In this document: positions 1-64,000 of the stretch, piece by piece | Layout of the letters: every line of letters begins with the position of its first letter | Position numbering within the stretch: position 1 is the stretch's first letter | Source: Propionibacteriaceae bacterium | GTDB lineage: Bacteria; Actinomycetota; Actinomycetes; Propionibacteriales; Propionibacteriaceae | Direction: 5' to 3' | Assembly: GCA_031265875.1 (NCBI GenBank) | Contig: JAISCA010000049.1 | Span: forward strand, 1 to 64,000 | Length of the DNA: 64,000 bases | Program-made: the position numbers and the translations under genes | Notes under the pieces: model-generated | What the model was told of the DNA's origin: nothing | Database searches by the model: none | The model's input: only the letters and a program-made list of their open reading frames with translations

Positions 1-117
1 TCACGTGTTACTCACCCGTTCGCCACTCGTGTACTCCGAAGAGCCTTACCGTTCGACTTGCATGTGTTAAGCACGCCGCCAGCGTTCGTCCTGAGCCAGG
101 ATCAAACTCTCCGTTGA
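1..117 (-). rRNA. rrs: 16S ribosomal RNA, 5' end (partial)
   Basis: The minus strand reads AGAGTTTGATCCTGGCTCAG at 91-110, the universal 16S 5' motif, so the gene runs off the left edge. The mature 5' end is placed about 7 nt upstream of AGAGTTTGATC by analogy with E. coli, hence 117 with a few bases of uncertainty. It lies downstream of tyrS on the same strand, which is the usual actinobacterial tyrS-rrn arrangement. Only the first 117 nt or so are present. Confidence 0.96.
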
Positions 118-367
118 AATCTATCGGACCGGACGAGCCGGATTCCGTTCAACTTTGAGGTGATTTCCTGACAGGATCCATTGCTGGATCTATCAATTAA
201 TCAAAGGAACCGCATGAGTGTGATGAATCACTCTCATGACGGGGCACTAACTTAAATATAAAATAGTGCATTATTTGGCATTGACTTTAAGCACGCTGTT
301 GAATTCTCAAGGTTCGGATGCGGTCCTCATTTTGGCCTTTCGGCCGCCATTCGGCGCAACTCGGGAA
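118..367 (-). other. rRNA operon leader with antitermination/processing elements
   Basis: This gene-free stretch is the 5' leader of the rRNA operon. On the minus strand positions 311-277 read CTTGAGAATTCAACAGCG followed by TGCTTAAAGTCAATGCC, matching the conserved leader block of actinobacterial rRNA operons that acts in antitermination. An AT-rich run follows at 250-275. A hairpin at 214-237 (10-bp arms, 9 matching, loop TGAA) and a smaller one around 175-190 probably take part in pre-16S folding or processing. The role assignments are inferred from similarity. Confidence 0.75.
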
Positions 368-396
368 ACATTACCCGAATGTCTCTTACGAGTCAA
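368..396 (-). promoter_or_regulatory. Proximal rRNA promoter (P2)
   Basis: The minus strand has TTGACT (396-391), a 17-bp spacer and TAATGT (373-368), which fits the TTGAC / TANNNT pattern of actinobacterial vegetative promoters. It lies about 55 bp upstream of the conserved leader block and directs transcription into 16S rRNA. Confidence 0.6.
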
Positions 397-569
397 ATCG
401 GCGGCGTGTCCCCCGCCCTCCCGATTCCTACCCGTCTGGGCTGTTCGGCTCAGTCGGTTCGGGATCGCTCCGGAGGGGCCCTTCGACTTGGTCCTGGGCC
501 GATCGCTGGGTCCCCGAGGGGCCTATTTCGCTCTCAGTCCTATGGTCCGGTCGTCGGAAGGCTCGGCCT

Positions 570-598
570 AAGTTACTCGGCCGGGCCAGGTCCGTCAA
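570..598 (-). promoter_or_regulatory. Distal rRNA promoter (P1)
   Basis: The minus strand has TTGACG (598-593), a 17-bp spacer and TAACTT (575-570). It repeats the architecture of the proximal promoter 200 bp downstream, so the operon seems to have tandem promoters. It starts only 20 bp after the tyrS stop codon. Confidence 0.5.
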
Positions 599-617
599 AT
601 CGTCCTCGTGTCGCCGC

Positions 618-1883
618 TCAGACCCGCTCGGCTCGCACCAGGCCGACCGTCTTGCGGCCCCGGCGCAGCACCGTGAAACCGCCGGGCAGGATGTCAGCCG
701 GGCCGATGACGGCTTCGATCCGACTCAGACGAGCGTTGTTGAGATAGGCCCCGCCTTCCTCGATGGCGCGACGGGCGGCCGACTTCGAGGCCACCACACC
801 GGCCGCCACCAAGGCGTCGACCACCGGCAGGCCGTCCAAGCCCGGCACCGTCTGGGCCGACAGCTCTTGGGCCACCGCGGTCAAGACCGCCTCCGAGAGC
901 TGTCTCAGATCGGCCCCGCCGAATAGGGCCATAGCCGCTCTGGTGGCGGCCTCACGCTCGGCTGGGGAGTGGACCAGGTCGGTCAGGTCGTCGGCTAGGA
1001 CGCGCTGAGCGGCCCTCAGCTGGGGCTGCTCAGCGGTCTGACGCTCCAGCTCGGCGATCTCCTCGGGGCCGCGCCCGGTGAAGAGCTTGACGTAGCTCAC
1101 CACCATCTCGTCCTCGGCGTTGAGGAAGAACTGATGGAAGGCGTAGGGCGAGGTCATGGCCGGATCGAGCCAGACCGTCCCGCTCTCGGTCTTGCCATAC
1201 TTCGACCCGTCGGCCTTGGTCACCAAGGGGGTGGCCAAAGCGTGGACGTGGTCGCCGGTGACCCGTCGGATCAGATCCGCGCCGGCCGTTATATTGCCCC
1301 ACTGGTCGGAGCCACCGGTCTGCAACCGGACGCCGTGGCGGCGGTGCAATTGGAGATAGTCGAAGCTCTGCAGCAGGACGTACGAGAACTCGGTGTACGA
1401 GATGCCCGACTCCAGACGGTTGCGCACCACGTCGCGGGCCAACATGCGCGAGACCGAGAAGTGCTTGCCCACGTCACGCAGGAAGTCAAGCAGGGAGACG
1501 TCCTTGGTCCAGTCGTAGTTGTTGACCACCTGGCCGGAGGCGCCGCCTTCGAAGTCGATGAAGCGGCTGACCTGGCCCCGGATGCGCTCGACCCAGGCGT
1601 CGACCACCTCTTTGGGGTTGAGGTTGCGCTCCGAGGTCTGACGGGGGTCGCCGATCAAGCCGGTCGAGCCGCCCACCAACAGGAAGGGACGGTGCCCGGC
1701 CACTTGCAGCCGACGGGCCAGGATGAGCTGCAACAGATTGCCCATATGCAAGCTGGGGGCGGTCGGATCGAAGCCGACGTAGAAGCTGAGCTGACCATGG
1801 TCGAGGTCGGCTTGGAGGGCGTCGGGGTCGGTGGCGTGGGCGATCAGTCCCCGCCAGCGCAGATCGTCGAACAGTGCAGTCAC
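618..1883 (-). CDS. tyrS: Tyrosine--tRNA ligase
   Basis: Cytosolic class I aminoacyl-tRNA synthetase that charges tRNA-Tyr. The 421-residue product has the family length. The N-terminal catalytic domain shows GFDPTAPSLHMGN (residues 37-49, HMGN being the HIGH signature), SDQWGN for substrate binding, and KYGKTESG near residue 230 as the KMSKS-type loop. A C-terminal S4-like RNA-binding domain starts near residue 350. The start is GTG; a TAGGGT box lies 8 nt upstream inside a CGGTAG...CTACCG dyad, suggesting a leaderless or near-leaderless transcript. It is separated from proA by about 250 bp and followed directly by the rRNA promoters. Confidence 0.97.
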   Translation of the reverse strand: MTALFDDLRWRGLIAHATDPDALQADLDHGQLSFYVGFDPTAPSLHMGNLLQLILARRLQVAGHRPFLLVGGSTGLIGDPRQTSERNLNPKEVVDAWVERIRGQVSRFIDFEGGASGQVVNNYDWTKDVSLLDFLRDVGKHFSVSRMLARDVVRNRLESGISYTEFSYVLLQSFDYLQLHRRHGVRLQTGGSDQWGNITAGADLIRRVTGDHVHALATPLVTKADGSKYGKTESGTVWLDPAMTSPYAFHQFFLNAEDEMVVSYVKLFTGRGPEEIAELERQTAEQPQLRAAQRVLADDLTDLVHSPAEREAATRAAMALFGGADLRQLSEAVLTAVAQELSAQTVPGLDGLPVVDALVAAGVVASKSAARRAIEEGGAYLNNARLSRIEAVIGPADILPGGFTVLRRGRKTVGLVRAERV

Positions 1884-2063
1884 GGTAGACCACCCTACCG
1901 ATCGCTGCCGCGGCGCCCCGGGCGCGCGTCCGGCCCGGACGACCCTCCCAGCCGCCAGGGCGGCGAAACCCGAGCCGCCCGGACGGTGGGCCGCTCCGGC
2001 GCCCCACTCGGGCTGAGCCCCAGAGGCGGCGAAGCCTCAGCCCCGACCGAGCCTGGGACTCCC

Positions 2064-2136
2064 AGTGTCCTGCGCCGGAAGTTCGGTGCGATAGAAGGGA
2101 GCGTCAGACAGGGCGGCTGGCCAGGCGCAGGACACT
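2064..2136. repeat. 73-bp element with 13-bp perfect inverted ends
   Basis: AGTGTCCTGCGCC at 2064-2076 and its exact reverse complement at 2124-2136 flank a 47-bp centre. The right end overlaps the proA stop codon: TAG at 2137-2135 is immediately followed by TGTCC. Read from that end, the element carries TGTCTGACGCT, an 11-mer also present just inside the end of the larger fold-back element at 21067-21233. It could equally act as a terminator hairpin for proA. The rest of the 1884-2134 gap shows no gene. Confidence 0.6.
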
Positions 2137-3496
2137 AGGGCCGGATCTGTCCTTGCCCCCAGACGATCCACTTGGTGCAGGTCAACTCGGTCAAGCCCAT
2201 CGGACCGCGCGCGTGCAGGCGTTGGGTCGAGATGCCGACTTCGGCCCCGAGGCCGAATTGGCCGCCGTCGGTGAAACGGGTCGAGGCGTTGACCATGACA
2301 GCGGCCGAGTCGACTTCGTCGACGAAGCGCTGGGCCGCCACCAGGTCGGACGTCACGATGGCCTCGGTGTGCCCGGAGGACCAGGCTCGGATGTGCTCCA
2401 GCGCCTCCGTCAACGAGTCGACCACCCGCACGGCGATCTCCAGACCGAGGTATTCGGTGGCCCAGTCCGTCTCAGTCGCCGCCAGCACCGCGACGCCGGG
2501 TGGAGCGGCGGCTTGGACGCGGGCGTCGCCGTGCACGACCACGCCAGCGGCGGCCAGGGCGGCCAGGGCGCGGGGCAGGAAGTCATCGGCTCTGGCGGCG
2601 TGGACCAACAGGGTCTCGGCCGCGTTGCAGACCGAGACCCGTTGGGTCTTAGCGTTGAGCAAGATGGCCAGAGCCATCTCCAGCTCGGCGCTGGCGTCGA
2701 CGTAGACGTGGACGTTCCCCACCCCGGTCTCGATCACTGGCACGGTGGCCTGTTCCACCACGGCCGCGATCAAGTCGGCGCCGCCCCGGGGGATGACCAC
2801 GTCGACCAGTCCCCGGGCCCGCATCAAAGCCACCGCGCCGGGCCGGCCCCAAGGATCGATCGACTGCACCAGATCGGGCGGCCAACCTGATTCGGACAAG
2901 CTGCGGCGTAAGGCCGTGACGATGGCGGCGTTGCTGTGCTGAGCCGCCTGGCCGCCGCGCAGCAGACAGGCGTTGCCACTCTTGAGGGCCAACCCGGCGG
3001 CGTCCACCGTGACATTGGGACGGGCCTCGTAGATCAGGCCGACCACGCCCAGCGGCACCCGGACCTGACGCAGCCTGAGCCCGTTGGGCAGGGTCGAACC
3101 GCGCACCACCTGGCCCACCGGATCGGGCAGGTCGATCAGAGCGCGCAAGCCTTCGGCGCAGTCCGCCAGTCGCCGCTCGGTCAGTTCCAAACGGTCGAGC
3201 AAGCCGTCCGACCAGCCGGCCTTCAGGGCGGCGGCCAGATCGCAGGCGTTGGCCCGCAGGATGTCCGGGGCCGCCTGCCCCAAGGCGTCGGCCCAAGCCG
3301 CCAGGACGGCGTCTTTACGGCTGCGGCTGGCGTTGGCCCAGAGCCGGGCGGCGGCCCGGCTGCGGCGGGCGGCTTGGGCCACGGCCAGGGCTGGATCGTC
3401 GGCCCCGGCCGACTGTCCGAGATCCGCCTCGGTCCTCTCGCTCGATTCGGCCTCCCCCGTCGCCGAGCTGACCGGCGGGTCTTGTTGAATCAACAT
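2135..3496 (-). CDS. proA: Glutamate-5-semialdehyde dehydrogenase (gamma-glutamyl phosphate reductase)
   Basis: Catalyses NADPH-dependent reduction of gamma-glutamyl phosphate to glutamate semialdehyde, the second step of proline synthesis. The 453-residue product contains the ALDH-like signature with the catalytic cysteine in [10 protein letters not shown] (near residue 288), [19 protein letters not shown] for cofactor binding, and a [10 protein letters not shown] tail motif typical of ProA. The N-terminus carries about 35 extra low-complexity acidic residues before the conserved [10 protein letters not shown] region. The start ATG lies exactly 6 nt after a TAAGCT box. proB is not in the window. 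The stop codon TAG lies within the right arm of an inverted-repeat element. Confidence 0.95.
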
Positions 3497-3502
3497 GTTG
3501 TC

Positions 3503-3508
3503 AGCTTA
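3503..3508 (-). promoter_or_regulatory. -10 box for leaderless proA transcript
   Basis: The minus strand has TAAGCT followed by 6 nt and the proA ATG, so transcription is predicted to begin at the A of the start codon. The remaining proA-argH gap (3509-3706) is GC-rich and shows no gene. Confidence 0.55.
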
Positions 3509-3706
3509 ACTCGGACCGGCGACCGCGGCCGGCAATCCGGCCGGACCTCCCATGGGAGCCAGCCCGTGGCGGAGAAAGGCCTGACGCGACCCTGTCCACT
3601 GCGACCGGACGACTCGGTCCGGCCAGTCTCCCGCCCAGTCCGGCCGGACCGTCTACACGCCGCTCCAGCGGAACGGTGGCCCGCCCCAGCCAACGCTGAG
3701 GACCGC

Positions 3707-5785
<2,079 letters not shown>

Positions 5786-5789
<4 letters not shown>

Positions 5790-6943
5790 GAGCGCTGGGC
5801 CTGGTCCCACAGGCCGGGCCAGGCGTCCAAGAAGGGAGCCAACTGGTCCGGCTGGATGATCAAAGGCGGCACCAGACGGATGACGTCGGGCCTCGGCGCG
5901 TTGACGATATGGCCGGCCGCCAGGGCGGCGGCGGCCAGTCCCGCCGCTGCCTCCCGCTCCAACCGGACCCCCAGGAAGAGGCCCCGGCCCCGCACCTCGA
6001 CCACACCGGGGGCCTGAGCCAAGCGCTGGGCCAACCAAGCCCCGGTGGCCTGGATCTGAGGCAGCAGCGGCTCGATCAGTTCGAGCACGGTCAAGCCGAC
6101 CCGGCAAGCCAGCGCGTTGCCGCCGAAGGTGGTGCCGTGTTGACCGGGCTGGAACAGGTCGGCGGCCGGTCCGGCGGCCAGACAGGCCCCGATCGGGAAA
6201 CCGTTGCCGAGAGCCTTGGCCAAGGTCACGATGTCGGCCTGGACCCCCTCGGCGCTGTGGGCCAGCCAAGCGCCGGTCCGGCCCACGCCGGACTGGACCT
6301 CGTCCAGCCAGAGCAGGGCGCCGTGCTGGTCGGCCAGGCGCCGGGCCTGAGCCAGGTAGCCGGGCGGTGGCACGACCACGCCGTTCTCGCCTTGGATCGG
6401 CTCCAACACGATGGCGGCCGTGGTCTGGTCGACCGCGGCGGCCAAGGCGGCGACGTCACCGTAGGGCACGAATTGGACCTGGCCGGGCAGGGGCTCGAAG
6501 GGAGCGCGGTATTTTTCGGTCCAGGTCAGGGCCAGGGAGCCCATGCTGCGGCCGTGGAAAGAGCCTTCGGCCGCCACCAGCTTGGTCCGACCGGTCAGAC
6601 GGGTCAGTTTGAGGGCGGCCTCGTTGGCCTCCGTCCCAGAGTTGGTGAAGAAGACCCGGGCCGGGCCGGGCAACCAACCGGCCAGACGTTCGGCCAAGGC
6701 GATCTGGGGCTGGCTGGCGAAGAAGTTGGAGACATGGCCCAAGCGCGCGGCCTGATCGGCCAAGGCGGCCGTCACCTGGGGATGGGCGTGGCCCAAGCCG
6801 ACCGTGGCGATGCCGGCCAGCAGATCGAGGTAACGCTGACCTCGGTCGTCCCACAGGTAGACTCCCTGACCGCGCACGAAGAGACGGGCCGGCGGGCCGA
6901 AGGCGTGGGTCAGAGCGGCCTCGTAGCGTGAGTTCCAAGTCAT
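5786..6943 (-). CDS. argD: Acetylornithine aminotransferase
   Basis: PLP-dependent class III aminotransferase converting N-acetylglutamate semialdehyde to N-acetylornithine. The 385-residue protein shows [15 protein letters not shown], the [14 protein letters not shown] segment with the PLP-contacting aspartate, and the Schiff-base lysine in [13 protein letters not shown]. The start ATG forms an ATGA overlap with the argB stop. The argF gene found after argD in many actinobacteria is missing here; argR follows directly. Confidence 0.96.
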
Positions 6944-7887
6944 GGCGTCACCATCGTTCCTATGCCGGTGTTCGTGAACAATTCGAGCAGGACGGCATGG
7001 GCGACCCGCCCGTCCGTCACCGTGGCCCGATGCACGCCGCCGCGCACGGCGTCCAAGCAGGCTTCCATCTTGGGCCGCATACCCGCCGTCAGACTGGGCA
7101 ACAGGGCCGCCACCTGCGCCGCCGCGATCTTCGGCACGATGGCGGTCGAGTGGGGCCAGTCGAGGTACAGACCTTCCACATCGGTCAACATGACCAGGCG
7201 ATTGGCCCGCAGCTCCATGGCCAAGGCGGCGGCGGCGGTGTCGGCGTTGATGTTGTAGACCGTGCCCTGACCGTCGGCCGCCACACCGGCCACGATCGGG
7301 ATCCGGCCGGCCTCGATCAGATCCCAGAGAGCGGCCGGGCGCACCTCGGCCACCTCCCCCACCAAGCCCAGGTCGATGTCTTGGCCGTCCACCTCGACGG
7401 TGGCCGGTCGGGCCAAGAACAGACCGGCGTCCTCGCCCGACATGCCGACCGCCAAAGGGCCGTGGGCGTTGATCAAATTGACCAGTTCCCGGCCGACCTG
7501 CCCCACCAGGACCATCCGGATGATGTCGATCGACTCGGCCGTGGTGACCCGCCGGCCGGCTTTGAACTCGAAGGGGATGGAGAGCCGGTTCATCATGTCG
7601 GTGATCTGGGGGCCGCCGCCGTGCACCACCACGACCTTGATGCCGCAACGGCGCAGGAAGACGATGTCGTCGGCGAAGGCCCGCTTCAACTCGTCGTCGA
7701 TCATGGCGTTGCCGCCGTATTTGACCACGATGGTCTGACCGGCATAACGCTCTACCCAGGGCAGAGCCTCGATCAGGGCCTCGACCCGGCGGACCGTCGA
7801 CGTCGGCTCCAGGGCGGGCGCAGGACCACCCGGCTGGGACCGCTCCAGTGGGGCCTGACCGGCTAGAGGCTGAGTCGACCCGGTCAT
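6940..7887 (-). CDS. argB: Acetylglutamate kinase
   Basis: Phosphorylates N-acetylglutamate, usually the arginine-feedback step. At 315 residues it carries an N-terminal arm of about 30 residues before the kinase fold, a feature associated in the family with hexameric arginine-sensitive enzymes (inference). Motifs: VVKYGGNAM with the phosphate-binding lysine, [10 protein letters not shown], and the GMSGEDAGL substrate segment. It overlaps argJ and argD by ATGA at both ends. Confidence 0.96.
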
Positions 7888-9056
7888 GAGGAGTAATCCG
7901 CGTTCTCGGAGACGTAACCGTGGGTCAGGTCGTTGGTCCAGACCACGCCCTGGTGCCGGCCGGCGTGCAGGTCGATGTCGACTTGGACCTGACGGCCGGT
8001 CAGATCGACCTGGCTGCGGTCGGCTCCCGGGGTGCCTTGACGGAAGACCTCGACGCCGTTGAAGGCGACGTCGATCAAGTCGGGGTCGAAGGCCGCCTGG
8101 GTGGTGCCGACGGCGGCCAGGACCCGGCCCCAGTTGGGGTCGGCCCCAGCTATGGCGCACTTGAAGAGATTGGAACGGGCCACCGCCCGCGCCACCTCGA
8201 CGGCGTCCTCCTCGCTGGCGGCGCCGCTGACTTGGATCGTGATCTCGTGCTCAGCCCCCTCGGCGTCCGCGATCAATTGACGGGCCAAGCTGACGCAGAC
8301 CGCCGTCAAGGCGTCGCTGAAGTCGTCCAGGTCGGGCCGGGTCCCACTGGCCCCGGAGGCCAACAGCAGAACCGAGTCATTGGTCGACATGCAGCCGTCC
8401 GAGTCGGCCCGGTCGAAGCTGACCGAGGTGGCCGCCCACAAGGCCAGCCGCAACTCGTTCGACTCGATGTCGGCGTCGGTCGTCAGCACCACCAGCATGG
8501 TGGCCAGACCGGGAGCCAACATGCCCGCGCCCTTGGCCATGCCGCCGATGGTCCAGCCGGCCGGGTCGCGGTGGGCGGCCTGCTTGGTCTTGGTGTCGGT
8601 CGTCATGATGGCGTGGGCGGCGTCCGCCCCGCCGCTGGGGGCCAAAGCCTTCAAAGCCAGACCGACGCCTAGTGCGACGGCGGCCATGTCCAAACGCTGG
8701 CCGATCAGACCGGTCGAGCAGACCGCCACGTCCGCTTCGGGACAGGCCAACCCCTGGGCCACCAGGCGGGCGGTCTGAGCGGCGTCCTCCCAGCCAGCCG
8801 GACCGGTGCAGGCGTTGGCCCCGCCGGAGTTGAGCGCCACGGCCACCAGCCGGCCATCTTTGACGGCCTGCCGGGACCAAGCCACAGGCGCGGCGAAGAC
8901 TCGGTTGGAGGTGAACAGGCCAGCCGCCTGATGGCGCGGACCGCCGTTCACCACCAGGGCAAGGTCCTTCGCCCCGGTCCGTTTCAGGCCGGCCGCCACC
9001 CCGGCGGCCGAGAAGCCCCGGGCAGCGGTCACGCCAGCGGTCAAGTCGAGCGTCAT
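7884..9056 (-). CDS. argJ: Bifunctional ornithine acetyltransferase / N-acetylglutamate synthase
   Basis: Recycles the acetyl group from N-acetylornithine to glutamate and may also make acetylglutamate. The 390-residue precursor is expected to self-cleave at the Ala-Thr bond in [17 protein letters not shown], giving alpha and beta chains with the new N-terminal threonine as nucleophile. IMTTDTKTK and [10 protein letters not shown] are also visible. The presence of ArgJ means a cyclic acetyl pathway with no need for argE. The start ATG overlaps the argC stop by ATGA. Confidence 0.96.
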
Positions 9057-10081
9057 GGCGCCACTCCGATCGAGCTCAGGCCCTGGGTCTCGTCCAGGCC
9101 GAGGGCGATGTTCATGCATTGGACGGCCCCGCCGGCCGTGCCCTTGGTCAGATTGTCGATCGCCGCCACCGCCACCAACCGGCCCGCCCGGCGGTCGACC
9201 GCGACCTGCAATTGGACATTGTTCGAACCCAGGACGGAAGCGGTCCTAGGCCAGAGTCCCGGCGGCAAGACTTGGACGAAGGGCTCGTCGGCGTAGAAGC
9301 GGCGGTACAGCTCTTGGGCCGCTGGAGTGGTCAGGTCAGCCACCGGGATGGCGCAGGTGGCCAGAATGCCTCGGGGCATCGGGGCCAGCAGCGGGGTGAA
9401 GCTGAGACTGGGCCGAGCGGCGCCGAGCTGGCGCAGGCCCTGCAAGATCTCCGGGATATGGCGGTGGCTGCCGCCCACCCCGTAGGCCGAGACCGATCCC
9501 ATCACCTCCGCCCCGAGCAAATCAGGCTTGGGCGCCTTGCCCGCCCCGGACACTCCGGAGGCCGCCACCACCACGACGTCACGGCCGTCGCTCAGTCCCT
9601 GGGCCAGGGCCGGGGCCAACGCCAGCAAGGTGGCGGTCGGGTAGCAGCCGGGCTGCGCGATCCGACGGGACTTAGCCAAGACGGCGCGTTGGCCGGGCAG
9701 TTCGGGCAGCCCGTAAGGCCAGACGCCGGCGTGGGGGCCGTCGTAGAACTCCGCCCAGTCGTCGGGCTGGCTGAGCCGGAAATCGGCCCCCAGGTCCAGC
9801 ACCAAGGCCGCCGGATCCAAACGCTGGGCCAAAGCGGCCGAGGCGCCGTGGGGCAGGGCCAAGACGACCACGTCGTGGCCGGCCAGGTTCTCCGGCGTGG
9901 TCTCTTGGACCACGCGGTCGGCCAGCGGCGGGCAATGCGGTTGCAGATCGCCCCACCGGCCGCCGGCGTTGCCATGGGCGGTCAAGGCGCCGATCTCGAC
10001 GGCCGGATGCCCGGCCAACAGACGGACCGCCTCGCCGCCGGCGTAGCCAGTGCAACCGGCCACGGCGACACGTAATCTCAT
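9053..10081 (-). CDS. argC: N-acetyl-gamma-glutamyl-phosphate reductase
   Basis: NADPH-dependent third step of arginine synthesis. The 342-residue protein begins MRLRVAVAG with the Rossmann signature [14 protein letters not shown]; the catalytic cysteine is in AQPGCYPTA. The start at 10081 is chosen because it lies 7 nt after a CATAAT -10 box; an ATG two codons upstream would fall inside the operator. It is the first gene of argCJBDR(H), with ATGA coupling through argR. Confidence 0.95.
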
Positions 10082-10122
10082 GTGCATGATTATGCGCTTA
10101 CGTGATTGAGTATGCAAACTCA
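10082..10122 (-). promoter_or_regulatory. argC promoter with two ArgR-type operators
   Basis: The minus strand shows TTGCAT (10117-10112), a 17-bp spacer and CATAAT (10094-10089), then 7 nt to the argC ATG. Two dyads overlap it. TGAGTTTGCATACTCA (10122-10107) is a 16-bp near-perfect palindrome covering the -35. GCGCATAATCATGCAC (10097-10082) covers the -10 and start. Both resemble bacterial ARG boxes built from TGCAT/ATTCA half-sites, so ArgR would block this promoter. Operator identity is inferred. Confidence 0.65.
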
Positions 10123-10180
10123 CCGGCCGGTTCGCGACTCGATCCGACGGCGGCGGCGCTCCGACGCCGTCTGGTTCGGC

Positions 10181-11533
10181 TCAGCCGCGCTGGCGACCCC
10201 AGAAACCGTCGGCCTCGAACAGCCGGTCGGCCAATGGCTCCAACTCGGCGGCCTCGGCCAAGAGATCGAGCACGGTGTAGCGGGAACGGATCAGCTGGGC
10301 CCGGCTATAGGTGTCGCGGAGGGCGGCCCAGGTCAAGCCGATGTCGCCCGGAGAGGCCGGCGCGCCGACGGTCCGGAGTCTGGTCTGAAGTTCGGCGGCG
10401 GGCAGCAATTGGTCGGCCAACCGCTGGCGGAGAGCGGGCCACTGGGCGATCAAGTCGGCCAAACGGGCCTCGACGGCGCCGGCGTCGACGTACTTGGCCT
10501 GAGACTGGGCCAAGGCGGCCACGGTCAGATCGGAGGAGGCGAACTTGGTTTCGATCAAAGCGGCCCGCTGCGACCAGCTCGGCCACCGCCGGGCGGCGGC
10601 GGCTGGATCGATCTGGGACCAGTCCAGTTCCAGCACCAGCTCGTAGAGGGCGGCCATGGCGATCGAGCCCAGCCCGACTTTGAAACCGTGGGACAGCCGG
10701 CGCGGCTTGAGATCGACGCCCAGACCCTCCATCTCCCACAGATGCGCGAAGAGGTGTTCCGAACCGGAGGCCGGCCTAGAGCCGTGGTACGCCTGCATGG
10801 CCAGACCGGACATGACCAGGCCCTCGGACAATTCGGCCACCGCCGCCGCCTGACCGGCCTTGACCCCGGCCGGGTCGCTCAAAGCCGAACGCAGGGAGGC
10901 CTGGACCAAGCTCCAGACAGTGGCGTCGATCGGTTCGACGCCGAGGGCGTCGGCCAGGATCCAGTCCGCTCCGGCCACCACCTTGCCCAAGAGGTCGCCG
11001 TAACCCGACGCGTTCATGACGGACGGGGCCTGGGCCATGATGTCGTAATCGGCCACCGCCAGGAGAGGGGCGGGGCAGTCCAAGGTCTGTTTGTAGCCGT
11101 CCCGGCTGATCGAAGCCCCGAAGGCGGTGTAGCCGTCCATCGAGGCGGCCGTGGCGACCACGGCGTAACGGCGGCCCAACTCGTCCGAGGCTCGCTTGAC
11201 CAAGTCGTTGAGGGTGCCGGAGCCGATGGCCACAGCCACGGCGTCGCCACCGGCCAAGGCTTGGCGAACCAGCTCGACGTTCTCGTAGCGGGCGTACAGC
11301 TCCGGCTCGCCGGGCAGGACGAAGGGCTCGGCCTGGGGCACGCCGGCCGCCGTCAAACTGTCCTGAGCGGCCGCTCCGGCCACCTGCCAGGTGCGCTGAT
11401 CGGCCACCAGCCGGGCCGAAGCGGCCGGGAAACAGCTCGCGAACAGGTCACCGAGCTTCGACAAAGCTCCTGGCTGGGCCAAGACGGCGGCGGTTTGATC
11501 GGCCTGCTGGACGGCCTCATCGATCATGGACAT
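10181..11533 (-). CDS. sn-glycerol-1-phosphate dehydrogenase homologue (AraM/EgsA family)
   Basis: NAD(P)-dependent metalloenzyme family that reduces dihydroxyacetone phosphate to sn-glycerol-1-phosphate. The 450-residue product shows GSGTLNDLVKRAS for nucleotide binding, ATAASMDGYTAFGASI, SGYGDLLGK, and SRPASGSEHLFAHLWEM with the metal-ligand histidines. The start ATG at 11533 follows AAGGAGAG by 9 nt; an upstream GTG would place that ribosome site inside the gene. It stands between pheT and argC, without arabinose genes or a visible prenyltransferase partner. The C-terminal 130 residues are less conserved in my reading. Cofactor and product are inferred from family. Confidence 0.85.
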   Translation of the reverse strand: MSMIDEAVQQADQTAAVLAQPGALSKLGDLFASCFPAASARLVADQRTWQVAGAAAQDSLTAAGVPQAEPFVLPGEPELYARYENVELVRQALAGGDAVAVAIGSGTLNDLVKRASDELGRRYAVVATAASMDGYTAFGASISRDGYKQTLDCPAPLLAVADYDIMAQAPSVMNASGYGDLLGKVVAGADWILADALGVEPIDATVWSLVQASLRSALSDPAGVKAGQAAAVAELSEGLVMSGLAMQAYHGSRPASGSEHLFAHLWEMEGLGVDLKPRRLSHGFKVGLGSIAMAALYELVLELDWSQIDPAAAARRWPSWSQRAALIETKFASSDLTVAALAQSQAKYVDAGAVEARLADLIAQWPALRQRLADQLLPAAELQTRLRTVGAPASPGDIGLTWAALRDTYSRAQLIRSRYTVLDLLAEAAELEPLADRLFEADGFWGRQRG

Positions 11534-11602
11534 AGGAAAACTCTCCTTATCAATCACGGCGACCGGCTCCGCCGCGACATCTCCTATTCTCTCGCGCCGG
11601 CC

Positions 11603-11624
11603 TTGACCGGCCGACGCCGGTCAA
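11603..11624. promoter_or_regulatory. 9-bp perfect inverted repeat downstream of pheT
   Basis: TTGACCGGC (11603-11611), spacer CGAC, then GCCGGTCAA (11616-11624). It lies 29 bp past the pheT stop and 70 bp before the glycerol-1-phosphate dehydrogenase start, so it could be a pheST terminator without a T-run or an operator for the next gene. Confidence 0.4.
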
Positions 11625-11652
11625 ACTACGAACCAGCGGTCGGCCAGGTCCC

Positions 11653-14178
11653 TCAGCCGATCCGGGGCACGGCCCCATGGCGCTCGACCGCCAGGGCCAC
11701 GGCCCGGTCCCGGGCTTGGGCCGCCTCGGCCTCGGTCAGGGTGCGGTCCGGGGCCCGGAAACGCAAGGCGAAGGCCAGCGACTTCAAGCCCGGCCCGATC
11801 TGCTCGCCGGAGTAGACGTCGAACAAGGCCAACGACTCCAATAGCTGACCGGCCCCCTGACGCAGGGTCTGCGCCACCTCGGCCTGAGGCGTGTCCGCCG
11901 CCACGATCAAAGCCACGTCCTCCTTGGCCACCGGGAAAGTGGCCAGGATCGGCAGTTGGCCCGGACCGGGAGCCGACTCGATCAGGGCGTCCAGGTCGAG
12001 TTCGGCGGCGGCTGTCGGTTGGGGCAGGCCGAAGGCCTCGGCCACGCTGGGATGGATCTCGCCGGCCAGACCGATCACCCGGTCGCCGAGGCGCAATTCG
12101 GCGCCACGGCCGGGATGCCAGGGGGCCCGGTCGACGGCCCGCCGGGACAGCTCCGAACCGACGGCGCGGGCGGCGGCCTCGGCGAAGGCGACCGCGTGGA
12201 CCCAGCTGGCTGGACAGGCCGGACCCGACCAACCGGCCGGCCGCCACTGCCCGGTCACGACGCAAGCCAGATGACGGGGTTGACGGGGCAAGGCCCGGTC
12301 GATGGCGGCCAACTCCTGGTCGCTGGGACGGGTCGCCACGGATGGGCTGGGGGCGGACCCAGCCGGCCCGAAGAAGACTAGGCCCTGCTCGTACAAGGCC
12401 AGGTCGTCCAGCCCGCGCGAGGTGTTACGGGCCACGGCCGCGAACAGCCCCGGCAGCAAGCTGGTCCGCAGATCCGGGCTGGTGTCGGCCAAGGGGTTGG
12501 CCAAGCGGACGGCGGCCCGACGAGGGTCGTCCGCCGCCAAACCGAGTCGGTCCAGATCGGCCGGAGCGCAGAAGGGGAAGGAGATGACCTCGCTGAAACC
12601 AGCCGCCGGCAGGACCTGGCCCAGCACCTGACGCAGACGTTGGGCCGGTGTGCGGCCGCGCCCCGGCGGCGCCACCGGCACGACCGGAGGGATGACGTCG
12701 AAGCCGATCTTGCGACCCACCTCCTCGACGTAGTCATAGCGGTCGACCAGATCGGGCCGCCAGGTCGGCGGGGTCAAGACGAGGTCGTCGCCGCGCGGTC
12801 GCACCGTCACACCGGAGGCCCGCAGGATGGTCTCCACCTGACTGGCGGGCACCGGGTGGCCCAGGACGCGAGTCGGCAGATCCCCCGGCATGGTCCGCTC
12901 CGGCCGGTCCGGCGGTCGACCGGCCACGGTCTCATCGGGCGACACCCGGGCGCCGCCCAGTTCGACCAGCAGATCGGCCACCCGGTGGGCGGCGCTGTAG
13001 GCGGCGGCCGGATCGACGCCGCGCTCGAAACGCCGGGCGGCCTCCGAGGACAATTTGTGCCGTTTCGAGGTCCGGGCGATGGCGAGGACGTCGAAATTGG
13101 CCGCCTCGATCACGATCCGGCTGGTGTCAGGGCCCAACTCGGTCGACTGGCCGCCCATCACTCCGGCCAAGCCGATGACGCCGGAACCATCGGTGATGAC
13201 GATGTCCTCTGGGTCCAGCTGGCGGCTGACGCCGTCCAAAGTGACCAGGACCTCGCCGGCGACGGCCTGGCGCACCCGGATGCCACCGTCCAATAGGTCG
13301 CCGTCGTAGCCGTGGATGGGCTGGCCGATCTCCAGCATGACGTAGTTGGTGACATCGACGGCCAGGCCCAGCGAACGCAGGCCGGACATGCGCAAGCGGT
13401 TGGCCAGCCAGCGCGGGCTGGGACGGTGGGGATCGACGCCCTCGACCGTGACGGCCACGAAGATGGGGCAACCAGCGGTGTCCAACTGGACCGGGCAGCC
13501 AGCCTGCCTCGGTTCCGGAGTGGGCCGAGCGGCCGGGTCGCGCCAGGGCGCCTCGAAGGCTTGGGCCAGCTCACGGGCGATGCCTCGGATCGACAGGCAA
13601 TAGCCCAGATCGGGGGTGACGGCGATGTCCAAGACCTCGTCCACGCTGGCGATCACAGGCAGAGCCGGCTGACCGGGGCGCAGCGGCTGGCCCTGGTCGT
13701 CCGACTCCGGCAGCACCATGATGCCGGCGTGGTCTGGGCCCAGTCCCAACTCGTCCTCGGCGCAGATCATGCCATCCGAGATGTGGCCGTAGGTCTTGCG
13801 GGCGGCGATGGCGAAACCGCCCGGCAGCGTCGCCCCGGGCAACGCCACCACCACCAACTGGCCCTCGGCCACGTTGGGCGCGCCACAGACGATGCCACGG
13901 GATCCGGGCTGACCGGCCGGGGCCGGCTGACTGGCTTGGGCGTTGGCGTCTGGACCGCAGTCGACCCGGCACCAGCGGATGGTCTTACCGTTCTTCTGCG
14001 GCTCCTCCAGCACCGACAAGACCCGGCCCACCACCACTGGACCGGTCACTTCGGGGCCGACCCGCTCGACCGTCTCGACTTCGAGGCCGGCCCTGACCAA
14101 GGCCTGGTAGATCTGCCGCGAGTCGACCGACGGGTCGAGATCGACCCACTCCCGCAGCCAACCGATCGGAGCCCTCAT
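11653..14178 (-). CDS. pheT: Phenylalanine--tRNA ligase, beta subunit
   Basis: Beta chain of the alpha2-beta2 PheRS; binds tRNA and carries the editing site. The 841-residue length is typical. The order of domains is: N-terminal MRAPIGWLREWVDL, an EMAP/OB-type tRNA-binding domain (residues about 40-160), B3/B4 editing domain, B5 domain with RTSKRHKLSSEAARRFERG, and a C-terminal anticodon-binding (FDX-ACB) domain with FPVAKEDVALIV and FDVYSGEQIG. The ATG overlaps the pheS stop as ATGA. Confidence 0.97.
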   Translation of the reverse strand: MRAPIGWLREWVDLDPSVDSRQIYQALVRAGLEVETVERVGPEVTGPVVVGRVLSVLEEPQKNGKTIRWCRVDCGPDANAQASQPAPAGQPGSRGIVCGAPNVAEGQLVVVALPGATLPGGFAIAARKTYGHISDGMICAEDELGLGPDHAGIMVLPESDDQGQPLRPGQPALPVIASVDEVLDIAVTPDLGYCLSIRGIARELAQAFEAPWRDPAARPTPEPRQAGCPVQLDTAGCPIFVAVTVEGVDPHRPSPRWLANRLRMSGLRSLGLAVDVTNYVMLEIGQPIHGYDGDLLDGGIRVRQAVAGEVLVTLDGVSRQLDPEDIVITDGSGVIGLAGVMGGQSTELGPDTSRIVIEAANFDVLAIARTSKRHKLSSEAARRFERGVDPAAAYSAAHRVADLLVELGGARVSPDETVAGRPPDRPERTMPGDLPTRVLGHPVPASQVETILRASGVTVRPRGDDLVLTPPTWRPDLVDRYDYVEEVGRKIGFDVIPPVVPVAPPGRGRTPAQRLRQVLGQVLPAAGFSEVISFPFCAPADLDRLGLAADDPRRAAVRLANPLADTSPDLRTSLLPGLFAAVARNTSRGLDDLALYEQGLVFFGPAGSAPSPSVATRPSDQELAAIDRALPRQPRHLACVVTGQWRPAGWSGPACPASWVHAVAFAEAAARAVGSELSRRAVDRAPWHPGRGAELRLGDRVIGLAGEIHPSVAEAFGLPQPTAAAELDLDALIESAPGPGQLPILATFPVAKEDVALIVAADTPQAEVAQTLRQGAGQLLESLALFDVYSGEQIGPGLKSLAFALRFRAPDRTLTEAEAAQARDRAVALAVERHGAVPRIG

Positions 14179-15275
14179 CGCGCTTCCCCCTTCAAGGCCC
14201 GGCTGAAGCGGATGTCGCCTTCGACCATGTCACGCATGTCGGTGGCGGCGTTACGGAACATCAGGGTCCGCTCCACGCCCATGCCGAAGGCGAAGCCGGA
14301 GTAAACCTCGGCGTCGACGCCGCAAGCGGCCAGGACGCGGGGGTTGACCACGCCGCAACCGCCCCATTCGATCCAGCCCTCCGAGGCGCAGGTCCGGCAG
14401 GGCGCGTCCGGGTCTAAGACCGAGGCCCCGTGGCAGACGAAGCATTCCAGGTCGATCTCGGCGCTGGGCTCGGTGAAGGGGAAGTAGCTGGGACGGATGC
14501 GGGTGCTGACGGCGCCGAACATGGCCTGGGCCAGATGGTCGAGGGCGCCTTTGAGATGGCCCATGGTGATGCCCCGGTCCACCACCAAGCCTTCGATCTG
14601 ATGGAAGACCGGCACATGGGTGGCGTCGAACTCGTCGGCCCGGTAGACCTGGCCGGGACAGACGATGTAGATCGGCAACGGTCTTGACAGCAGGGAGCGG
14701 ATCTGGACCGGCGAGGTGTGGGTGCGCATGACCAAGTTATGTTCGACCGGGTCCACGAAGAGGGTGTCGCTGGTGGCGCGAGCCGGATGGTGCGGACCCA
14801 TGTTGAGGGCGTCGAAGTTCATCCAAGCCGCTTCCAGCTCCGGCCCTTCGGCGATCTCCCAGCCCATGGCCACGAAGACGTCGCCCAGTCGTTCCATCAA
14901 GGCGCTGATGGGGTGGGGCTGGCCCAGTGGAGCCAGTTCGGCTGGCAAGGTGACGTCGACCCGCTCCGCCGACAGCCGCTGAGCCAGTTCGACCGCCTGT
15001 AGCTCGTCCTGCCGTTTAGTCAAGGCTATATTGACTCTACTGCGAGCGGCTCCGACGCGGGCGCCGGCCGCCCGGCGCAGTTCGGGGGCCAGGCCGCCCA
15101 AAGCTCGGTTGGCCAAGGCCAGGGGGGACTTGGGACCGTCATGGCTCAGACGGACGGCCTTCAACTCGGCCGTCGACTGGGCCGCCGCGATGGCGGCGGT
15201 GGCCTGAGTCGCCCAGCGGTCGATGTCAGCGTCGTCCAGCGCCCCTCGGGGCGGCTGGGAATCCGGGGCGGACAA
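14175..15275 (-). CDS. pheS: Phenylalanine--tRNA ligase, alpha subunit
   Basis: Catalytic class II subunit. The 366-residue product has the N-terminal coiled-coil arm, then the catalytic core with HPARATSDTLF, RTHTSPVQIR (motif 2 region) and FAFGMGVERTLM (motif 3). Four cysteines in CFVCHG...CRTC plus WGGCG form a presumed metal site seen in actinobacterial PheS. The start is TTG at 15275, set by AGAGGAG five nt upstream; no ATG or GTG fits. Confidence 0.96.
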   Translation of the reverse strand: MSAPDSQPPRGALDDADIDRWATQATAAIAAAQSTAELKAVRLSHDGPKSPLALANRALGGLAPELRRAAGARVGAARSRVNIALTKRQDELQAVELAQRLSAERVDVTLPAELAPLGQPHPISALMERLGDVFVAMGWEIAEGPELEAAWMNFDALNMGPHHPARATSDTLFVDPVEHNLVMRTHTSPVQIRSLLSRPLPIYIVCPGQVYRADEFDATHVPVFHQIEGLVVDRGITMGHLKGALDHLAQAMFGAVSTRIRPSYFPFTEPSAEIDLECFVCHGASVLDPDAPCRTCASEGWIEWGGCGVVNPRVLAACGVDAEVYSGFAFGMGVERTLMFRNAATDMRDMVEGDIRFSRALKGEAR

Positions 15276-15305
15276 TGCGTCTCCTCTCGCGTGCCGGGGG
15301 TCAGT

Positions 15306-16139
15306 TTAGCCGCGGGACGAGGCGGCGCGCTGAGCCGAGGCCGTGGCGTACAGGCAGACGGCGGCGGCGGCGGCCAGGTTCAAACTCTCCGCCCGCCCCC
15401 ACATCGGCGCCCGCACCAATTGGTCGCTGGCCCGCCGGGCCGCCTCGGACAACCCTCTAGCCTCGTTGCCCAAGAGCCAGGCCACCGGGCCGGACAAGCC
15501 TCCCTCGGCCGCCAACTGGTCCAGGTCCAGGTCGGCGGCGGCGTCGGCCGCCAACAGCTTGAGACCGGCCTGGCGCAACCCGGCCAAGGCCTGATCCAGG
15601 CCGACCTGAGCCACCACCGGCAGGTGGAAGACCGAGCCGGCCGAGGCCCGCACCGTCTTGGCGTTGGTGGGATCGACCGATCCCTCGGTCAGGATCACGG
15701 CGTCGGCTCCGAAGGCGTCGGCGCAGCGAATGATGGTGCCGACATTGCCGGGGTCGCGGGCCTCGGCGCAGACCACGACTAGCTTGGGGCCGGCGGCCAA
15801 GACCTGGCCCAAGTCGCCCGGCCGATGCCAGCAGACCGCCACCAGGCCAGCCGAGTGCACGGTGTCGGCCAAGCCGGCCAACTCGGTCGAACCGATCTGC
15901 CACCAGCCTGAGGCCACCAAGTCAGGATGCTGACGGGCGGCCTCGGGCGTGGCCAAGACGGCTTCGACCTGGCCGGCCGCCAAACCCTCGGCGATGGGGC
16001 CGGGGCCCTCGGCCAGGAAACGGCCTTGGCTGAGACGCTGTTTACGTAGCCGCAAGCGACGAGCCGACCGGAGCAAACCGCCCGAGGCGGGTCCGATCGG
16101 CTCCGGCGCCGAGGCTGGCGGGCCAGCCGGGGCGGTCAC
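15306..16139 (-). CDS. TrmH/SpoU-family rRNA 2'-O-methyltransferase
   Basis: SAM-dependent ribose methyltransferase of the SPOUT class. The 277-residue product has a substrate-binding N-terminal domain and the trefoil-knot catalytic motifs EARDPGNVGTIIRCADAFG, LTEGSVDPTNAKTVRASAG and LLGNEARGLS. The start is GTG one base after the rplT stop. Its place between rplT and pheS is conserved in actinobacteria, where the gene is often called tsnR. The exact target nucleotide cannot be told from sequence. Confidence 0.9.
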   Translation of the reverse strand: MTAPAGPPASAPEPIGPASGGLLRSARRLRLRKQRLSQGRFLAEGPGPIAEGLAAGQVEAVLATPEAARQHPDLVASGWWQIGSTELAGLADTVHSAGLVAVCWHRPGDLGQVLAAGPKLVVVCAEARDPGNVGTIIRCADAFGADAVILTEGSVDPTNAKTVRASAGSVFHLPVVAQVGLDQALAGLRQAGLKLLAADAAADLDLDQLAAEGGLSGPVAWLLGNEARGLSEAARRASDQLVRAPMWGRAESLNLAAAAAVCLYATASAQRAASSRG

Positions 16140-16140
16140 G

Positions 16141-16503
16141 TCAGGCCACTGCGGCGGCTTCGCGGGCCAACTTGACCAAGGTGGTGAAAGTGGCCGGGTC
16201 GTGCACCGCCAGATCGGCCAGGATCTTGCGGTCGACTTCGACGCCGGCTCGCTTGAGACCGCTGATGAAGCGGTTGTAGGTCATGCCCTCGGCCCGGGCG
16301 GCGGCGTTGATGCGCTGAATCCAGAGCGACCTGAAGTCACCCTTGCGGTCGCGCCGGTCGCGGTAGGCGTAGACCATGGAGTGCAGGAGCTGCTCCTTGG
16401 CTTTGCGATAGAGCCGAGAGCGCTGCCCCCGATAACCAGAGGCCAGCTCAAGGACTTCACGGCGCTTCTTGTGGGCGTTGACAGAACGCTTGACACGAGG
16501 CAT
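16141..16503 (-). CDS. rplT: Large ribosomal subunit protein bL20
   Basis: 120-residue basic protein of the 50S subunit, needed early in assembly. It starts [19 protein letters not shown] and contains [22 protein letters not shown] and a MTYNRFI segment, all standard for bL20. It follows rpmI by 26 bp with a GAGAAG ribosome site and forms infC-rpmI-rplT. Confidence 0.98.
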
Positions 16504-16529
16504 CAGACTTCTCCTTCAGTCAGGTCAGA

Positions 16530-16724
16530 TCACAGGCCGAGCAGTCGGCGGGCGGTGCGGTTGTCAGCCGAACTGAGTTCGGCGTCTGGCATCAGTCGAC
16601 GCGTGCGACGGGAAGACTTGTGCTCGTTGAGGTGGCGCTTACCTGCCTGTCGATGCACCAATTTGCCGGTGCCCGTGACCTTGAATCGCTTCTTGGCGCC
16701 CGAATGGGTCTTCATCTTCGGCAT
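16530..16724 (-). CDS. rpmI: Large ribosomal subunit protein bL35
   Basis: 64-residue protein starting [18 protein letters not shown], the bL35 signature, with the KRHLNEHKS core. A GGAG site lies five nt before the ATG. It is the middle gene of infC-rpmI-rplT, 44 bp after infC. Confidence 0.98.
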
Positions 16725-16768
16725 GGCTGCTCCATTCTTCTTCTAGTGTGCGGTCAGGACCTAGGCGC

Positions 16769-17458
16769 TCAGGCCAGGTCGACGTCGGGATCGAGGTTGT
16801 CGGCTGGACCGCGTCGCTTCTTCGGCCCTTCGGCCTGGGCGGCGGCGCGGGACTCAGCCAGGTGCCGCTGTTCGGCCTCTTGGTCGGCGGCGCGGGCGGC
16901 GGCCCGGCGGTCCTTCTCGGCTTGGGCCTCGACCCGAGCCTCCGATTTCTTCCTGGTCGGCGCTAGGACCATGATCATGTTGCGGCCGTCCTGGCGCGGA
17001 GCGGCCTCGATGACGCCGTCGACCGCCACGTCCTCGGCCAGACGATGCAATAGGTTCAAGCCCAGTTCCGGACGGCTCTGCTCACGGCCCCGGAACATGA
17101 TCGTGATCTTGACTTTGTCGCCGGCCCGCAAGAAGCGGGTGACATGGCCCTTCTTAGTCTCGTAGTCGTGGGAGTCGATCTTGGGCCGCAGCTTCATCTC
17201 CTTGATGACGGTGCTGGTCTGGTTGCGCCGACTCTCGCGCGCCTTCTGGGCGTTCTCATACTTCCACTTGCCGTAATCCATCAGCTTGGCCACCGGGGGA
17301 CGCGCCATGGGGGCGATCTCGACCAAGTCCAATCCGAGTTCCTGGGCCATCCGTAGGGCCTCTTCAAGGCGTACGATGCCGACCTGGTCGCCGTCCGGGG
17401 CGACCAGCCGCACCTCAGCGGTACGGATGCGGTCGTTGATGCGCGGTTCGGTGCTGAT
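16769..17458 (-). CDS. infC: Translation initiation factor IF-3 (ATC start)
   Basis: IF3 binds the 30S subunit and checks start-codon selection. The predicted 229-residue protein has the N-domain motif [13 protein letters not shown], the linker, the C-domain with KMKL-type [17 protein letters not shown], and a charged, alanine-rich C-terminal tail of about 45 residues that is longer than in E. coli. The start is called at ATC (17458-17456), four nt after AGGAGG. Upstream in frame there is only a TAG stop and no ATG, GTG or TTG. The first standard start is GTG at 17413, which would remove the conserved IN..IR segment and has no ribosome site. Rare AUU/AUC starts are known for IF3 autoregulation. 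Confidence 0.92.
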
Positions 17459-17678
17459 GCTTCCTCCTAAACGGGGGCCAAACGGGCTGCGAACCAGGGC
17501 CTAGTCCCCCGTCGCGAACAGTTCCTGCACCCAGATCAAGCCAGCCCAAGCTCTCGCCGGGCGGCGATCATGACCTGGCCAGAGGACTGACCGAGGTGGG
17601 AGCAGGCTCCACTTCAACGGTTGACTCGAAACGAGTTCACCAGCTGGGTACTTTAACCACGATTGAGGCGAGCGTCAA
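17459..17678 (-). promoter_or_regulatory. infC operon promoter and about 185-nt leader
   Basis: The minus strand has TTGACG (17678-17673), a 17-bp spacer and TAAAGT (17655-17650), predicting a start near 17643 and a long untranslated leader. The leader includes a GTGGAGC...GCTCCCAC hairpin around 17596-17612. Leaders of infC operons are often autoregulated by L20; nothing here proves that. Confidence 0.6.
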
Positions 17679-17704
17679 ACGCTGGCGGCTGCGGGGCCGC
17701 CGTC

Positions 17705-18562
17705 TCACAGCCGGCAGGCTGACACGTCGGTCACCAGAATGGCGCGGGCGCCGACGGCCCAGAGCCGGTCCATCAGCCCCTGGTGGCCCCGGCGCGGCAC
17801 CAGGGCGCGCACGGCGCACCAGCCGGCCTTGGCCAGTGGCGAGACGGTCGGTCCCTCCAAGCCCGGGGCCAAGGCGGCGGCGGCCGGCAGGTCGGCCTCC
17901 TCGATGTCGTAGTCGACCAAGACGTAATCGCGCGCCACGATCACACCGGACAACCGCCGCACCAACTGTTCCAGGCCGGATGGCTGGTTGGAGACCTGCC
18001 GGATCAGAATGGCCTCGGACTCCAAGATGACCTCGCCGAAGATGGCCAGGCCGGCTTTGCGCAGAGTCGAACCGGTCTCGACCACGTCGGCGATGGCGTC
18101 GGCCACGCCCAGGCGGACGGCCGACTCGACCGCGCCGTCCAGATGGATCAGGCGGGCGGTCAAACCCCGCCGGCTCAAGAAGGCCCGCAGCAGACCGGGG
18201 TAGCTGGTGGCCACCCGCTTGCCGTTGAGATCGGCCAGGTCCCACTCCCGACCCGCCGGAGCGGCGAAACGAAACTTGGTACGCCCGAAGCCCAGGGGCA
18301 GGACCTCGACCGCCTCGGCCTCGGAGTCGAGCAGCATGTCCCGGCCGGTGACGCCGAGATCGAGGGTGCCCTCACCGACGTAGACGGCGATGTCGCGCGG
18401 TCGCAGGTAATAGAACTCGACGGCGTTGAGATCGTCCACCAAGACCAGATCTTTCGAGTCCCAGCGTTGACGGTAGCCGGCCGCGGTCAGCATCTGGCTG
18501 GCCGCCTCCGACAGGGAGCCCTTGTTGGGCACGGCGATCTTGAGCATGGCGGTGTCGGTCAC
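17705..18562 (-). CDS. hisG: ATP phosphoribosyltransferase, long form
   Basis: First enzyme of histidine synthesis, joining ATP and PRPP. The 285-residue length matches the long HisG form, with the catalytic domain (AVPNKGSLSEAA, then ADAIADVVETGSTLRKAGL binding PRPP phosphate) and a C-terminal ACT-like regulatory domain from about residue 210 that senses histidine. The GTG start at 18562 is chosen because it follows TAGGCT by exactly 6 nt; the internal ATG five codons on has no ribosome site. Confidence 0.95.
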   Translation of the reverse strand: MTDTAMLKIAVPNKGSLSEAASQMLTAAGYRQRWDSKDLVLVDDLNAVEFYYLRPRDIAVYVGEGTLDLGVTGRDMLLDSEAEAVEVLPLGFGRTKFRFAAPAGREWDLADLNGKRVATSYPGLLRAFLSRRGLTARLIHLDGAVESAVRLGVADAIADVVETGSTLRKAGLAIFGEVILESEAILIRQVSNQPSGLEQLVRRLSGVIVARDYVLVDYDIEEADLPAAAALAPGLEGPTVSPLAKAGWCAVRALVPRRGHQGLMDRLWAVGARAILVTDVSACRL

Positions 18563-18568
18563 GAGGGC

Positions 18569-18574
18569 AGCCTA
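18569..18574 (-). promoter_or_regulatory. -10 box for leaderless hisG transcript
   Basis: TAGGCT on the minus strand, 6 nt before the hisG GTG. It gives hisG its own transcript although hisE and argG lie just upstream on the same strand. Confidence 0.55.
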
Positions 18575-18603
18575 GCGGGCGACGGCGCCCCGCTGGTCCA
18601 GGC

Positions 18604-20937
<2,334 letters not shown>

Positions 20938-20943
20938 GGGCCG

Positions 20944-20949
20944 ACTGTA
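20944..20949 (-). promoter_or_regulatory. -10 box for leaderless transcript of the membrane protein gene
   Basis: TACAGT on the minus strand, 6 nt before the ATG at 20937. The stretch between here and mshC holds two copies of GGACACTAG (21011-21019 and 21061-21069) and the fold-back element, but no gene. Confidence 0.5.
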
Positions 20950-21066
20950 GTCCGGCGGGGACGGCCCAACCAAACAGACAGGCGCAGTGAACGGGGCCGA
21001 TTCCGGCGAGGGACACTAGGCGGCGCGAGCGGCCAGAGCGAAGGAGACGGTCCCAGCGGGGGACAC

Positions 21067-21233
21067 TAGTGTCGTGTTAGGGAGGTGGTTGATAGGCGAG
21101 CATGGGTCAGGTGGGGTGTCTGGCCAGGCGGAGGGTCGTCTGAACACTGGACGTGTTCAGACGGGCCCGACAACGCCGCCAGGGACCCCGGCTGACCCAG
21201 CGCAGCGTCAGACATTTCCCTAACACGACACTA
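21067..21233. mobile_element. 167-bp fold-back (MITE-like) element bounded by CTAG
   Basis: The ends are 17-bp perfect inverted repeats, TAGTGTCGTGTTAGGGA at 21067-21083 and its complement at 21217-21233, set in CTAG at both sides (21066-21069 and 21231-21234). Inside, GGGTCAG (21104-21110) faces CTGACCC (21192-21198), and the centre is an 11-bp perfect hairpin CGTCTGAACAC / GTGTTCAGACG (21137-21163, 5-nt loop), so one strand can fold along most of its length. No ORF of note. The mshC stop codon TAG lies at the right edge. Symmetry suggests a non-autonomous insertion with CTAG target duplication; no transposase is in the window. Confidence 0.6.
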
Positions 21234-22469
21234 GAGAGCGACGCCGAGCCAAGCGTCGACGACGCGGGCGACGGCGGCTCTGGCGCCACTGACGTCCGCG
21301 CTGGCGGACCGCCCGGCTTCGACCCAGGCGTCGACGGCGGCCAAGGCCCGATCGGCTTTGAGATCGTCCAAAATGGCCTGACGGACGGCTCGCACGGTCT
21401 CGTCGGCCGGGGCTGAGCGGACGGCCCGGATGGCTCCCCGCCAGCGCCTCAGACGATCTTCGGCCTCGGCCAAGTCGGACTGCGACCAACTCCAGGCGGC
21501 GGCGTAGTGATGGTTCAGCAAGGCCAACCGGATCGCCATCGGATCGGCCCCGGCTTGGCGCAATTGCGAGACCAAGACCAGATTGCCACGCGACTTGCTC
21601 ATCTTCTGCCCGTCCAGACCGACCATGCCGACGTGCAGGTAGGACCGCGCGAAGGGCTGGCCGGTGGCCCACTGAGCCTCAGCGGCGCACATCTCGTGGT
21701 GGGGGAAGACGAGGTCCGAACCGCCGCCTTGGAGATCGAAGGCGGACCCCAAGCGGTTCAAGGCGATGGCAGTGCATTCGACGTGCCAACCCGGCCGCCC
21801 GGCCCCCAGAGGCGAGTCCCAACTCGGCTCGCCGGCCCGAGCCAGGCGCCAGATCAGACAGTCCAGCCGATCCCGCTTGCCCGGCCGGCCGGGGTCGCCG
21901 CCGCGCTCGGCGAAGACGGCTTCCATCCGCTGGTCGTCCCAGTGCGACAACTGACCGAAACCGGGGGCTTGGCGGCAGGCGAAGTACCAGTCGGGAAACT
22001 CCGGGTCGTCCACTTGATAGACCGCGCCCAGCCGGTCCAAGCGGGCGATCAAGTCGGTCACCAGGTCGAGCGACTCGACCACGCCCAGGTAGTGCTGGGG
22101 CGGTACCACGCGCAAAGCCGTCATGTCCTGACGGAACAGTTCGATCTGGTCCTGGGCCAGTTCCCGCCAATCCACCCCGCTGGCTTGGGCCCGCTCCAGC
22201 AAGGGGTCGTCCACGTCGGTGATGTTCTGGGTGTAGACGACCTCGTGACCGAGTTGACGCCAAGCCCGGTTGACCAAGTCGAAGGTCAGATAGGTGAAGG
22301 CGTGCCCCAGATGAGTGGCGTCGTAGGGGGTGATGCCGCAGACGTAGAGCCGAGCCAACGAGCCGTCGCCGACCGGGCCCAACTGCCCGGAGGCGCTGTC
22401 GCGCAGGATCAGCCGCCCGGCCGGAGCGGCCTCGGGGGTGGGCAGAGACGGGGCCGGCCATGAACGCAT
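21231..22469 (-). CDS. mshC: L-cysteine:1D-myo-inositol 2-amino-2-deoxy-alpha-D-glucopyranoside ligase
   Basis: ATP-dependent ligase that adds cysteine to GlcN-inositol in mycothiol synthesis. The 412-residue product resembles CysRS but has the MshC form of the first motif, [14 protein letters not shown] (zinc-ligand Cys44, HLGH at 53-56), instead of the Cys[19 protein letters not shown] and [12 protein letters not shown] (KMSKS) follow. It also lacks a CysRS anticodon domain. The ATG is 6 nt after TAGGCT. The stop codon TAG coincides with the end of a fold-back element. It shows that the host makes mycothiol. Confidence 0.95.
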
Positions 22470-22475
22470 GGGCCC

Positions 22476-22481
22476 AGCCTA
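22476..22481 (-). promoter_or_regulatory. -10 box for leaderless mshC transcript
   Basis: TAGGCT on the minus strand, then GGGCCC and the mshC ATG. Same box and same 6-nt spacing as hisG and the S9 peptidase gene. Confidence 0.55.
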
Positions 22482-22563
22482 ACCGGCTGGCCGACCGGAC
22501 CGAGGTCGGACCAGTCGGGTCGGACCACCGGTCCGGCCCAGGGCCGACCGCTCGAGCGGTCGT

Positions 22564-23064
22564 TCAGCCGACTCGCCGCAACCAAGGCGTGGCGACGGCG
22601 ACGGAGCCTTGGCGATAAGGCTCCAACTCGTCGTCCCAGGCTTGGCCGAGCAGATCGGCGATGGCTTGGATCAAGGCCTCGGGGCGGCCCTGGCTGTCCT
22701 GCACGGCCTGCCGCAGGCGCTCCTCCCCCACCACCAGGTCGCCGTTGGGCCCAGTGCTGGAGCTGAACAGACCGAGATCGGGGGTGCGACTGTAGCGCTG
22801 TCCCTCGGACCGGACGGTCGGGTCCTCGGTCACTTCGAAGAGCAGGTCCGGGAAGCGATTGAGCAGGGAGGCCAGCCGGGCGGATAGCCCAGCCGGGCCA
22901 CGCCAGGTCAGCTCGGCCCGCCACCGACCGGGTTGGGCTGGTTGCTCGGACCAACTCAACCGGACGGGGGTGCCCAAGCATGACCCGATAGCCCACTCGA
23001 CATGCGGTCTGAGGGCGGCAGGCGCGGCATGGATGAAAACCACACCGCCGGTTTTGGCGCTCAT
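22564..23064 (-). CDS. DUF3145 family protein
   Basis: 166-residue protein matching the actinobacterial DUF3145 family: start MSAKTGGVVFIHAAPAALRPHVEWA, core WSEQPAQPGRWRAELTW, and a C-terminal WDDELEPYRQ segment. No enzymatic motif or membrane segment is seen; function unknown. The ATG at 23064 is fixed by GAGGAGGAA seven nt upstream. It is divergent from the S9 peptidase gene. Confidence 0.88.
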   Translation of the reverse strand: MSAKTGGVVFIHAAPAALRPHVEWAIGSCLGTPVRLSWSEQPAQPGRWRAELTWRGPAGLSARLASLLNRFPDLLFEVTEDPTVRSEGQRYSRTPDLGLFSSSTGPNGDLVVGEERLRQAVQDSQGRPEALIQAIADLLGQAWDDELEPYRQGSVAVATPWLRRVG

Positions 23065-23209
23065 TACTGTTCCTCCTCGCTCGGGGTGTCTTCCCCAACA
23101 GCCCAGCGAGCCGGAACTGTCCTCAGTCTGCCCCATCGGACGGCGCAATCCAACCCGCCAGGCCGGGTCGGGCCGGCCCATTTCCAACCGGACGGCCTCA
23201 GCTATGACA

Positions 23210-23215
23210 TAGGCT
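23210..23215 (+). promoter_or_regulatory. -10 box for leaderless S9 peptidase transcript
   Basis: TAGGCT, then CCTGTC and the ATG at 23222. A second TANNNC-like TATGAC lies just upstream. Confidence 0.55.
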
Positions 23216-23221
23216 CCTGTC

Positions 23222-25111
23222 ATGACGACCGTCGCGCCCCACGGGACCTGGGCCTCCCCCATCGAGGCCGATCTGGTGGCCGGCGGCGCCGTCGGCTTGA
23301 CCGCCCTGAGCCGTCTGGGGCAGGACCTCCACTGGTTGGTGGCCGACCCCAGCCAAGGCGGCCGGGTCAGTCTCTGGCGACAGTCGGACGGCGGTCCGGC
23401 CCGTGACCTCACGCCACAACACAACCTGCGCTCCAGCGTGCATGAGTACGGCGGCGGCGCCGTCGGGCTGGCCGGTGGTCTGATCGTCTTCACCGACCTG
23501 GCCTCGGGCCGGGTCCACCTGCTCGAAGCCGGTCGGCCGCCCCGCCCCATCAGCCCGGCCGGAGCGTACCGTTACGCCGGCTTCGCCATCGTGCCGGAGC
23601 GCCGCCTGGTGGTCTGCCTGCGCCAAGACTTCGCTGGCTCGACCACTCAGCCCGACGACGCCTTGGTGGTGCTCGACTTGGACGGGACCAACGCCGCCGG
23701 CGGGCGGGTCCTGGCCCAAGGGGCGGACTTCTACTACGCCCCTCAGGTCTCGGCCGACGGACGGGTGGTCTGGATGGAGTGGGACCACCCCGAGATGCCG
23801 TGGACCCGTACCCGGCTGAGGGCGAGCGATCTGGACGGCGGGCCGAGCTGGGCGGTGGCCGGTGACCAGGACGGCTCCGTGGTCCATCCCTGTTGGGACC
23901 GGGACGGCTCGATCGTCTACTTGAGCGACGCTTCCGGCCACTGGAATTTCAAGCGCTGGCGAAACGGTGTCAACCAAGTCTTGCATCAGCACCCGTACGA
24001 TTTCTGCGGCCCGGCCTGGGTCTTGACGCCACCGCCCTACGCCTTGTTGGAGGACGGCTCGATCGGCTGCTCCTGGCTGGACCAAGGCCGAGCTCAAGTC
24101 GGCCGGTTAGGACCGGACGGCCGCTTGGAGCGGTTCGACCTCGACCTCGACCTCGCCTGGGCGGAGCTGGGCCCGGACCAACCCGTCGGCCTGGTCGGGC
24201 TGGGCTTCAGCGACCGGCCCAGCGGCTTGTTCCAACTGGACTGGCGCAGCGGCCGCATCCAGCCGGTGGCCCGCAGCGGCCGGGTCGAGCTCGACCCGGC
24301 CTGGGTCGCCCACCCGCAAGATTTCAGCTGGAACGGCCCTGACGGAGAGGTCCACGCCTGGTACTACCCGCCCACCAACCCGGACCAGGTCGCCCCGGCC
24401 GGCCACCGGCCCCCCGTCATCGTCACCAGCCACGGCGGGCCGACCGCCTACTCGGCGCCGGATTTCTCGCTCAAGCGGCTGTTCTGGACCTCGCGCGGGC
24501 TGGGCTTGCTCGACGTCAACTACGGCGGCTCGACCGGGTATGGCCGGGCCTACCGCGAACGGTTGCGCGGACGTTGGGGACTGACCGACGTGGCCGACTG
24601 TGTCCAAGGTCCGGTCGAGTTGGCCCGGGCCGGACTGGGCGACCCGGCTCGGTTGGCCATCAGCGGCGGCTCGGCCGGAGGTTTCACCACCTTGGCCGCG
24701 CTCTGCCAAAGCGACGTCTTCGCGGCCGGTATCAGTCTCTACGGCATCGGCGACCTGGAGGCGATGGCCCGGGACACGCACAAGTTCGAGTCCCACTACC
24801 TGGACTGGCTGGTGGCCCCCTATCCAGCCGGGCGCCAGATCTACCAGGAGCGCTCCCCCATCCATCGGCTGGACCGTTTGAGCTGCCCCATGCTGATCCT
24901 GCAAGGGGCGGACGACCTGGTGGTGCCGCCCGATCAGGCCACCGCCATGGCCGAGGCGGTCCGGGCCAAGGGTCTGACGGCCGACCTAGTGATCTACCCC
25001 GGCGAGGGCCACGGCTTCCGCCGGGCCGACACCATCCGCGACCAGTATCGGCGGATGGAGGATTTCCTGGGGCGGGTCTTCGGCTACCGGCCGGCCCGAC
25101 CGATCAGCTAG
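23222..25111 (+). CDS. S9 family prolyl oligopeptidase-type serine peptidase
   Basis: Cytosolic peptidase (acylaminoacyl-peptidase/dipeptidyl-peptidase group). Residues 1-370 form a predicted beta-propeller; the alpha/beta-hydrolase domain follows with the nucleophile in SGGSAGGF (Ser about 484), the acid in QGADDLVVP (Asp about 563) and the histidine in GEGHGF (about 596). YGGSTGYGRAYRERLRG is the usual family segment. At 629 residues the length is typical and no signal peptide is seen. Its TAG stop shares a CTAG palindrome with the convergent yggS stop. Confidence 0.93.
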   Translation: MTTVAPHGTWASPIEADLVAGGAVGLTALSRLGQDLHWLVADPSQGGRVSLWRQSDGGPARDLTPQHNLRSSVHEYGGGAVGLAGGLIVFTDLASGRVHLLEAGRPPRPISPAGAYRYAGFAIVPERRLVVCLRQDFAGSTTQPDDALVVLDLDGTNAAGGRVLAQGADFYYAPQVSADGRVVWMEWDHPEMPWTRTRLRASDLDGGPSWAVAGDQDGSVVHPCWDRDGSIVYLSDASGHWNFKRWRNGVNQVLHQHPYDFCGPAWVLTPPPYALLEDGSIGCSWLDQGRAQVGRLGPDGRLERFDLDLDLAWAELGPDQPVGLVGLGFSDRPSGLFQLDWRSGRIQPVARSGRVELDPAWVAHPQDFSWNGPDGEVHAWYYPPTNPDQVAPAGHRPPVIVTSHGGPTAYSAPDFSLKRLFWTSRGLGLLDVNYGGSTGYGRAYRERLRGRWGLTDVADCVQGPVELARAGLGDPARLAISGGSAGGFTTLAALCQSDVFAAGISLYGIGDLEAMARDTHKFESHYLDWLVAPYPAGRQIYQERSPIHRLDRLSCPMLILQGADDLVVPPDQATAMAEAVRAKGLTADLVIYPGEGHGFRRADTIRDQYRRMEDFLGRVFGYRPARPIS

Positions 25112-25863
25112 TGTCCCCCGTCGGAAGTCCGCGGCGGGGCCGGACGGGGCCCGAAGATGGCGGCGCCGAGGCGTAGACAGGTCGAGCCGTGGGCGATGGC
25201 CAAGTCGAAGTCGCCGCTCATACCCATCGACAGCTCGTCCCAGCCGCCACCCCAGTCCTGCCGCAAGCGTTCCCGCAAGTCGGCCAGACTGGCGAAACAG
25301 GCCGCCACCTGTCGCCGGTCCTCCGAATGGAGGGCCACCGTCATCAAGCCGAGCGGTCGCAGGCTGGTCAGATGCCTCAGCTGGGCCGCCAGCTGAGGGG
25401 TCTGGGCCGGTTCGAGGCCGAACTTGGCCGCTTCGCCCGAGGTGTTGACCTCGATCAGAATGTCCAGGCCACGGCCCAGACGCTGGCCTTGGCGGTCCAG
25501 GGCTTGGGCCAGTTTAAGCGAGTCGACCGACTGGATCTGATGGGCCAAACGGGCCGCCTGAGCCGCTTTATTGGTCTGCAGGTGACCGATCAAGACCCAT
25601 TCCAAGTCCTTCAGATCGGCCAATGACTGACTCTTGGCCGCCAGTTCCTGGACCCGGTTCTCCCCCATCCGGCGCAGTCCGGCCGCCTGGGCCCGCCGCA
25701 CCACGGCCGCCGGTTGGGTCTTCGAGACCGGCAGCAGGGCCACCGTCGACGGGTCCCGCCCCACCGCTTGGCAGGCCGCCGCGATCCGCTCCTCGACTCG
25801 CCTCAGCCGGGCCGCCAGATCGTCCGCCGCCCCGGCCGGGTCCAGCCGGTCGGGCTCGGTCAT
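25108..25863 (-). CDS. yggS: PLP homeostasis protein, YggS/PLPBP family
   Basis: PLP-binding TIM-barrel protein that keeps vitamin B6 balance; not an enzyme with a known reaction. The PLP lysine is Lys48 in LLPVSKTQP; GENRVQEL, WVLIGHLQTNKA, NTSGEAAKFG and MGMSGDFDLAIAHGST are family motifs. 251 residues. The ATG overlaps the upstream VWA gene by ATGA, so it closes the moxR-DUF58-VWA-VWA operon. The stop is TAG within a CTAG shared with the S9 gene. Confidence 0.95.
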   Translation of the reverse strand: MTEPDRLDPAGAADDLAARLRRVEERIAAACQAVGRDPSTVALLPVSKTQPAAVVRRAQAAGLRRMGENRVQELAAKSQSLADLKDLEWVLIGHLQTNKAAQAARLAHQIQSVDSLKLAQALDRQGQRLGRGLDILIEVNTSGEAAKFGLEPAQTPQLAAQLRHLTSLRPLGLMTVALHSEDRRQVAACFASLADLRERLRQDWGGGWDELSMGMSGDFDLAIAHGSTCLRLGAAIFGPRPAPPRTSDGGH

Positions 25864-26822
25864 GGCCAGCGCGCCCCCAACGAGATGGCCCCCAGGGCGG
25901 CGATCACCCCCAGGACGACGGCGTAACCGACGAAGCGTTCGGTGATCTCGTCCTCGACCTGCTGGTAGCCGACCGAGCGGGAGATGTTGGCGTAGACCTC
26001 GCGCAACTCGGACAGACTCTCGGCCTCGTAAGGCTTGCCGCCGCTGATCTGGGCGATGTTGCGCAGCTCGGCCTTGTTCACCGGCACGCGCGAGACCTGT
26101 CCGTCTTGGACGATGGTGCCCTCTTGGGTGCCGTAGGCGATGGTGAAGATGGGCACGCCTTGAGCCTTGGCGTCCTCGGCCGCCTTGGCCGACTTACGGC
26201 CGGTGTTGGACTCGCCGTCGCTGAGCAAGACGATGGCGGCCGGTGGTGGCTCGTCCGGGTGGTCGGGGTCGGGCGGAATCAGCGCCAGGGCGTCGAGGGC
26301 GGTGTAGACGCCCTCGCCGATGGCGGTCGAGGGGGCCAGGCTGAGTTTGTCGATGACGGCCGTGACCGCCCCCCGGTCCGACGTCGGCGGCACCAGCAAG
26401 GTGGCGGAGGCGGCGAAGGAGACCAGGGCCACGTTGAAGCCGGCCGGCAAGGTGTTGACGAACTCCTTGGCCGCTTGTTGGGCCGCCTCCATGCGGTTGG
26501 GCTTGACGTCGGTGGCCGCCATCGAACGCGACACGTCGATCACCACTAAGACGGTGGCGCGTTCACGCGGCACCTGGACGAAACCGTTGGGAGTGGCCCA
26601 GGCCAGGATCAGCGAGGCCAGCGAGGCGATGGCGGCCAAGACCGCGATGTGACGTTTCCAGGCCTGCCGTTTGGGGAAAAGGACCGACAAAGCCGAAGAC
26701 TGCCGGTTCACCCGGGCCCGTTTGCGCCAAGTCAAACCGAGGTAGACCAAGATCAACAGGGGCAGCGCCCAGAGCGCCCAGAGCCGCTCCGGCCGCATGA
26801 AACCGAGTTCGAGTCCAATCAT
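25860..26822 (-). CDS. VWA-domain membrane protein (BatA-like)
   Basis: 320 residues: two N-terminal transmembrane helices (about 12-32 and 58-77), a von Willebrand factor A domain with the MIDAS motif DVSRS at 96-100 and a second segment LLSDGESNTG, and a C-terminal helix (VGYAVVLGVIAALGAISLGA). This is the BatA/BatB architecture. It is coupled by ATGA to a paralogue upstream and to yggS downstream. MoxR-linked VWA proteins are thought to act as metal-dependent adaptors in protein maturation or stress; the partner here is unknown. Confidence 0.9.
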   Translation of the reverse strand: MIGLELGFMRPERLWALWALPLLILVYLGLTWRKRARVNRQSSALSVLFPKRQAWKRHIAVLAAIASLASLILAWATPNGFVQVPRERATVLVVIDVSRSMAATDVKPNRMEAAQQAAKEFVNTLPAGFNVALVSFAASATLLVPPTSDRGAVTAVIDKLSLAPSTAIGEGVYTALDALALIPPDPDHPDEPPPAAIVLLSDGESNTGRKSAKAAEDAKAQGVPIFTIAYGTQEGTIVQDGQVSRVPVNKAELRNIAQISGGKPYEAESLSELREVYANISRSVGYQQVEDEITERFVGYAVVLGVIAALGAISLGARWP

Positions 26823-27793
26823 CGCCAGCGCGCTCCCAACATGACCGCGCCGACGGCCGCGATGAGGGCGAAGACGCCGCTCAAGCCAGCCGCCGTGGCG
26901 GTGATCTCTTTCTCCGTCTCGACGAAGCCGACCTCGGATTCGATCCGCCGGTAGGCGTCGCGCAATTGGCTGGCGTTGTCAGCCGTGTAGGACTGGCCGT
27001 CGGTGGCCTGGGCCAGTTCCCGCATCAGACCGATGTCTGGCGGCACTGGTTGGCGACTACCGTCCAGATCGACGTAGCCATTGTCCGTGCCGAAGGCGAT
27101 GGTGTAGATCGGAACCTGGCTCTGAGCGCACTGCTGGGCGACCTGGCGCGGGGCTTGGCCGCCGGTGTTGGCGCCGTCCGACAGCAATACGATCATGCCT
27201 GGCGCGAGCGACCCGTCGTCACCGGCCGGAGCCTGTTCCAGAGCGCTCAGGGCGGCCTGGAGGGCGTCGCCCACCGAGCTCGACTCCTGCGGCTGCAGAC
27301 GCTCGATCAAATTGATGACGGCGGCGTGGTCGGTCACCGGCGGCATTCGCACGCTGGGGTTGCCAGACAGCGAGACCAGGGCCACGTTGAACTCGGCCGG
27401 CAGCCCGGAGATGAATTCGATGGCCTCAGTCTTGGCCGCCTCCAGCCGGGACGGCTCGACGTCGGTGGCGGTCATCGAGAGGGAGATGTCGACCACCACG
27501 ACGACGGTGGCGCGCTGCCTGGGCACCTGCTCGACGCCCAGGGGACGGGCCCAGGCCAAGCTCAAGGTGATGAGGGAGAGCAAGGCCAACGCCACCGTGA
27601 TGTGACGCAGCCACTGCGACTGGCCCGGCATCACGACGGCCAAGATGGAGGTGTTGGTGTAGCGCATGCCCTGCTTGGCCTTGCGCCGGAGCAGGATCAC
27701 GTAGAGCACGATCAGGACCGGCAGCAGAGCCAAGACCCAGAGCCGCTGCGGATCCATGAAGCCGTTCAGCGGGAAGGCCAGCGGAGTGGTCAT
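26819..27793 (-). CDS. VWA-domain membrane protein (BatA/BatB-like), second copy
   Basis: 324 residues, paralogous to the next gene downstream: helices at about 17-36 and 64-84, MIDAS motif DISLS at 102-106, LLSDGANTGG, and a C-terminal helix ending MLGARWR, close to SLGARWP in the neighbour. The two probably arose by tandem duplication and may work as a pair. ATGA overlaps join it to the DUF58 gene and to the other VWA gene. The start MTTPLAFPLNG is chosen for that overlap; the longer reading upstream is the DUF58 gene in another frame. Confidence 0.9.
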   Translation of the reverse strand: MTTPLAFPLNGFMDPQRLWVLALLPVLIVLYVILLRRKAKQGMRYTNTSILAVVMPGQSQWLRHITVALALLSLITLSLAWARPLGVEQVPRQRATVVVVVDISLSMTATDVEPSRLEAAKTEAIEFISGLPAEFNVALVSLSGNPSVRMPPVTDHAAVINLIERLQPQESSSVGDALQAALSALEQAPAGDDGSLAPGMIVLLSDGANTGGQAPRQVAQQCAQSQVPIYTIAFGTDNGYVDLDGSRQPVPPDIGLMRELAQATDGQSYTADNASQLRDAYRRIESEVGFVETEKEITATAAGLSGVFALIAAVGAVMLGARWR

Positions 27794-28836
27794 CGCGACA
27801 CCCCCCGCGGCGGCGCGTGCAATTGTCCGGCCACCCGGCGGTAGGCCAACACGAAGCGGGCGATGTCCTGCACCCAATCACGGTCGGTGCGCAACTGGAT
27901 GTGACCGACTCCGGCCCGCCGCAAGGCCACCCGGATACGCTCGCGTTGAGCCGCGCTGGCGGCGTTCATACGCGCCCTGGCCTCGCCGTCGGAGGTGTTG
28001 ATGTAACGCTCGAAATCGGTCTCGGGATCCCTGATCAAGATGTCGCCGACATCGGGGAAGTCGACCTCGTGCCGATCCAAGGTCTCGACGCAGATGACCT
28101 GGTTGCGCGTCGCCAGCCGCCGCAAGGGCCGCTCCCAGGCCGGTTCGACGTCAGGGTCCAGCTCGGTGTCGCCCGGGGTCAGGAAATCCGACACCACTAG
28201 GCGCAGGCCGCGTCGCCGCTGAGAGCGGAACACCTGGTCGATGCCCTCGGACAGGCCCATCGCCCCCCTGGTGTCGTCTGGCACGATCGGCTCGACCAAC
28301 ATAGAACGCAGCAGCGCGTACAAGGCGGTCCGGCCGGACCGAGCCGGGATCCGGCGCAACCCGGACGGGCGCATGACCAAGCCGCCGAAACGATCGCCCA
28401 TCTTCTGGCTAAGGAAGCCGATGGTGGCGATGGCGGCGATGCCGAGATCCCGCTTGGTCACCCCGCCGGTGCCCCAGTTCATGCTGGGGGTGACGTCGAG
28501 CAGGGCCCAGACCTCCAGTTCCCGGTCGGCCACGGTGTCCCTGACGTGAGGCGTGGTGGTGCGAGCCGTCACCGACCAATCCATCCGCCGCACGTCGTCT
28601 TGGCCCGGCACGTAGGGGCGGGCGTCGTTGAAGTCAGCCCCCGGTCCAGGCATCAAACCTAGGTGGTCGCCCTGCAGGAAGCCTTCCAGCCGGCGCACGA
28701 TGGCCAATTCCAGCCGGTGCAGAGCCGCCTCGGGAGCGAGTTGGTTGAGCGGGATGGTGGCCCCGACGGGCTCCGCCACCACCGAGTCGACGGCTGAGGC
28801 CAATCCGACCGGAGGAGCGAAACTGGGCTGCGTCAT
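27790..28836 (-). CDS. DUF58 domain protein of a MoxR cluster
   Basis: 348 residues, soluble. The DUF58 hallmark is DARPYVPGQDDVRRMDWSVTA (broken here only by my spacing), followed by a VWA-like fold with WALLDVTPSMNWG and VVSDFL. DUF58 proteins are always found with MoxR AAA+ ATPases and VWA proteins, as here; their biochemical role is unknown. It overlaps the following VWA gene by ATGA and follows moxR by 16 bp. Confidence 0.9.
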   Translation of the reverse strand: MTQPSFAPPVGLASAVDSVVAEPVGATIPLNQLAPEAALHRLELAIVRRLEGFLQGDHLGLMPGPGADFNDARPYVPGQDDVRRMDWSVTARTTTPHVRDTVADRELEVWALLDVTPSMNWGTGGVTKRDLGIAAIATIGFLSQKMGDRFGGLVMRPSGLRRIPARSGRTALYALLRSMLVEPIVPDDTRGAMGLSEGIDQVFRSQRRRGLRLVVSDFLTPGDTELDPDVEPAWERPLRRLATRNQVICVETLDRHEVDFPDVGDILIRDPETDFERYINTSDGEARARMNAASAAQRERIRVALRRAGVGHIQLRTDRDWVQDIARFVLAYRRVAGQLHAPPRGVSR

Positions 28837-28852
28837 AGTGACCGAGCGGTCC

Positions 28853-29881
28853 TCAGGGCCGACCGGGCTGGTTCTGCCAGACCGGCGTCGGCGGCGGCAC
28901 CATGGCCAGGATGCGTTCGATCACCTGGAGCGGGCTGATGTTGTCGGCCACGGCGTCGAAGGTCAGCACCAGACGGTGTCCCATGACGTCCTTGGCCACG
29001 GCTTGGACGTCGGTCGGCAGGACGTAGTCACGACCGTGGATCAAAGCCAGCGCCCGAGCCGCGCCGACCAGGCCGAGGGTGGCCCGAGAGGAGCAGCCGA
29101 TCGAGATCACACTGGCCAGATCGGGCATGCCGAAGTCGGCCGGGTCACGGGTGGCCAGGACCAAGCGGACGACGTACTCGGCCAGAAGATTGTGCACGAA
29201 GATGTCCGCCGCTTGGTCTTGCAACTTGAGCACGACCTCGGGCTCCAGCACCCGGTTGGCTTGGGGGGCTTTGACCGACATCCGGCGCAGGATCTCGAAT
29301 TCTTCGTTGCCTTGGGGGTAGTCCACGTCGACTTTGAGCAGAAAGCGGTCGCGTTGGGCCTCGGGCAGTGGATAGACCCCCTCCGACTCGATCGGGTTCT
29401 GGGTCGCGATCACGATGAAGGGCGACTTGGCCGGGTAGGTCGTGCCGCCGATCGAGACCTGCTTCTCGGCCATGATCTCGAGCATGGCGGACTGCACCTT
29501 GGCCGGGGCCCGGTTGATCTCGTCGGCCAGCAGGAAGTTGACGAAGACCGGACCCAACTGGGTGTCGAAGGTCTCACGCGAGGCCGAGTAGATCCGGGTG
29601 CCGACGATGTCCGAGGGCACCAGGTCGGGCGTGAACTGGATACGGGCGAACTCACCGCCGACGACCGTGGCGAAGGTCCGCACGGCCAGAGTCTTGGCCG
29701 TGCCCGGCACGCCTTCCAGCAGACAGTGACCCTTGGCCAGCAGCGCCACCATCAGCTGCTCGACCATGTGCTCCTGGCCCACGATGACCCGTTGAACCTG
29801 GCTGATGGCCTCCGAGATGAGACGGGCGGACTGCTGCGCCGCAGAGGCGGGCGCCCCAGGCGGCGGGGATGATACGGTCAC
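28853..29881 (-). CDS. MoxR family AAA+ ATPase
   Basis: 342-residue chaperone-like ATPase. Walker A is GVPGTAKT (57-64), Walker B LLADEINRA, followed by sensor 1 ATQNPIE and the MoxR lid domain. GTG at 29881 is preferred over an upstream ATG because GAGGAG lies five nt before it. First gene of moxR-DUF58-VWA-VWA-yggS. In this class MoxR hydrolyses ATP to load metals or remodel clients together with the VWA partners (family knowledge). Confidence 0.93.
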   Translation of the reverse strand: MTVSSPPPGAPASAAQQSARLISEAISQVQRVIVGQEHMVEQLMVALLAKGHCLLEGVPGTAKTLAVRTFATVVGGEFARIQFTPDLVPSDIVGTRIYSASRETFDTQLGPVFVNFLLADEINRAPAKVQSAMLEIMAEKQVSIGGTTYPAKSPFIVIATQNPIESEGVYPLPEAQRDRFLLKVDVDYPQGNEEFEILRRMSVKAPQANRVLEPEVVLKLQDQAADIFVHNLLAEYVVRLVLATRDPADFGMPDLASVISIGCSSRATLGLVGAARALALIHGRDYVLPTDVQAVAKDVMGHRLVLTFDAVADNISPLQVIERILAMVPPPTPVWQNQPGRP

Positions 29882-30113
29882 GCGGGCTCCTCGACTTGTC
29901 CGGCCAACAGACTCATCCACGATACCGCCTTCCCGGCCCGACCCGGTCGGCTGACGCGGCCCGAGCCGCTCTTCGGTCAGCGGTCCGAGCGGCCGGCCGT
30001 GACATGCGGCAGACTAGGGGTGGCCCGATCGGTCAGACCTCAGCGGTCGCTCCGAGCTGGTCATAGACTGTCGAGACTGGGCTCAAGACCTGGGCCCCGG
30101 ACCACGGAAGCTG

Positions 30114-31151
30114 ATGACGACCCCATACGACCCGCCCCGACCCGGCCAACCGGGCCCAATGGAGTCGAGTCCGGCTCCGGCCGGACCGGTCGAGGCCCAG
30201 GGACCGGCCTTCCCCCCAGCGACCACTGTCGTCCCTGTCCCATCCGCTTCGTCCGGGGCCGGCGCGCCCGAGGCGTTCGAGCTCTCGCCCCTGGGCCCGC
30301 CCGACCCCACCAAAGTGGGTGATTTCTGGCTCGACGCCCGCTTGGTCACGAGCCCATCCGGGGTGGTCTATCTGGCCCATGAGGAGAGCCAGCCGCCGGT
30401 CATGGTGCTGCTGCTGTCCCAAGGGGCGGCCGACGACGCCGCCGCCCGCGGTCGCTTGGCCGGCCAGGTCAACCAGATGCACATCGACACCGTGGTGGCG
30501 CGCGGCGGCCTGGGCCAGGACAGCGGCCGGCTGTCGGATAAGTTCCGCCGCGAGGAGGACGACCCGCCCAGCGTCGACGGCATCGACCAAGCCCCCTGGG
30601 CGGCCCTGCGCTTCGACGGCAGCGGCGCCGCCGTGACCGAGGCCCGACGGCTGCTGGCCGAGATCGATCTGTCCTGGCTAGCCCCTCAGGGCCGACCGGC
30701 CGGACCGGATTACCAATTGCCTTGGGTCGATCGCCCCGGCCCCGGCCTGACTCACGTCTGGCCGCTGCCCTGGCCGGGCCGACGGGACCGCGCCGGACGG
30801 TTGTCGATCTTGGCCTCTTGGCTGCTGATGCTGCTGTTGGCCGCCGTCGCCCTGCTCATCGCCATTCTCATCTTCAGCCAGGCCCCGCCCCAGCCACCGC
30901 CTCCGCCCGTCCCCTCGCAGGGGTCGGGCTCACCGCCGCCGTCCGCTTCGCCTTCGCCCTCCGATGGCAGCCCCAGTCCGTCCGACGGCAGCCCTAGTCC
31001 GTCCGACGGCTCCCCCTCGCCCGGGGAGTCCGAGTCGGCTTCCCCCTCGCCCGACCCCAGCGCCACCGCTTCCGAGTCCGGCGGCGGTTCGTCCGGCCCC
31101 AGCGCCACCGCTTCCAGCGGCAGCAGCAACAGTCCGCCCTCCAAGCTCTGA
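30114..31151 (+). CDS. Single-pass membrane protein with Pro/Ser-rich tail, unknown function
   Basis: 345 residues. Residues 1-60 are Pro/Ala-rich and disordered. Residues 66-190 form a conserved-looking domain starting KVGDFWLDARLVTSPSGVVY, which resembles the N-lobe start of Ser/Thr kinases without the glycine loop or catalytic residues. One transmembrane helix follows (about 236-258, LLMLLLAAVALLIAILIF), then an external tail of proline, serine and glycine with three tandem SPSDG(S) units encoded by a 21-nt repeat. The start ATG has a weak GGAAG site; TAGACT at 30065-30070 may be its -10. The 29882-30113 gap shows no other gene. Confidence 0.8.
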   Translation: MTTPYDPPRPGQPGPMESSPAPAGPVEAQGPAFPPATTVVPVPSASSGAGAPEAFELSPLGPPDPTKVGDFWLDARLVTSPSGVVYLAHEESQPPVMVLLLSQGAADDAAARGRLAGQVNQMHIDTVVARGGLGQDSGRLSDKFRREEDDPPSVDGIDQAPWAALRFDGSGAAVTEARRLLAEIDLSWLAPQGRPAGPDYQLPWVDRPGPGLTHVWPLPWPGRRDRAGRLSILASWLLMLLLAAVALLIAILIFSQAPPQPPPPPVPSQGSGSPPPSASPSPSDGSPSPSDGSPSPSDGSPSPGESESASPSPDPSATASESGGGSSGPSATASSGSSNSPPSKL

Positions 31152-31192
31152 AGCGCCGCGCCAGCGCCGACGCCGGAGCCCCGGCGGGGCAC

Positions 31193-31198
31193 TACAAT
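31193..31198 (+). promoter_or_regulatory. -10 box of the RNase P RNA promoter
   Basis: TACAAT lies 7 nt before the inferred RNA 5' end at 31206. No clear -35 hexamer is seen 17 bp upstream. Confidence 0.6.
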
Positions 31199-31205
31199 CG
31201 AGCCC

Positions 31206-31605
31206 GGACGAGTCGACCGGGTGACCGCAGGCGTAGCCTGAGGAAAGTCCGGACTCCACAGAGCGAGGTGGTGGGTAACACCCACCTGGGGCGACCCACG
31301 GGAAAGTGCCACAGAGAACAGACCGCCCGCGAGGGTAAGGGTGAAACGGTGGTGTAAGAGACCACCAGCGTCCCGGGTGACCGGGACGGCTTGGCAAACC
31401 CCACCTGGAGCAAGGCCAAGAAGGTCCGCCCCGGCGGACCGCGTCGGCGTCTAAGGGCTGCTCGCCCGAGCCGACGGGTAGGCCGCAAGCCGGTCCAGCC
31501 AGGCCCAGCCTGGCCCAGCCGGCCCAGGCCAGTGGTGACACTGGTCGCAGATGGATGGTCACCGGCCGCAAGGCCACAGAATCCGGCTTACAGGTCGGCT
31601 CGTCC
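31206..31605 (+). ncRNA. rnpB: RNase P RNA, bacterial class A
   Basis: Catalytic RNA that trims tRNA 5' leaders. The 5' conserved block GAGGAAAGTCCGGACTCCAC is at 31240-31259, and the 3' block ACAGAATCCGGCTTACAG at 31576-31592. The ends are set by stem P1: GGACGAGTCGACC (31206-31218) pairs with GGTCGGCTCGTCC (31593-31605), with one G-U pair. Length about 400 nt fits the actinobacterial class A form, and -10 spacing agrees with the 5' end. Confidence 0.96.
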
Positions 31606-31615
31606 ACCGTCTTGA

Positions 31616-31643
31616 GGCGGCGCCCACCCGACCGGGCGCCGCC
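31616..31643 (+). terminator. rnpB terminator hairpin
   Basis: Ten-bp perfect stem GGCGGCGCCC / GGGCGCCGCC with an 8-nt loop, starting 11 nt after the RNase P RNA. There is no T-run, as often in actinobacteria. Confidence 0.7.
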
Positions 31644-31649
31644 CATCGA

Positions 31650-31767
31650 CTAGAAGCCCCAAAAAGTGTCCTCCCTCCGCTGCGCTCCGGTCCGGTACTT
31701 TTCGGGGACCCCGAGAAACCGAAACTCGGCTCATTCGTCAAAGTTTCAAACACCTAGTGAAGCTAGT
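31650..31767 (+). repeat. 118-bp structured repeat bounded by CTAG, copy A
   Basis: Matches copy B (60206-60323, opposite strand) at 114 of 118 positions, with identity ending sharply at CTAG on both sides. It can form three successive hairpins. Hairpin 1: CCCCAAAAAGT (31657-31667) with ACTTTTCGGGG (31697-31707). Hairpin 2: CCGAG / CTCGG. Hairpin 3: the terminal CTAG pair. It lies just after the rnpB terminator in the sense orientation. Positions 31768-31832 that follow show nothing recognisable. Confidence 0.8.
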
Positions 31768-31832
31768 CGCGGCCGGCCCAGCGATGGCCCGCCGTCGGTT
31801 CAGGCATCCGCTCTCAGAGCCAGGGGCGGACC

Positions 31833-33275
31833 CTAGAAATAGGGGTGGCCGATGAGGTCGAACAGGACCTGGGGCGGGTCGGTCTTGACCGCCAACAGCC
31901 GGACCATGATCTCGCGGCCGGGATCGAGACCGGGCGATTCCAAGGGGACCTCCACGGCCGGATCGGCCAGTTGGACGGTGGCACGACGGCCCCGACTGGC
32001 GATCACACTGGCCGGGAAGACCTCGCCCACCCGATCGGCCAGGACCAGGCTCTCGACTAGGTCGATCAGACCGCGCTCGAAGCGGTGCGACCTAGTCTCG
32101 GCCGCCGCCATCGTGCGGGGCAGACCGGGCAGGGCGGCCTCGACCCATTGTGGGATCGGCTGGCCGGCGCACAAGCTGAGGCAGACCTCGGTGGCGAAGC
32201 GGTCGACTAGACGACGCAGCGGCGCCGTGACGTGGGCGTAGGGCATGGCCAAGGCGGCGTGCTGGGTCTGCGCCGCCGTCTGGGCCAGGCCCACCAGGGC
32301 GTAGCCGGCTCCCCGGAAGAGGCTGGCGCAAGCGTTCAGCATGGCCAGGTGATCGGCCCGGCTGGGCTCCAGCGAGCGGACGAACTTGGGGTAGGCCAGT
32401 TCGGCCGGCCAAGCCACGCGCAGCCCTGCGGCCACTCGGCGCAGACGGTCGATGTCCTCCGGGGCGGCCGGCGGCAGGGTGCGCAAGATGCCACGGCCGC
32501 CTCGCAGCATGATGTCGGCGGCGGCCGATCCGGCCAACAAGGAGATCTGGGCGTTCCAGTCCTCGACCGGGCTGGGGCGGCGGAAGACCAGCCGCCAGCC
32601 GCCGTCACCCGGTTGGATCTCCTGTTCTGGAATGTTCAAGCTGACGCCGCCGCGGGCGATCTCCTGGCCTTGGCGCAGCAACCCGACCTCGGGCAAGAGC
32701 CGGATCGGCTCGGGCAGCCGGTCGGCCTCCATGTCGGCCGCGGCCTGGGCGTAACTCAACTGCAGCCGGTTACGCACCCAAGCCCGCTCGACCTCGGCCC
32801 GCAGCAGGCGGCCCGCGCTGTCCAAGTCGATGGTCCAGAGAGCGGCCGGCCGGGCTTGGCCGTCGGCCAACAAGGAAGCGGCCAACTCGCTCAACGGGGC
32901 CGGATGCAAGGGATAGCGCTGCCAAGGCGCGTACAGCGTCAGTCCGCGCTGACGCGACTCCTGATCGATCGCTCCCCCGACCTGGATGAAGCCAGGCAGG
33001 TCGGCGATGGCGTAATGGACTCTGAAGCCAGTGCCCAAGCGGGCGATGTGGACGATCTGATCCAGATCGGTCGCGCCGGCCGGATCCAAGCTGACGAAGG
33101 CGATGTCGGTGCGATCACGGTAACGACCGCGCGACGGCACTTTGAGGTGGACGGCTTCAGCGGTCGCTTGGGCGGAGAAATCGCCCGTCACCTCCAATTG
33201 GCGCAAGAGGTTGGCGAAAGGAGCGGCGATCAAAGGTGGCGGCGCCCCTGAGCCACGCAACTGCGCGAGTGGCAT
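31833..33275 (-). CDS. RNB-domain ribonuclease (RNase II/R-like)
   Basis: 480-residue 3'-5' exoribonuclease-like protein consisting mostly of the RNB domain. The metal-binding motif reads SLDPAGATDLDQI: three of the four RNase II aspartates are present and the fourth position is Gln. HYAIADLPGFI, YAPWQRYPLHPAPLS and APLRRLVDRF are further RNB motifs. No cold-shock or complete S1 domain is evident, so it is shorter than RNase R. The start at 33275 is chosen as the first ATG after the upstream gene's stop. Substrate unknown. Confidence 0.88.
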   Translation of the reverse strand: MPLAQLRGSGAPPPLIAAPFANLLRQLEVTGDFSAQATAEAVHLKVPSRGRYRDRTDIAFVSLDPAGATDLDQIVHIARLGTGFRVHYAIADLPGFIQVGGAIDQESRQRGLTLYAPWQRYPLHPAPLSELAASLLADGQARPAALWTIDLDSAGRLLRAEVERAWVRNRLQLSYAQAAADMEADRLPEPIRLLPEVGLLRQGQEIARGGVSLNIPEQEIQPGDGGWRLVFRRPSPVEDWNAQISLLAGSAAADIMLRGGRGILRTLPPAAPEDIDRLRRVAAGLRVAWPAELAYPKFVRSLEPSRADHLAMLNACASLFRGAGYALVGLAQTAAQTQHAALAMPYAHVTAPLRRLVDRFATEVCLSLCAGQPIPQWVEAALPGLPRTMAAAETRSHRFERGLIDLVESLVLADRVGEVFPASVIASRGRRATVQLADPAVEVPLESPGLDPGREIMVRLLAVKTDPPQVLFDLIGHPYF

Positions 33276-33280
33276 CGGTC

Positions 33281-34006
33281 TTAGCTTCGCACCAAGATGC
33301 GCTGGCACTCGGCGCAGCGCAAGACCTCGTCCGGAGCGGCCGCCTGATAAGAGTCGTAGTCGGCCGTGGTCGCCTCCAGGCCACAGCCGGCGCAGCGACG
33401 ACCCTTCAGCTCGGCCGCCCCGACGCCGTTGTAGCGGGACCGCAGCTTCTCGTACAGCTCCAGCAAGTCGGCCGGCAAACCCTCGGCCACGGCCTGGCGG
33501 CGGCGCCGCAGTTCGGCCATCTCGGCCCGGGCCTGGTCCACCATGACCCCCCGCTCGGCCCGCGCCCGGCTCAATTCGGCCTCGGCCGAGACGGCGGCGG
33601 CCTCAGCCTGGGCCAACTCGGCCTCAGCCTGCTCCAAGGCTTCCATAGCCTCCAGCTCGGCGTCCTCCAGGTTGTCGACACGGACCTTCAGATGCTCGAT
33701 CTCATCCAACAGGCTGGACAGGGCCCTAGCGTCGACCTCGCCCCCGTCGGCCCGCCGCTGGTCGCGCTCCAAACGCTGACGCACCGGCGCCACGTCGGCC
33801 TCGGCCTTCTGCCGGGCGGCCTCGGCGTCGCTCAGGCGGGTGCGCCGGTCCACTAGCCGGTCGTTGACCAGAGTCAGATCGCCTGACAATGCGACTATCC
33901 GCTGATTGATCGGCAAGTTGGCGACCCGGCGCTCCAACTGGGCGGCGGCCGTGTCCTCGGCTTGAAGTTCAAGCAGCCGTCGTTGGTCCCCGGGGTCAGC
34001 CCTCAT
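33281..34006 (-). CDS. Coiled-coil protein with C-terminal C4 zinc ribbon (CT398/DUF164-like)
   Basis: 241 residues: a long antiparallel coiled coil (about 10-180, rich in Glu, Ala, Arg) and a C-terminal zinc ribbon with CAGCG and CAEC pairs. Homologues in mycobacteria and streptomycetes sit near RNase H or NIF3-like genes and are thought to bind nucleic acid or act in cell-envelope processes; the role is not established. The RNB gene starts 5 bp after its stop, so they are likely co-transcribed. ATG at 34006 has AGGAGG upstream. Confidence 0.88.
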   Translation of the reverse strand: MRADPGDQRRLLELQAEDTAAAQLERRVANLPINQRIVALSGDLTLVNDRLVDRRTRLSDAEAARQKAEADVAPVRQRLERDQRRADGGEVDARALSSLLDEIEHLKVRVDNLEDAELEAMEALEQAEAELAQAEAAAVSAEAELSRARAERGVMVDQARAEMAELRRRRQAVAEGLPADLLELYEKLRSRYNGVGAAELKGRRCAGCGLEATTADYDSYQAAAPDEVLRCAECQRILVRS

Positions 34007-34139
34007 GACTCCTCCTCGCTCCTGGGCTCATGCTAGTGGATCAACCGTCCTGGGACAGCGGCCCGGCCAGCGCCGCCGCAGCGTCGGCCCCACCCCGGAC
34101 ACTAGACTGACGCTGATTCGCTCGCCCGCAGGAGACACC

Positions 34140-35594
34140 GTGAACCCAGCCGACTCGGCCCCGCCTCAATTGCCCAACCGCTTGCAGCCTTTCTCCCAGG
34201 CCTTCATCGACTTCATACCGACCGGTTGGGCGCCCTATCCGGAGCCCGTCGCCCAGCCTTTGGCGGCCACGGCTTGGACGGCGGCGCGCCGGAGCCGGCT
34301 GCGGCAGGAGTTCCCCGGCGAGCGTCTGGTCTTGCCGGCCGGCCAGCCCAAGGTCCGCTCCAACGACACCGACCACCGCTATCGCCCCCATTCCGCCTTC
34401 GCCCATCTGAGCGGTCTGGGCACCGACCTGGAGCCGGGCGCGGTGTTGCTGATAGAGCCGGAGGAGGACGACTGCCGGATCTATTTCCATCCCCGGTCGC
34501 CCCGCACCGACCCCGAGTTCTACGCTTCCTCCCGCTACGGCGAGATGTGGGTCGGCCCTCGGCCCTCGCTGGAGGAGCTGTCGGCCCTGACCGGTTTGCC
34601 GACCCGGGACAGCGCCCGGCTGCCGGACGACTTGGCCGGACCCGGCCCGATCCGCGTCCTGCGCGAGGCCGACCCGGCCGTGACCGAATCGGTCGACCAG
34701 GCCCGCGGCGCGGTCGCCTTGGACCGGGACGAAGCCCTGGCGGTGGCCTGCGCCGAAACGCGCCTGATCAAAGACGACTTCGAGATCGCCCAGATGGAGG
34801 CCGCCTGCGCCGCCACCGCGACCGGTTTCGAGGCCGTCGTGGAGGCCCTGCCGGAGGCTCTGCGGCGGGGCCGGGGCGAGCGCTGGGTGGAAGGGATCTT
34901 CGGTCTGCAGGCCCGCCATCTCGGCAACGCCGTCGGCTATGACTCGATCGTGGCCTCGGGCGACCACGCTTGCACTCTGCACTGGATCCGCAACGACGGC
35001 GACCTGGCCGGCTCCGACTTGATGCTGCTGGACGCCGGTGTCGAGCTGGACAGCCTCTACACGGCCGACGTCACCCGCACGCTGCCGCTGGGGGGCCGCT
35101 TCAGCCCGGCCCAGCGCGAGGTCTACCTGGCCGTCCTGGAGGCCCAAACGGCTGGCATCGCGGCGGCCCGTCCCGGCGCCCTGTTCTCCGACATCCACGA
35201 CGCCGCCGTCGCGGTCATCGCCGGCCACCTGGCCGACTGGGGCCTGCTGCCGGTCAGTCTGGACCAGGCCCTGTCGCCGGAAGGCGGCCAGTTCCGGCGC
35301 TGGATGGTGCACGGCACCTCGCACCACCTCGGCATCGACGTCCACGACTGCGCCCAGGCCCGGCGTGAGAACTACCGTCAGGGCCGATTGGCCCCCGGCA
35401 TGGTGGTGACAGTCGAGCCCGGCCTCTATTTCAAGTCGACCGACCTGCTGGCGCCAGATCGTTTCCGGGGCGTCGGCGTCCGCATCGAGGACGACATCCT
35501 GATCACGGCCGACGGCAACCGCAACCTGTCCGGCGCCTTGCCCCGCCGTCCGGAGGAGGTCGAGTCCTGGATGGCCGAGGTTTGGCAACGGTGA
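34140..35594 (+). CDS. pepP: Xaa-Pro aminopeptidase (M24B)
   Basis: 484-residue dinuclear metallopeptidase removing N-terminal residues before proline. An N-terminal creatinase-like domain includes FAHLSGL; the pita-bread catalytic domain shows the metal ligands in LLDAGVELDSLYTADVTRT (Asp, Asp), HGTSHHLGIDVHD (His) and VTVEPGLYF and VRIEDDILIT (Glu). The GTG start at 34140 follows CAGGAG by 6 nt. A TAGACT box at 34103-34108, next to a GGACACTAG, may be its -10. It overlaps the next M16 gene at GTGA. Confidence 0.93.
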   Translation: MNPADSAPPQLPNRLQPFSQAFIDFIPTGWAPYPEPVAQPLAATAWTAARRSRLRQEFPGERLVLPAGQPKVRSNDTDHRYRPHSAFAHLSGLGTDLEPGAVLLIEPEEDDCRIYFHPRSPRTDPEFYASSRYGEMWVGPRPSLEELSALTGLPTRDSARLPDDLAGPGPIRVLREADPAVTESVDQARGAVALDRDEALAVACAETRLIKDDFEIAQMEAACAATATGFEAVVEALPEALRRGRGERWVEGIFGLQARHLGNAVGYDSIVASGDHACTLHWIRNDGDLAGSDLMLLDAGVELDSLYTADVTRTLPLGGRFSPAQREVYLAVLEAQTAGIAAARPGALFSDIHDAAVAVIAGHLADWGLLPVSLDQALSPEGGQFRRWMVHGTSHHLGIDVHDCAQARRENYRQGRLAPGMVVTVEPGLYFKSTDLLAPDRFRGVGVRIEDDILITADGNRNLSGALPRRPEEVESWMAEVWQR

Positions 35595-36868
35595 GACCGC
35601 GTCCGCTGGATTACCGACTGCACCGCTATCAACTGGCCAACGGCCTGCGCCTGGTGGTCAACCCCGACCCCTGGACGCCGGCCGTGGCGGTCAGCTTGTG
35701 CTACGACGTGGGCAGCGCCCATGAGACGGCCGGCCGAACTGGTTTCGCCCACTTGTTCGAGCACCTGATGTTCTCCGGCTCGGCCCAGGTCGCCTCCGGG
35801 GAGCACCTCAGCCAGCTCCAGGCCCTGGGCGGGGAGGCCAACGCCACCACCTCGTTCGACCGCACCGTCTACTTCGAGACCGTGCCGGTCGGCGTCCTGC
35901 CACTGGCGCTGTGGCTGGAGGCCGACCGTTTGGGATCGCTCTTGGCAGCGGTCGACCAAGTCGCTCTCGACACCCAGCGCGAGGTGGTCAAGGAGGAGAA
36001 GCGTCAGCGCAACGACAATGTCCCCTACGGCGACGCCTTCGCCCAACTGGTCGAGCTGGCCTTCGGCTCCGATCACCCCTACGGTCACCTGCCCATCGGA
36101 TCCATGGCGGATCTCGACCAGGCCTCGCTGAGAGACATCCACGATTTCTTCCGCGCCCACTACCGGCCCAATAACCTGGTGCTGTCCTTGTCGGGGGCGA
36201 TCGGTTTCGAGGAGGCGGTCGAATTGGTCGAGACCTATTTCGGCGAGTTGCCGAGCCCGCCGGCCCAGCCCAGGCTCAGTCTGTCCCCCCTGCCACCGCT
36301 GAGCGGGCGCCCCCGGCGTGAGCTGAGCGCCGTCGTGCCACTGGACGCGGTCTACTGCTGTTGGCGCGTCCCGCCGCTGGGCCTGCCCGCCCATGACGCC
36401 GTCGGCCTGGGCCTGTCCGTCCTGGCCGACGGCTTATCCGCCCGCCTGCACCAGCGACTGGTGCGGACCGACCTGGCCGACGCCAGTGGGGCTTGGGATC
36501 TGGGCCTGTCGCGGGGCAACTCTTTGGTGGTGGCCTACGCCACCGCTCGGTCAGGCGTCGACCCGGCTCGGCTGGAGGAGGCCCTGCTGCGGGCTTGGGG
36601 CCAGTTCGTGGCCGATGGGCCCAGTCCAGACGAATTGGGCCGGGCCGTCGCTCACACCACGCGAGACTGGTTGACCGCCTTGTCCAGCTTGGGCTCCCGA
36701 GCCGACGCCCTGAGCGAGAGCAGTTGGGTCTACGGCGCCCCCGATAATGTCAATACTTGGTTGACTGAAATCGCGAGCATCGCCGAAGCCCAGGTCTGGG
36801 CCGCTTGCCGTGACTGGCTGGCCCCTCAGCAGTGCGGCGTCCTGACTTATCGCAAGGCCGTCGCATGA
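35591..36868 (+). CDS. M16 family zinc metallopeptidase (active subunit)
   Basis: 425 residues. The inverted zinc motif HLFEH lies near residue 54 (GFAHLFEHLMFSGS) with the downstream ligand glutamate in the VVKEEKRQR region. It has the two half-domains of PqqL/mitochondrial-processing-type M16 enzymes. The GTG start overlaps the pepP stop (GTGA); a TTG three codons earlier is possible. It is coupled to a second M16 gene that lacks the zinc motif, pointing to a heterodimer. No signal peptide is seen. Confidence 0.92.
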   Translation: MRPRPLDYRLHRYQLANGLRLVVNPDPWTPAVAVSLCYDVGSAHETAGRTGFAHLFEHLMFSGSAQVASGEHLSQLQALGGEANATTSFDRTVYFETVPVGVLPLALWLEADRLGSLLAAVDQVALDTQREVVKEEKRQRNDNVPYGDAFAQLVELAFGSDHPYGHLPIGSMADLDQASLRDIHDFFRAHYRPNNLVLSLSGAIGFEEAVELVETYFGELPSPPAQPRLSLSPLPPLSGRPRRELSAVVPLDAVYCCWRVPPLGLPAHDAVGLGLSVLADGLSARLHQRLVRTDLADASGAWDLGLSRGNSLVVAYATARSGVDPARLEEALLRAWGQFVADGPSPDELGRAVAHTTRDWLTALSSLGSRADALSESSWVYGAPDNVNTWLTEIASIAEAQVWAACRDWLAPQQCGVLTYRKAVA

Positions 36869-38190
36869 GGCCCCGACCGCTGGTCGGGGCGGCCGCCGGC
36901 TGGCACTTCCCCCAGCCCGTGGTCGACCGTCTCGACAACGGTCTGACGGTCTGGTTCTACCATCTGCCCGGCCAATACGTCGTCTCCGCCGCCTTGGTCG
37001 TGGATCTGCCCCTGACCGAAGAACCGGTCGAGCTGGAGGGCGTCGCCACGATCTGCCTGCGCGGCTTGGACGAGGGCAGCCTGGCTCACCCCGGACCGTC
37101 CTACTCCGCCCAGTTGGAGGCTCTCGGGGCCCAGTTCTCGGGTTGGGCCGGCGACTCCGCCAGCGTCTGCCAGCTAGACCTGCCGGCCCAGTGGTTCGAG
37201 GCCGGCTTGGCCTGCTTCGCCGAAGGCGTCACCAGCGCGGCCCTGGCCGACCCGGACGTGGACCGTCTGGTGGCCAACCGGCTGGCCGAACTGGATCAGC
37301 TACGGGCCTCCGGCTCGGCTCTGGCCCGATGGGAGCTGCGCGCCTCGGTCCTGGCCGGCCACCAGCGGTCGGCCCGCCTGTTCGGCGGCTCCCATCAGAC
37401 CGTCAGTCGCTTGACCGGCCAAATCGTGCGCGACTTCCACCGTCAGCGTTACGCCCCCGGCCTGGCCACCCTGATCGTGGCCGGCGATCTCGGGGCCGGC
37501 AACGTCTTCCAGGCGGTCGAACGGGCCTTCGGCGGTTGGTCCGCTGCGGTCACGCCGGTCGACCACCAGGCGGTCCGACCCGGGCCCAGCCGCCAACGCC
37601 TGATCGACCGGCCGGACGCGGTCCAGGCCAATATCCGTCTGGGCTGCTTCGGGTTGGATCGGACCGATCCGGACTGGCCGGCCTTCCAGGTCGCCTGCAC
37701 CTTGATGGGCGGTTCCTTCCTCAGCCGGCTCAACCGAGTCCTACGCGAACAGGAGGGCTGGACCTACGACGCCTCCCTGGCCAATCTGTCCTACCGCCAC
37801 GGCGGACTGGTCAGCTTGTCCACCTCGACCCGGATCGAAACCGTACCCGCTCTGCTCGAACGCGCCCGCGCCATCCTCGACCCGACCGATCAGCCCTTCG
37901 AGCAGACCGAGGTGGACGACGCCATCAACTACTTGGTCGGCCTGGCCCCCTTGCGTCACGCCAGCGCCAGCGCCGTGGTCGACCAGGCCGCCGCGCTCGT
38001 CGAGTTGGGGCTGGGCCACGAAGCGGCCGACGCCGCCCTCGGCGCCATCGCCCAGGTGACCCGGGCCCAGGCCGAGCAGGCTTGGCGCCAGACCGTCGTC
38101 CCAGACCAGCTCAGCTTGGTGGTGGTGGGACCGGCCGATCGGCTGGCCCAGCCCTTGGGTTTGACCCCGGAGCCGCTGCCCGCCCTGTGA
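36865..38190 (+). CDS. M16 family protein lacking the zinc motif (partner subunit)
   Basis: 441 residues with an M16 fold: N-terminal DRLDNGLTVWFYHLPGQYV, and C-terminal RLNRVLREQEGWTYD, the substrate-binding R/Y region. The place of HxxEH holds VATICLRGLDEGS, so it should be inactive. It pairs with the active subunit just upstream (ATGA overlap), as in bacterial and mitochondrial alpha/beta M16 peptidases. Confidence 0.9.
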   Translation: MRPRPLVGAAAGWHFPQPVVDRLDNGLTVWFYHLPGQYVVSAALVVDLPLTEEPVELEGVATICLRGLDEGSLAHPGPSYSAQLEALGAQFSGWAGDSASVCQLDLPAQWFEAGLACFAEGVTSAALADPDVDRLVANRLAELDQLRASGSALARWELRASVLAGHQRSARLFGGSHQTVSRLTGQIVRDFHRQRYAPGLATLIVAGDLGAGNVFQAVERAFGGWSAAVTPVDHQAVRPGPSRQRLIDRPDAVQANIRLGCFGLDRTDPDWPAFQVACTLMGGSFLSRLNRVLREQEGWTYDASLANLSYRHGGLVSLSTSTRIETVPALLERARAILDPTDQPFEQTEVDDAINYLVGLAPLRHASASAVVDQAAALVELGLGHEAADAALGAIAQVTRAQAEQAWRQTVVPDQLSLVVVGPADRLAQPLGLTPEPLPAL

Positions 38191-38191
38191 T

Positions 38192-38208
38192 CCCCGCCCG
38201 GAGCGGGG
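38192..38208 (+). terminator. Hairpin between convergent M16 and UPF0182 genes
   Basis: CCCCGC, 5-nt loop, GCGGGG, directly after the M16 stop codon, followed by a GCGCTAGCGC palindrome over the stop codon of the convergent gene. Confidence 0.5.
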
Positions 38209-38222
38209 CCTAGCGAACGGCG

Positions 38223-41123
38223 CTAGCGCGCCATGGCCTCAGCCGCCCGCTGGACGGCGGCGGCGGCCTGCTGGTTGGCCCGTTGGTAGGCCGCCAAGTC
38301 GCCTTGACGCAAAGCCTCCTGGGCGGCTTGGAACTGGGCCTCGGCCTCGGCCAGGGCGGATTGCACGATCTGATCGCGGGTCTGCTCGGTGTCCGGCGTG
38401 GTGGGATCGGTCGGATCGGGCGGCGTCACGTCGCCCTCGCCGGTGTCCGCCCCGGCGTCACCGGAGAAGACCTGGTCCAAAGCGCCCTGCAAGGTCTCGG
38501 CGATGCCGACGTGGTTGCCGAAGCGGACCACCACGTAACGCAACACCGGGAAGGACCCATTGGTGCCCTCGCGCTGGGTGTAGATGGGTTGGACGTAGAG
38601 CAGGCCGCCGCCCAAAGGAATGGTCAAGAGATTGCCGTAAGAGGCCGCCGCCGAGCCCTGGTTGAGGTAGGGCCGCAGCAACGAGGCCACCTGTTCGTTG
38701 CCGGTGATGGAGTTGAAGGCCTGGCCTGGACCCTCGATCTGCTGGGTGTCGGACATCCGCAGGACCCGGATCCGGCCGTAGTCCTGGTTGGTGGCCTCGG
38801 CCACCACCGACATGTAGGCGGACAGGTTCTCGCGGTTGTTCGGCGTGTAGACCGTGGTGAGGGAGAACAGGGGCGACTCGTCGGCCGGGGCCGTCTGTCC
38901 GGCGCTGGTGATCTCGGGCCACTTGATGGACAGGTAGTAGGCCGGCTCCTTGGTCCCGCCTTGGGCCACGCCCCGGACCGGGTCGTTGGGGATGTTCCAC
39001 AGATCGGACTGTTGGTACCACTGCTGCGGGTCGGTCATGTGGTACCGCCGCAGCACCTGACGCTGGATCTTGAACAGGTCGGACGGATAACGCAGGTGGG
39101 CCATCAGTTCGCCTGAGATCTGGGAGCGGTCGGTCACGGTGCCGGGATAGACCTTCATCCAGGTCTTCAACACCGGGTCGTCCGGCTCCCAAGCGTAGAG
39201 GGTGACTTGGCCGGTGTAGGCGTCGACCGTGGCCTTGACCGAGTTGCGGATGTAGTTGATCTGATCGGTCGGGCGCAGGGCGGACTGGTTGGCGTTGGTG
39301 CGGGTGTCGGAGATGGCCTCGGAGATAGTGGTCCGGTAGGAGTTGGGGTACGAGGCGCTGGTGGTGTAGCAATCCACGATCCAGACGATGCGCCCTGACA
39401 CGATGGCCGGATAGACGTCGGAGTCGATGGTCAGCCAGGGCGCCACCTGTTGCACCCGTTCCCTCGGCGTACGGTCGTACAGAATACGTGAATTTTCGTT
39501 GACGCGATCCGACAGCAATAGGTTCATGCTGGCGAAACGGGTGGCGTAGAGGACCCGGTTGACCAGTCCGCCGATCGGCACGCCGGTCTCACCGTCGTAG
39601 GTGTTGTACTGCTCGCCGCCGGACTGGCCGCCGCCGGGAGTGTCGAACTCGATCGCCTCCTGGCCCTCGGTCCGGCCCACCACGGCGTAGGTGTCGGCCA
39701 GTTCGCCGAAGTAGATCCGCGGCTGTTCGGCCTTGAGGTCGCCCACGGTCGGGATGTCCCGGGCGATCCAGTCCGGCTCGCCGTCCGATTGACGACGGTT
39801 GCCGTAGGCCGCCACCAGGCCATAGCCGTGGGTATAGACGGTATGGATGTTGTTCCAGTCGCTGGAGGGCAGGCCGGACTGGTTCATCTCCCGAGCCGCC
39901 ACCACGACATCGGTCTCCTTGCCGTTGACGACGTAACGGTCGACGTCCAAGACCGGGGCGAAGGAGTAATAACCGCGGACTTGCTGCAATTGCTCGAAGG
40001 TCTGCTGGACCATGGCCGGGTCGATCAGGCGGATGCCCGGCAGGGCTTCCGCGTCCGACTTGAGCTGACCGGCCGCCACCGTCGTGGTGGCGGAATAGTC
40101 GGCGATCTCGACCTCTTCGATGCCGTAAGCGGAGCGGGTGGCGGCGATGTTGTACTCGACGTAGGGGCGCTCTTTGTCCGGGCGGGTCGGGTTGACCTGG
40201 AAGGACTGCACGAAGGCGGGGTAGACCATGCCGACGATGATCGAGGACACCACCATCAAGACGACCGAGGTGATGGGCAGACGCCAATTCGGCCGCCAGA
40301 AGGCGGCGAAGACGAACAATCCGGCGGTCAGCCAGGAGATCACCGCCATGACGGTGTGGGCGCCGATCTGAGCGTGGTCGCCGGTGTAGCTGAGACCGTC
40401 CAGGAGATCGCCTGAGACCAGCAGCTCGCCGTAGCGATCGAGCAGCTTCTTGAACCCGTAGACGACGAAGAAGACGGCCGCCAAGAGGGCGACGTGCCGG
40501 TGCGCCGCCTTGGTCGAGACCCGTCCGCGCGGCGTCGGCGCGGCCAAGCCGCCTAGCACGAAGTGGCCGAACAAGGCCACGGCGATGGCCAAACCGACCG
40601 TCACCAGCAGGAAGGACAGCACCTGGCTGTACCAGGGGTAGTCGAAGACGTAGAAGCTGACGTCGAGCCCGAAGCGGGGGTCGGTCACACCGAAGGGCTC
40701 CTGGTTCGCCCAGGCCAGGAAGGTCGGCGCCTGACCGATCCCGCTGGCCCCGCCGAAGAAGGCGAAGAGGACGGCCGGGATCAACACCACCAGACGCTTG
40801 TGGCCATCGATGACTTGGCGATAGGCCTCGGCCGGACGGGGCAGCGAACGATCACTCGGCTGCGACTTGACCACCAGCCAGACCGTCAGGCCCACCACCA
40901 GCCCCATGACCAAGCCGAAGCCGGCCACCAGAGCGATCTTGGTCAGCAATTGGGTGACGAAGACGCGGTTGTAGCCCAGCGCGTCGAACCAGAGGTGATC
41001 GGTCCAGACGGTGGTGAAGGTGACGTAGAGCCAGGCCAACGCGATGACGATGAGCACCGTCGGGATCAACGCCCGGCCGCGCCCCTTCTTAGCTGGATTG
41101 GTCGAGACAGTCGCGCTTGCCAC
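38223..41123 (-). CDS. UPF0182 family large membrane protein
   Basis: 966 residues. The N-terminal 320 or so carry seven predicted transmembrane helices (first: ALIPTVLIVIALAWLYVTFTTV, with the conserved WTDHLWFDALGY after it). A large external domain of about 550 residues follows, with VEYNIAATRSAYG, and an acidic, Ala/Gln-rich C-terminal tail. Function unknown; the family is nearly universal in actinobacteria. The start is GTG with GAGG upstream. The UPF0182-YlbL-DUF2342 neighbourhood is the usual actinobacterial one. Confidence 0.95.
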   Translation of the reverse strand: MASATVSTNPAKKGRGRALIPTVLIVIALAWLYVTFTTVWTDHLWFDALGYNRVFVTQLLTKIALVAGFGLVMGLVVGLTVWLVVKSQPSDRSLPRPAEAYRQVIDGHKRLVVLIPAVLFAFFGGASGIGQAPTFLAWANQEPFGVTDPRFGLDVSFYVFDYPWYSQVLSFLLVTVGLAIAVALFGHFVLGGLAAPTPRGRVSTKAAHRHVALLAAVFFVVYGFKKLLDRYGELLVSGDLLDGLSYTGDHAQIGAHTVMAVISWLTAGLFVFAAFWRPNWRLPITSVVLMVVSSIIVGMVYPAFVQSFQVNPTRPDKERPYVEYNIAATRSAYGIEEVEIADYSATTTVAAGQLKSDAEALPGIRLIDPAMVQQTFEQLQQVRGYYSFAPVLDVDRYVVNGKETDVVVAAREMNQSGLPSSDWNNIHTVYTHGYGLVAAYGNRRQSDGEPDWIARDIPTVGDLKAEQPRIYFGELADTYAVVGRTEGQEAIEFDTPGGGQSGGEQYNTYDGETGVPIGGLVNRVLYATRFASMNLLLSDRVNENSRILYDRTPRERVQQVAPWLTIDSDVYPAIVSGRIVWIVDCYTTSASYPNSYRTTISEAISDTRTNANQSALRPTDQINYIRNSVKATVDAYTGQVTLYAWEPDDPVLKTWMKVYPGTVTDRSQISGELMAHLRYPSDLFKIQRQVLRRYHMTDPQQWYQQSDLWNIPNDPVRGVAQGGTKEPAYYLSIKWPEITSAGQTAPADESPLFSLTTVYTPNNRENLSAYMSVVAEATNQDYGRIRVLRMSDTQQIEGPGQAFNSITGNEQVASLLRPYLNQGSAAASYGNLLTIPLGGGLLYVQPIYTQREGTNGSFPVLRYVVVRFGNHVGIAETLQGALDQVFSGDAGADTGEGDVTPPDPTDPTTPDTEQTRDQIVQSALAEAEAQFQAAQEALRQGDLAAYQRANQQAAAAVQRAAEAMAR

Positions 41124-41239
41124 CTGTGGCCCTCACTTCACTGATCGAGGTCGTTGGTCGACCTCCACCGACGCTCCTGGCGCCGCGCGCGGCCAACTGG
41201 TACGGACCCAAGCCTAGCCCGACTTGGCCAGCCGCGGCC

Positions 41240-42289
41240 TCAACAGCTCGGCAACGGGGTGCCGGAACCGGGTCGGGTCAAAATCTCCATGACCGTGATG
41301 GCGGTCGACAAAGACGTCACCGGCACCAATCTGATGCCATCCGGCGGCGCGGTCAGATCGGCGCAGTTAGTGGCCGGCAGAAGGAAGACCTCGGCCCCTT
41401 GGGCCAGAGCGGCGGCCACCTTCTCGTTGACGCCGCCGATGGCGGCGACCCGGCCCCGGGCGTCGATGGCGCCGGTGGCCGCCACCTGTAGACCGCCGGT
41501 CAAATCGGGTTCGGTCAAGCGGTCGTAGATGGCCAGGGCCAAAGCCAAACCGGCTGAATTGCCGCCGATGGCGGGATCGATCCGATAGGTCACCTGGGGG
41601 GAGAAGAAGAACTCCGAGGCCAAGGTCACGCCGATGGTCGCCACCCGGCCGTCGTTGGACGAGGGCACGGTTTGGATGGTGACGGGCGACTCGATCCGAC
41701 CGTCCCGTTCGAACGACACCACCACCACGTCGCCGACCGACTTCTGGCGCACCCGATCGATGGCGTCATCCACACTGGCCACAGGCACATTGTCGACGGC
41801 CAGGATGATGTCACCGGGCTGCAGGATGCCGTTGCTGGGTCCGGACACCCGCACCCGGGTGACGCGAGGAGCCTCCCGCACGGTCAAGCCGGCCTCGCGC
41901 AGAGCCGCCACGGCGGCTTGGGTCTTGGCCTCGTCCATCAGAGCCAGATCCGAAGCGGTGGCTTGCGTGGCGTCCACCCCAGTCGGATAGACGTCGGAAC
42001 GGAGAAAGACGTCATGGGCGGCGGAGAGGTAGGCCATGATGGCTTGGGGGAAGCGCAGGGAGGCGTCGGCCCGAGTCTGGGAGACCGTCGTCAGCAGGAT
42101 GGCGCCACTGGCCGGGTAAGTCTGGGCCCCGTCGACCTCGACCACTGGGCCGGAGTCGCTCTCCCCCAGCAAGTCGACGGTCTGGCCGGGCGACCAAGCC
42201 ACGAATCCGACCGGGGCCAGCATGACGATCAAGACCATGGCGGCGAAGACGGCCAACGCGACGATGGCGGTCTTGGTGTGCCGATTCAT
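41240..42289 (-). CDS. YlbL-type PDZ and Lon-like (S16) serine protease, membrane anchored
   Basis: 349 residues: an N-terminal membrane anchor (AIVALAVFAAMVLIVMLAPVGFVAW), an external region, a PDZ domain (about 190-260, with GILQPGDIILAVDNVPV), and a Lon-type C-terminal domain with the catalytic serine in IGGNSAGLALALA and lysine in IGGVNEKVAAA. It acts outside the membrane. ATG at 42289 is chosen as conserved sequence starts there. It is divergent from the DUF2342 gene; the 330-bp gap 42290-42619 shows no gene and no clear promoter pair apart from a TAGTCT on the minus strand near 42360. Confidence 0.93.
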   Translation of the reverse strand: MNRHTKTAIVALAVFAAMVLIVMLAPVGFVAWSPGQTVDLLGESDSGPVVEVDGAQTYPASGAILLTTVSQTRADASLRFPQAIMAYLSAAHDVFLRSDVYPTGVDATQATASDLALMDEAKTQAAVAALREAGLTVREAPRVTRVRVSGPSNGILQPGDIILAVDNVPVASVDDAIDRVRQKSVGDVVVVSFERDGRIESPVTIQTVPSSNDGRVATIGVTLASEFFFSPQVTYRIDPAIGGNSAGLALALAIYDRLTEPDLTGGLQVAATGAIDARGRVAAIGGVNEKVAAALAQGAEVFLLPATNCADLTAPPDGIRLVPVTSLSTAITVMEILTRPGSGTPLPSC

Positions 42290-42619
42290 GGTCAACCTGT
42301 CCGCCGGCCCCGTCCTTGAGGCCAGATCGCCCAGATCGGACCGGCCGGTCAAGAACGAGACTAGCGGAGCCGACCGACTCCAACCGGCCAGCGGCGGCGC
42401 GGCGGCCATGACGCGCCTTGACTCAGTGGGCCACAATTGAAGGAAGCCCAGCGCCAGGTGGCTCTGTCCCAGGACAGACTGTCGCAGCGGCGTCGGGCGG
42501 GATGACTGGCCCCGCCGAGCCGGCCGCGCTCTGTCCGTGGACGACGTCGGGACGGCCGGCGACACTCGCTCCGGCTCCTCGCAGGCGGGTGGGCCGGCAC
42601 CGGCTACTTAGGAGAGCGC

Positions 42620-44071
42620 ATGGCCCACGACGACGTCGCACCCGAGCCGACCGACCCGGACGACTGGGCGGACGACCCCAGCGACCCGGAGACGCCAGGG
42701 CGATCCGACTCGCCAGCCGAGGGCCTGGCCGAGTTGCTGCGCCAATTAGGCCTGCCGACCGGGAGCGACGCCAACTTGGAGCAGGTGCTGAGCCAGTTGA
42801 CCAATCAGTTGATGGCCCAAATGCGCCAGGCCGACCGACCCGGGGAAGCGGACTCAGCCACCGTCACCTGGACTGCGGCCAAGCAAGCCGCCCGTCAGCA
42901 GATCGCCTCGCTGGGACCCGATCCGGCCCCGGACGGACGCCGCTCGCGCGAGATCGGCGACGCCGTCCACCTGGTCGATCTCTGGCTGGACGACCACACC
43001 GCCTTCCCGGCTCTGGCCGCCCCGCCGGTCTGCTGGAGCCGGTCGGATTGGATCGAACGGACCCTGCCGGCTTGGCGGGCCATGATCGAGCCGGTCATCT
43101 CGACCATCGCCCAGGGCATGTACGCCGCCATGACCGGCGCGATGTCGCAGGACCATCTAGAGGCGCCCGAATTGGTCCAGTTGCAGTCCGCCCTCCAGCC
43201 CATCCTGCGCCAGGCCGCCGACGGCATGTTCGGCGCCCGTCTGGGCCAGGAGCTGGGCCGGGTCGCCACCGAGGTCGTCACCGCCACCGACCTAGGACTG
43301 CCTTTGACGGACAAGCCTCAGGTCGCCATCCTGCCCACCAATCTGGCGGCCTTCGCCGACGGCCTCGACCTGAGCGAGACCGACACCCTGCTCTACCACG
43401 CCATCCGCGAGGCCGCCCGTCAGCGCCTTTTCGCCGAGGTGGCCTGGATCGGCCCCCAATTGGTGGCCTTGGTCCAGCATTACGCTCGCGAGATCAAGAT
43501 CGACCCCCAGGCCATGTCCCAGGCCATCGAGGATTCGGCCCCGGACCAGATCACGCTGGAGACCATGAGCCAGTTCGAGCTTCAGCTCAACGCCATCGTC
43601 TTCGCCCCGGGCGAAGACCCGGAGCAGGTCGCCATCTTGGAACGGCTGGAGACCCTCTTGGCCTTGGTCGAGGGCTGGGTCGACGAGGTGGTGGCCCAAG
43701 CCACCAGCGACTGGATGCCGAGCGCTGGCGCCCTGGCCGAGACCGTGCGCCGCCGCCGGGGGGCCAAGGGCGGCGCGGCCGAGGTCTTCTCGGCCTTGAT
43801 CGGCCTGACGGTCCAGCCCAGCCGCCTGCGCGAGGCCCAAGCCCTGTGGGCGCGCTTGCGCCAGGACCGGGGCGTGACCGGCCGGGACGAGCTCTGGCGC
43901 CATCCCGACGATCTACCCACCGTGGCCGATTTGGCCGACCCGGCCCGCTTCGCCGAACGGATCGGGCGACCGCCGGCCGAGGACGAGTGGGACGCCGAAT
44001 TGCGTCGCTGGTTGGACCAGCCGGAGGGCCCCTCGACCGACCCGAGAGATCCGAGAGACCCCTCCGACTGA
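42620..44071 (+). CDS. Zincin_2/DUF2342 family protein (predicted zinc-dependent metallopeptidase)
   Basis: 483 residues. Family features: FGARLGQELGRVATEVV in the middle, a LLYHAIREAARQRLFAEVAWI helix and the downstream ERLETLLALVEGWVDEVV helix. In the homologues I recall, the first helix carries a histidine in the REAAHxR position; here it reads REAARQR, so zinc binding is doubtful. The ends are acidic (DPDDWADDPSDPE at the start, STDPRDPRDPSD at the end). AGGAG precedes the ATG. Its neighbours YlbL and UPF0182 are conserved. Confidence 0.85.
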   Translation: MAHDDVAPEPTDPDDWADDPSDPETPGRSDSPAEGLAELLRQLGLPTGSDANLEQVLSQLTNQLMAQMRQADRPGEADSATVTWTAAKQAARQQIASLGPDPAPDGRRSREIGDAVHLVDLWLDDHTAFPALAAPPVCWSRSDWIERTLPAWRAMIEPVISTIAQGMYAAMTGAMSQDHLEAPELVQLQSALQPILRQAADGMFGARLGQELGRVATEVVTATDLGLPLTDKPQVAILPTNLAAFADGLDLSETDTLLYHAIREAARQRLFAEVAWIGPQLVALVQHYAREIKIDPQAMSQAIEDSAPDQITLETMSQFELQLNAIVFAPGEDPEQVAILERLETLLALVEGWVDEVVAQATSDWMPSAGALAETVRRRRGAKGGAAEVFSALIGLTVQPSRLREAQALWARLRQDRGVTGRDELWRHPDDLPTVADLADPARFAERIGRPPAEDEWDAELRRWLDQPEGPSTDPRDPRDPSD

Positions 44072-44156
44072 TCGAAGAGAGCCGGACCGGCAGTTGACGC
44101 CAGACTGAGACGGTCACTAACGTGGGCCAGGCGCAGGGTCCCTCAGGGACGAGCCG

Positions 44157-44211
44157 CTCGCAGGGGAAGGCAAGCGGTGACGTCCTGAGGGGCCTTGCCT
44201 GTGAGTGCGAG
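44157..44211. other. 55-nt imperfect stem-loop in the DUF2342-DUF5679 gap
   Basis: CTCGCA (44157-44162) pairs with TGCGAG (44206-44211), and AGGCAAG (44168-44174) with CTTGCCT (44194-44200), around a 19-nt loop; just before it lies GTCCCTCAGGGAC (44139-44151). It may be a terminator for the upstream gene, a small RNA or a leader element. The gap 44072-44323 holds no gene; TAGAGT (44253-44258) and TACAGT (44262-44267) are possible -10 boxes for the next gene. Confidence 0.35.
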
Positions 44212-44323
44212 GCTGGATTCTCCTCCGGGCGAGTTGGCCTCGTCTCGCACGGCTAGAGTCGTACAGTGGGTACGGCAAATCGGCAGGTGATGAGTTGTGT
44301 CACTGAATACCAAGGAGGATCCC

Positions 44324-44482
44324 GTGTCAGATAAGTACGAGGGCGAGTTCTACTGCGTCAAGTGCAAGGCCAAGAAGACTTCGACTGGAGATATCGTGGT
44401 CAACGACAAAGGCACCCGCATGGCCAAGGGCAAGTGCCCGGACTGCGGCACCAACCTGAATCGGATTCTGGGCAAGGCCTGA
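44324..44482 (+). CDS. Small zinc-ribbon protein (DUF5679-like)
   Basis: 52 residues, basic, with two CxxC pairs (FYCVKCKAKK and GKCPDCGTNL) forming a single zinc ribbon. The GTG start is fixed by AAGGAGG five nt upstream; an earlier in-frame GTG at 44297 has no ribosome site and would put that site inside the gene. Actinobacterial relatives lie next to the same TOMM-like and DUF2342 genes. Function unknown; perhaps nucleic-acid or ribosome binding. A strong terminator follows. Confidence 0.85.
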   Translation: MSDKYEGEFYCVKCKAKKTSTGDIVVNDKGTRMAKGKCPDCGTNLNRILGKA

Positions 44483-44491
44483 GTCAAGCGT

Positions 44492-44525
44492 CGCGAGGGG
44501 CGGGTCGCAAGACCCGCCCCTCGCG
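44492..44525 (+). terminator. Strong terminator after the zinc-ribbon gene
   Basis: A 15-bp perfect GC-rich stem (44492-44506 with 44511-44525) and a GCAA tetraloop, followed by GCTATTCTT. It isolates the small gene from the next one. Confidence 0.85.
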
Positions 44526-44667
44526 CTATTCTTAGCCGGCCCCGGCTCTCCCCCGCCTTGACCGGAGCGCTCTCCCGGTGCTGTCTGAACCGGCTCGGTG
44601 TTGTCCGTCGTCGCAGCGCTGGTGGATCACTCCCCTGGCTCCCACCGGCTTCCGCCAGATTGGAGCC

Positions 44668-45498
44668 GTGACTGCGACTGAAGCCTCGACCGCTCGACCC
44701 GACCGGCCCCGCCTCTTGTGCGCCGGACCGGTGCTGTGGCGGCGGGTCGGCCAACTCCAACTCGGTTGGGGCGAGACCGCTCTGGTCCTAGACGGAGTGC
44801 CGACCGATCTGGCCCAGGCCGTCGCCTTGCTGGACGGACGACACAGCCGGTCCGATCTGGCCCGGGCGATCGGACCGGATTGGGCGGCCTGGTTGATCGA
44901 CGCCCTGATGGAGCAGAACGTCCTGACCGACGGGCCGGCCCCACCCCCGCCGCCCCTCCGTATCAGTGTGCTGGGCCAAGGCGATTTGGCCCAGGCGGTG
45001 ACCACCGCCCTGGGCGGCGTGGCCGAGTTGACGACGGTCCAACCCGATCTGGTGGTGTGGGCCGACGCCCGGCTGGAACCGGACCGAGTCGAGCTGGCGG
45101 ATCTGACCGCCCGGCGATTGCCTCACTTGATCGCCCGGGCCGGCGGCGGCCGGGCCAGCCTGGGGCCGTTCGTCTTACCGGGGACGACCAGTTGCCTGAC
45201 CTGTCTCGACCTCGGTCGCCGCCAACTCGACCCGGATTGGCCCCTCCTAGCCTTCCAACTGGCCCAACGACCGGCTCGACCGGAGCCGCTCCAACTGGCT
45301 TGGGTGTCTGGTTTGGTGGCGGGCGAGGTGAGCCACTGGCGGGCCGGCCGGCTGCCCGAGACCTGCGCCGCCGTGGTCGAGTTGGACCCAGACCGCGGTC
45401 AGACCGGTTGGACGCCTTGGCCACCCCACCCGGACTGCCCCTGCCAAGCCCACGCCCACGGCCTGGCCTGGTCGACCAGCCGGGGCGGGGCGCTCTGA
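44668..45498 (+). CDS. TOMM/cyclodehydratase-domain-like protein
   Basis: 276 residues, related to the ocin-ThiF-like/cyclodehydratase proteins that bind precursor peptides in thiazole/oxazole RiPP pathways. Recognised by GGGRASLGPFVLPGTTSCLTCLDLGRRQLDPDWP and a second cysteine pair in HPDCPCQAH, which together form a presumed zinc site. An N-terminal winged-helix-like part (LLDGRHSRSDLARAIG) precedes a Rossmann-like ISVLGQGDLAQAV. It lacks an adenylation motif, and no YcaO, dehydrogenase or precursor gene is nearby, so a RiPP role is unproven. The start is uncertain: GTG 44668 is the best of poor candidates, and GTG 44578 is in frame. Confidence 0.75.
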   Translation: MTATEASTARPDRPRLLCAGPVLWRRVGQLQLGWGETALVLDGVPTDLAQAVALLDGRHSRSDLARAIGPDWAAWLIDALMEQNVLTDGPAPPPPPLRISVLGQGDLAQAVTTALGGVAELTTVQPDLVVWADARLEPDRVELADLTARRLPHLIARAGGGRASLGPFVLPGTTSCLTCLDLGRRQLDPDWPLLAFQLAQRPARPEPLQLAWVSGLVAGEVSHWRAGRLPETCAAVVELDPDRGQTGWTPWPPHPDCPCQAHAHGLAWSTSRGGAL

Positions 45499-45541
45499 TC
45501 GTGGCGGCGGCTGCGCACCCGGTCGCGGGAGACGGTCGCCG

Positions 45542-47701
45542 TCACAGCTCTGGGGCCGTCCCAGGATCGGACTCGAGAACGGGCTGACTGGACTGGACCG
45601 CAGCCGAGCTGGCTGCCGACGGTCGGCCTCGACGCAGGCGACGCAGAGCGTCCAGGGCCTGGTCTGGGTCAGTGGTGAGCCAGAAGGGTGGCAGGGAACG
45701 GGTCAGATAGGGCCCGTAGCGCGCCGTCACCAGCCGGCGGTCCAGGATCGCCACCACCCCCCGGTCGTCCAAGCGGCGGATCAGACGACCCGCTCCTTGA
45801 GCCAATAGAAGACCGGCTTGGCCGGCGCAAACCGTCATGAAACCGTTGCCGCCGGAACGGTCCACCGCTCGCTGGCGGGCTTGGATCAGAGGCTCGTCCG
45901 GGCGGGGGAAAGGAATGCGGTCGATGATGACCAGCTGGCAAGTCGTCCCGGGCACGTCCAAGCCCTGCCACAAGGCGATGGTGCCGAACAGACTGGTGAC
46001 GGGCTGATCGATGAACTGGCGCACCAGGTCCGCCAGGTGGCCCTCCCCTTGGCATAGCACCGGCCAATCCGACTCCTGTCGCACCCAAGCGGCGGCGGCC
46101 TGAGCCGCCCGGGTGGAGGAGAACAAGCCCAAAGCGTGGCCGCCGGAGGCCTCCAGCAGCCGACCGATCTCCGTCAGCGCCTGCGGCGAGATGCCGTCCC
46201 GGCCCGGCGGCGGCAGGTGACGGGCGACGTAGCCGATGCCTTGCCGAGGGTAGTCGAAAGGCGAGCCGACGTCGGCCGCCCACCAAGGCTGGGCCGGGTC
46301 GTCCGTCGGCCCGGTCGTCTGATCCGGCTGCGCCTGATCCGCTGGCGGAACGACGGCGCCGCCGGCGCCGCTGGGTTCAGCTGGGTCTTCCTGTTCCGCC
46401 GCCCTCAAACCGACCGCCTGGGCCAGAGACTCGAAGCCGCCGCCGACGGTCAAGGTGGCCGAGGTCATGACCACCACGGCGTCGTTCAGCAGACCTCGCC
46501 GCAGGCCCTCCGCCACCGACAGCGGAGCCACCACCAATCGTGGACCCAGGCTCTCGCTCAACGCCACCCAGACCACGTCGTCCGCCGCCAGGGCGGCCAT
46601 CCGCTCGGCCACCTGGCTGACCTCCTGAACGATGTTGGCGGCCTGCCCCCGTTCGGGCTCAGAGCCCCGGCCCAATTGGCCGACCGCCTGCCGGGCGGCC
46701 TGACGCAGTTGGGCGCAAGCTTGGGCGATGGCGCCGGCCGGGGCCGTCACCCGGCCCGCCTCAGCCTCGTCCAAGGCCCGTTCCAAGTCCCGGCCGGCTT
46801 GGCGCAGATCGTCCAGCGCCTCCTCCGACAACCAGGTGGCGGCCCGGCGGACGATCCGCTCGACCAGGGCCGGGCTGAGCTCCTGGGAGGCCGCCGAAGT
46901 CGCCCGACTGGGCAGTTCGTGCGCCTCGTCGATCACCATCAGGTCGTGTCCGGGCAAGCCGACGACGCCGTCGGCCGCTTCGATCGCGACCAGGGCGTGA
47001 TTGGTCACCACCAAGTCGCTGGCCCGGGCCCGCTCACGGGCGGTTTCGGCGAAACAGTGGGCGATGTGGGGACAGGATTGGGCGCCCGGACATTCCCCGC
47101 CCGGCATCGAGACCAGGGACCAGGCTTTGGGCGAATGGCTGGGGGCGTCGTCTCGGTCACCGGGCCGGCCGGCCTCCAACTCGTCCTCGGCCCAGCGCCG
47201 CAGGGCCACCACCTCGGCTCCCAAGAGCGAGAGCCGGTCGGCCCCGCCGGCCCGCAAGACCTCGACCAGCTCGGCCCCTTCCACCAGTTCGCCCTGATCG
47301 AGGTCGGCGCCGGCCTGGTCGCGCAGACGCAGCAGGCAGGCGTAGTTGGAGCGGCCCTTGAGCAAGCTCCAGCTCAGCTGCCGGCCGGTCACCTGTTCGG
47401 TGGCGGCCACGATGGTGGGGATGTCGCGCGTGGCCAATTGGGCCTGTAGAGCCAAGGTGGCGGTGGCCACGACGACGGTGGAGTCCGGTTGAGCCACCAA
47501 CCAGGCGGCGGCCGGAGCCAAGTAGGCCAGAGACTTGCCGGTGCCAGTGCCGGCTTGGATCAGGGCATGGCGGCCGGCCCCGATGGCGCGGTCGATCAAT
47601 TCGACCATGGCGGTTTGGCCGGACCGAGTCTGCCCGTCCAAACTGGCCACGGCGGCGGCCAAGATCCGGCCGCTGATCCCCTCTTGGCCTGGCCCAGTCA
47701 C
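45542..47701 (-). CDS. dinG: ATP-dependent DNA helicase, DinG/XPD type
   Basis: 719-residue superfamily 2 helicase with an iron-sulfur cluster. Walker A is QAGTGTGKS near residue 52, DEAH is in VIDEAHELPSR, and the cluster cysteines lie in NYACLL and CPGAQSCPHIAHC; motif VI is QGAGRLIRR. Substrates are 5' tails, forks or R-loops by family. A GTG start 6 nt after TACGCT suggests a leaderless transcript. I see no SOS box upstream. Convergent with the TOMM-like gene. Confidence 0.93.
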   Translation of the reverse strand: MTGPGQEGISGRILAAAVASLDGQTRSGQTAMVELIDRAIGAGRHALIQAGTGTGKSLAYLAPAAAWLVAQPDSTVVVATATLALQAQLATRDIPTIVAATEQVTGRQLSWSLLKGRSNYACLLRLRDQAGADLDQGELVEGAELVEVLRAGGADRLSLLGAEVVALRRWAEDELEAGRPGDRDDAPSHSPKAWSLVSMPGGECPGAQSCPHIAHCFAETARERARASDLVVTNHALVAIEAADGVVGLPGHDLMVIDEAHELPSRATSAASQELSPALVERIVRRAATWLSEEALDDLRQAGRDLERALDEAEAGRVTAPAGAIAQACAQLRQAARQAVGQLGRGSEPERGQAANIVQEVSQVAERMAALAADDVVWVALSESLGPRLVVAPLSVAEGLRRGLLNDAVVVMTSATLTVGGGFESLAQAVGLRAAEQEDPAEPSGAGGAVVPPADQAQPDQTTGPTDDPAQPWWAADVGSPFDYPRQGIGYVARHLPPPGRDGISPQALTEIGRLLEASGGHALGLFSSTRAAQAAAAWVRQESDWPVLCQGEGHLADLVRQFIDQPVTSLFGTIALWQGLDVPGTTCQLVIIDRIPFPRPDEPLIQARQRAVDRSGGNGFMTVCAGQAGLLLAQGAGRLIRRLDDRGVVAILDRRLVTARYGPYLTRSLPPFWLTTDPDQALDALRRLRRGRPSAASSAAVQSSQPVLESDPGTAPEL

Positions 47702-47707
47702 CGGCCC

Positions 47708-47713
47708 AGCGTA
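47708..47713 (-). promoter_or_regulatory. -10 box for leaderless dinG transcript
   Basis: TACGCT on the minus strand, 6 nt before the dinG GTG at 47701. Confidence 0.5.
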
Positions 47714-47726
47714 CCGGCCCGGTCTC

Positions 47727-49196
47727 TCACGGTCTGGCTGGCGCGACCGCCGGCCGGACCTGCCCGCCGTCGGCGGCGGCCGCGATCTGGGCCGCCAGCT
47801 CGTCGTCCACCCAAGCCTCGACCTGGCTGCCGGTCGGGCCGTGCTCCAGCGCGATCAACTCGCCCCGCCGGTGGATCTGATCGATCAAGTCGCCTCGGCT
47901 ATACGGGATCAGCCCCTCGACCCGTTGACGGGGCCGAGGCAGCCCAGCCGCCAGGCGCGCCTTCAACTGGTCCAGGCCGGCGCCGCTCCGGGCCGACACG
48001 AAGACGGCCTCGGGCCAGCCCCGACGCAACTGAGTCAACACTTCCGGGTCCGCCCGGTCGATCTTGTTCACCACCAGCAGCTCCGGCCGCTGATCGGCCG
48101 CGATGCTGGCCAAGACCTCCCGCACCGCGGCGATCTGGCCCACCGGGTCGGCGTCGGCGCCGTCCACCACATGCAGCAGCAGATCGGCCGCCACCGACTC
48201 CTCCAGAGTGGAGCGGAAGGCCTCGACCAGGTCGTGCGGCAGCCGGCGGATGAAGCCGACCGTGTCGGTCAGGGTGAAGACTCGCCCGTCCGCCGTCTGG
48301 CTGCGCCGGGTGGTCGGGTCGAGGGTGGCGAAGAGGGCGTCGTCGACCAGGGCCCCGGCCCCGGTCAGCCGATTGAGCAAAGATGATTTGCCAGCGTTGG
48401 TGTAGCCGACCAGGGCGACCGAGGGCACTCCCTGGCGCACCCGCTCTTGACGGCGCACCTGGCGGGTGGTCTGACGCCGCTTCAGGCTGGCCTTGAGGTG
48501 GGCCACCCGGCTGGCCAAGCGGCGACGGTCGGTCTCCAACTTGGTCTCGCCCGGACCCCGGCCGCCGATGCCGGCCCCGCCGGAGGCCCGCCCGCCGACT
48601 TGACGGGACAGGTTCCCGCCCCAGCCGCGCAGACGTTGACGCAGGTACTGCAATTGGGCCAGCTCGACCTGGGTCTGGCCTTCGACGCTCTTGGCGTGCT
48701 GAGCGAAAATATCCAAGATCAGAGCGGTCCGGTCGATCACCTTGACCTGCACCCGGTCTTCTAAATTACGCAGCTGGGCCGGACCCAACTCGCCGTCGCA
48801 AATGACGGTGTCGGCGGCTTCGGCTAGCACCACCTGGCGCAGTTCCTCGGTCTTGCCCCGGCCGATGAAGGTGGCCGGATCGGGTCGGGCCCGGCGCTGG
48901 GCCAGGCCGGCCAGCACCACACAGCCGGCTGTCTCGGCCAGACGCCGCAGCTCGTCCAAGGAGCGGTCGACTTCGGCCTCGGTCTGGCCGGCCGTCCCGA
49001 TCCCGACTAGCACCACCCGTTCCAAGCGCAACTGGCGATACTCGACCTCGGAGACATCGTCCAGCTCGGTCCCCCAGCCCGCCACCCGGCGCAAGGACAG
49101 CCGGTCGGCCAGATCGGCTTGGTCGCCGTCGAAACCAATCTGATCGGCCTCGTCGCAGTCCGCCGCTAGCGATGAGAGCGGGCCCGGCTCAGTCAC
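47727..49196 (-). CDS. hflX: Ribosome-associated GTPase HflX
   Basis: 489 residues: N-terminal HflX domain with the glycine-rich GGRGPGETKLETDRR linker, coiled coil, and a TRAFAC GTPase domain with G1 GYTNAGKSSL, G3 DTVGFIRRLP and G4 NKID. It rescues or splits stalled and heat-damaged 70S ribosomes. Residues 1-70 form an extra acidic arm. It overlaps dapF by 8 bp, in the conserved order recA-recX-miaB-miaA-dapF-hflX. Confidence 0.95.
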   Translation of the reverse strand: MTEPGPLSSLAADCDEADQIGFDGDQADLADRLSLRRVAGWGTELDDVSEVEYRQLRLERVVLVGIGTAGQTEAEVDRSLDELRRLAETAGCVVLAGLAQRRARPDPATFIGRGKTEELRQVVLAEAADTVICDGELGPAQLRNLEDRVQVKVIDRTALILDIFAQHAKSVEGQTQVELAQLQYLRQRLRGWGGNLSRQVGGRASGGAGIGGRGPGETKLETDRRRLASRVAHLKASLKRRQTTRQVRRQERVRQGVPSVALVGYTNAGKSSLLNRLTGAGALVDDALFATLDPTTRRSQTADGRVFTLTDTVGFIRRLPHDLVEAFRSTLEESVAADLLLHVVDGADADPVGQIAAVREVLASIAADQRPELLVVNKIDRADPEVLTQLRRGWPEAVFVSARSGAGLDQLKARLAAGLPRPRQRVEGLIPYSRGDLIDQIHRRGELIALEHGPTGSQVEAWVDDELAAQIAAAADGGQVRPAVAPARP

Positions 49197-50028
49197 ACGG
49201 CACCTGGACCTCTCCGCGGGCCTGGATGACGGCCGGCCCGATCAAGCTGGCCTGGCCGGCTCGGTCGATCCTGACCTCCAGCTGTCCGCCCGGCAGTTCG
49301 ATCTGACGCCGGCCGGGCCCGCCACCGGTACCGGCCAAGCTGTCGACGGCGATCGCCACCGCTCCGGTGCCGCAAGAGCGGGTCTCGCCCACGCCACGTT
49401 CCCAGACCCGGGCCCGCAGCCTCTCGGGCCCCAGTCGAACCACGAACTCCAAGTTGCCGCCATCCGGAAAACGGTCGCTCGGCAAGCGGGGCGTCCGGGT
49501 CAGATCGAGTTGGTCCAGCGCCTGGGTCCGATCCAATCGGACCACACAGTGAGGGTTACCGACGTCGACCACTCGTCCGGCCCAGATCCGCCCGGCGGCG
49601 CCGATCGGAACCGGCTCCGGCGACCAGACCGGACAGCCCAGTTCGACGCTGATCCGCCCGTCCGGCTCGACCACGGCCCGGCGCGAACCGGCCCGGGTGA
49701 CGACTTCGACCTGATCGCCTGAGACCCAGCCCTCCTCCAAGAGGTAGCGCACGAAGACTCTCAGCCCGTTGCCGCAGATCTCGGCTAGCGAGCCGTCGGC
49801 GTTGCGGTAATCCATGAACCAGAGATCGCCCCGATCCCGCCACTGGGGCAGGCAGTCGGCCGGCGTCACCCGCAGCAAGCCGTCTCCACCGACACCGGCC
49901 CGCCGGTGACAGAGCCAACGGACCTGACGCGGGGTCGGATCGAACTGGGCCTGACGGTCGGGCAGGATGACGAAATCGTTCAGGGCGCCATGCCCTTTGG
50001 CGAAAGACCAGGATCGCATTCCAGCCAT
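49189..50028 (-). CDS. dapF: Diaminopimelate epimerase
   Basis: Cofactor-free epimerase converting LL- to meso-diaminopimelate for lysine and peptidoglycan. The two catalytic cysteines are Cys85 (AEICGNGLR) and Cys219 (ETRSCGTGA). The 279-residue length is normal. The start MAGMRSWSFAKGHGALNDF matches the family beginning; GGAG lies 9 nt before the ATG. Follows miaA after 4 bp. Confidence 0.96.
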   Translation of the reverse strand: MAGMRSWSFAKGHGALNDFVILPDRQAQFDPTPRQVRWLCHRRAGVGGDGLLRVTPADCLPQWRDRGDLWFMDYRNADGSLAEICGNGLRVFVRYLLEEGWVSGDQVEVVTRAGSRRAVVEPDGRISVELGCPVWSPEPVPIGAAGRIWAGRVVDVGNPHCVVRLDRTQALDQLDLTRTPRLPSDRFPDGGNLEFVVRLGPERLRARVWERGVGETRSCGTGAVAIAVDSLAGTGGGPGRRQIELPGGQLEVRIDRAGQASLIGPAVIQARGEVQVPCD

Positions 50029-50032
50029 GTTC

Positions 50033-50974
50033 TCACACTCCGCGGCGGCCTGGGCCCAACCGGTCTTGGAACAGGCTGGCCACGGCGCCCGGATCCAGTG
50101 GGCGATCCCCCGTCAGCCACTCGATCCGAGGATCGCGCCGCCACCAGGACAATTGCCGCCGGGCGAAGCGACGGGTCCGGACGATGGTCTGCTGACGCGC
50201 CTCCTGATCGCTCAAGCGGCCGGCCAATCGGTCGATGACTTGGCGGTAGCCGATGGCGCGGGCGGCGGTCGGTCCCAGTTCCAGGCCGCGCCGCAGCAGT
50301 CCTTCCACCTCGTCCACCAGGCCGTCGCGCCACATCCGGTCGACTCGCTCGGCGATACGGCGGTCCAACTCCGGGCGGGTCAAGTCCAGCCCGATCTGAA
50401 CCACCGAGTCGAGCGCGTAGGTGAACTCCGGCAGGGTCGACCGGTAGCTCCCCGAGACGGCGATGGCCTCTAAGGCGCGGACCAAGCGCCGACCATTGCC
50501 GGGTTGGACGCCGGCCGCCGCCACCGGGTCCAGCTCGACTAAGCGACGGTGCAGAGGGAGAGGACCGAGGGCGGCCAGTTCCGCTTCCAAGCCGGCCCGC
50601 ACCGCTGGGTCGGCCCCCGGGAAGTCGAAGCGGTCGATCACCGCCCTGAGATACAAGGCCGATCCCCCCACCACGATGGGCCAGACGCCACGGCTCTGGC
50701 AATCGGCGATGGCGGCCCTCGCCCAAGCTTGGAACTCTGCCACCGAGGCGGTCTCGGTCACCTCCATGATGTCGATCAGATGGTGACGGACCCGCTGGCG
50801 TAGCGCCAGGCTGGGCTTGGCCGTGCCGATGTCCATGCCCCGGTAGACCAGCATCGAATCAGCCGATACGATCTCGGCCGGCTGGCCCTGGTCACGCCAA
50901 CGGAGAGCCAGTTCGACCGCCAGGTCAGATTTGCCGGCGGCGGTCGGACCGAGCAGGACCAAGACTCCGCTCAT
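50033..50974 (-). CDS. miaA: tRNA dimethylallyltransferase
   Basis: Adds dimethylallyl to A37 of tRNAs reading UNN codons. 313 residues with the P-loop [11 protein letters not shown] (residues 8-18), [18 protein letters not shown] and ALYLRAVI. The ATG overlaps the miaB stop as ATGA; MiaB acts on the same base in the next step. Confidence 0.96.
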
Positions 50975-52446
50975 GCTTGGCCAGGTTCCCCCGGCCGTGC
51001 CCGGCCCGGTCTTCGACCCGGTGGAGCCAGAGCCAGCGGCCCGGCTCCGTCCTCCTGCCAGTTCGCCCAAGCGTCGCCGCCGCTGGTCCGGATCAGACCG
51101 GTCAACCCGGTGTCGGCCACCAGATGGTGGGGGGCGGCGTAGGTCACGGTGGCCCAGGCCAGATCGCCGGGACGAGGTCGCTCGGTCCAGCCTTCGGGCA
51201 GAGCGACATGGACCAGTCGGTTGTCACGGGCCCGCCCCGACAGACGTTGCGTCAAAGCGTCCTTGCGTCCCTCGCCGACGGCGAACATGACCTCGACCGG
51301 ACGGCCGACTAGACGTTTGTTCTCCTCCCAGGCGATTTGGTCGACCAGCTCGACCAGGCGTCGATGACGCTCCAAGGCCACGGCCGGCGGCACCTGATCG
51401 GGCATGGTGGCGGCCGGCGTGCCGGGCCGGACCGAGTACAAGAAGGTGAAGGCGCCAGCGAAGCGGGCCTGGCGCATCAGGTCCAAGGTGTCGGCGAAGT
51501 CGGCTTCGGTCTCGCCCGGAAAACCGACGATGACGTCGGTCGTGATGGCGGCCTCGGGCAGGCGTTGGCGCACCCGGTCGAGGATGCCGAGGAAGCGGTC
51601 GCGCCGATAGGAGCGGCGCATCCGGCGCAGGACCCGGTCGCTGCCCGATTGCAAGGGCATGTGCAGGCTGGGCATGACGTTGGCGGTCTCAGCCATGGCG
51701 TCCACCACCGAGTCGGTGAAGTCTTTGGGGTGGGGCGAGGTGAAACGGACTCGGCGCAGACCTTCGATCTGACCGCAGGCCCGCAGCAGTTGGGCGAAGG
51801 CGTCACGGTCATCAGCCCCGCCCCGGTAAGTGTTGACGTTCTGTCCTAGCAAGGTGATCTCTTGCACGCCGGCGGCCACCAGCAGTTCGATCTCGGCCAG
51901 GATGTCGCCCGGGCGACGATCGACGCGCTGCCCGCGCAGAGCCGGCACGATACAGAAGGTGCAAGTGTTGTCACATCCGACCGAGATCACGACCCAGCCG
52001 GCGTAGGCCGCCTGGCGACGGGTCGGCAGGGTCGAGGGGAAGCGCTCCAAGGCCTCCACGATCTCGACCTGGGCCACCCGTTCGACCCGCGCCCGCTCCA
52101 GCAGGAGAGGCAGACTGGCCAGATTGTGGGTGCCGAAGACGACGTCGACCCAGGGGGCTTTCTCGACCACCTTGTGCTGATCCTTCTGAGCCATGCAGCC
52201 GCCGACCGCGATCTGCATGTCCGGACGGGAGGCCTTGACTTGGGCCAACCGGCCCAGATTGCCGTAGAGACGGTTGTCGGCGTTCTCGCGCACGGCGCAG
52301 GTGTTGAAAACCACCAGGTCCGCCCCCTGGCCGTCCCGCTCAAGGCAGTAACCGGCTTGTTCTAGCACGCCAGCGATACGCTCCGAGTCGTGGGCGTTCA
52401 TCTGGCAGCCGTAAGTGATGACCTGATAGGTCCGTGTCTTCTCCAT
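50971..52446 (-). CDS. miaB: tRNA-2-methylthio-N6-dimethylallyladenosine synthase
   Basis: Radical-SAM methylthiotransferase with two 4Fe-4S clusters. 491 residues: N-terminal UPF0004 domain with cysteines in [15 protein letters not shown] and GGCMAQ; radical-SAM motif [10 protein letters not shown]-terminal TRAM domain. A further 35-residue Gly/Pro-rich tail follows. The start ATG at 52446 lies 8 nt after TAGCAT. It leads the miaB-miaA-dapF-hflX group. Confidence 0.96.
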
Positions 52447-52635
52447 CGCCGTCGATGCTAGTCGCACTGACCCAGCCCAGCCGCCACGGTCTCCGGAGAC
52501 GGCCAGTTTCGTGTCTCCCGGCCGCCCAGGACGAGCTTTCGACGGGCCGCTGAGACTGGCCGCCCCGGCCGACGGGCCGTTGGGCTCAGGGGCCGCCGAG
52601 CTTGAGCCGACGGCCCCGCCGCCACCGGCCCGGCC
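52447..52635. other. recX-miaB intergenic region
   Basis: 190 bp, GC-rich. Apart from TAGCAT on the minus strand at 52455-52460 (a -10 box 8 nt before the miaB ATG) and a GTCTCCGGAGAC palindrome at 52489-52500, nothing is seen; no tRNA and no gene. Confidence 0.4.
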
Positions 52636-53241
52636 TCACTCGACCGTCTCGTCGCGCAACTGAAAGACGACTTGGCGCACCAGCGCTGGGCTGAAGCCAC
52701 GCCGGCTCAACAGACCGGCCAGGCGGCGCTCCCAGACCGGCCGCTCCAGTCCGGACCACCGGCTCAGCCGGCTCCGGGCCAGCTCCAAGGCGACGGTCTG
52801 GTCGGACTCCGGCGACTGCTCCAGAACCTGTTCGACGATGTCCGCCGACACACCCTTGGCTCTCAGCTCGCGGCCCAACTGGACCAGTGAGAGGCCCTTA
52901 CGCTGGCGCCGCTGCTCGACCCAGGCCCGGGCGAAAGCTAGGTCGTCGATCAGTCCGACTGCGGCCAAGCGATCCAAGACGACCGTCACGGCCGGCTCCG
53001 GGCAGCCTCGCTGGGCCAAGGCTCGAGCCAGTTCCTGGCGGCTGTGGGCGCGCCCGGCCAAGCGGTCCAAAACTCTCCGTTGGATCGATTCCAGCCCGGC
53101 TGGGGACAGCGCGTTAGGCTCCGTCGACGGATCGTCTGGGATCTCTGGCTCCGGCGGCGTCGCCGGCTCCGACCGCCCGGCTGCGATCAGGCGCAACCGG
53201 GCTAGCAGAGCGGCCCGTTCCGGGGTCGGCGGCTCAGTCAA
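52636..53241 (-). CDS. recX: RecA regulatory protein RecX
   Basis: 201 residues. It binds and limits RecA filaments. An acidic Pro-rich N-terminal region of about 50 residues precedes three tandem three-helix repeats (LDRLAGRAHSRQELARALAQRG, then VGLIDDLAFARAWV, then GLSRRGFSPALVRQV-like). The start is TTG at 53241, six nt after GAGG in the recA stop region; no ATG or GTG fits. Co-transcribed with recA. Confidence 0.92.
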   Translation of the reverse strand: MTEPPTPERAALLARLRLIAAGRSEPATPPEPEIPDDPSTEPNALSPAGLESIQRRVLDRLAGRAHSRQELARALAQRGCPEPAVTVVLDRLAAVGLIDDLAFARAWVEQRRQRKGLSLVQLGRELRAKGVSADIVEQVLEQSPESDQTVALELARSRLSRWSGLERPVWERRLAGLLSRRGFSPALVRQVVFQLRDETVE

Positions 53242-53249
53242 AGCCGGCC

Positions 53250-54287
53250 TCAGAAAGCGACCTCGCCCGTGACGGGATCGACTCCCTCGGGCACTGGGCC
53301 GATCCCGACCCGGGCCAGGATCTTCGACTCGATCTCGCGCGCCACCTCGGGGTTGGCTTTGAGATAGTTACGGGCGTTCTCCTTGCCCTGTCCGAGCTGT
53401 TCGGTGTCGTAGGTGAACCAAGCGCCGGCCTTGCGAATGATGCCGTGTTCGACCCCGAGATCGATCAAGCTGCCCTCGGCCGAGATGCCCTCCCCGTACA
53501 AAATGTCGAACTCGGCCTGCTTGAAGGGCGGCGCGACCTTGTTCTTGACCACCTTGACCCGGGTCCGGTTGCCGACCATGTCGGCGCCGTCTTTGAGGGT
53601 CTCGATCCGGCGCACGTCGAGGCGGACCGAGGAGTAGAACTTCAAGGCCCGGCCACCCGTGGTGGTCTCGGGCGAGCCGAACATGACACCGATCTTCTCC
53701 CGCAATTGGTTGATGAAGATGGCGGTGGTGCGGGCCCCCGACAGAGCGCCAGTCATCTTGCGCAGCGCCTGGCTCATCAAGCGGGCCTGGAGACCGACGT
53801 GCGAGTCACCCATCTCGCCTTCGATCTCGGCCCGTGGCGTCAAAGCCGCCACCGAGTCGATCACGATCAGGGCCAAGGCCCCGGAGCGCACCAAGGTGTC
53901 GGCGATCTCAAGGGCCTGCTCGCCGTTGTCGGGCTGGCTGACCAACAGCTGGTCGGTGTCGACGCCCAGCTTCTGGGCGTATTCCGGATCGAGGGCGTGC
54001 TCGGCGTCGATGAAGGCGCAGACGCCGCCGGCGGCCTGGGCGTTGGCGATGACGTGCAAGGCGACGGTGGTCTTGCCGCTCGACTCCGGACCGTAGATCT
54101 CGACCACCCGGCCCCGGGGCAGACCGCCGATGCCGAGGGCGATGTCGAGGGCGATGGAGCCAGTCGGGATGGCCTCGATCGGGTCGAGCGAACGCTCGCC
54201 CAGGCGCATGACCGAACCCTTGCCGTGCTGCTTCTCGATCTGGGCCAGGGCGGCTTCCAAAGCCTTGCCTCGATCTGCGACCGTCAT
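53250..54287 (-). CDS. recA: Recombinase RecA
   Basis: 345 residues; forms filaments on single-stranded DNA, drives homologous recombination and LexA cleavage. Walker A is GPESSGKT (66-73), loop L2 region [18 protein letters not shown], followed by [14 protein letters not shown]. The acidic C-terminus is short. The sequence is continuous, so no intein as in M. tuberculosis. AGAGGA precedes the ATG. Regulation by LexA is indicated by an SOS box upstream. Confidence 0.98.
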
Positions 54288-54405
54288 GATGTGTCCTCTC
54301 TCATTCGACCGGTTCTAACACCTGGACCATAGGCCAGAGCTATGACAGCGTGTCCATGACGCACAGGCCGGGGCTTGAACCTCCGCCTGGGACGCCACCT
54401 GTGAA

Positions 54406-54425
54406 TCTATACGAACGCCTGTTCG
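54406..54425 (-). promoter_or_regulatory. LexA (SOS) box and -10 of the recA promoter
   Basis: CGAACAGGCGTTCG (54425-54412 on the minus strand) fits the Gram-positive SOS consensus CGAAC-N4-GTTCG perfectly. TATAGA (54411-54406) follows directly and is a good -10, so LexA would cover the core promoter. The recA leader would be about 110 nt. Confidence 0.85.
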
Positions 54426-54456
54426 AAATGTGGTTCCGAAACGGCGTGTCGGACCG

Positions 54457-54651
54457 TCAAACCTGGTCGGCCGACAGCTCCAGTTGGCGGCAGACGGCCC
54501 GCCAGATCGCCTTGCCCTCCCGCCCCTCGGCCAGGGCTTCGAGCACGGTCCGCCCGTCCAACTCGGTCAAGACGATCTGCTCGGCCCAGGCGCGAGCGTA
54601 GCCGGGGCCCAAGCGGGCCTCCAATTCGCTCCACAGAGTGGTCTCACGCAC
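54457..54651 (-). CDS. DUF3046 family protein
   Basis: 64 residues: VRETTLWSELEARLGPGYARA, then LDGRTVLEALAEG, then KAIWRAVCRQLEL, the DUF3046 pattern found beside recA in actinobacteria. GTG at 54651 has GGAGG six nt upstream; a longer reading frame beyond it overlaps clgR and is not protein-like. Function unknown. Confidence 0.88.
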   Translation of the reverse strand: MRETTLWSELEARLGPGYARAWAEQIVLTELDGRTVLEALAEGREGKAIWRAVCRQLELSADQV

Positions 54652-54679
54652 CAGCGGCCTCCGGCGGTCGGACTTCGGC

Positions 54680-54979
54680 TCAGGCCGCCACTGGGGCCAG
54701 AGCGGCCCACTCGGCCGCCCGGTCATGGGCCGCCATGCGCTCCACCACGTCGGCCAAGACGACCGCCAGGGGGATGTCGAGGGCGCCGACGATGGCGGCC
54801 AACAACTCCGACGAGGCTTCCTTTTGGCCGCGCTCGATCTCGGATAGATAACCCAGCGAGATGCGAGCGTCATGGGAGACGTCGCGCAGAGTGCGGCCTT
54901 GAACGATGCGTCGCGCGCGCAGGCTCTCGCCTAAGACCTCCCGCATCAAGCGGGGCCTCAGCGGAGTGACCTGGGACAT
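54680..54979 (-). CDS. clgR: Transcriptional regulator ClgR
   Basis: 99-residue XRE-type helix-turn-helix protein, close to mycobacterial and corynebacterial ClgR, which activates clp protease genes. The DNA-binding part is [24 protein letters not shown], split here across residues 28-52, then [20 protein letters not shown]. The C-terminus ends APVAA, similar to the ClgR degron that makes the protein a Clp substrate. Two starts are possible: ATG 54979 (22-bp overlap with cinA) and ATG 54946 (no overlap, nearer to the family start). Confidence 0.9.
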
Positions 54980-55497
54980 GCCGGCCAGTCTACCGCCAAA
55001 GCCTCCGTCAGGGCCCGCAAGGCGACCTGAACGACGGCTTGGCGGACCTCCTGCCGCTCGCCCGTCAACCGGCTCAGCCGCGCCCAGCTCCGAACCGGTC
55101 CGGCCAGCGCCAACCAGACCGTGCCAGCGGGCTGGCCCTCGGCCGGACCGGGACCGGCCACCCCGGTCACTCCGATGCCCCAGGTGGCCTGGCAGACCCG
55201 GCGGGCGGCCTCGGCCATGGCCAGGGCGACCGCTTCCGAGACCACCCCGTGCTCGGCCACCGTGGCGGCCGGGACCTGGGCCAGGCTGGTCTTGAGATCG
55301 GTCATATATGTCACCAGAGCGCCTCGGACCACCTGGGAGGCCCCGGCCGGCGCGGTCAGACTGGCGCAGATCAGACCGCCCGTGATGGATTCGCAGGTCG
55401 CCACCGTCTGGCCCGACTGAGCCAATTGGGCCACCAAGCGGACCGCCACCGGGTCTGGCCGGACGGCTTCGGCGGGGTCTGACTGAGCGCGGCTCAC
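54958..55497 (-). CDS. pncC: CinA C-terminal domain protein (NMN amidohydrolase, PncC)
   Basis: 179 residues containing only the deamidase domain of Cin[49 protein letters not shown] and [10 protein letters not shown]. It converts nicotinamide mononucleotide to nicotinate mononucleotide in NAD recycling. The GTG start overlaps the pgsA stop (GTGA). The N-terminal molybdopterin-binding domain of full CinA is absent. Confidence 0.93.
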
Positions 55498-56087
55498 GCC
55501 GGGTCGGCGGTCTGCCGGGCCAGCCAAGACTGACGCAGCTTGTAGGCCTCGCGCAGGTAGTCCAGCCCAGTCAAGACGGTGAGGAGGAAGGCTAGACCCA
55601 TCAAGACCACGGCCGGCCAGTGCAGCAGGTCGGGCAGAGGGGCCAGATAGGCGAACAGGGCGATGGTCTGAGCCATGGTCTTGGCCTTGCCGCCCCGGTT
55701 GGCCGCCATGACGCCGTACTTGATGATGACGAAGCGCAACAAGGTGATACCCCATTCGCGCACCAGGATCACGATCGTCACCCACCAGGGCAGCTCGGCC
55801 AAGACGCTCAAGCCGATGAAGGCCATGCCTGTGATGGCCTTGTCCGCGATCGGGTCCCACAACTTGCCGAAGTTGGTCACCAGGTTGTACTTACGGGCGA
55901 TCTTGCCGTCGGCCAAATCAGTCGCCAGGGCGACCAGGAAGACCAAGGTGGTGGCCCAGCGCCAGGACACCGGTTGGGGGTGGGACAGCAGCATCCAGCC
56001 GAAGACGGGCACCATGGCCAGCCTCAGCACGGTCAAAGCGTTGGGCAGGTTGACAACCGGCACGGAGGCCGCTGATGGGGTCGTCAT
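55494..56087 (-). CDS. pgsA: CDP-alcohol phosphatidyltransferase (PgsA-type)
   Basis: 197-residue integral membrane enzyme, most likely CDP-diacylglycerol--glycerol-3-phosphate 3-phosphatidyltransferase. The family motif D-x2-DG-x2-AR-x8-G-x3-D-x3-D is intact from Asp57 to Asp82. Five to six hydrophobic helices. AGGAG precedes the ATG by 6 nt. Located between rimO and cinA, as in most actinobacteria. The 130-bp gap to rimO shows nothing else. Confidence 0.92.
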
Positions 56088-56217
56088 GGCTCGCTCCTGG
56101 TTCGGTCAACGTCGCGCCGGACGCCTGTCGAGGTGTCTCTCACAAGCCTGCCACATCTTGCGGCCAGGACCACACACCGGCGACCGCGCGCCCCGCCGGC
56201 CACCGGCCGGTCTTGCC

Positions 56218-57645
56218 TCAGCCCGGCAGCGGGGCCACCGTCAGATCGACGCCCTGGCTGTCCACCACTAGGCCCGTCACCAATTGGCCAGGCGCCAGAT
56301 CCGACTCCGTCGCCTCCAGCCAGGTCTCGCCGTCCGATTCCGGTCCCTGGTGACGGCAGCGGCCCTGCCAGCGACCGGACTGCCAGCTCTCGACCATCAC
56401 TTCCACCACTTGGCCGACCCGGCGACTGGCCCGCTCGGCCATGACCACCTCGGCGATGTCGGCCACGGCTGCGACGCGAGCGGCGATCTCGATCTGGTCG
56501 AGTCGGTCCGGCAAGTCGGCTCCGGCCGTGCCTTCCTCCTCGGAGTAGCCGAAGACGCCGATGGCGTCGAGTTCGGACGCCCCCAGGAAGTCGATCAACT
56601 GCTCGACCTCGGCCGCCGTCTCGCCGGGGAAGCCGACGATGACATTGCTTCTGATGCCAGCCGCGGGAGCGGCCTGGCGGATCCGCTCGATCAGGCCTAA
56701 GAAGGACTCGCCGTCGCCGAAGCGCCGCATCCGCCGTAGCAGGGGCCGCGAGGCGTGTTGGAAGGGCAGGTCGAAGTAGTCCACCACTTGGGGCAGGGCG
56801 GCCACCCGATCGATCAGGGCGGGCCTCAGCTCGGCCGGTTGCAGATAGGACAACCGGACCCAACCGACCTGGTCGACCGCCGCCAATTGGCCCACCAGGT
56901 CCTCCAGAGCGTCCCGGCGGCCCAGATCCTTGCCGTACGAGGTGGTGTTCTCGGACACGCAGTACAACTCCCGTACCCCTTGGCCGACCAGCCAACGGGC
57001 CTCGGCCACGATCTCGTCCGGCGGGCGCGACAGGTAGGCTCCCCGGAAGCTGGGGATGGCGCAGAAAGCGCAGCGGCGGTCGCAACCAGAGGCGATCTTG
57101 AGGGGCGCGCTGGGCGATTGGCTGAGTCGGCGACGAGGCACGGGCGGCCCCCAGGCTGGAGCCACCTGAGCCAGCTCCGGGACCGGTCCGGCCGGTCGCG
57201 AGCGGGCCGGCCGGTCCACCGGCGTGACCGGCAACAGCCGGCGCCGGTCTTGCGGCCGATGGGCCGGGTGGACGCCGCCGGCCAAGACCGAGCGGACGAC
57301 TTGGGCGATCGAGTCATAGCTGTCGAAACCGACCACGGCGTCGGCTTCAGGCAAGGCCTGAGCCAGTTCCTGGCCGTAGCGTTCGGCCAGACAGCCGGTG
57401 GCGATGACGGCCTGGGCCGCCCCGGTCCGCTTGAGGTCGGCCGCCGCCAACAATTGGTCGATCGAGTCTTGTTTGGCCGCTTCGATGAAGCCGCAGGTGT
57501 TGACCAGCACGACTTGGGCCGATTCCGGCTGGTCGACCAACTCGAAGCCGGCCTGTTCCAAGCGACCGGCCAGCTCCTCGGCGTCGACGTCGTTGCGGGC
57601 GCAGCCCAGCCCGACCAGATGCAGCGCGGTCCGTCCGCTCGTCAT
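56218..57645 (-). CDS. rimO: Ribosomal protein uS12 methylthiotransferase RimO
   Basis: 475-residue radical-SAM enzyme that methylthiolates an aspartate of S12. N-terminal cluster cysteines in GLGCARND, NTCGFIEAAKQDSI and ATGCLAERYG; radical-SAM motif CDRRCAFC near residue 187; C-terminal TRAM domain. The ATG at 57645 is one base from the ftsK stop. GCARND and GFIEAAK separate it from MiaB. Confidence 0.95.
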   Translation of the reverse strand: MTSGRTALHLVGLGCARNDVDAEELAGRLEQAGFELVDQPESAQVVLVNTCGFIEAAKQDSIDQLLAAADLKRTGAAQAVIATGCLAERYGQELAQALPEADAVVGFDSYDSIAQVVRSVLAGGVHPAHRPQDRRRLLPVTPVDRPARSRPAGPVPELAQVAPAWGPPVPRRRLSQSPSAPLKIASGCDRRCAFCAIPSFRGAYLSRPPDEIVAEARWLVGQGVRELYCVSENTTSYGKDLGRRDALEDLVGQLAAVDQVGWVRLSYLQPAELRPALIDRVAALPQVVDYFDLPFQHASRPLLRRMRRFGDGESFLGLIERIRQAAPAAGIRSNVIVGFPGETAAEVEQLIDFLGASELDAIGVFGYSEEEGTAGADLPDRLDQIEIAARVAAVADIAEVVMAERASRRVGQVVEVMVESWQSGRWQGRCRHQGPESDGETWLEATESDLAPGQLVTGLVVDSQGVDLTVAPLPG

Positions 57646-57646
57646 C

Positions 57647-60079
57647 TCATCCAGCCAAAGCGGCGATGACTTGGTCCAGCTCTTCGGCCTTGACCAGGAC
57701 CTCACGCGGTTTGGAGCCTTCGGAGGGGCCGACCACGCCCCGGCTCTCCAAGATATCCATCAAACGACCGGCCTTGGCGAAGCCGACGCGCAGTTTGCGT
57801 TGCAGCATCGAGGTCGAGCCCAATTGCAGATTGATCACCAAACGGGCGGCCTCGATCACCAAATCGAGGTCGTCGCCGATGTCCTCGGCCACCTTGGCCG
57901 TGCCCTCGGCCGGGACCGTCACGTCGGCCCGGTAGTCGACCGAGCGCTGGGCCGAGACCGCGTCCACCACGGCCCGGATCTCAGCCTCGGTCACCCAAGC
58001 CCCCTGTGCCCGGGTCGGCTTCGAGGCGCCCATGGGCAAGAACAAGCCGTCGCCCTGACCGACCAGTTTCTCCGCTCCGGGCTGGTCCAAGATGACCCTC
58101 GAATCGGTCATGGAACTGGTGGCGAAGGACAGCCGGGAGGGGATATTGGCTTTGATCAAGCCGGTCACGACATCGGTCGAGGGCCGCTGGGTGGCCAACA
58201 CCAGGTGGATGCCGGCCGCCCGGGCCAATTGGGTGACTCGCACGATGGAGTCCTCCACGTCGCGGGGGGCCACCATCATGAGATCGCTCAGCTCGTCCAC
58301 TATCACCAGTAGGTAGGGATACGGCTCCAGCGTCCGTTCCGAACCGGGCAGGGGCTTGAGGGCGCCCGACCGGACGGCCTTGTTGAAGTCGTCGACGTGA
58401 CGGAAACCGAAGTCGGCTAAGTCGTCGTAGCGCTGGTCCATCTCCCGCACCACCCAGCCGAGAGCGTCGGCCGCCTTCTTCGGGTTGGTGATGATGGGGG
58501 TGACCAGATGCGGGATGCCCTCGTAATGGTTCAGTTCGACTCGCTTGGGGTCGATCAACATCAGACGGACCTCGTCTGGGGTGGCCCTAGTCAGGATCGA
58601 GATCACCATCGAGTTGACGAAGCTCGACTTGCCTGAACCGGTCGCTCCCGCCACCAGCAGGTGGGGCATCTTGGCCAGGTTGGCGACCAAGAAACCACCC
58701 TCGACGTCTTTGCCCAAGCCGACGGTCAGAGGATGGTGGTCGTTACGGGCCACCGGCGAGCGTAGGACGTCGCCCAGTGAGACGACCTCCTTGTCCTTGT
58801 TGGGGATCTCGATGCCGATGGCCGACTTACCCGGAATGGGCGACAGGATACGGACGTCGGGAGAGGCCACAGCGTAAGCGATGTTGCGCGACAGGGCCGT
58901 CACCTTCTCGACCTTGACGGCTTGGCCCAGTTCGACCTCGTAACGGGTGACGGTCGGGCCGCGAGTGTACCCGGTCACACTGGCGTCGATCTCGAATTGG
59001 CGCAGCACCTCCCGCAGCGAGACCACGATGGCGTCCGAGGCTTGGCTACGGGCCTTCGGCACGCTGCCCGGCTTGAGCAAAGAGAGATCGGGCAGGTCGT
59101 AGCCGAGTTCGCCGGACAGGGCCAATTGGTCCGGCGGCGGCGCTGGGGCGCGCCGCCCGGCCGAGCGGGGGCGGGAACGGCTGGTGGCCGTTTCGAAGTC
59201 CGCCGGCTCTGGGGCGACCGGCTGGTCCAGCCTGTCCACCGGGTCCGCCGTCGCCGCCTCGTCAGTGTCGTCGGCGGCGGGGTCGGTCAGCAGAGGCGAA
59301 TCGTAGGCTGGGTCCGAGCCGTACTCGATGTCGGCCGCCCGGCGGCGCCAGAGCAAGACCCGCTCGGACCGGGACAGCAAGGCCGCCAGCACCTCACGAG
59401 CCGGTTTGTCGACCACCACCAAGAGCCCGAAACCAGTCAGCAGGAGCAATAGCGGCACCGCCACCCAAACGGTCAGGATGTCCGCGATCAGGGAACTGGA
59501 CAGGAAGCCGATCAAGCCGCCGGCTTGGCGCACCGCCGTCAGATCGGCTGGTCGCGGCAGGCCGCCGGCGATGTGGATCAAGCCCAAACCACCCAAGACG
59601 ATGGCGGCCCAGCCCAGGACACGCCGCCCTCGGCCCTCGGCCGGACGGGGACGCCGCAGCGTGCGCCAGGCGCCGAGCGCCAACAGCGCTGGCAAGACGT
59701 CCCCGCCGCGTCCGATCAGGGCTTCGACCGCCTGCCGCAAAGCGGTTGGGACCCGGCCGGGCAGGGGGAACCAGCAGGTCGCGGCCAACACGATGGCTCC
59801 GGCCAAGGCGGCCAAACCGAGGCCGTCCCGTCGCACCGCCGGGTCGATCTGGCGGGCGGAGCGCCCCACCCCTCGGACCAAGCGGCCGAGACCGTGGGCC
59901 AGACCGGACCAGAGCCGGGCCAAACCCCGGCCGAGAGCGGGCAGTAAGCCGGAACGCCGACTGGGCGGTGGGCCCGGACGCCGACTAGGAGTCCGGGAGC
60001 CCGAAGCGCGCGATCCGGACCTCGAAGTCGTCGAGGTTGAGTTCCGAGACCGCGCCGGGGAAGCGGTGCGGGTCGCCAT
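57647..60079 (-). CDS. ftsK: DNA translocase FtsK/SpoIIIE
   Basis: 810 residues. A basic Ser/Arg-rich N-terminus (1-45), four or so transmembrane helices (to about residue 215), an acidic linker, and the motor domain with Walker A VAGATGSGKSSF and Walker B LLVIVDELSDLMM. The C-terminal gamma winged-helix domain (LQRKLRVGFAKAGRLMDILESRG, residues broken here) reads KOPS sites. It moves chromosome ends through the septum. ATG at 60079 lies 7 nt after TACTGT. Confidence 0.95.
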   Translation of the reverse strand: MATRTASPARSRNSTSTTSRSGSRASGSRTPSRRPGPPPSRRSGLLPALGRGLARLWSGLAHGLGRLVRGVGRSARQIDPAVRRDGLGLAALAGAIVLAATCWFPLPGRVPTALRQAVEALIGRGGDVLPALLALGAWRTLRRPRPAEGRGRRVLGWAAIVLGGLGLIHIAGGLPRPADLTAVRQAGGLIGFLSSSLIADILTVWVAVPLLLLLTGFGLLVVVDKPAREVLAALLSRSERVLLWRRRAADIEYGSDPAYDSPLLTDPAADDTDEAATADPVDRLDQPVAPEPADFETATSRSRPRSAGRRAPAPPPDQLALSGELGYDLPDLSLLKPGSVPKARSQASDAIVVSLREVLRQFEIDASVTGYTRGPTVTRYEVELGQAVKVEKVTALSRNIAYAVASPDVRILSPIPGKSAIGIEIPNKDKEVVSLGDVLRSPVARNDHHPLTVGLGKDVEGGFLVANLAKMPHLLVAGATGSGKSSFVNSMVISILTRATPDEVRLMLIDPKRVELNHYEGIPHLVTPIITNPKKAADALGWVVREMDQRYDDLADFGFRHVDDFNKAVRSGALKPLPGSERTLEPYPYLLVIVDELSDLMMVAPRDVEDSIVRVTQLARAAGIHLVLATQRPSTDVVTGLIKANIPSRLSFATSSMTDSRVILDQPGAEKLVGQGDGLFLPMGASKPTRAQGAWVTEAEIRAVVDAVSAQRSVDYRADVTVPAEGTAKVAEDIGDDLDLVIEAARLVINLQLGSTSMLQRKLRVGFAKAGRLMDILESRGVVGPSEGSKPREVLVKAEELDQVIAALAG

Positions 60080-60086
60080 GCCAGTG

Positions 60087-60092
60087 ACAGTA
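60087..60092 (-). promoter_or_regulatory. -10 box for leaderless ftsK transcript
   Basis: TACTGT on the minus strand, 7 nt before the ftsK ATG. Confidence 0.5.
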
Positions 60093-60205
60093 CGCGACCA
60101 GACGACCGGGACCGGCCCTCCCACGCCGAACGGACTGGCTCTGGTCCGGCCGGCTCTAGCTCTCAGGTCACTCCGCCGAGCGGTGTCGGCCGGGCCGAAC
60201 TACGA

Positions 60206-60323
60206 ACTAGCTTCACTAGGTGTTTGAAACTTCGACGGATGAGCCGAGTTTCGGTTTCTCGGGGTCCCCCAAAAGTACCGGACCGGAGCGCAGCGGAGGG
60301 AGGACACTTTTGGGGGCTTCTAG
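60206..60323 (-). repeat. 118-bp structured repeat bounded by CTAG, copy B
   Basis: Read on the minus strand it matches copy A (31650-31767) with four substitutions. Hairpin 1 is a perfect 11-bp stem here (CCCCCAAAAGT / ACTTTTGGGGG). Two of the four differences between copies fall on the same base pair of that stem. The thiL stop codon TAG (60322-60320) is part of the left boundary CTAG, so the repeat begins at the end of thiL in the sense direction, like copy A after rnpB. Confidence 0.8.
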
Positions 60324-61267
60324 AAGTGACGCCAGCCCTGGGGCCCCGACCAAGGCTGGCCGTCGACCAACACGGTCGGGTCCTGAGACCCGGTCGCCGT
60401 CGTGCGTCCGATCACTTCCCAGCCGCCTGGCACCTGCCCGAAGGGGAAAGCGCCGACCAAGGCGTGGTCCTCGCCACCGGACAAGACGAACTCCAAGGGA
60501 TCACGACCGCTGGCCCCGGCCACCGCCCGCACCGGCTCGGCCACCGTCAAAGCCTCGGAGTCGAGATCGAAGCTGACGCCGGAGGCCCGGGCGACGTGGC
60601 CCAGATCGGCCACCAGACCGTCTGACACGTCGATCAAGGCGGTGGCCCCGAACATGGCCGCCTCGGCCCCGGCCCCATAGGGCGGCAGCGGGCATTGATA
60701 GGCCTGGACGGCCGCCCGGGGCGAACGGAAGCCTCGGGTCAGGGCGGCCAGGCCAGCCGCCGCCCAGCCCAGTCGTCCCCGCAGGGCCACTAGGTCGCCG
60801 ACCTGAGCCCCCGACCGCAGGACCGGCGGCTGGCCCCGCGACTCGCCCAACGCTGTCACGGCCAGACTGATCTGGGCGGCGGCGCTGACGTCCCCACCGA
60901 TCAGTTCGACTCCGGCCCGGGCGCACTCCTGGCGCAGACCGGCCAAGCAGTCGATCGCCCAACTGGCGGGTAGGTCGCCGGGAGCGGCCAAACCGACTAG
61001 GACGGCCACCGGATACGCCCCCATGGCCTCGATGTCGGACACCGCCACCGCCACCGCCTTGCGTCCGATCTCGACCGGTCCCGACCAGTCCCGGCGGAAG
61101 TGGACCCCTTCGATCAGCCAATCGAGGGCGCTGACGGCCTGGCCGGCGATCTGGCAGACGGCCGCGTCGTCGCCCGGGCCGACCGAGACCGCCGGAGCTT
61201 GGACCAGGTCGGCTTGGATGCGCTCGATCAGGCCGAACTCGCCCAGCTCGGCCAATGTCTGACTCAT
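60320..61267 (-). CDS. thiL: Thiamine-monophosphate kinase
   Basis: Phosphorylates thiamine monophosphate to thiamine diphosphate. 315 residues of the PurM/AIR synthase fold: GPGDDAAV, LDWLIEGVHFRRDW, GGDVSAA, LIDVSDGLVADLGH and SGGEDHALV. The ATG overlaps the ddl stop as ATGA. The last codon is followed by TAG lying in a CTAG-bounded repeat; the length is still normal. Confidence 0.94.
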   Translation of the reverse strand: MSQTLAELGEFGLIERIQADLVQAPAVSVGPGDDAAVCQIAGQAVSALDWLIEGVHFRRDWSGPVEIGRKAVAVAVSDIEAMGAYPVAVLVGLAAPGDLPASWAIDCLAGLRQECARAGVELIGGDVSAAAQISLAVTALGESRGQPPVLRSGAQVGDLVALRGRLGWAAAGLAALTRGFRSPRAAVQAYQCPLPPYGAGAEAAMFGATALIDVSDGLVADLGHVARASGVSFDLDSEALTVAEPVRAVAGASGRDPLEFVLSGGEDHALVGAFPFGQVPGGWEVIGRTTATGSQDPTVLVDGQPWSGPQGWRHF

Positions 61268-62373
61268 CGCAGCCCCTGCGGCCGCGACAGTGCCTCCTCC
61301 AGCAGGCGGGTCACCAGACTGGGGTAATCCAAGCCGCTGGCGGCCCACATGACCGGGAAGAGCGAGGTGGGGGTGAAACCGGGCATGGTGTTGATCTCGT
61401 TCAAGAAGACCCCTTGGTCGGTCACGAAGGTGTCGACCCGGGCCAAGCCCTCGACGTCGAGCGCCCGGCAAGCCGCCTGGGCCAGACACTGGACCTCGGC
61501 CGTGATGGCCGGGTCGAGCTGGGCCGGCACCACCAGGGCGAGGGGTTGATCGGGCAGATACTTAGCCTCGAAGTCGTAGAAGCGATCCTTGGCCAAGACC
61601 TCGATCTCGCCTGGCTCCGAAGCCATCACCTGGCCTTGGGCCCGGTCGACCAAGACGGCGCACTCGACTTCGCGCACAGCGGTGAAACCCTGCTCGACCA
61701 CCACCTTGGGGTCGAACTGGAGCGCGGTCTCGATGGCTTGGTCCAATTCTTCGGGCCGATCCACCCGCGTGATGCCGATGGACGAGCCGCCCCTGGCCGG
61801 CTTGACGAAGAGAGGGTAGGCCAAGTCGGCCAGGCGCTGACGGCAGCGCTCCGGCTTCAGGCGCCACTCCCCTGAGGCCAGACTGCGCCAAGGCCCGACC
61901 GGCAGTCCGGCGGCGACCAGCAAACGTTTCATAATTGATTTGTCCATGGCGGCGGCGCTGGACAGGACGCCGGCTCCGACGTAAGGCAGGCCCAACATTT
62001 CGAATTGCCCCTGGATGGCGCCGTCCTCGCCGAAAGGGCCGTGCAGGGGGCAGAGCGCCACATCGACCGTGCGTTGGTCGACCAGCCGGTCGCCGACCAG
62101 GCGCGCCACCACGACCGACTGACCGCGCCGGTAGATCACGGCGGCGGGCCAGTCGGGATCGACCTGGGGCAGTCGCCGGCCCTCCACCTGGTAAGCCCGG
62201 ACGGCCTCCTGATCGGCCAACAGCCAGTCCCCGGTCTTCGAGATGCCGAGGCATAAGGCCTCGAAGCGGTCTGGGTCGAGGGCGCCCAGGACGCCTCCGG
62301 CGGTCAAACAAGAAATCTCATGCTCAGACGAGACCCCGCCAAAGACTAATAGAACGCACGGTTTGTTCGCCAT
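61264..62373 (-). CDS. ddl: D-alanine--D-alanine ligase
   Basis: ATP-grasp ligase making the D-Ala-D-Ala end of the peptidoglycan precursor. 369 residues with FGGVSSEHEIS, LHGPFGEDGAIQG, KPARGGSSIGI and the metal-binding end EINTMPGFTPTSLFP. AAGGAG lies 5 nt before the ATG; a TAGGCT -10 at 62405-62410 gives a leader of about 25 nt. Coupled to thiL. Confidence 0.96.
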   Translation of the reverse strand: MANKPCVLLVFGGVSSEHEISCLTAGGVLGALDPDRFEALCLGISKTGDWLLADQEAVRAYQVEGRRLPQVDPDWPAAVIYRRGQSVVVARLVGDRLVDQRTVDVALCPLHGPFGEDGAIQGQFEMLGLPYVGAGVLSSAAAMDKSIMKRLLVAAGLPVGPWRSLASGEWRLKPERCRQRLADLAYPLFVKPARGGSSIGITRVDRPEELDQAIETALQFDPKVVVEQGFTAVREVECAVLVDRAQGQVMASEPGEIEVLAKDRFYDFEAKYLPDQPLALVVPAQLDPAITAEVQCLAQAACRALDVEGLARVDTFVTDQGVFLNEINTMPGFTPTSLFPVMWAASGLDYPSLVTRLLEEALSRPQGLR

Positions 62374-62404
62374 CGCCGCTCCTTGCCGTCGCAGATTCCT
62401 TTCA

Positions 62405-62410
62405 GCCTAG
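62405..62410 (-). promoter_or_regulatory. -10 box of the ddl-thiL promoter
   Basis: TAGGCT on the minus strand 32 bp before the ddl ATG. Unlike the leaderless genes, this transcript has room for, and contains, a ribosome site. The rest of the gap to 62493 shows nothing. Confidence 0.45.
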
Positions 62411-62493
62411 TGGAACCAGACCCACATCCAGGCCCACCTGACAGGGGCGACAGCGGCGCGCCGGGAGCCTCGACCGAAGCCGTCGCGGCGGCC

Positions 62494-63279
62494 TCAGTCA
62501 GTCGGATCCTCCGCTGCCAGGGGCAAGCGGCGGCGGGCCCGGCGGTCGTAGCGCTGGTCCGGGGCCGGCTCCTGGCGCAAGGTCGCCACCAAGCCGGTGA
62601 TGGCGTCCATGATACGAGTGGTGGCCAAGGCCAAGGTCTCATGGTCGGGCTGGTCCCGCCGCAGATCGGACAGATCGACCGGATCGCCCAGAGTGGCCTG
62701 GAAGGACACCCGTCCGAACTGGGCCCGCCGCAGACGATGGGGCGGATAGACCCGCTGCGAGCCCCACTGACCCATCGGCACGACCGGCGCGCCGGTGGCC
62801 AAAGCCAAGCGGGCGGCTCCCGTGCGCCCGGTCATGGGCCACAGGTCCGGGTCCCAGGTCTCGCTGCCCTCGGGATAGACCACGACACAATCGCCCTGTT
62901 CCAGGGCCAGGCGTGCCGGTTCCAGCGAGTCGACCGCGCGCAAGGAGCCCCGGTCGACCGGTATGCAACCGGAGGCCTTGAAGATCCAGCGGCTCAGGCG
63001 GTGACGGTTCAGCTCGACCTTGGCCATGAAACGGGGCCAGCGACCGGACCAGATCAGATAGTCGCCCACCGCCACCGGGTCGAAGCGGCTGACGTGGTTG
63101 GGGCAGACGATGACCGGACCCGAGGCGGGCAACTTGTCCTGATTCAGCCAACGCCGATGGCCGAACAGCCCGAGGCCGAGGTGGACGCCCCAGCCCGACA
63201 GCCGGTAGATCGGGTTGACCGGATTGGGGTTGACCGTGGACAAGCGCCAGGCGCGCCGCTTTGGCTGGCTCTCTGTCAC
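62494..63279 (-). CDS. plsC: 1-acyl-sn-glycerol-3-phosphate acyltransferase family protein
   Basis: 261 residues. The acyltransferase HX4D motif is NHVSRFD (near residue 63), followed by GCIPVDRG, VVYPEGSETW (block III) and GAPVVPMGQWG. It transfers acyl chains to lysophosphatidate or related acceptors at the membrane. GTG at 63279 follows GAGGG by 7 nt. The C-terminal 40 residues are basic. Several PlsC paralogues are usual in actinobacteria, so substrate is not certain. Confidence 0.9.
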   Translation of the reverse strand: MTESQPKRRAWRLSTVNPNPVNPIYRLSGWGVHLGLGLFGHRRWLNQDKLPASGPVIVCPNHVSRFDPVAVGDYLIWSGRWPRFMAKVELNRHRLSRWIFKASGCIPVDRGSLRAVDSLEPARLALEQGDCVVVYPEGSETWDPDLWPMTGRTGAARLALATGAPVVPMGQWGSQRVYPPHRLRRAQFGRVSFQATLGDPVDLSDLRRDQPDHETLALATTRIMDAITGLVATLRQEPAPDQRYDRRARRRLPLAAEDPTD

Positions 63280-63358
63280 CGAACACCCTCCCCTCGGCCG
63301 GCGGACGGACCGCCGGGGCATGACCCGCCCACCCTAGTACGTCGACCGCTCGGACGGC

Positions 63359-63964
63359 TCAGCCAGCGGTCCGGATCGGCCAGGTGGTCGGCTTGAAGCT
63401 GGGCCGGGCGGCTTCGAAGGCGGCGATCTCGGCCTCGTGGGCCAAGGTCAGACTGATGTCGTCCAACCCGTTGAGGAGACGGTAACGGGTGTAGTCGTCG
63501 ATCAAGAAAGGATGGCTGTCGGCCCCGGCGCTGAGCCGACGGGAGGTCAGATCGACGGTGATCTCCAGGCCGGGTCGATCCTCCAGAGCCTGCCACAGGG
63601 CTTCCACCACGGCCTCGTCGACCTGGGCGGTCAAGAGGCCGGCCTTGCCCGCGTTGCCCTTGAAGATGTCGCCGAAACGGGGGCTGATCACGGCCTTGAA
63701 GCCGTAGTCCTGCAGCGCCCAGACCGCGTGCTCGCGGGAGGAGCCGGTGCCGAAGTCTGGACCCGCCACCAGCACCGTGCCCCGGTCGTAGGGCGGCCGG
63801 TTGAGGACGAAGCCCGGGTCCAAGCGCCAAGAATTGAACAGCCCGTCCTCGAAGCCGGTCCGGGTCACCCGCTTGAGGTAGACGGCCGGGATGATTTGGT
63901 CGGTGTCGACATTGCTCCGGCGCAGCGGCACGCCGACCCCGGTGTGGGTCTCGAATCTCTCCAT
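63359..63964 (-). CDS. leuD: 3-isopropylmalate dehydratase small subunit
   Basis: 201 residues; with LeuC it isomerises 2- and 3-isopropylmalate in leucine synthesis. Shows [31 protein letters not shown] and [17 protein letters not shown] lies 5 nt before the ATG, 7 nt after the stop of the presumed leuC. Confidence 0.96.
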
Positions 63965-63971
63965 GACAGCC

Positions 63972-64000
63972 TCAACTCGACAGATCGGACGGGGTGGCCA
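63972..64000 (-). CDS. leuC: Probable 3-isopropylmalate dehydratase large subunit, C-terminal end
   Basis: Only the last eight codons (ATPSDLSS) and a TGA stop are present before the window ends. The call rests on position directly before leuD in the same orientation; the sequence alone is too short to prove it. Confidence 0.5.

Follow-up and report, generated by a model that had tools for sequence, protein, structure and literature searches.

The 118-bp repeat present twice in the window, the entire 64,000-nucleotide stretch of DNA analyzed here, is a mobile sequence, and it is probably best described as a nonautonomous, composite, REP-like element that an enzyme of the HuH/Y1 type would mobilize in trans. 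The two window copies are 96.61% identical (4 differences over 118 positions), each opening with CTAG and closing with CTAGT, and both lie downstream of a gene in its sense direction, one after rnpB and the other at the end of a thiL-like gene (Table 1); two of the four differences form the two sides of a single stem pair, A·C in one copy and C-G in the other. On all these points we agree with the initial annotation, from which the name thiL is also taken, the domain evidence for this gene being an AIRS N-terminal domain (Pfam). Its proposal that each copy folds into hairpins held in part: folded as a single sequence, the rnpB copy does not stand out (z = −0.65) and the thiL copy does so only modestly (z = −2.45), whereas the stem of the hairpin termed module A covaries across species, so that the structural case rests on cross-species covariation and not on the folding of single sequences.

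The element consists of the hairpin module A, sometimes in tandem, and a shorter module B, with CTAG at either end. Module A contains a CCCC/GGGG foot, an A·C mismatch, a 6-bp covarying stem, a pentamer-like loop, and an ACCCC tag. Module B, of about 41 nt, has a second possible hairpin (predicted by folding only) and is regarded as a separate module because copies with A only, A-A-B, and A-B-A-B exist. Most units are arranged as A-B, and A-A-B, A-A-A-B, and A-B-A-B arrangements also occur, joined via one shared CTAG or short linkers. At the 3′ end of the element lies a (TGAAGCTAG)n tail, in which the ends of copies fall at the first, second, or third CTAG. Apart from the repeat, the edge of the window (1-117) holds the start of a 16S rRNA match, which is on the minus strand (Rfam search).

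Table 1. Coordinates of the element copies, their modules, and the neighboring genes in the window
Feature	Position	Strand	Remarks
Full element, copy 1	31650..31767	+	CTAG ... CTAGT; downstream of rnpB; G006 rnpB 3′ region without the element
Full element, copy 2	60206..60323	-	Directly at the end of the thiL-like gene; G006 site empty
Module A, copy 1 (56-nt hairpin core)	31657..31712	+	Core-model match, alignment, pair counts
Module B, copy 1 (second hairpin region, predicted pairing)	31713..31753	+	Separate unit by comparison of copies
3′ terminus CTAGTGAAGCTAGT, copy 1	31754..31767	+	Copies compared
Module A, copy 2	60261..60316	-	Mismatch replaced by C-G
TAG of the element as stop codon of the thiL-like gene	60320..60322	-	Gene calls and G006 comparison
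rnpB (RNase P RNA, class A), upstream neighbor of copy 1	31209..31606	+	Rfam RNaseP_bact_a
thiL-like gene, upstream neighbor of copy 2	60320..61255	-	Gene call, Pfam AIRS N-terminal domain

Copies are not restricted to these two places. The genome from which the window comes (G000, a draft of 3.12 Mb in 70 contigs) yielded 51 matches at 40 places, with E values of 1.3e-52 for the best other copies, and a local search of the fetched G000 loci added fragments of 59 and 52 bp, giving 42 places; with 51 matches in a 3.1-Mb genome, chance similarity is rejected, as the initial annotation had expected. Arrays of at least two units occupy 10 of the 42 places, and the true copy number is probably higher because arrays run into contig ends (contigs C25, C40, C46, and C51). 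A 138-bp query searched against 57 genomes found a match in 7, G000 included, all of one genus. Among the 18 genus mates, at E ≤ 0.001, G008 has 23 matches, G002, G006, G011, G014, and G015 have 1 to 4 each, and 12 have none, leaving G008 as the only copy-rich genome among the matching mates. Some of these relatives are Propionibacteriaceae MAGs, probably of termite-gut origin to judge from isolate names. The G008 copies form a subfamily that keeps the A core with another covarying stem and another B end (GGTGCTCTAG), and many of them are bounded by CTAG on both sides. In several G008 copies (L031, L044, and L045), (T)TGGAATCAACCAT precedes the CTAG, and in L031 and L045 TGGAATCAACCAT and ATGGTTGATTCCAAG are the two arms of an inverted repeat. 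Another repeat, about 180 bp long, found at G000:C44:112433-112616 (L185:7433-7616) and at about 20 further places in G008, belongs to a different family.

The closest relative seen is G006, with an rnpB gene 94% identical, and it holds one B-like remnant and no match to module A. The element was absent from G006 at all 19 orthologous sites compared, 16 of which aligned on both flanks and 3 on the upstream flank only. These places are rnpB, thiL, three on C44, C3:79150, two on C9, and 11 reached via concatenated upstream flanks (a search that gave a G006 orthologue for 11 of 14 flanks and none for L025, L026, and L027); one of them is a 59-bp B-only fragment, and copy C3:66585, for which no G006 flank aligned, was left out of the count. 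Since the rnpB and thiL 3′ ends of G006 are both empty, an ancestral origin of the element as part of these regions is rejected. The cleanest empty sites are in the FabD-like gene, the thiL-like gene, and rhaM; at the first, G006 reads ...CAC|GCCGG... and G000 ...CAC-element-GCCGG..., G006 being too diverged for base-exact junctions everywhere.

Copies sit between genes, at stop codons, and, in three cases, in frame inside called genes, the calls being made with a simple codon model trained on the window. The TAG of the element serves as the stop of a gene in four cases: thiL, rhaM, and the L062 gene end in TGA in G006 and in the TAG of the element in G000, with the same protein length as far as the sequences can be read, and in the L014 gene (tRNA-synt_1c domain) three residues are added before the TAG. 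The three in-gene copies, all in the sense direction, lie in an Lhr-like helicase gene, in a gene for a 781-amino-acid protein, and at the C terminus of the FabD-like protein, whose G006 orthologue is empty. Insertion into the Lhr-like gene (PF23234/PF23235) keeps the frame, and the colinear G006 gene lacks the element and about 70 further bp; the copy in the 781-amino-acid protein, for which neither a Pfam match nor a G006 orthologue was found, is in frame according to its gene call alone. C-terminal extensions of an SDR protein and an ApbE-like protein are also called; on these calls, the element adds peptides to the Lhr-like helicase, the FabD-like acyltransferase, and the ApbE-like protein in addition to supplying stop codons. 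The dispersed family, the empty sites, the lineage-specific amplification, and the copies in coding sequence establish the mobility that the initial annotation had suspected.

How the element moved was approached through its ends and flanks. CTAG starts the element at 30 of the 42 G000 places, and CTAA or CTGG at 4 more. Beyond CTAG there is no terminal inverted repeat (score 8, matched or beaten by 1662 of 2000 shuffles), and no flank duplication outside CTAG was found in 26 copies. The 5′ flank, compared in 33 copies, is biased at positions –4 to –1 (p = 3e-6, 3e-4, 1e-3, and 3e-5) and weakly at –5 (p = 0.025), with the degenerate consensus G-[TAC]-[CG]-[not C]-[T/C]. Of the first 15 positions following the last CTAG (34 copies), the composition deviates only at +1 (T 14, G 12; p = 3e-4) and +11 (p = 0.01), and the T at +1 is probably the last base of the element itself. 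T occupies –1 in 10 of 11 G008 copies, several of which share a preceding repeat. A target preference lying mainly on the 5′ side, together with the lack of flank duplication, suggests that the element transposes in trans by a single-strand (HuH) route.

YTAR-type targets are used by some IS families, and a MITE mobilized by a DDE transposase that duplicates CTAG as its 4-bp target would explain the CTAG found at both ends of most copies, as well as the single CTAG shared by neighboring tandem units. We consider this unlikely, because no terminal inverted repeat extends beyond CTAG, right ends stop at different CTAGs, and CTAG was present at none of the eight G006 empty sites with a readable left junction, which read CTGA (three), CTGG, GCCG, CCCA, GGTA, and GCCC (junctions in the diverged G006 were read by eye, and some alignments are ambiguous by one base). 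CTAG as an obligatory target is not supported.

The core hairpin extends well beyond the genus, but its distribution is patchy. Searching GTDB 220 genomes with the loop pattern returned 82 stretches, mostly from Propionibacteriaceae MAGs; the other holders are Antribacter, Promicromonospora, Tetrasphaera, Cellulomonadaceae, an Actinomycetota MAG, Clostridia and Limadaptatus MAGs, and one Bifidobacteriaceae and one Azoarcus MAG, the last two of which may be misbinned. A-B type elements ending in CTAG are seen at L088 and L109 (Bifidobacteriaceae MAG) and at L140 (Azoarcus MAG), through either transfer or misbinning. We read 80 of the 82 stretches (L148 and L149 were left out, though both hold the pattern), and their 89 pattern hits are followed by GGGGNCCC in 76 cases and preceded by CCCC in 84, neither of which the pattern required. 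In the 87 distinct cores, gathered with a pattern that holds parts of the foot and of the loop constant, pair 6/46 is C-G in 46, A-T in 31, G-C in 4, and T-A in 1, and pair 7/45 is A-T in 63 and G-C in 20. Pair 5/47 is A·C in 66 and not Watson-Crick in 72 of 87 on the top strand; on the opposite strand the mismatch becomes a G·T wobble, and 81 of 87 cores are paired there. An alignment of 47 cores has 98.9% of its cells paired, with 27 cells changed on both sides against a shuffle mean of 7.6, and its covariation score was reached by 0 of 500 shuffles. Two of the five measures, the number of pairs with double changes (2; 466 of 500 shuffles) and that of further pair types (5; 401 of 500), were not above the shuffles, the covariation being carried by two stem pairs only.

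Such covariation would also be found in a structured RNA or mRNA 3′-end element (a stabilizer, terminator, or processing signal) selected at gene ends, and the G·T wobble would suit an RNA of the opposite strand as well as it suits folded DNA. The 42 G000 places include 16 sense and 7 antisense copies between codirected genes, 6 convergent, 5 divergent, 3 in-gene, and 5 at contig ends; sense exceeds antisense with a two-sided p of 0.09 between codirected genes and of 0.03 when the in-gene copies are added (19 versus 7). G008 has 5 sense, 3 antisense, 2 convergent, and 5 divergent copies at 15 places in the fetched loci (L063 position 3608, a false positive in coding sequence, is not counted); the two genomes together have 21 sense and 10 antisense copies (p = 0.07). 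From these direction counts, a sense 3′-end location is a mild tendency at most. Selection as an RNA at gene ends is improbable given the copies between divergent genes, the insertions in coding sequence, the 12 genus mates without a match, the better pairing of the opposite strand as RNA, and the copies inspected, none of which has a U-run after the hairpin. The same lack of a U-run led us to reject an intrinsic terminator. With a sense bias that is weak and that is not seen in G008, the repeat is not a dedicated 3′-end RNA element, and this part of the initial interpretation, a processed RNA at gene 3′ ends, is withdrawn in view of the 5 divergent and 7 antisense G000 copies and the lack of a clear sense preference in G008; effects on neighboring mRNA ends are probably side effects.

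A core model with stricter filters, scoring 14 candidates per genome, matched 4 of 396 Actinomycetota genomes, and the foot pattern with any loop matched 3 of 396, G000 being among them in both searches. Among 19 genomes chosen for holding the core or a relative of it, the foot pattern was found in 17, one of which holds as many as 49 copies, and the reversed control gave 0 matches; the two without it were the Promicromonospora and Azoarcus genomes. Loops on this foot vary (ACC..GGAC, ATTCC..GGAA, ATTGC..GCAA, and ATCG..AGA), with compensatory inner-helix changes by eye. In related Propionibacteriaceae, in other Actinomycetota, and in Clostridia, the foot is found again with loops and partner modules of other kinds. 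Partner modules differ, being CTAG-B in some genomes, GTCATCCCGGACTTGTTCCGGGATC repeats in Md513_bin89, and a GACGACCCCCTTCAAACCCCC block in Gx481_bin65. In the named loci together with a few phylum loci, 87 hairpins were of the A type and 15 were not, whereas mononucleotide shuffles of the named loci averaged 5.7; of the 15, at least two resemble A variants.

The joining of one hairpin to different partners in different genomes, like the tandem A and A-B arrays, might be put down to a passive spread that involves no transposition and is driven by gene conversion, slippage, and recombination among the hairpin repeats. This is very unlikely, since insertion at 19 unrelated loci compared with G006, together with the site preference on the 5′ side, requires some step in which the site is chosen. 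The least probable source is a retrotransposed, SINE-like small RNA with the (TGAAGCTAG)n tail as its 3′ signature, which would fit the variable tail repeat number, the defined 5′ end, and the structured sequence, and for which yeast mitochondrial GC clusters are a discussed analogue (PMC4478555), but few copies are 5′ truncated, a CTAG-type start is kept at 34 of 42 places, and the tandem A-A-B arrays would be left unexplained.

The closest known kind is the REP/RPE class, itself well known, although two of the features that define REPs, a GTAG/CGTC tag and a host Y1 transposase, are lacking. GTAG REPs with their RAYT/TnpA-REP (PMC3733652 and PMC8266576) share with the element an imperfect hairpin with a mid-stem irregularity, conserved here at position 5/47, many copies, tandem and composite forms, species-specific subfamilies, intergenic and some in-frame intragenic copies, and the use of the TAG of the repeat as a stop codon; in-frame copies, TAG stops, and tandem and composite forms are all on record for known REPs (PMC3733652). 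E. coli TnpA-REP requires a GTAG motif at the foot and a bulge in the stem (PMC8266576). Unlike these, our element has no GTAG/GTGG 0 to 2 nt 5′ of the foot, where CTAGAAG (top) or GGGGT (bottom) stands instead; its foot reads GGGGT on one strand and ACCCC on the other, no Y1/TnpA-REP gene was found in the draft host, and the whole is a 118-bp composite with CTAG ends. CGTC REPs and Rickettsia palindromic elements (RPE) likewise have no dedicated transposase known and insert in frame into protein genes (class described in PMC3733652). In-frame insertions were seen here in the Lhr-like and FabD-like genes, whose G006 orthologues are empty, and a third by gene call only; the ends of the element, read directly, carry no CGTC tag, and in Md513_bin89 the same A hairpin adjoins a separate CGTC-type repeat. 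We therefore place the repeat close to REPs, and regard this likeness as strong.

BOX elements of Streptococcus are modular, built as boxA-boxB-boxC; likened by description only, they resemble the element in their modular units and variable tandem copies of one module, and belong to a different host. Nonautonomous IS200/IS605 derivatives of the PATE type have a hairpin near the end, no terminal inverted repeat, and a constant last tetranucleotide. The element shares with them a hairpin near its end, the lack of a terminal inverted repeat and of duplication outside CTAG, a target preference mainly on the 5′ side, and a constant last tetranucleotide. The target motif of these derivatives is at the left end, and the right side of the element deviates only at +1 and weakly at +11; they have hairpins near both ends, and here covariation supports that of module A, whereas that of module B is predicted by folding. 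A further difference is that no matching autonomous element or transposase was found. In IS200/IS605 elements, two tetranucleotides set the insertion point, one that flanks the left end and one that closes the right end (PMC6006769). Yeast mitochondrial GC clusters, which are likewise short palindromes rich in GC and need no protein of their own to multiply, merge, and shuffle, differ in being organellar, in sequence, and in having AG or ACT flanking duplications (PMC4478555).

Among 36 genomes searched for the Y1 transposase domain (PF01797), only G013 and G015 gave a match, and the draft genomes G000 and G008 gave none; a resident Y1 transposase is rejected on this genome search and, for the fetched loci only, on their own search. 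By eye, other hairpins adjoin the Y1 genes of G013 and G015, and at locus L150 GGGGACCCC lies downstream with no A hairpin. At L150-L158 in these two genomes, several Y1 genes adjoin long GGGGAC-type inverted repeats, possibly separate REP/RAYT systems of the genus. No autonomous copy was present among the matches. An Rfam family is rejected in the absence of a covariance-model match at the window copies or in 4 loci at E ≤ 1, and hairpin-specific strings were absent from the literature searched, in which short foot strings occurred only in papers on other subjects; so far as tested, this bears out the impression in the initial annotation that no named family is involved. Viral contigs had no match to the loop pattern, and plasmid and phage collections had none to a 49-nt hairpin query, with which weak relatives could be missed; phage or plasmid carriage is rejected for the collections searched.

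Because the element fits the IS200/IS605 anatomy in a setting that has neither a GTAG motif nor a host Y1, we hold its mobility to be demonstrated, its likeness to REPs to be strong, and HuH mobilization in trans to be the most likely, if unproven, step. The mobile unit comprises at least one module A and one module B with CTAG at each end, and would move as folded single-stranded DNA. A HuH/Y1-type transposase acting in trans would cut and join it, presumably reading the foot and mid-stem irregularity of the A hairpin and the degenerate five-base target just 5′ of the insertion point. The source of this enzyme may have been lost, may have been missed by PF01797, or may be supplied from elsewhere. 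Against the HuH reading we count the absence of Y1 from G000 and G008, the degeneracy of the 5′ preference, and CTAG ends that could be a target duplication.

The insertions can be counted and compared with an empty close relative, and target preference, element ends, in-frame insertions, and a cross-phylum hairpin are readable together, so that the enzyme moving transposase-less REPs becomes a testable question. More tentatively, the bottom-strand core GGGGT-CCCCG-NNAAGT-variable loop-ACTTNN-TGGGG might define, next to the GTAG and CGTC types, another superfamily of mobile REP-like hairpins that carry a tag, shared by Actinomycetota and Clostridia, equipped with lineage-specific partner modules, and moved by an undescribed single-strand enzyme.

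Two further arrangements were seen around the hairpin. At L068-L071, L107, and L111 (Md513_bin89), module A adjoins CGTCATCCCGGACTTGTTCCGGGATC-like repeats that resemble CGTC-type REPs, and the commonest hairpin of this genome has the same foot with a very short loop. At L141 (Clostridia MAG), near 3003, GGGGTCCCCG-foot hairpins with a AAAGAATTTT-type loop flank an A hairpin.
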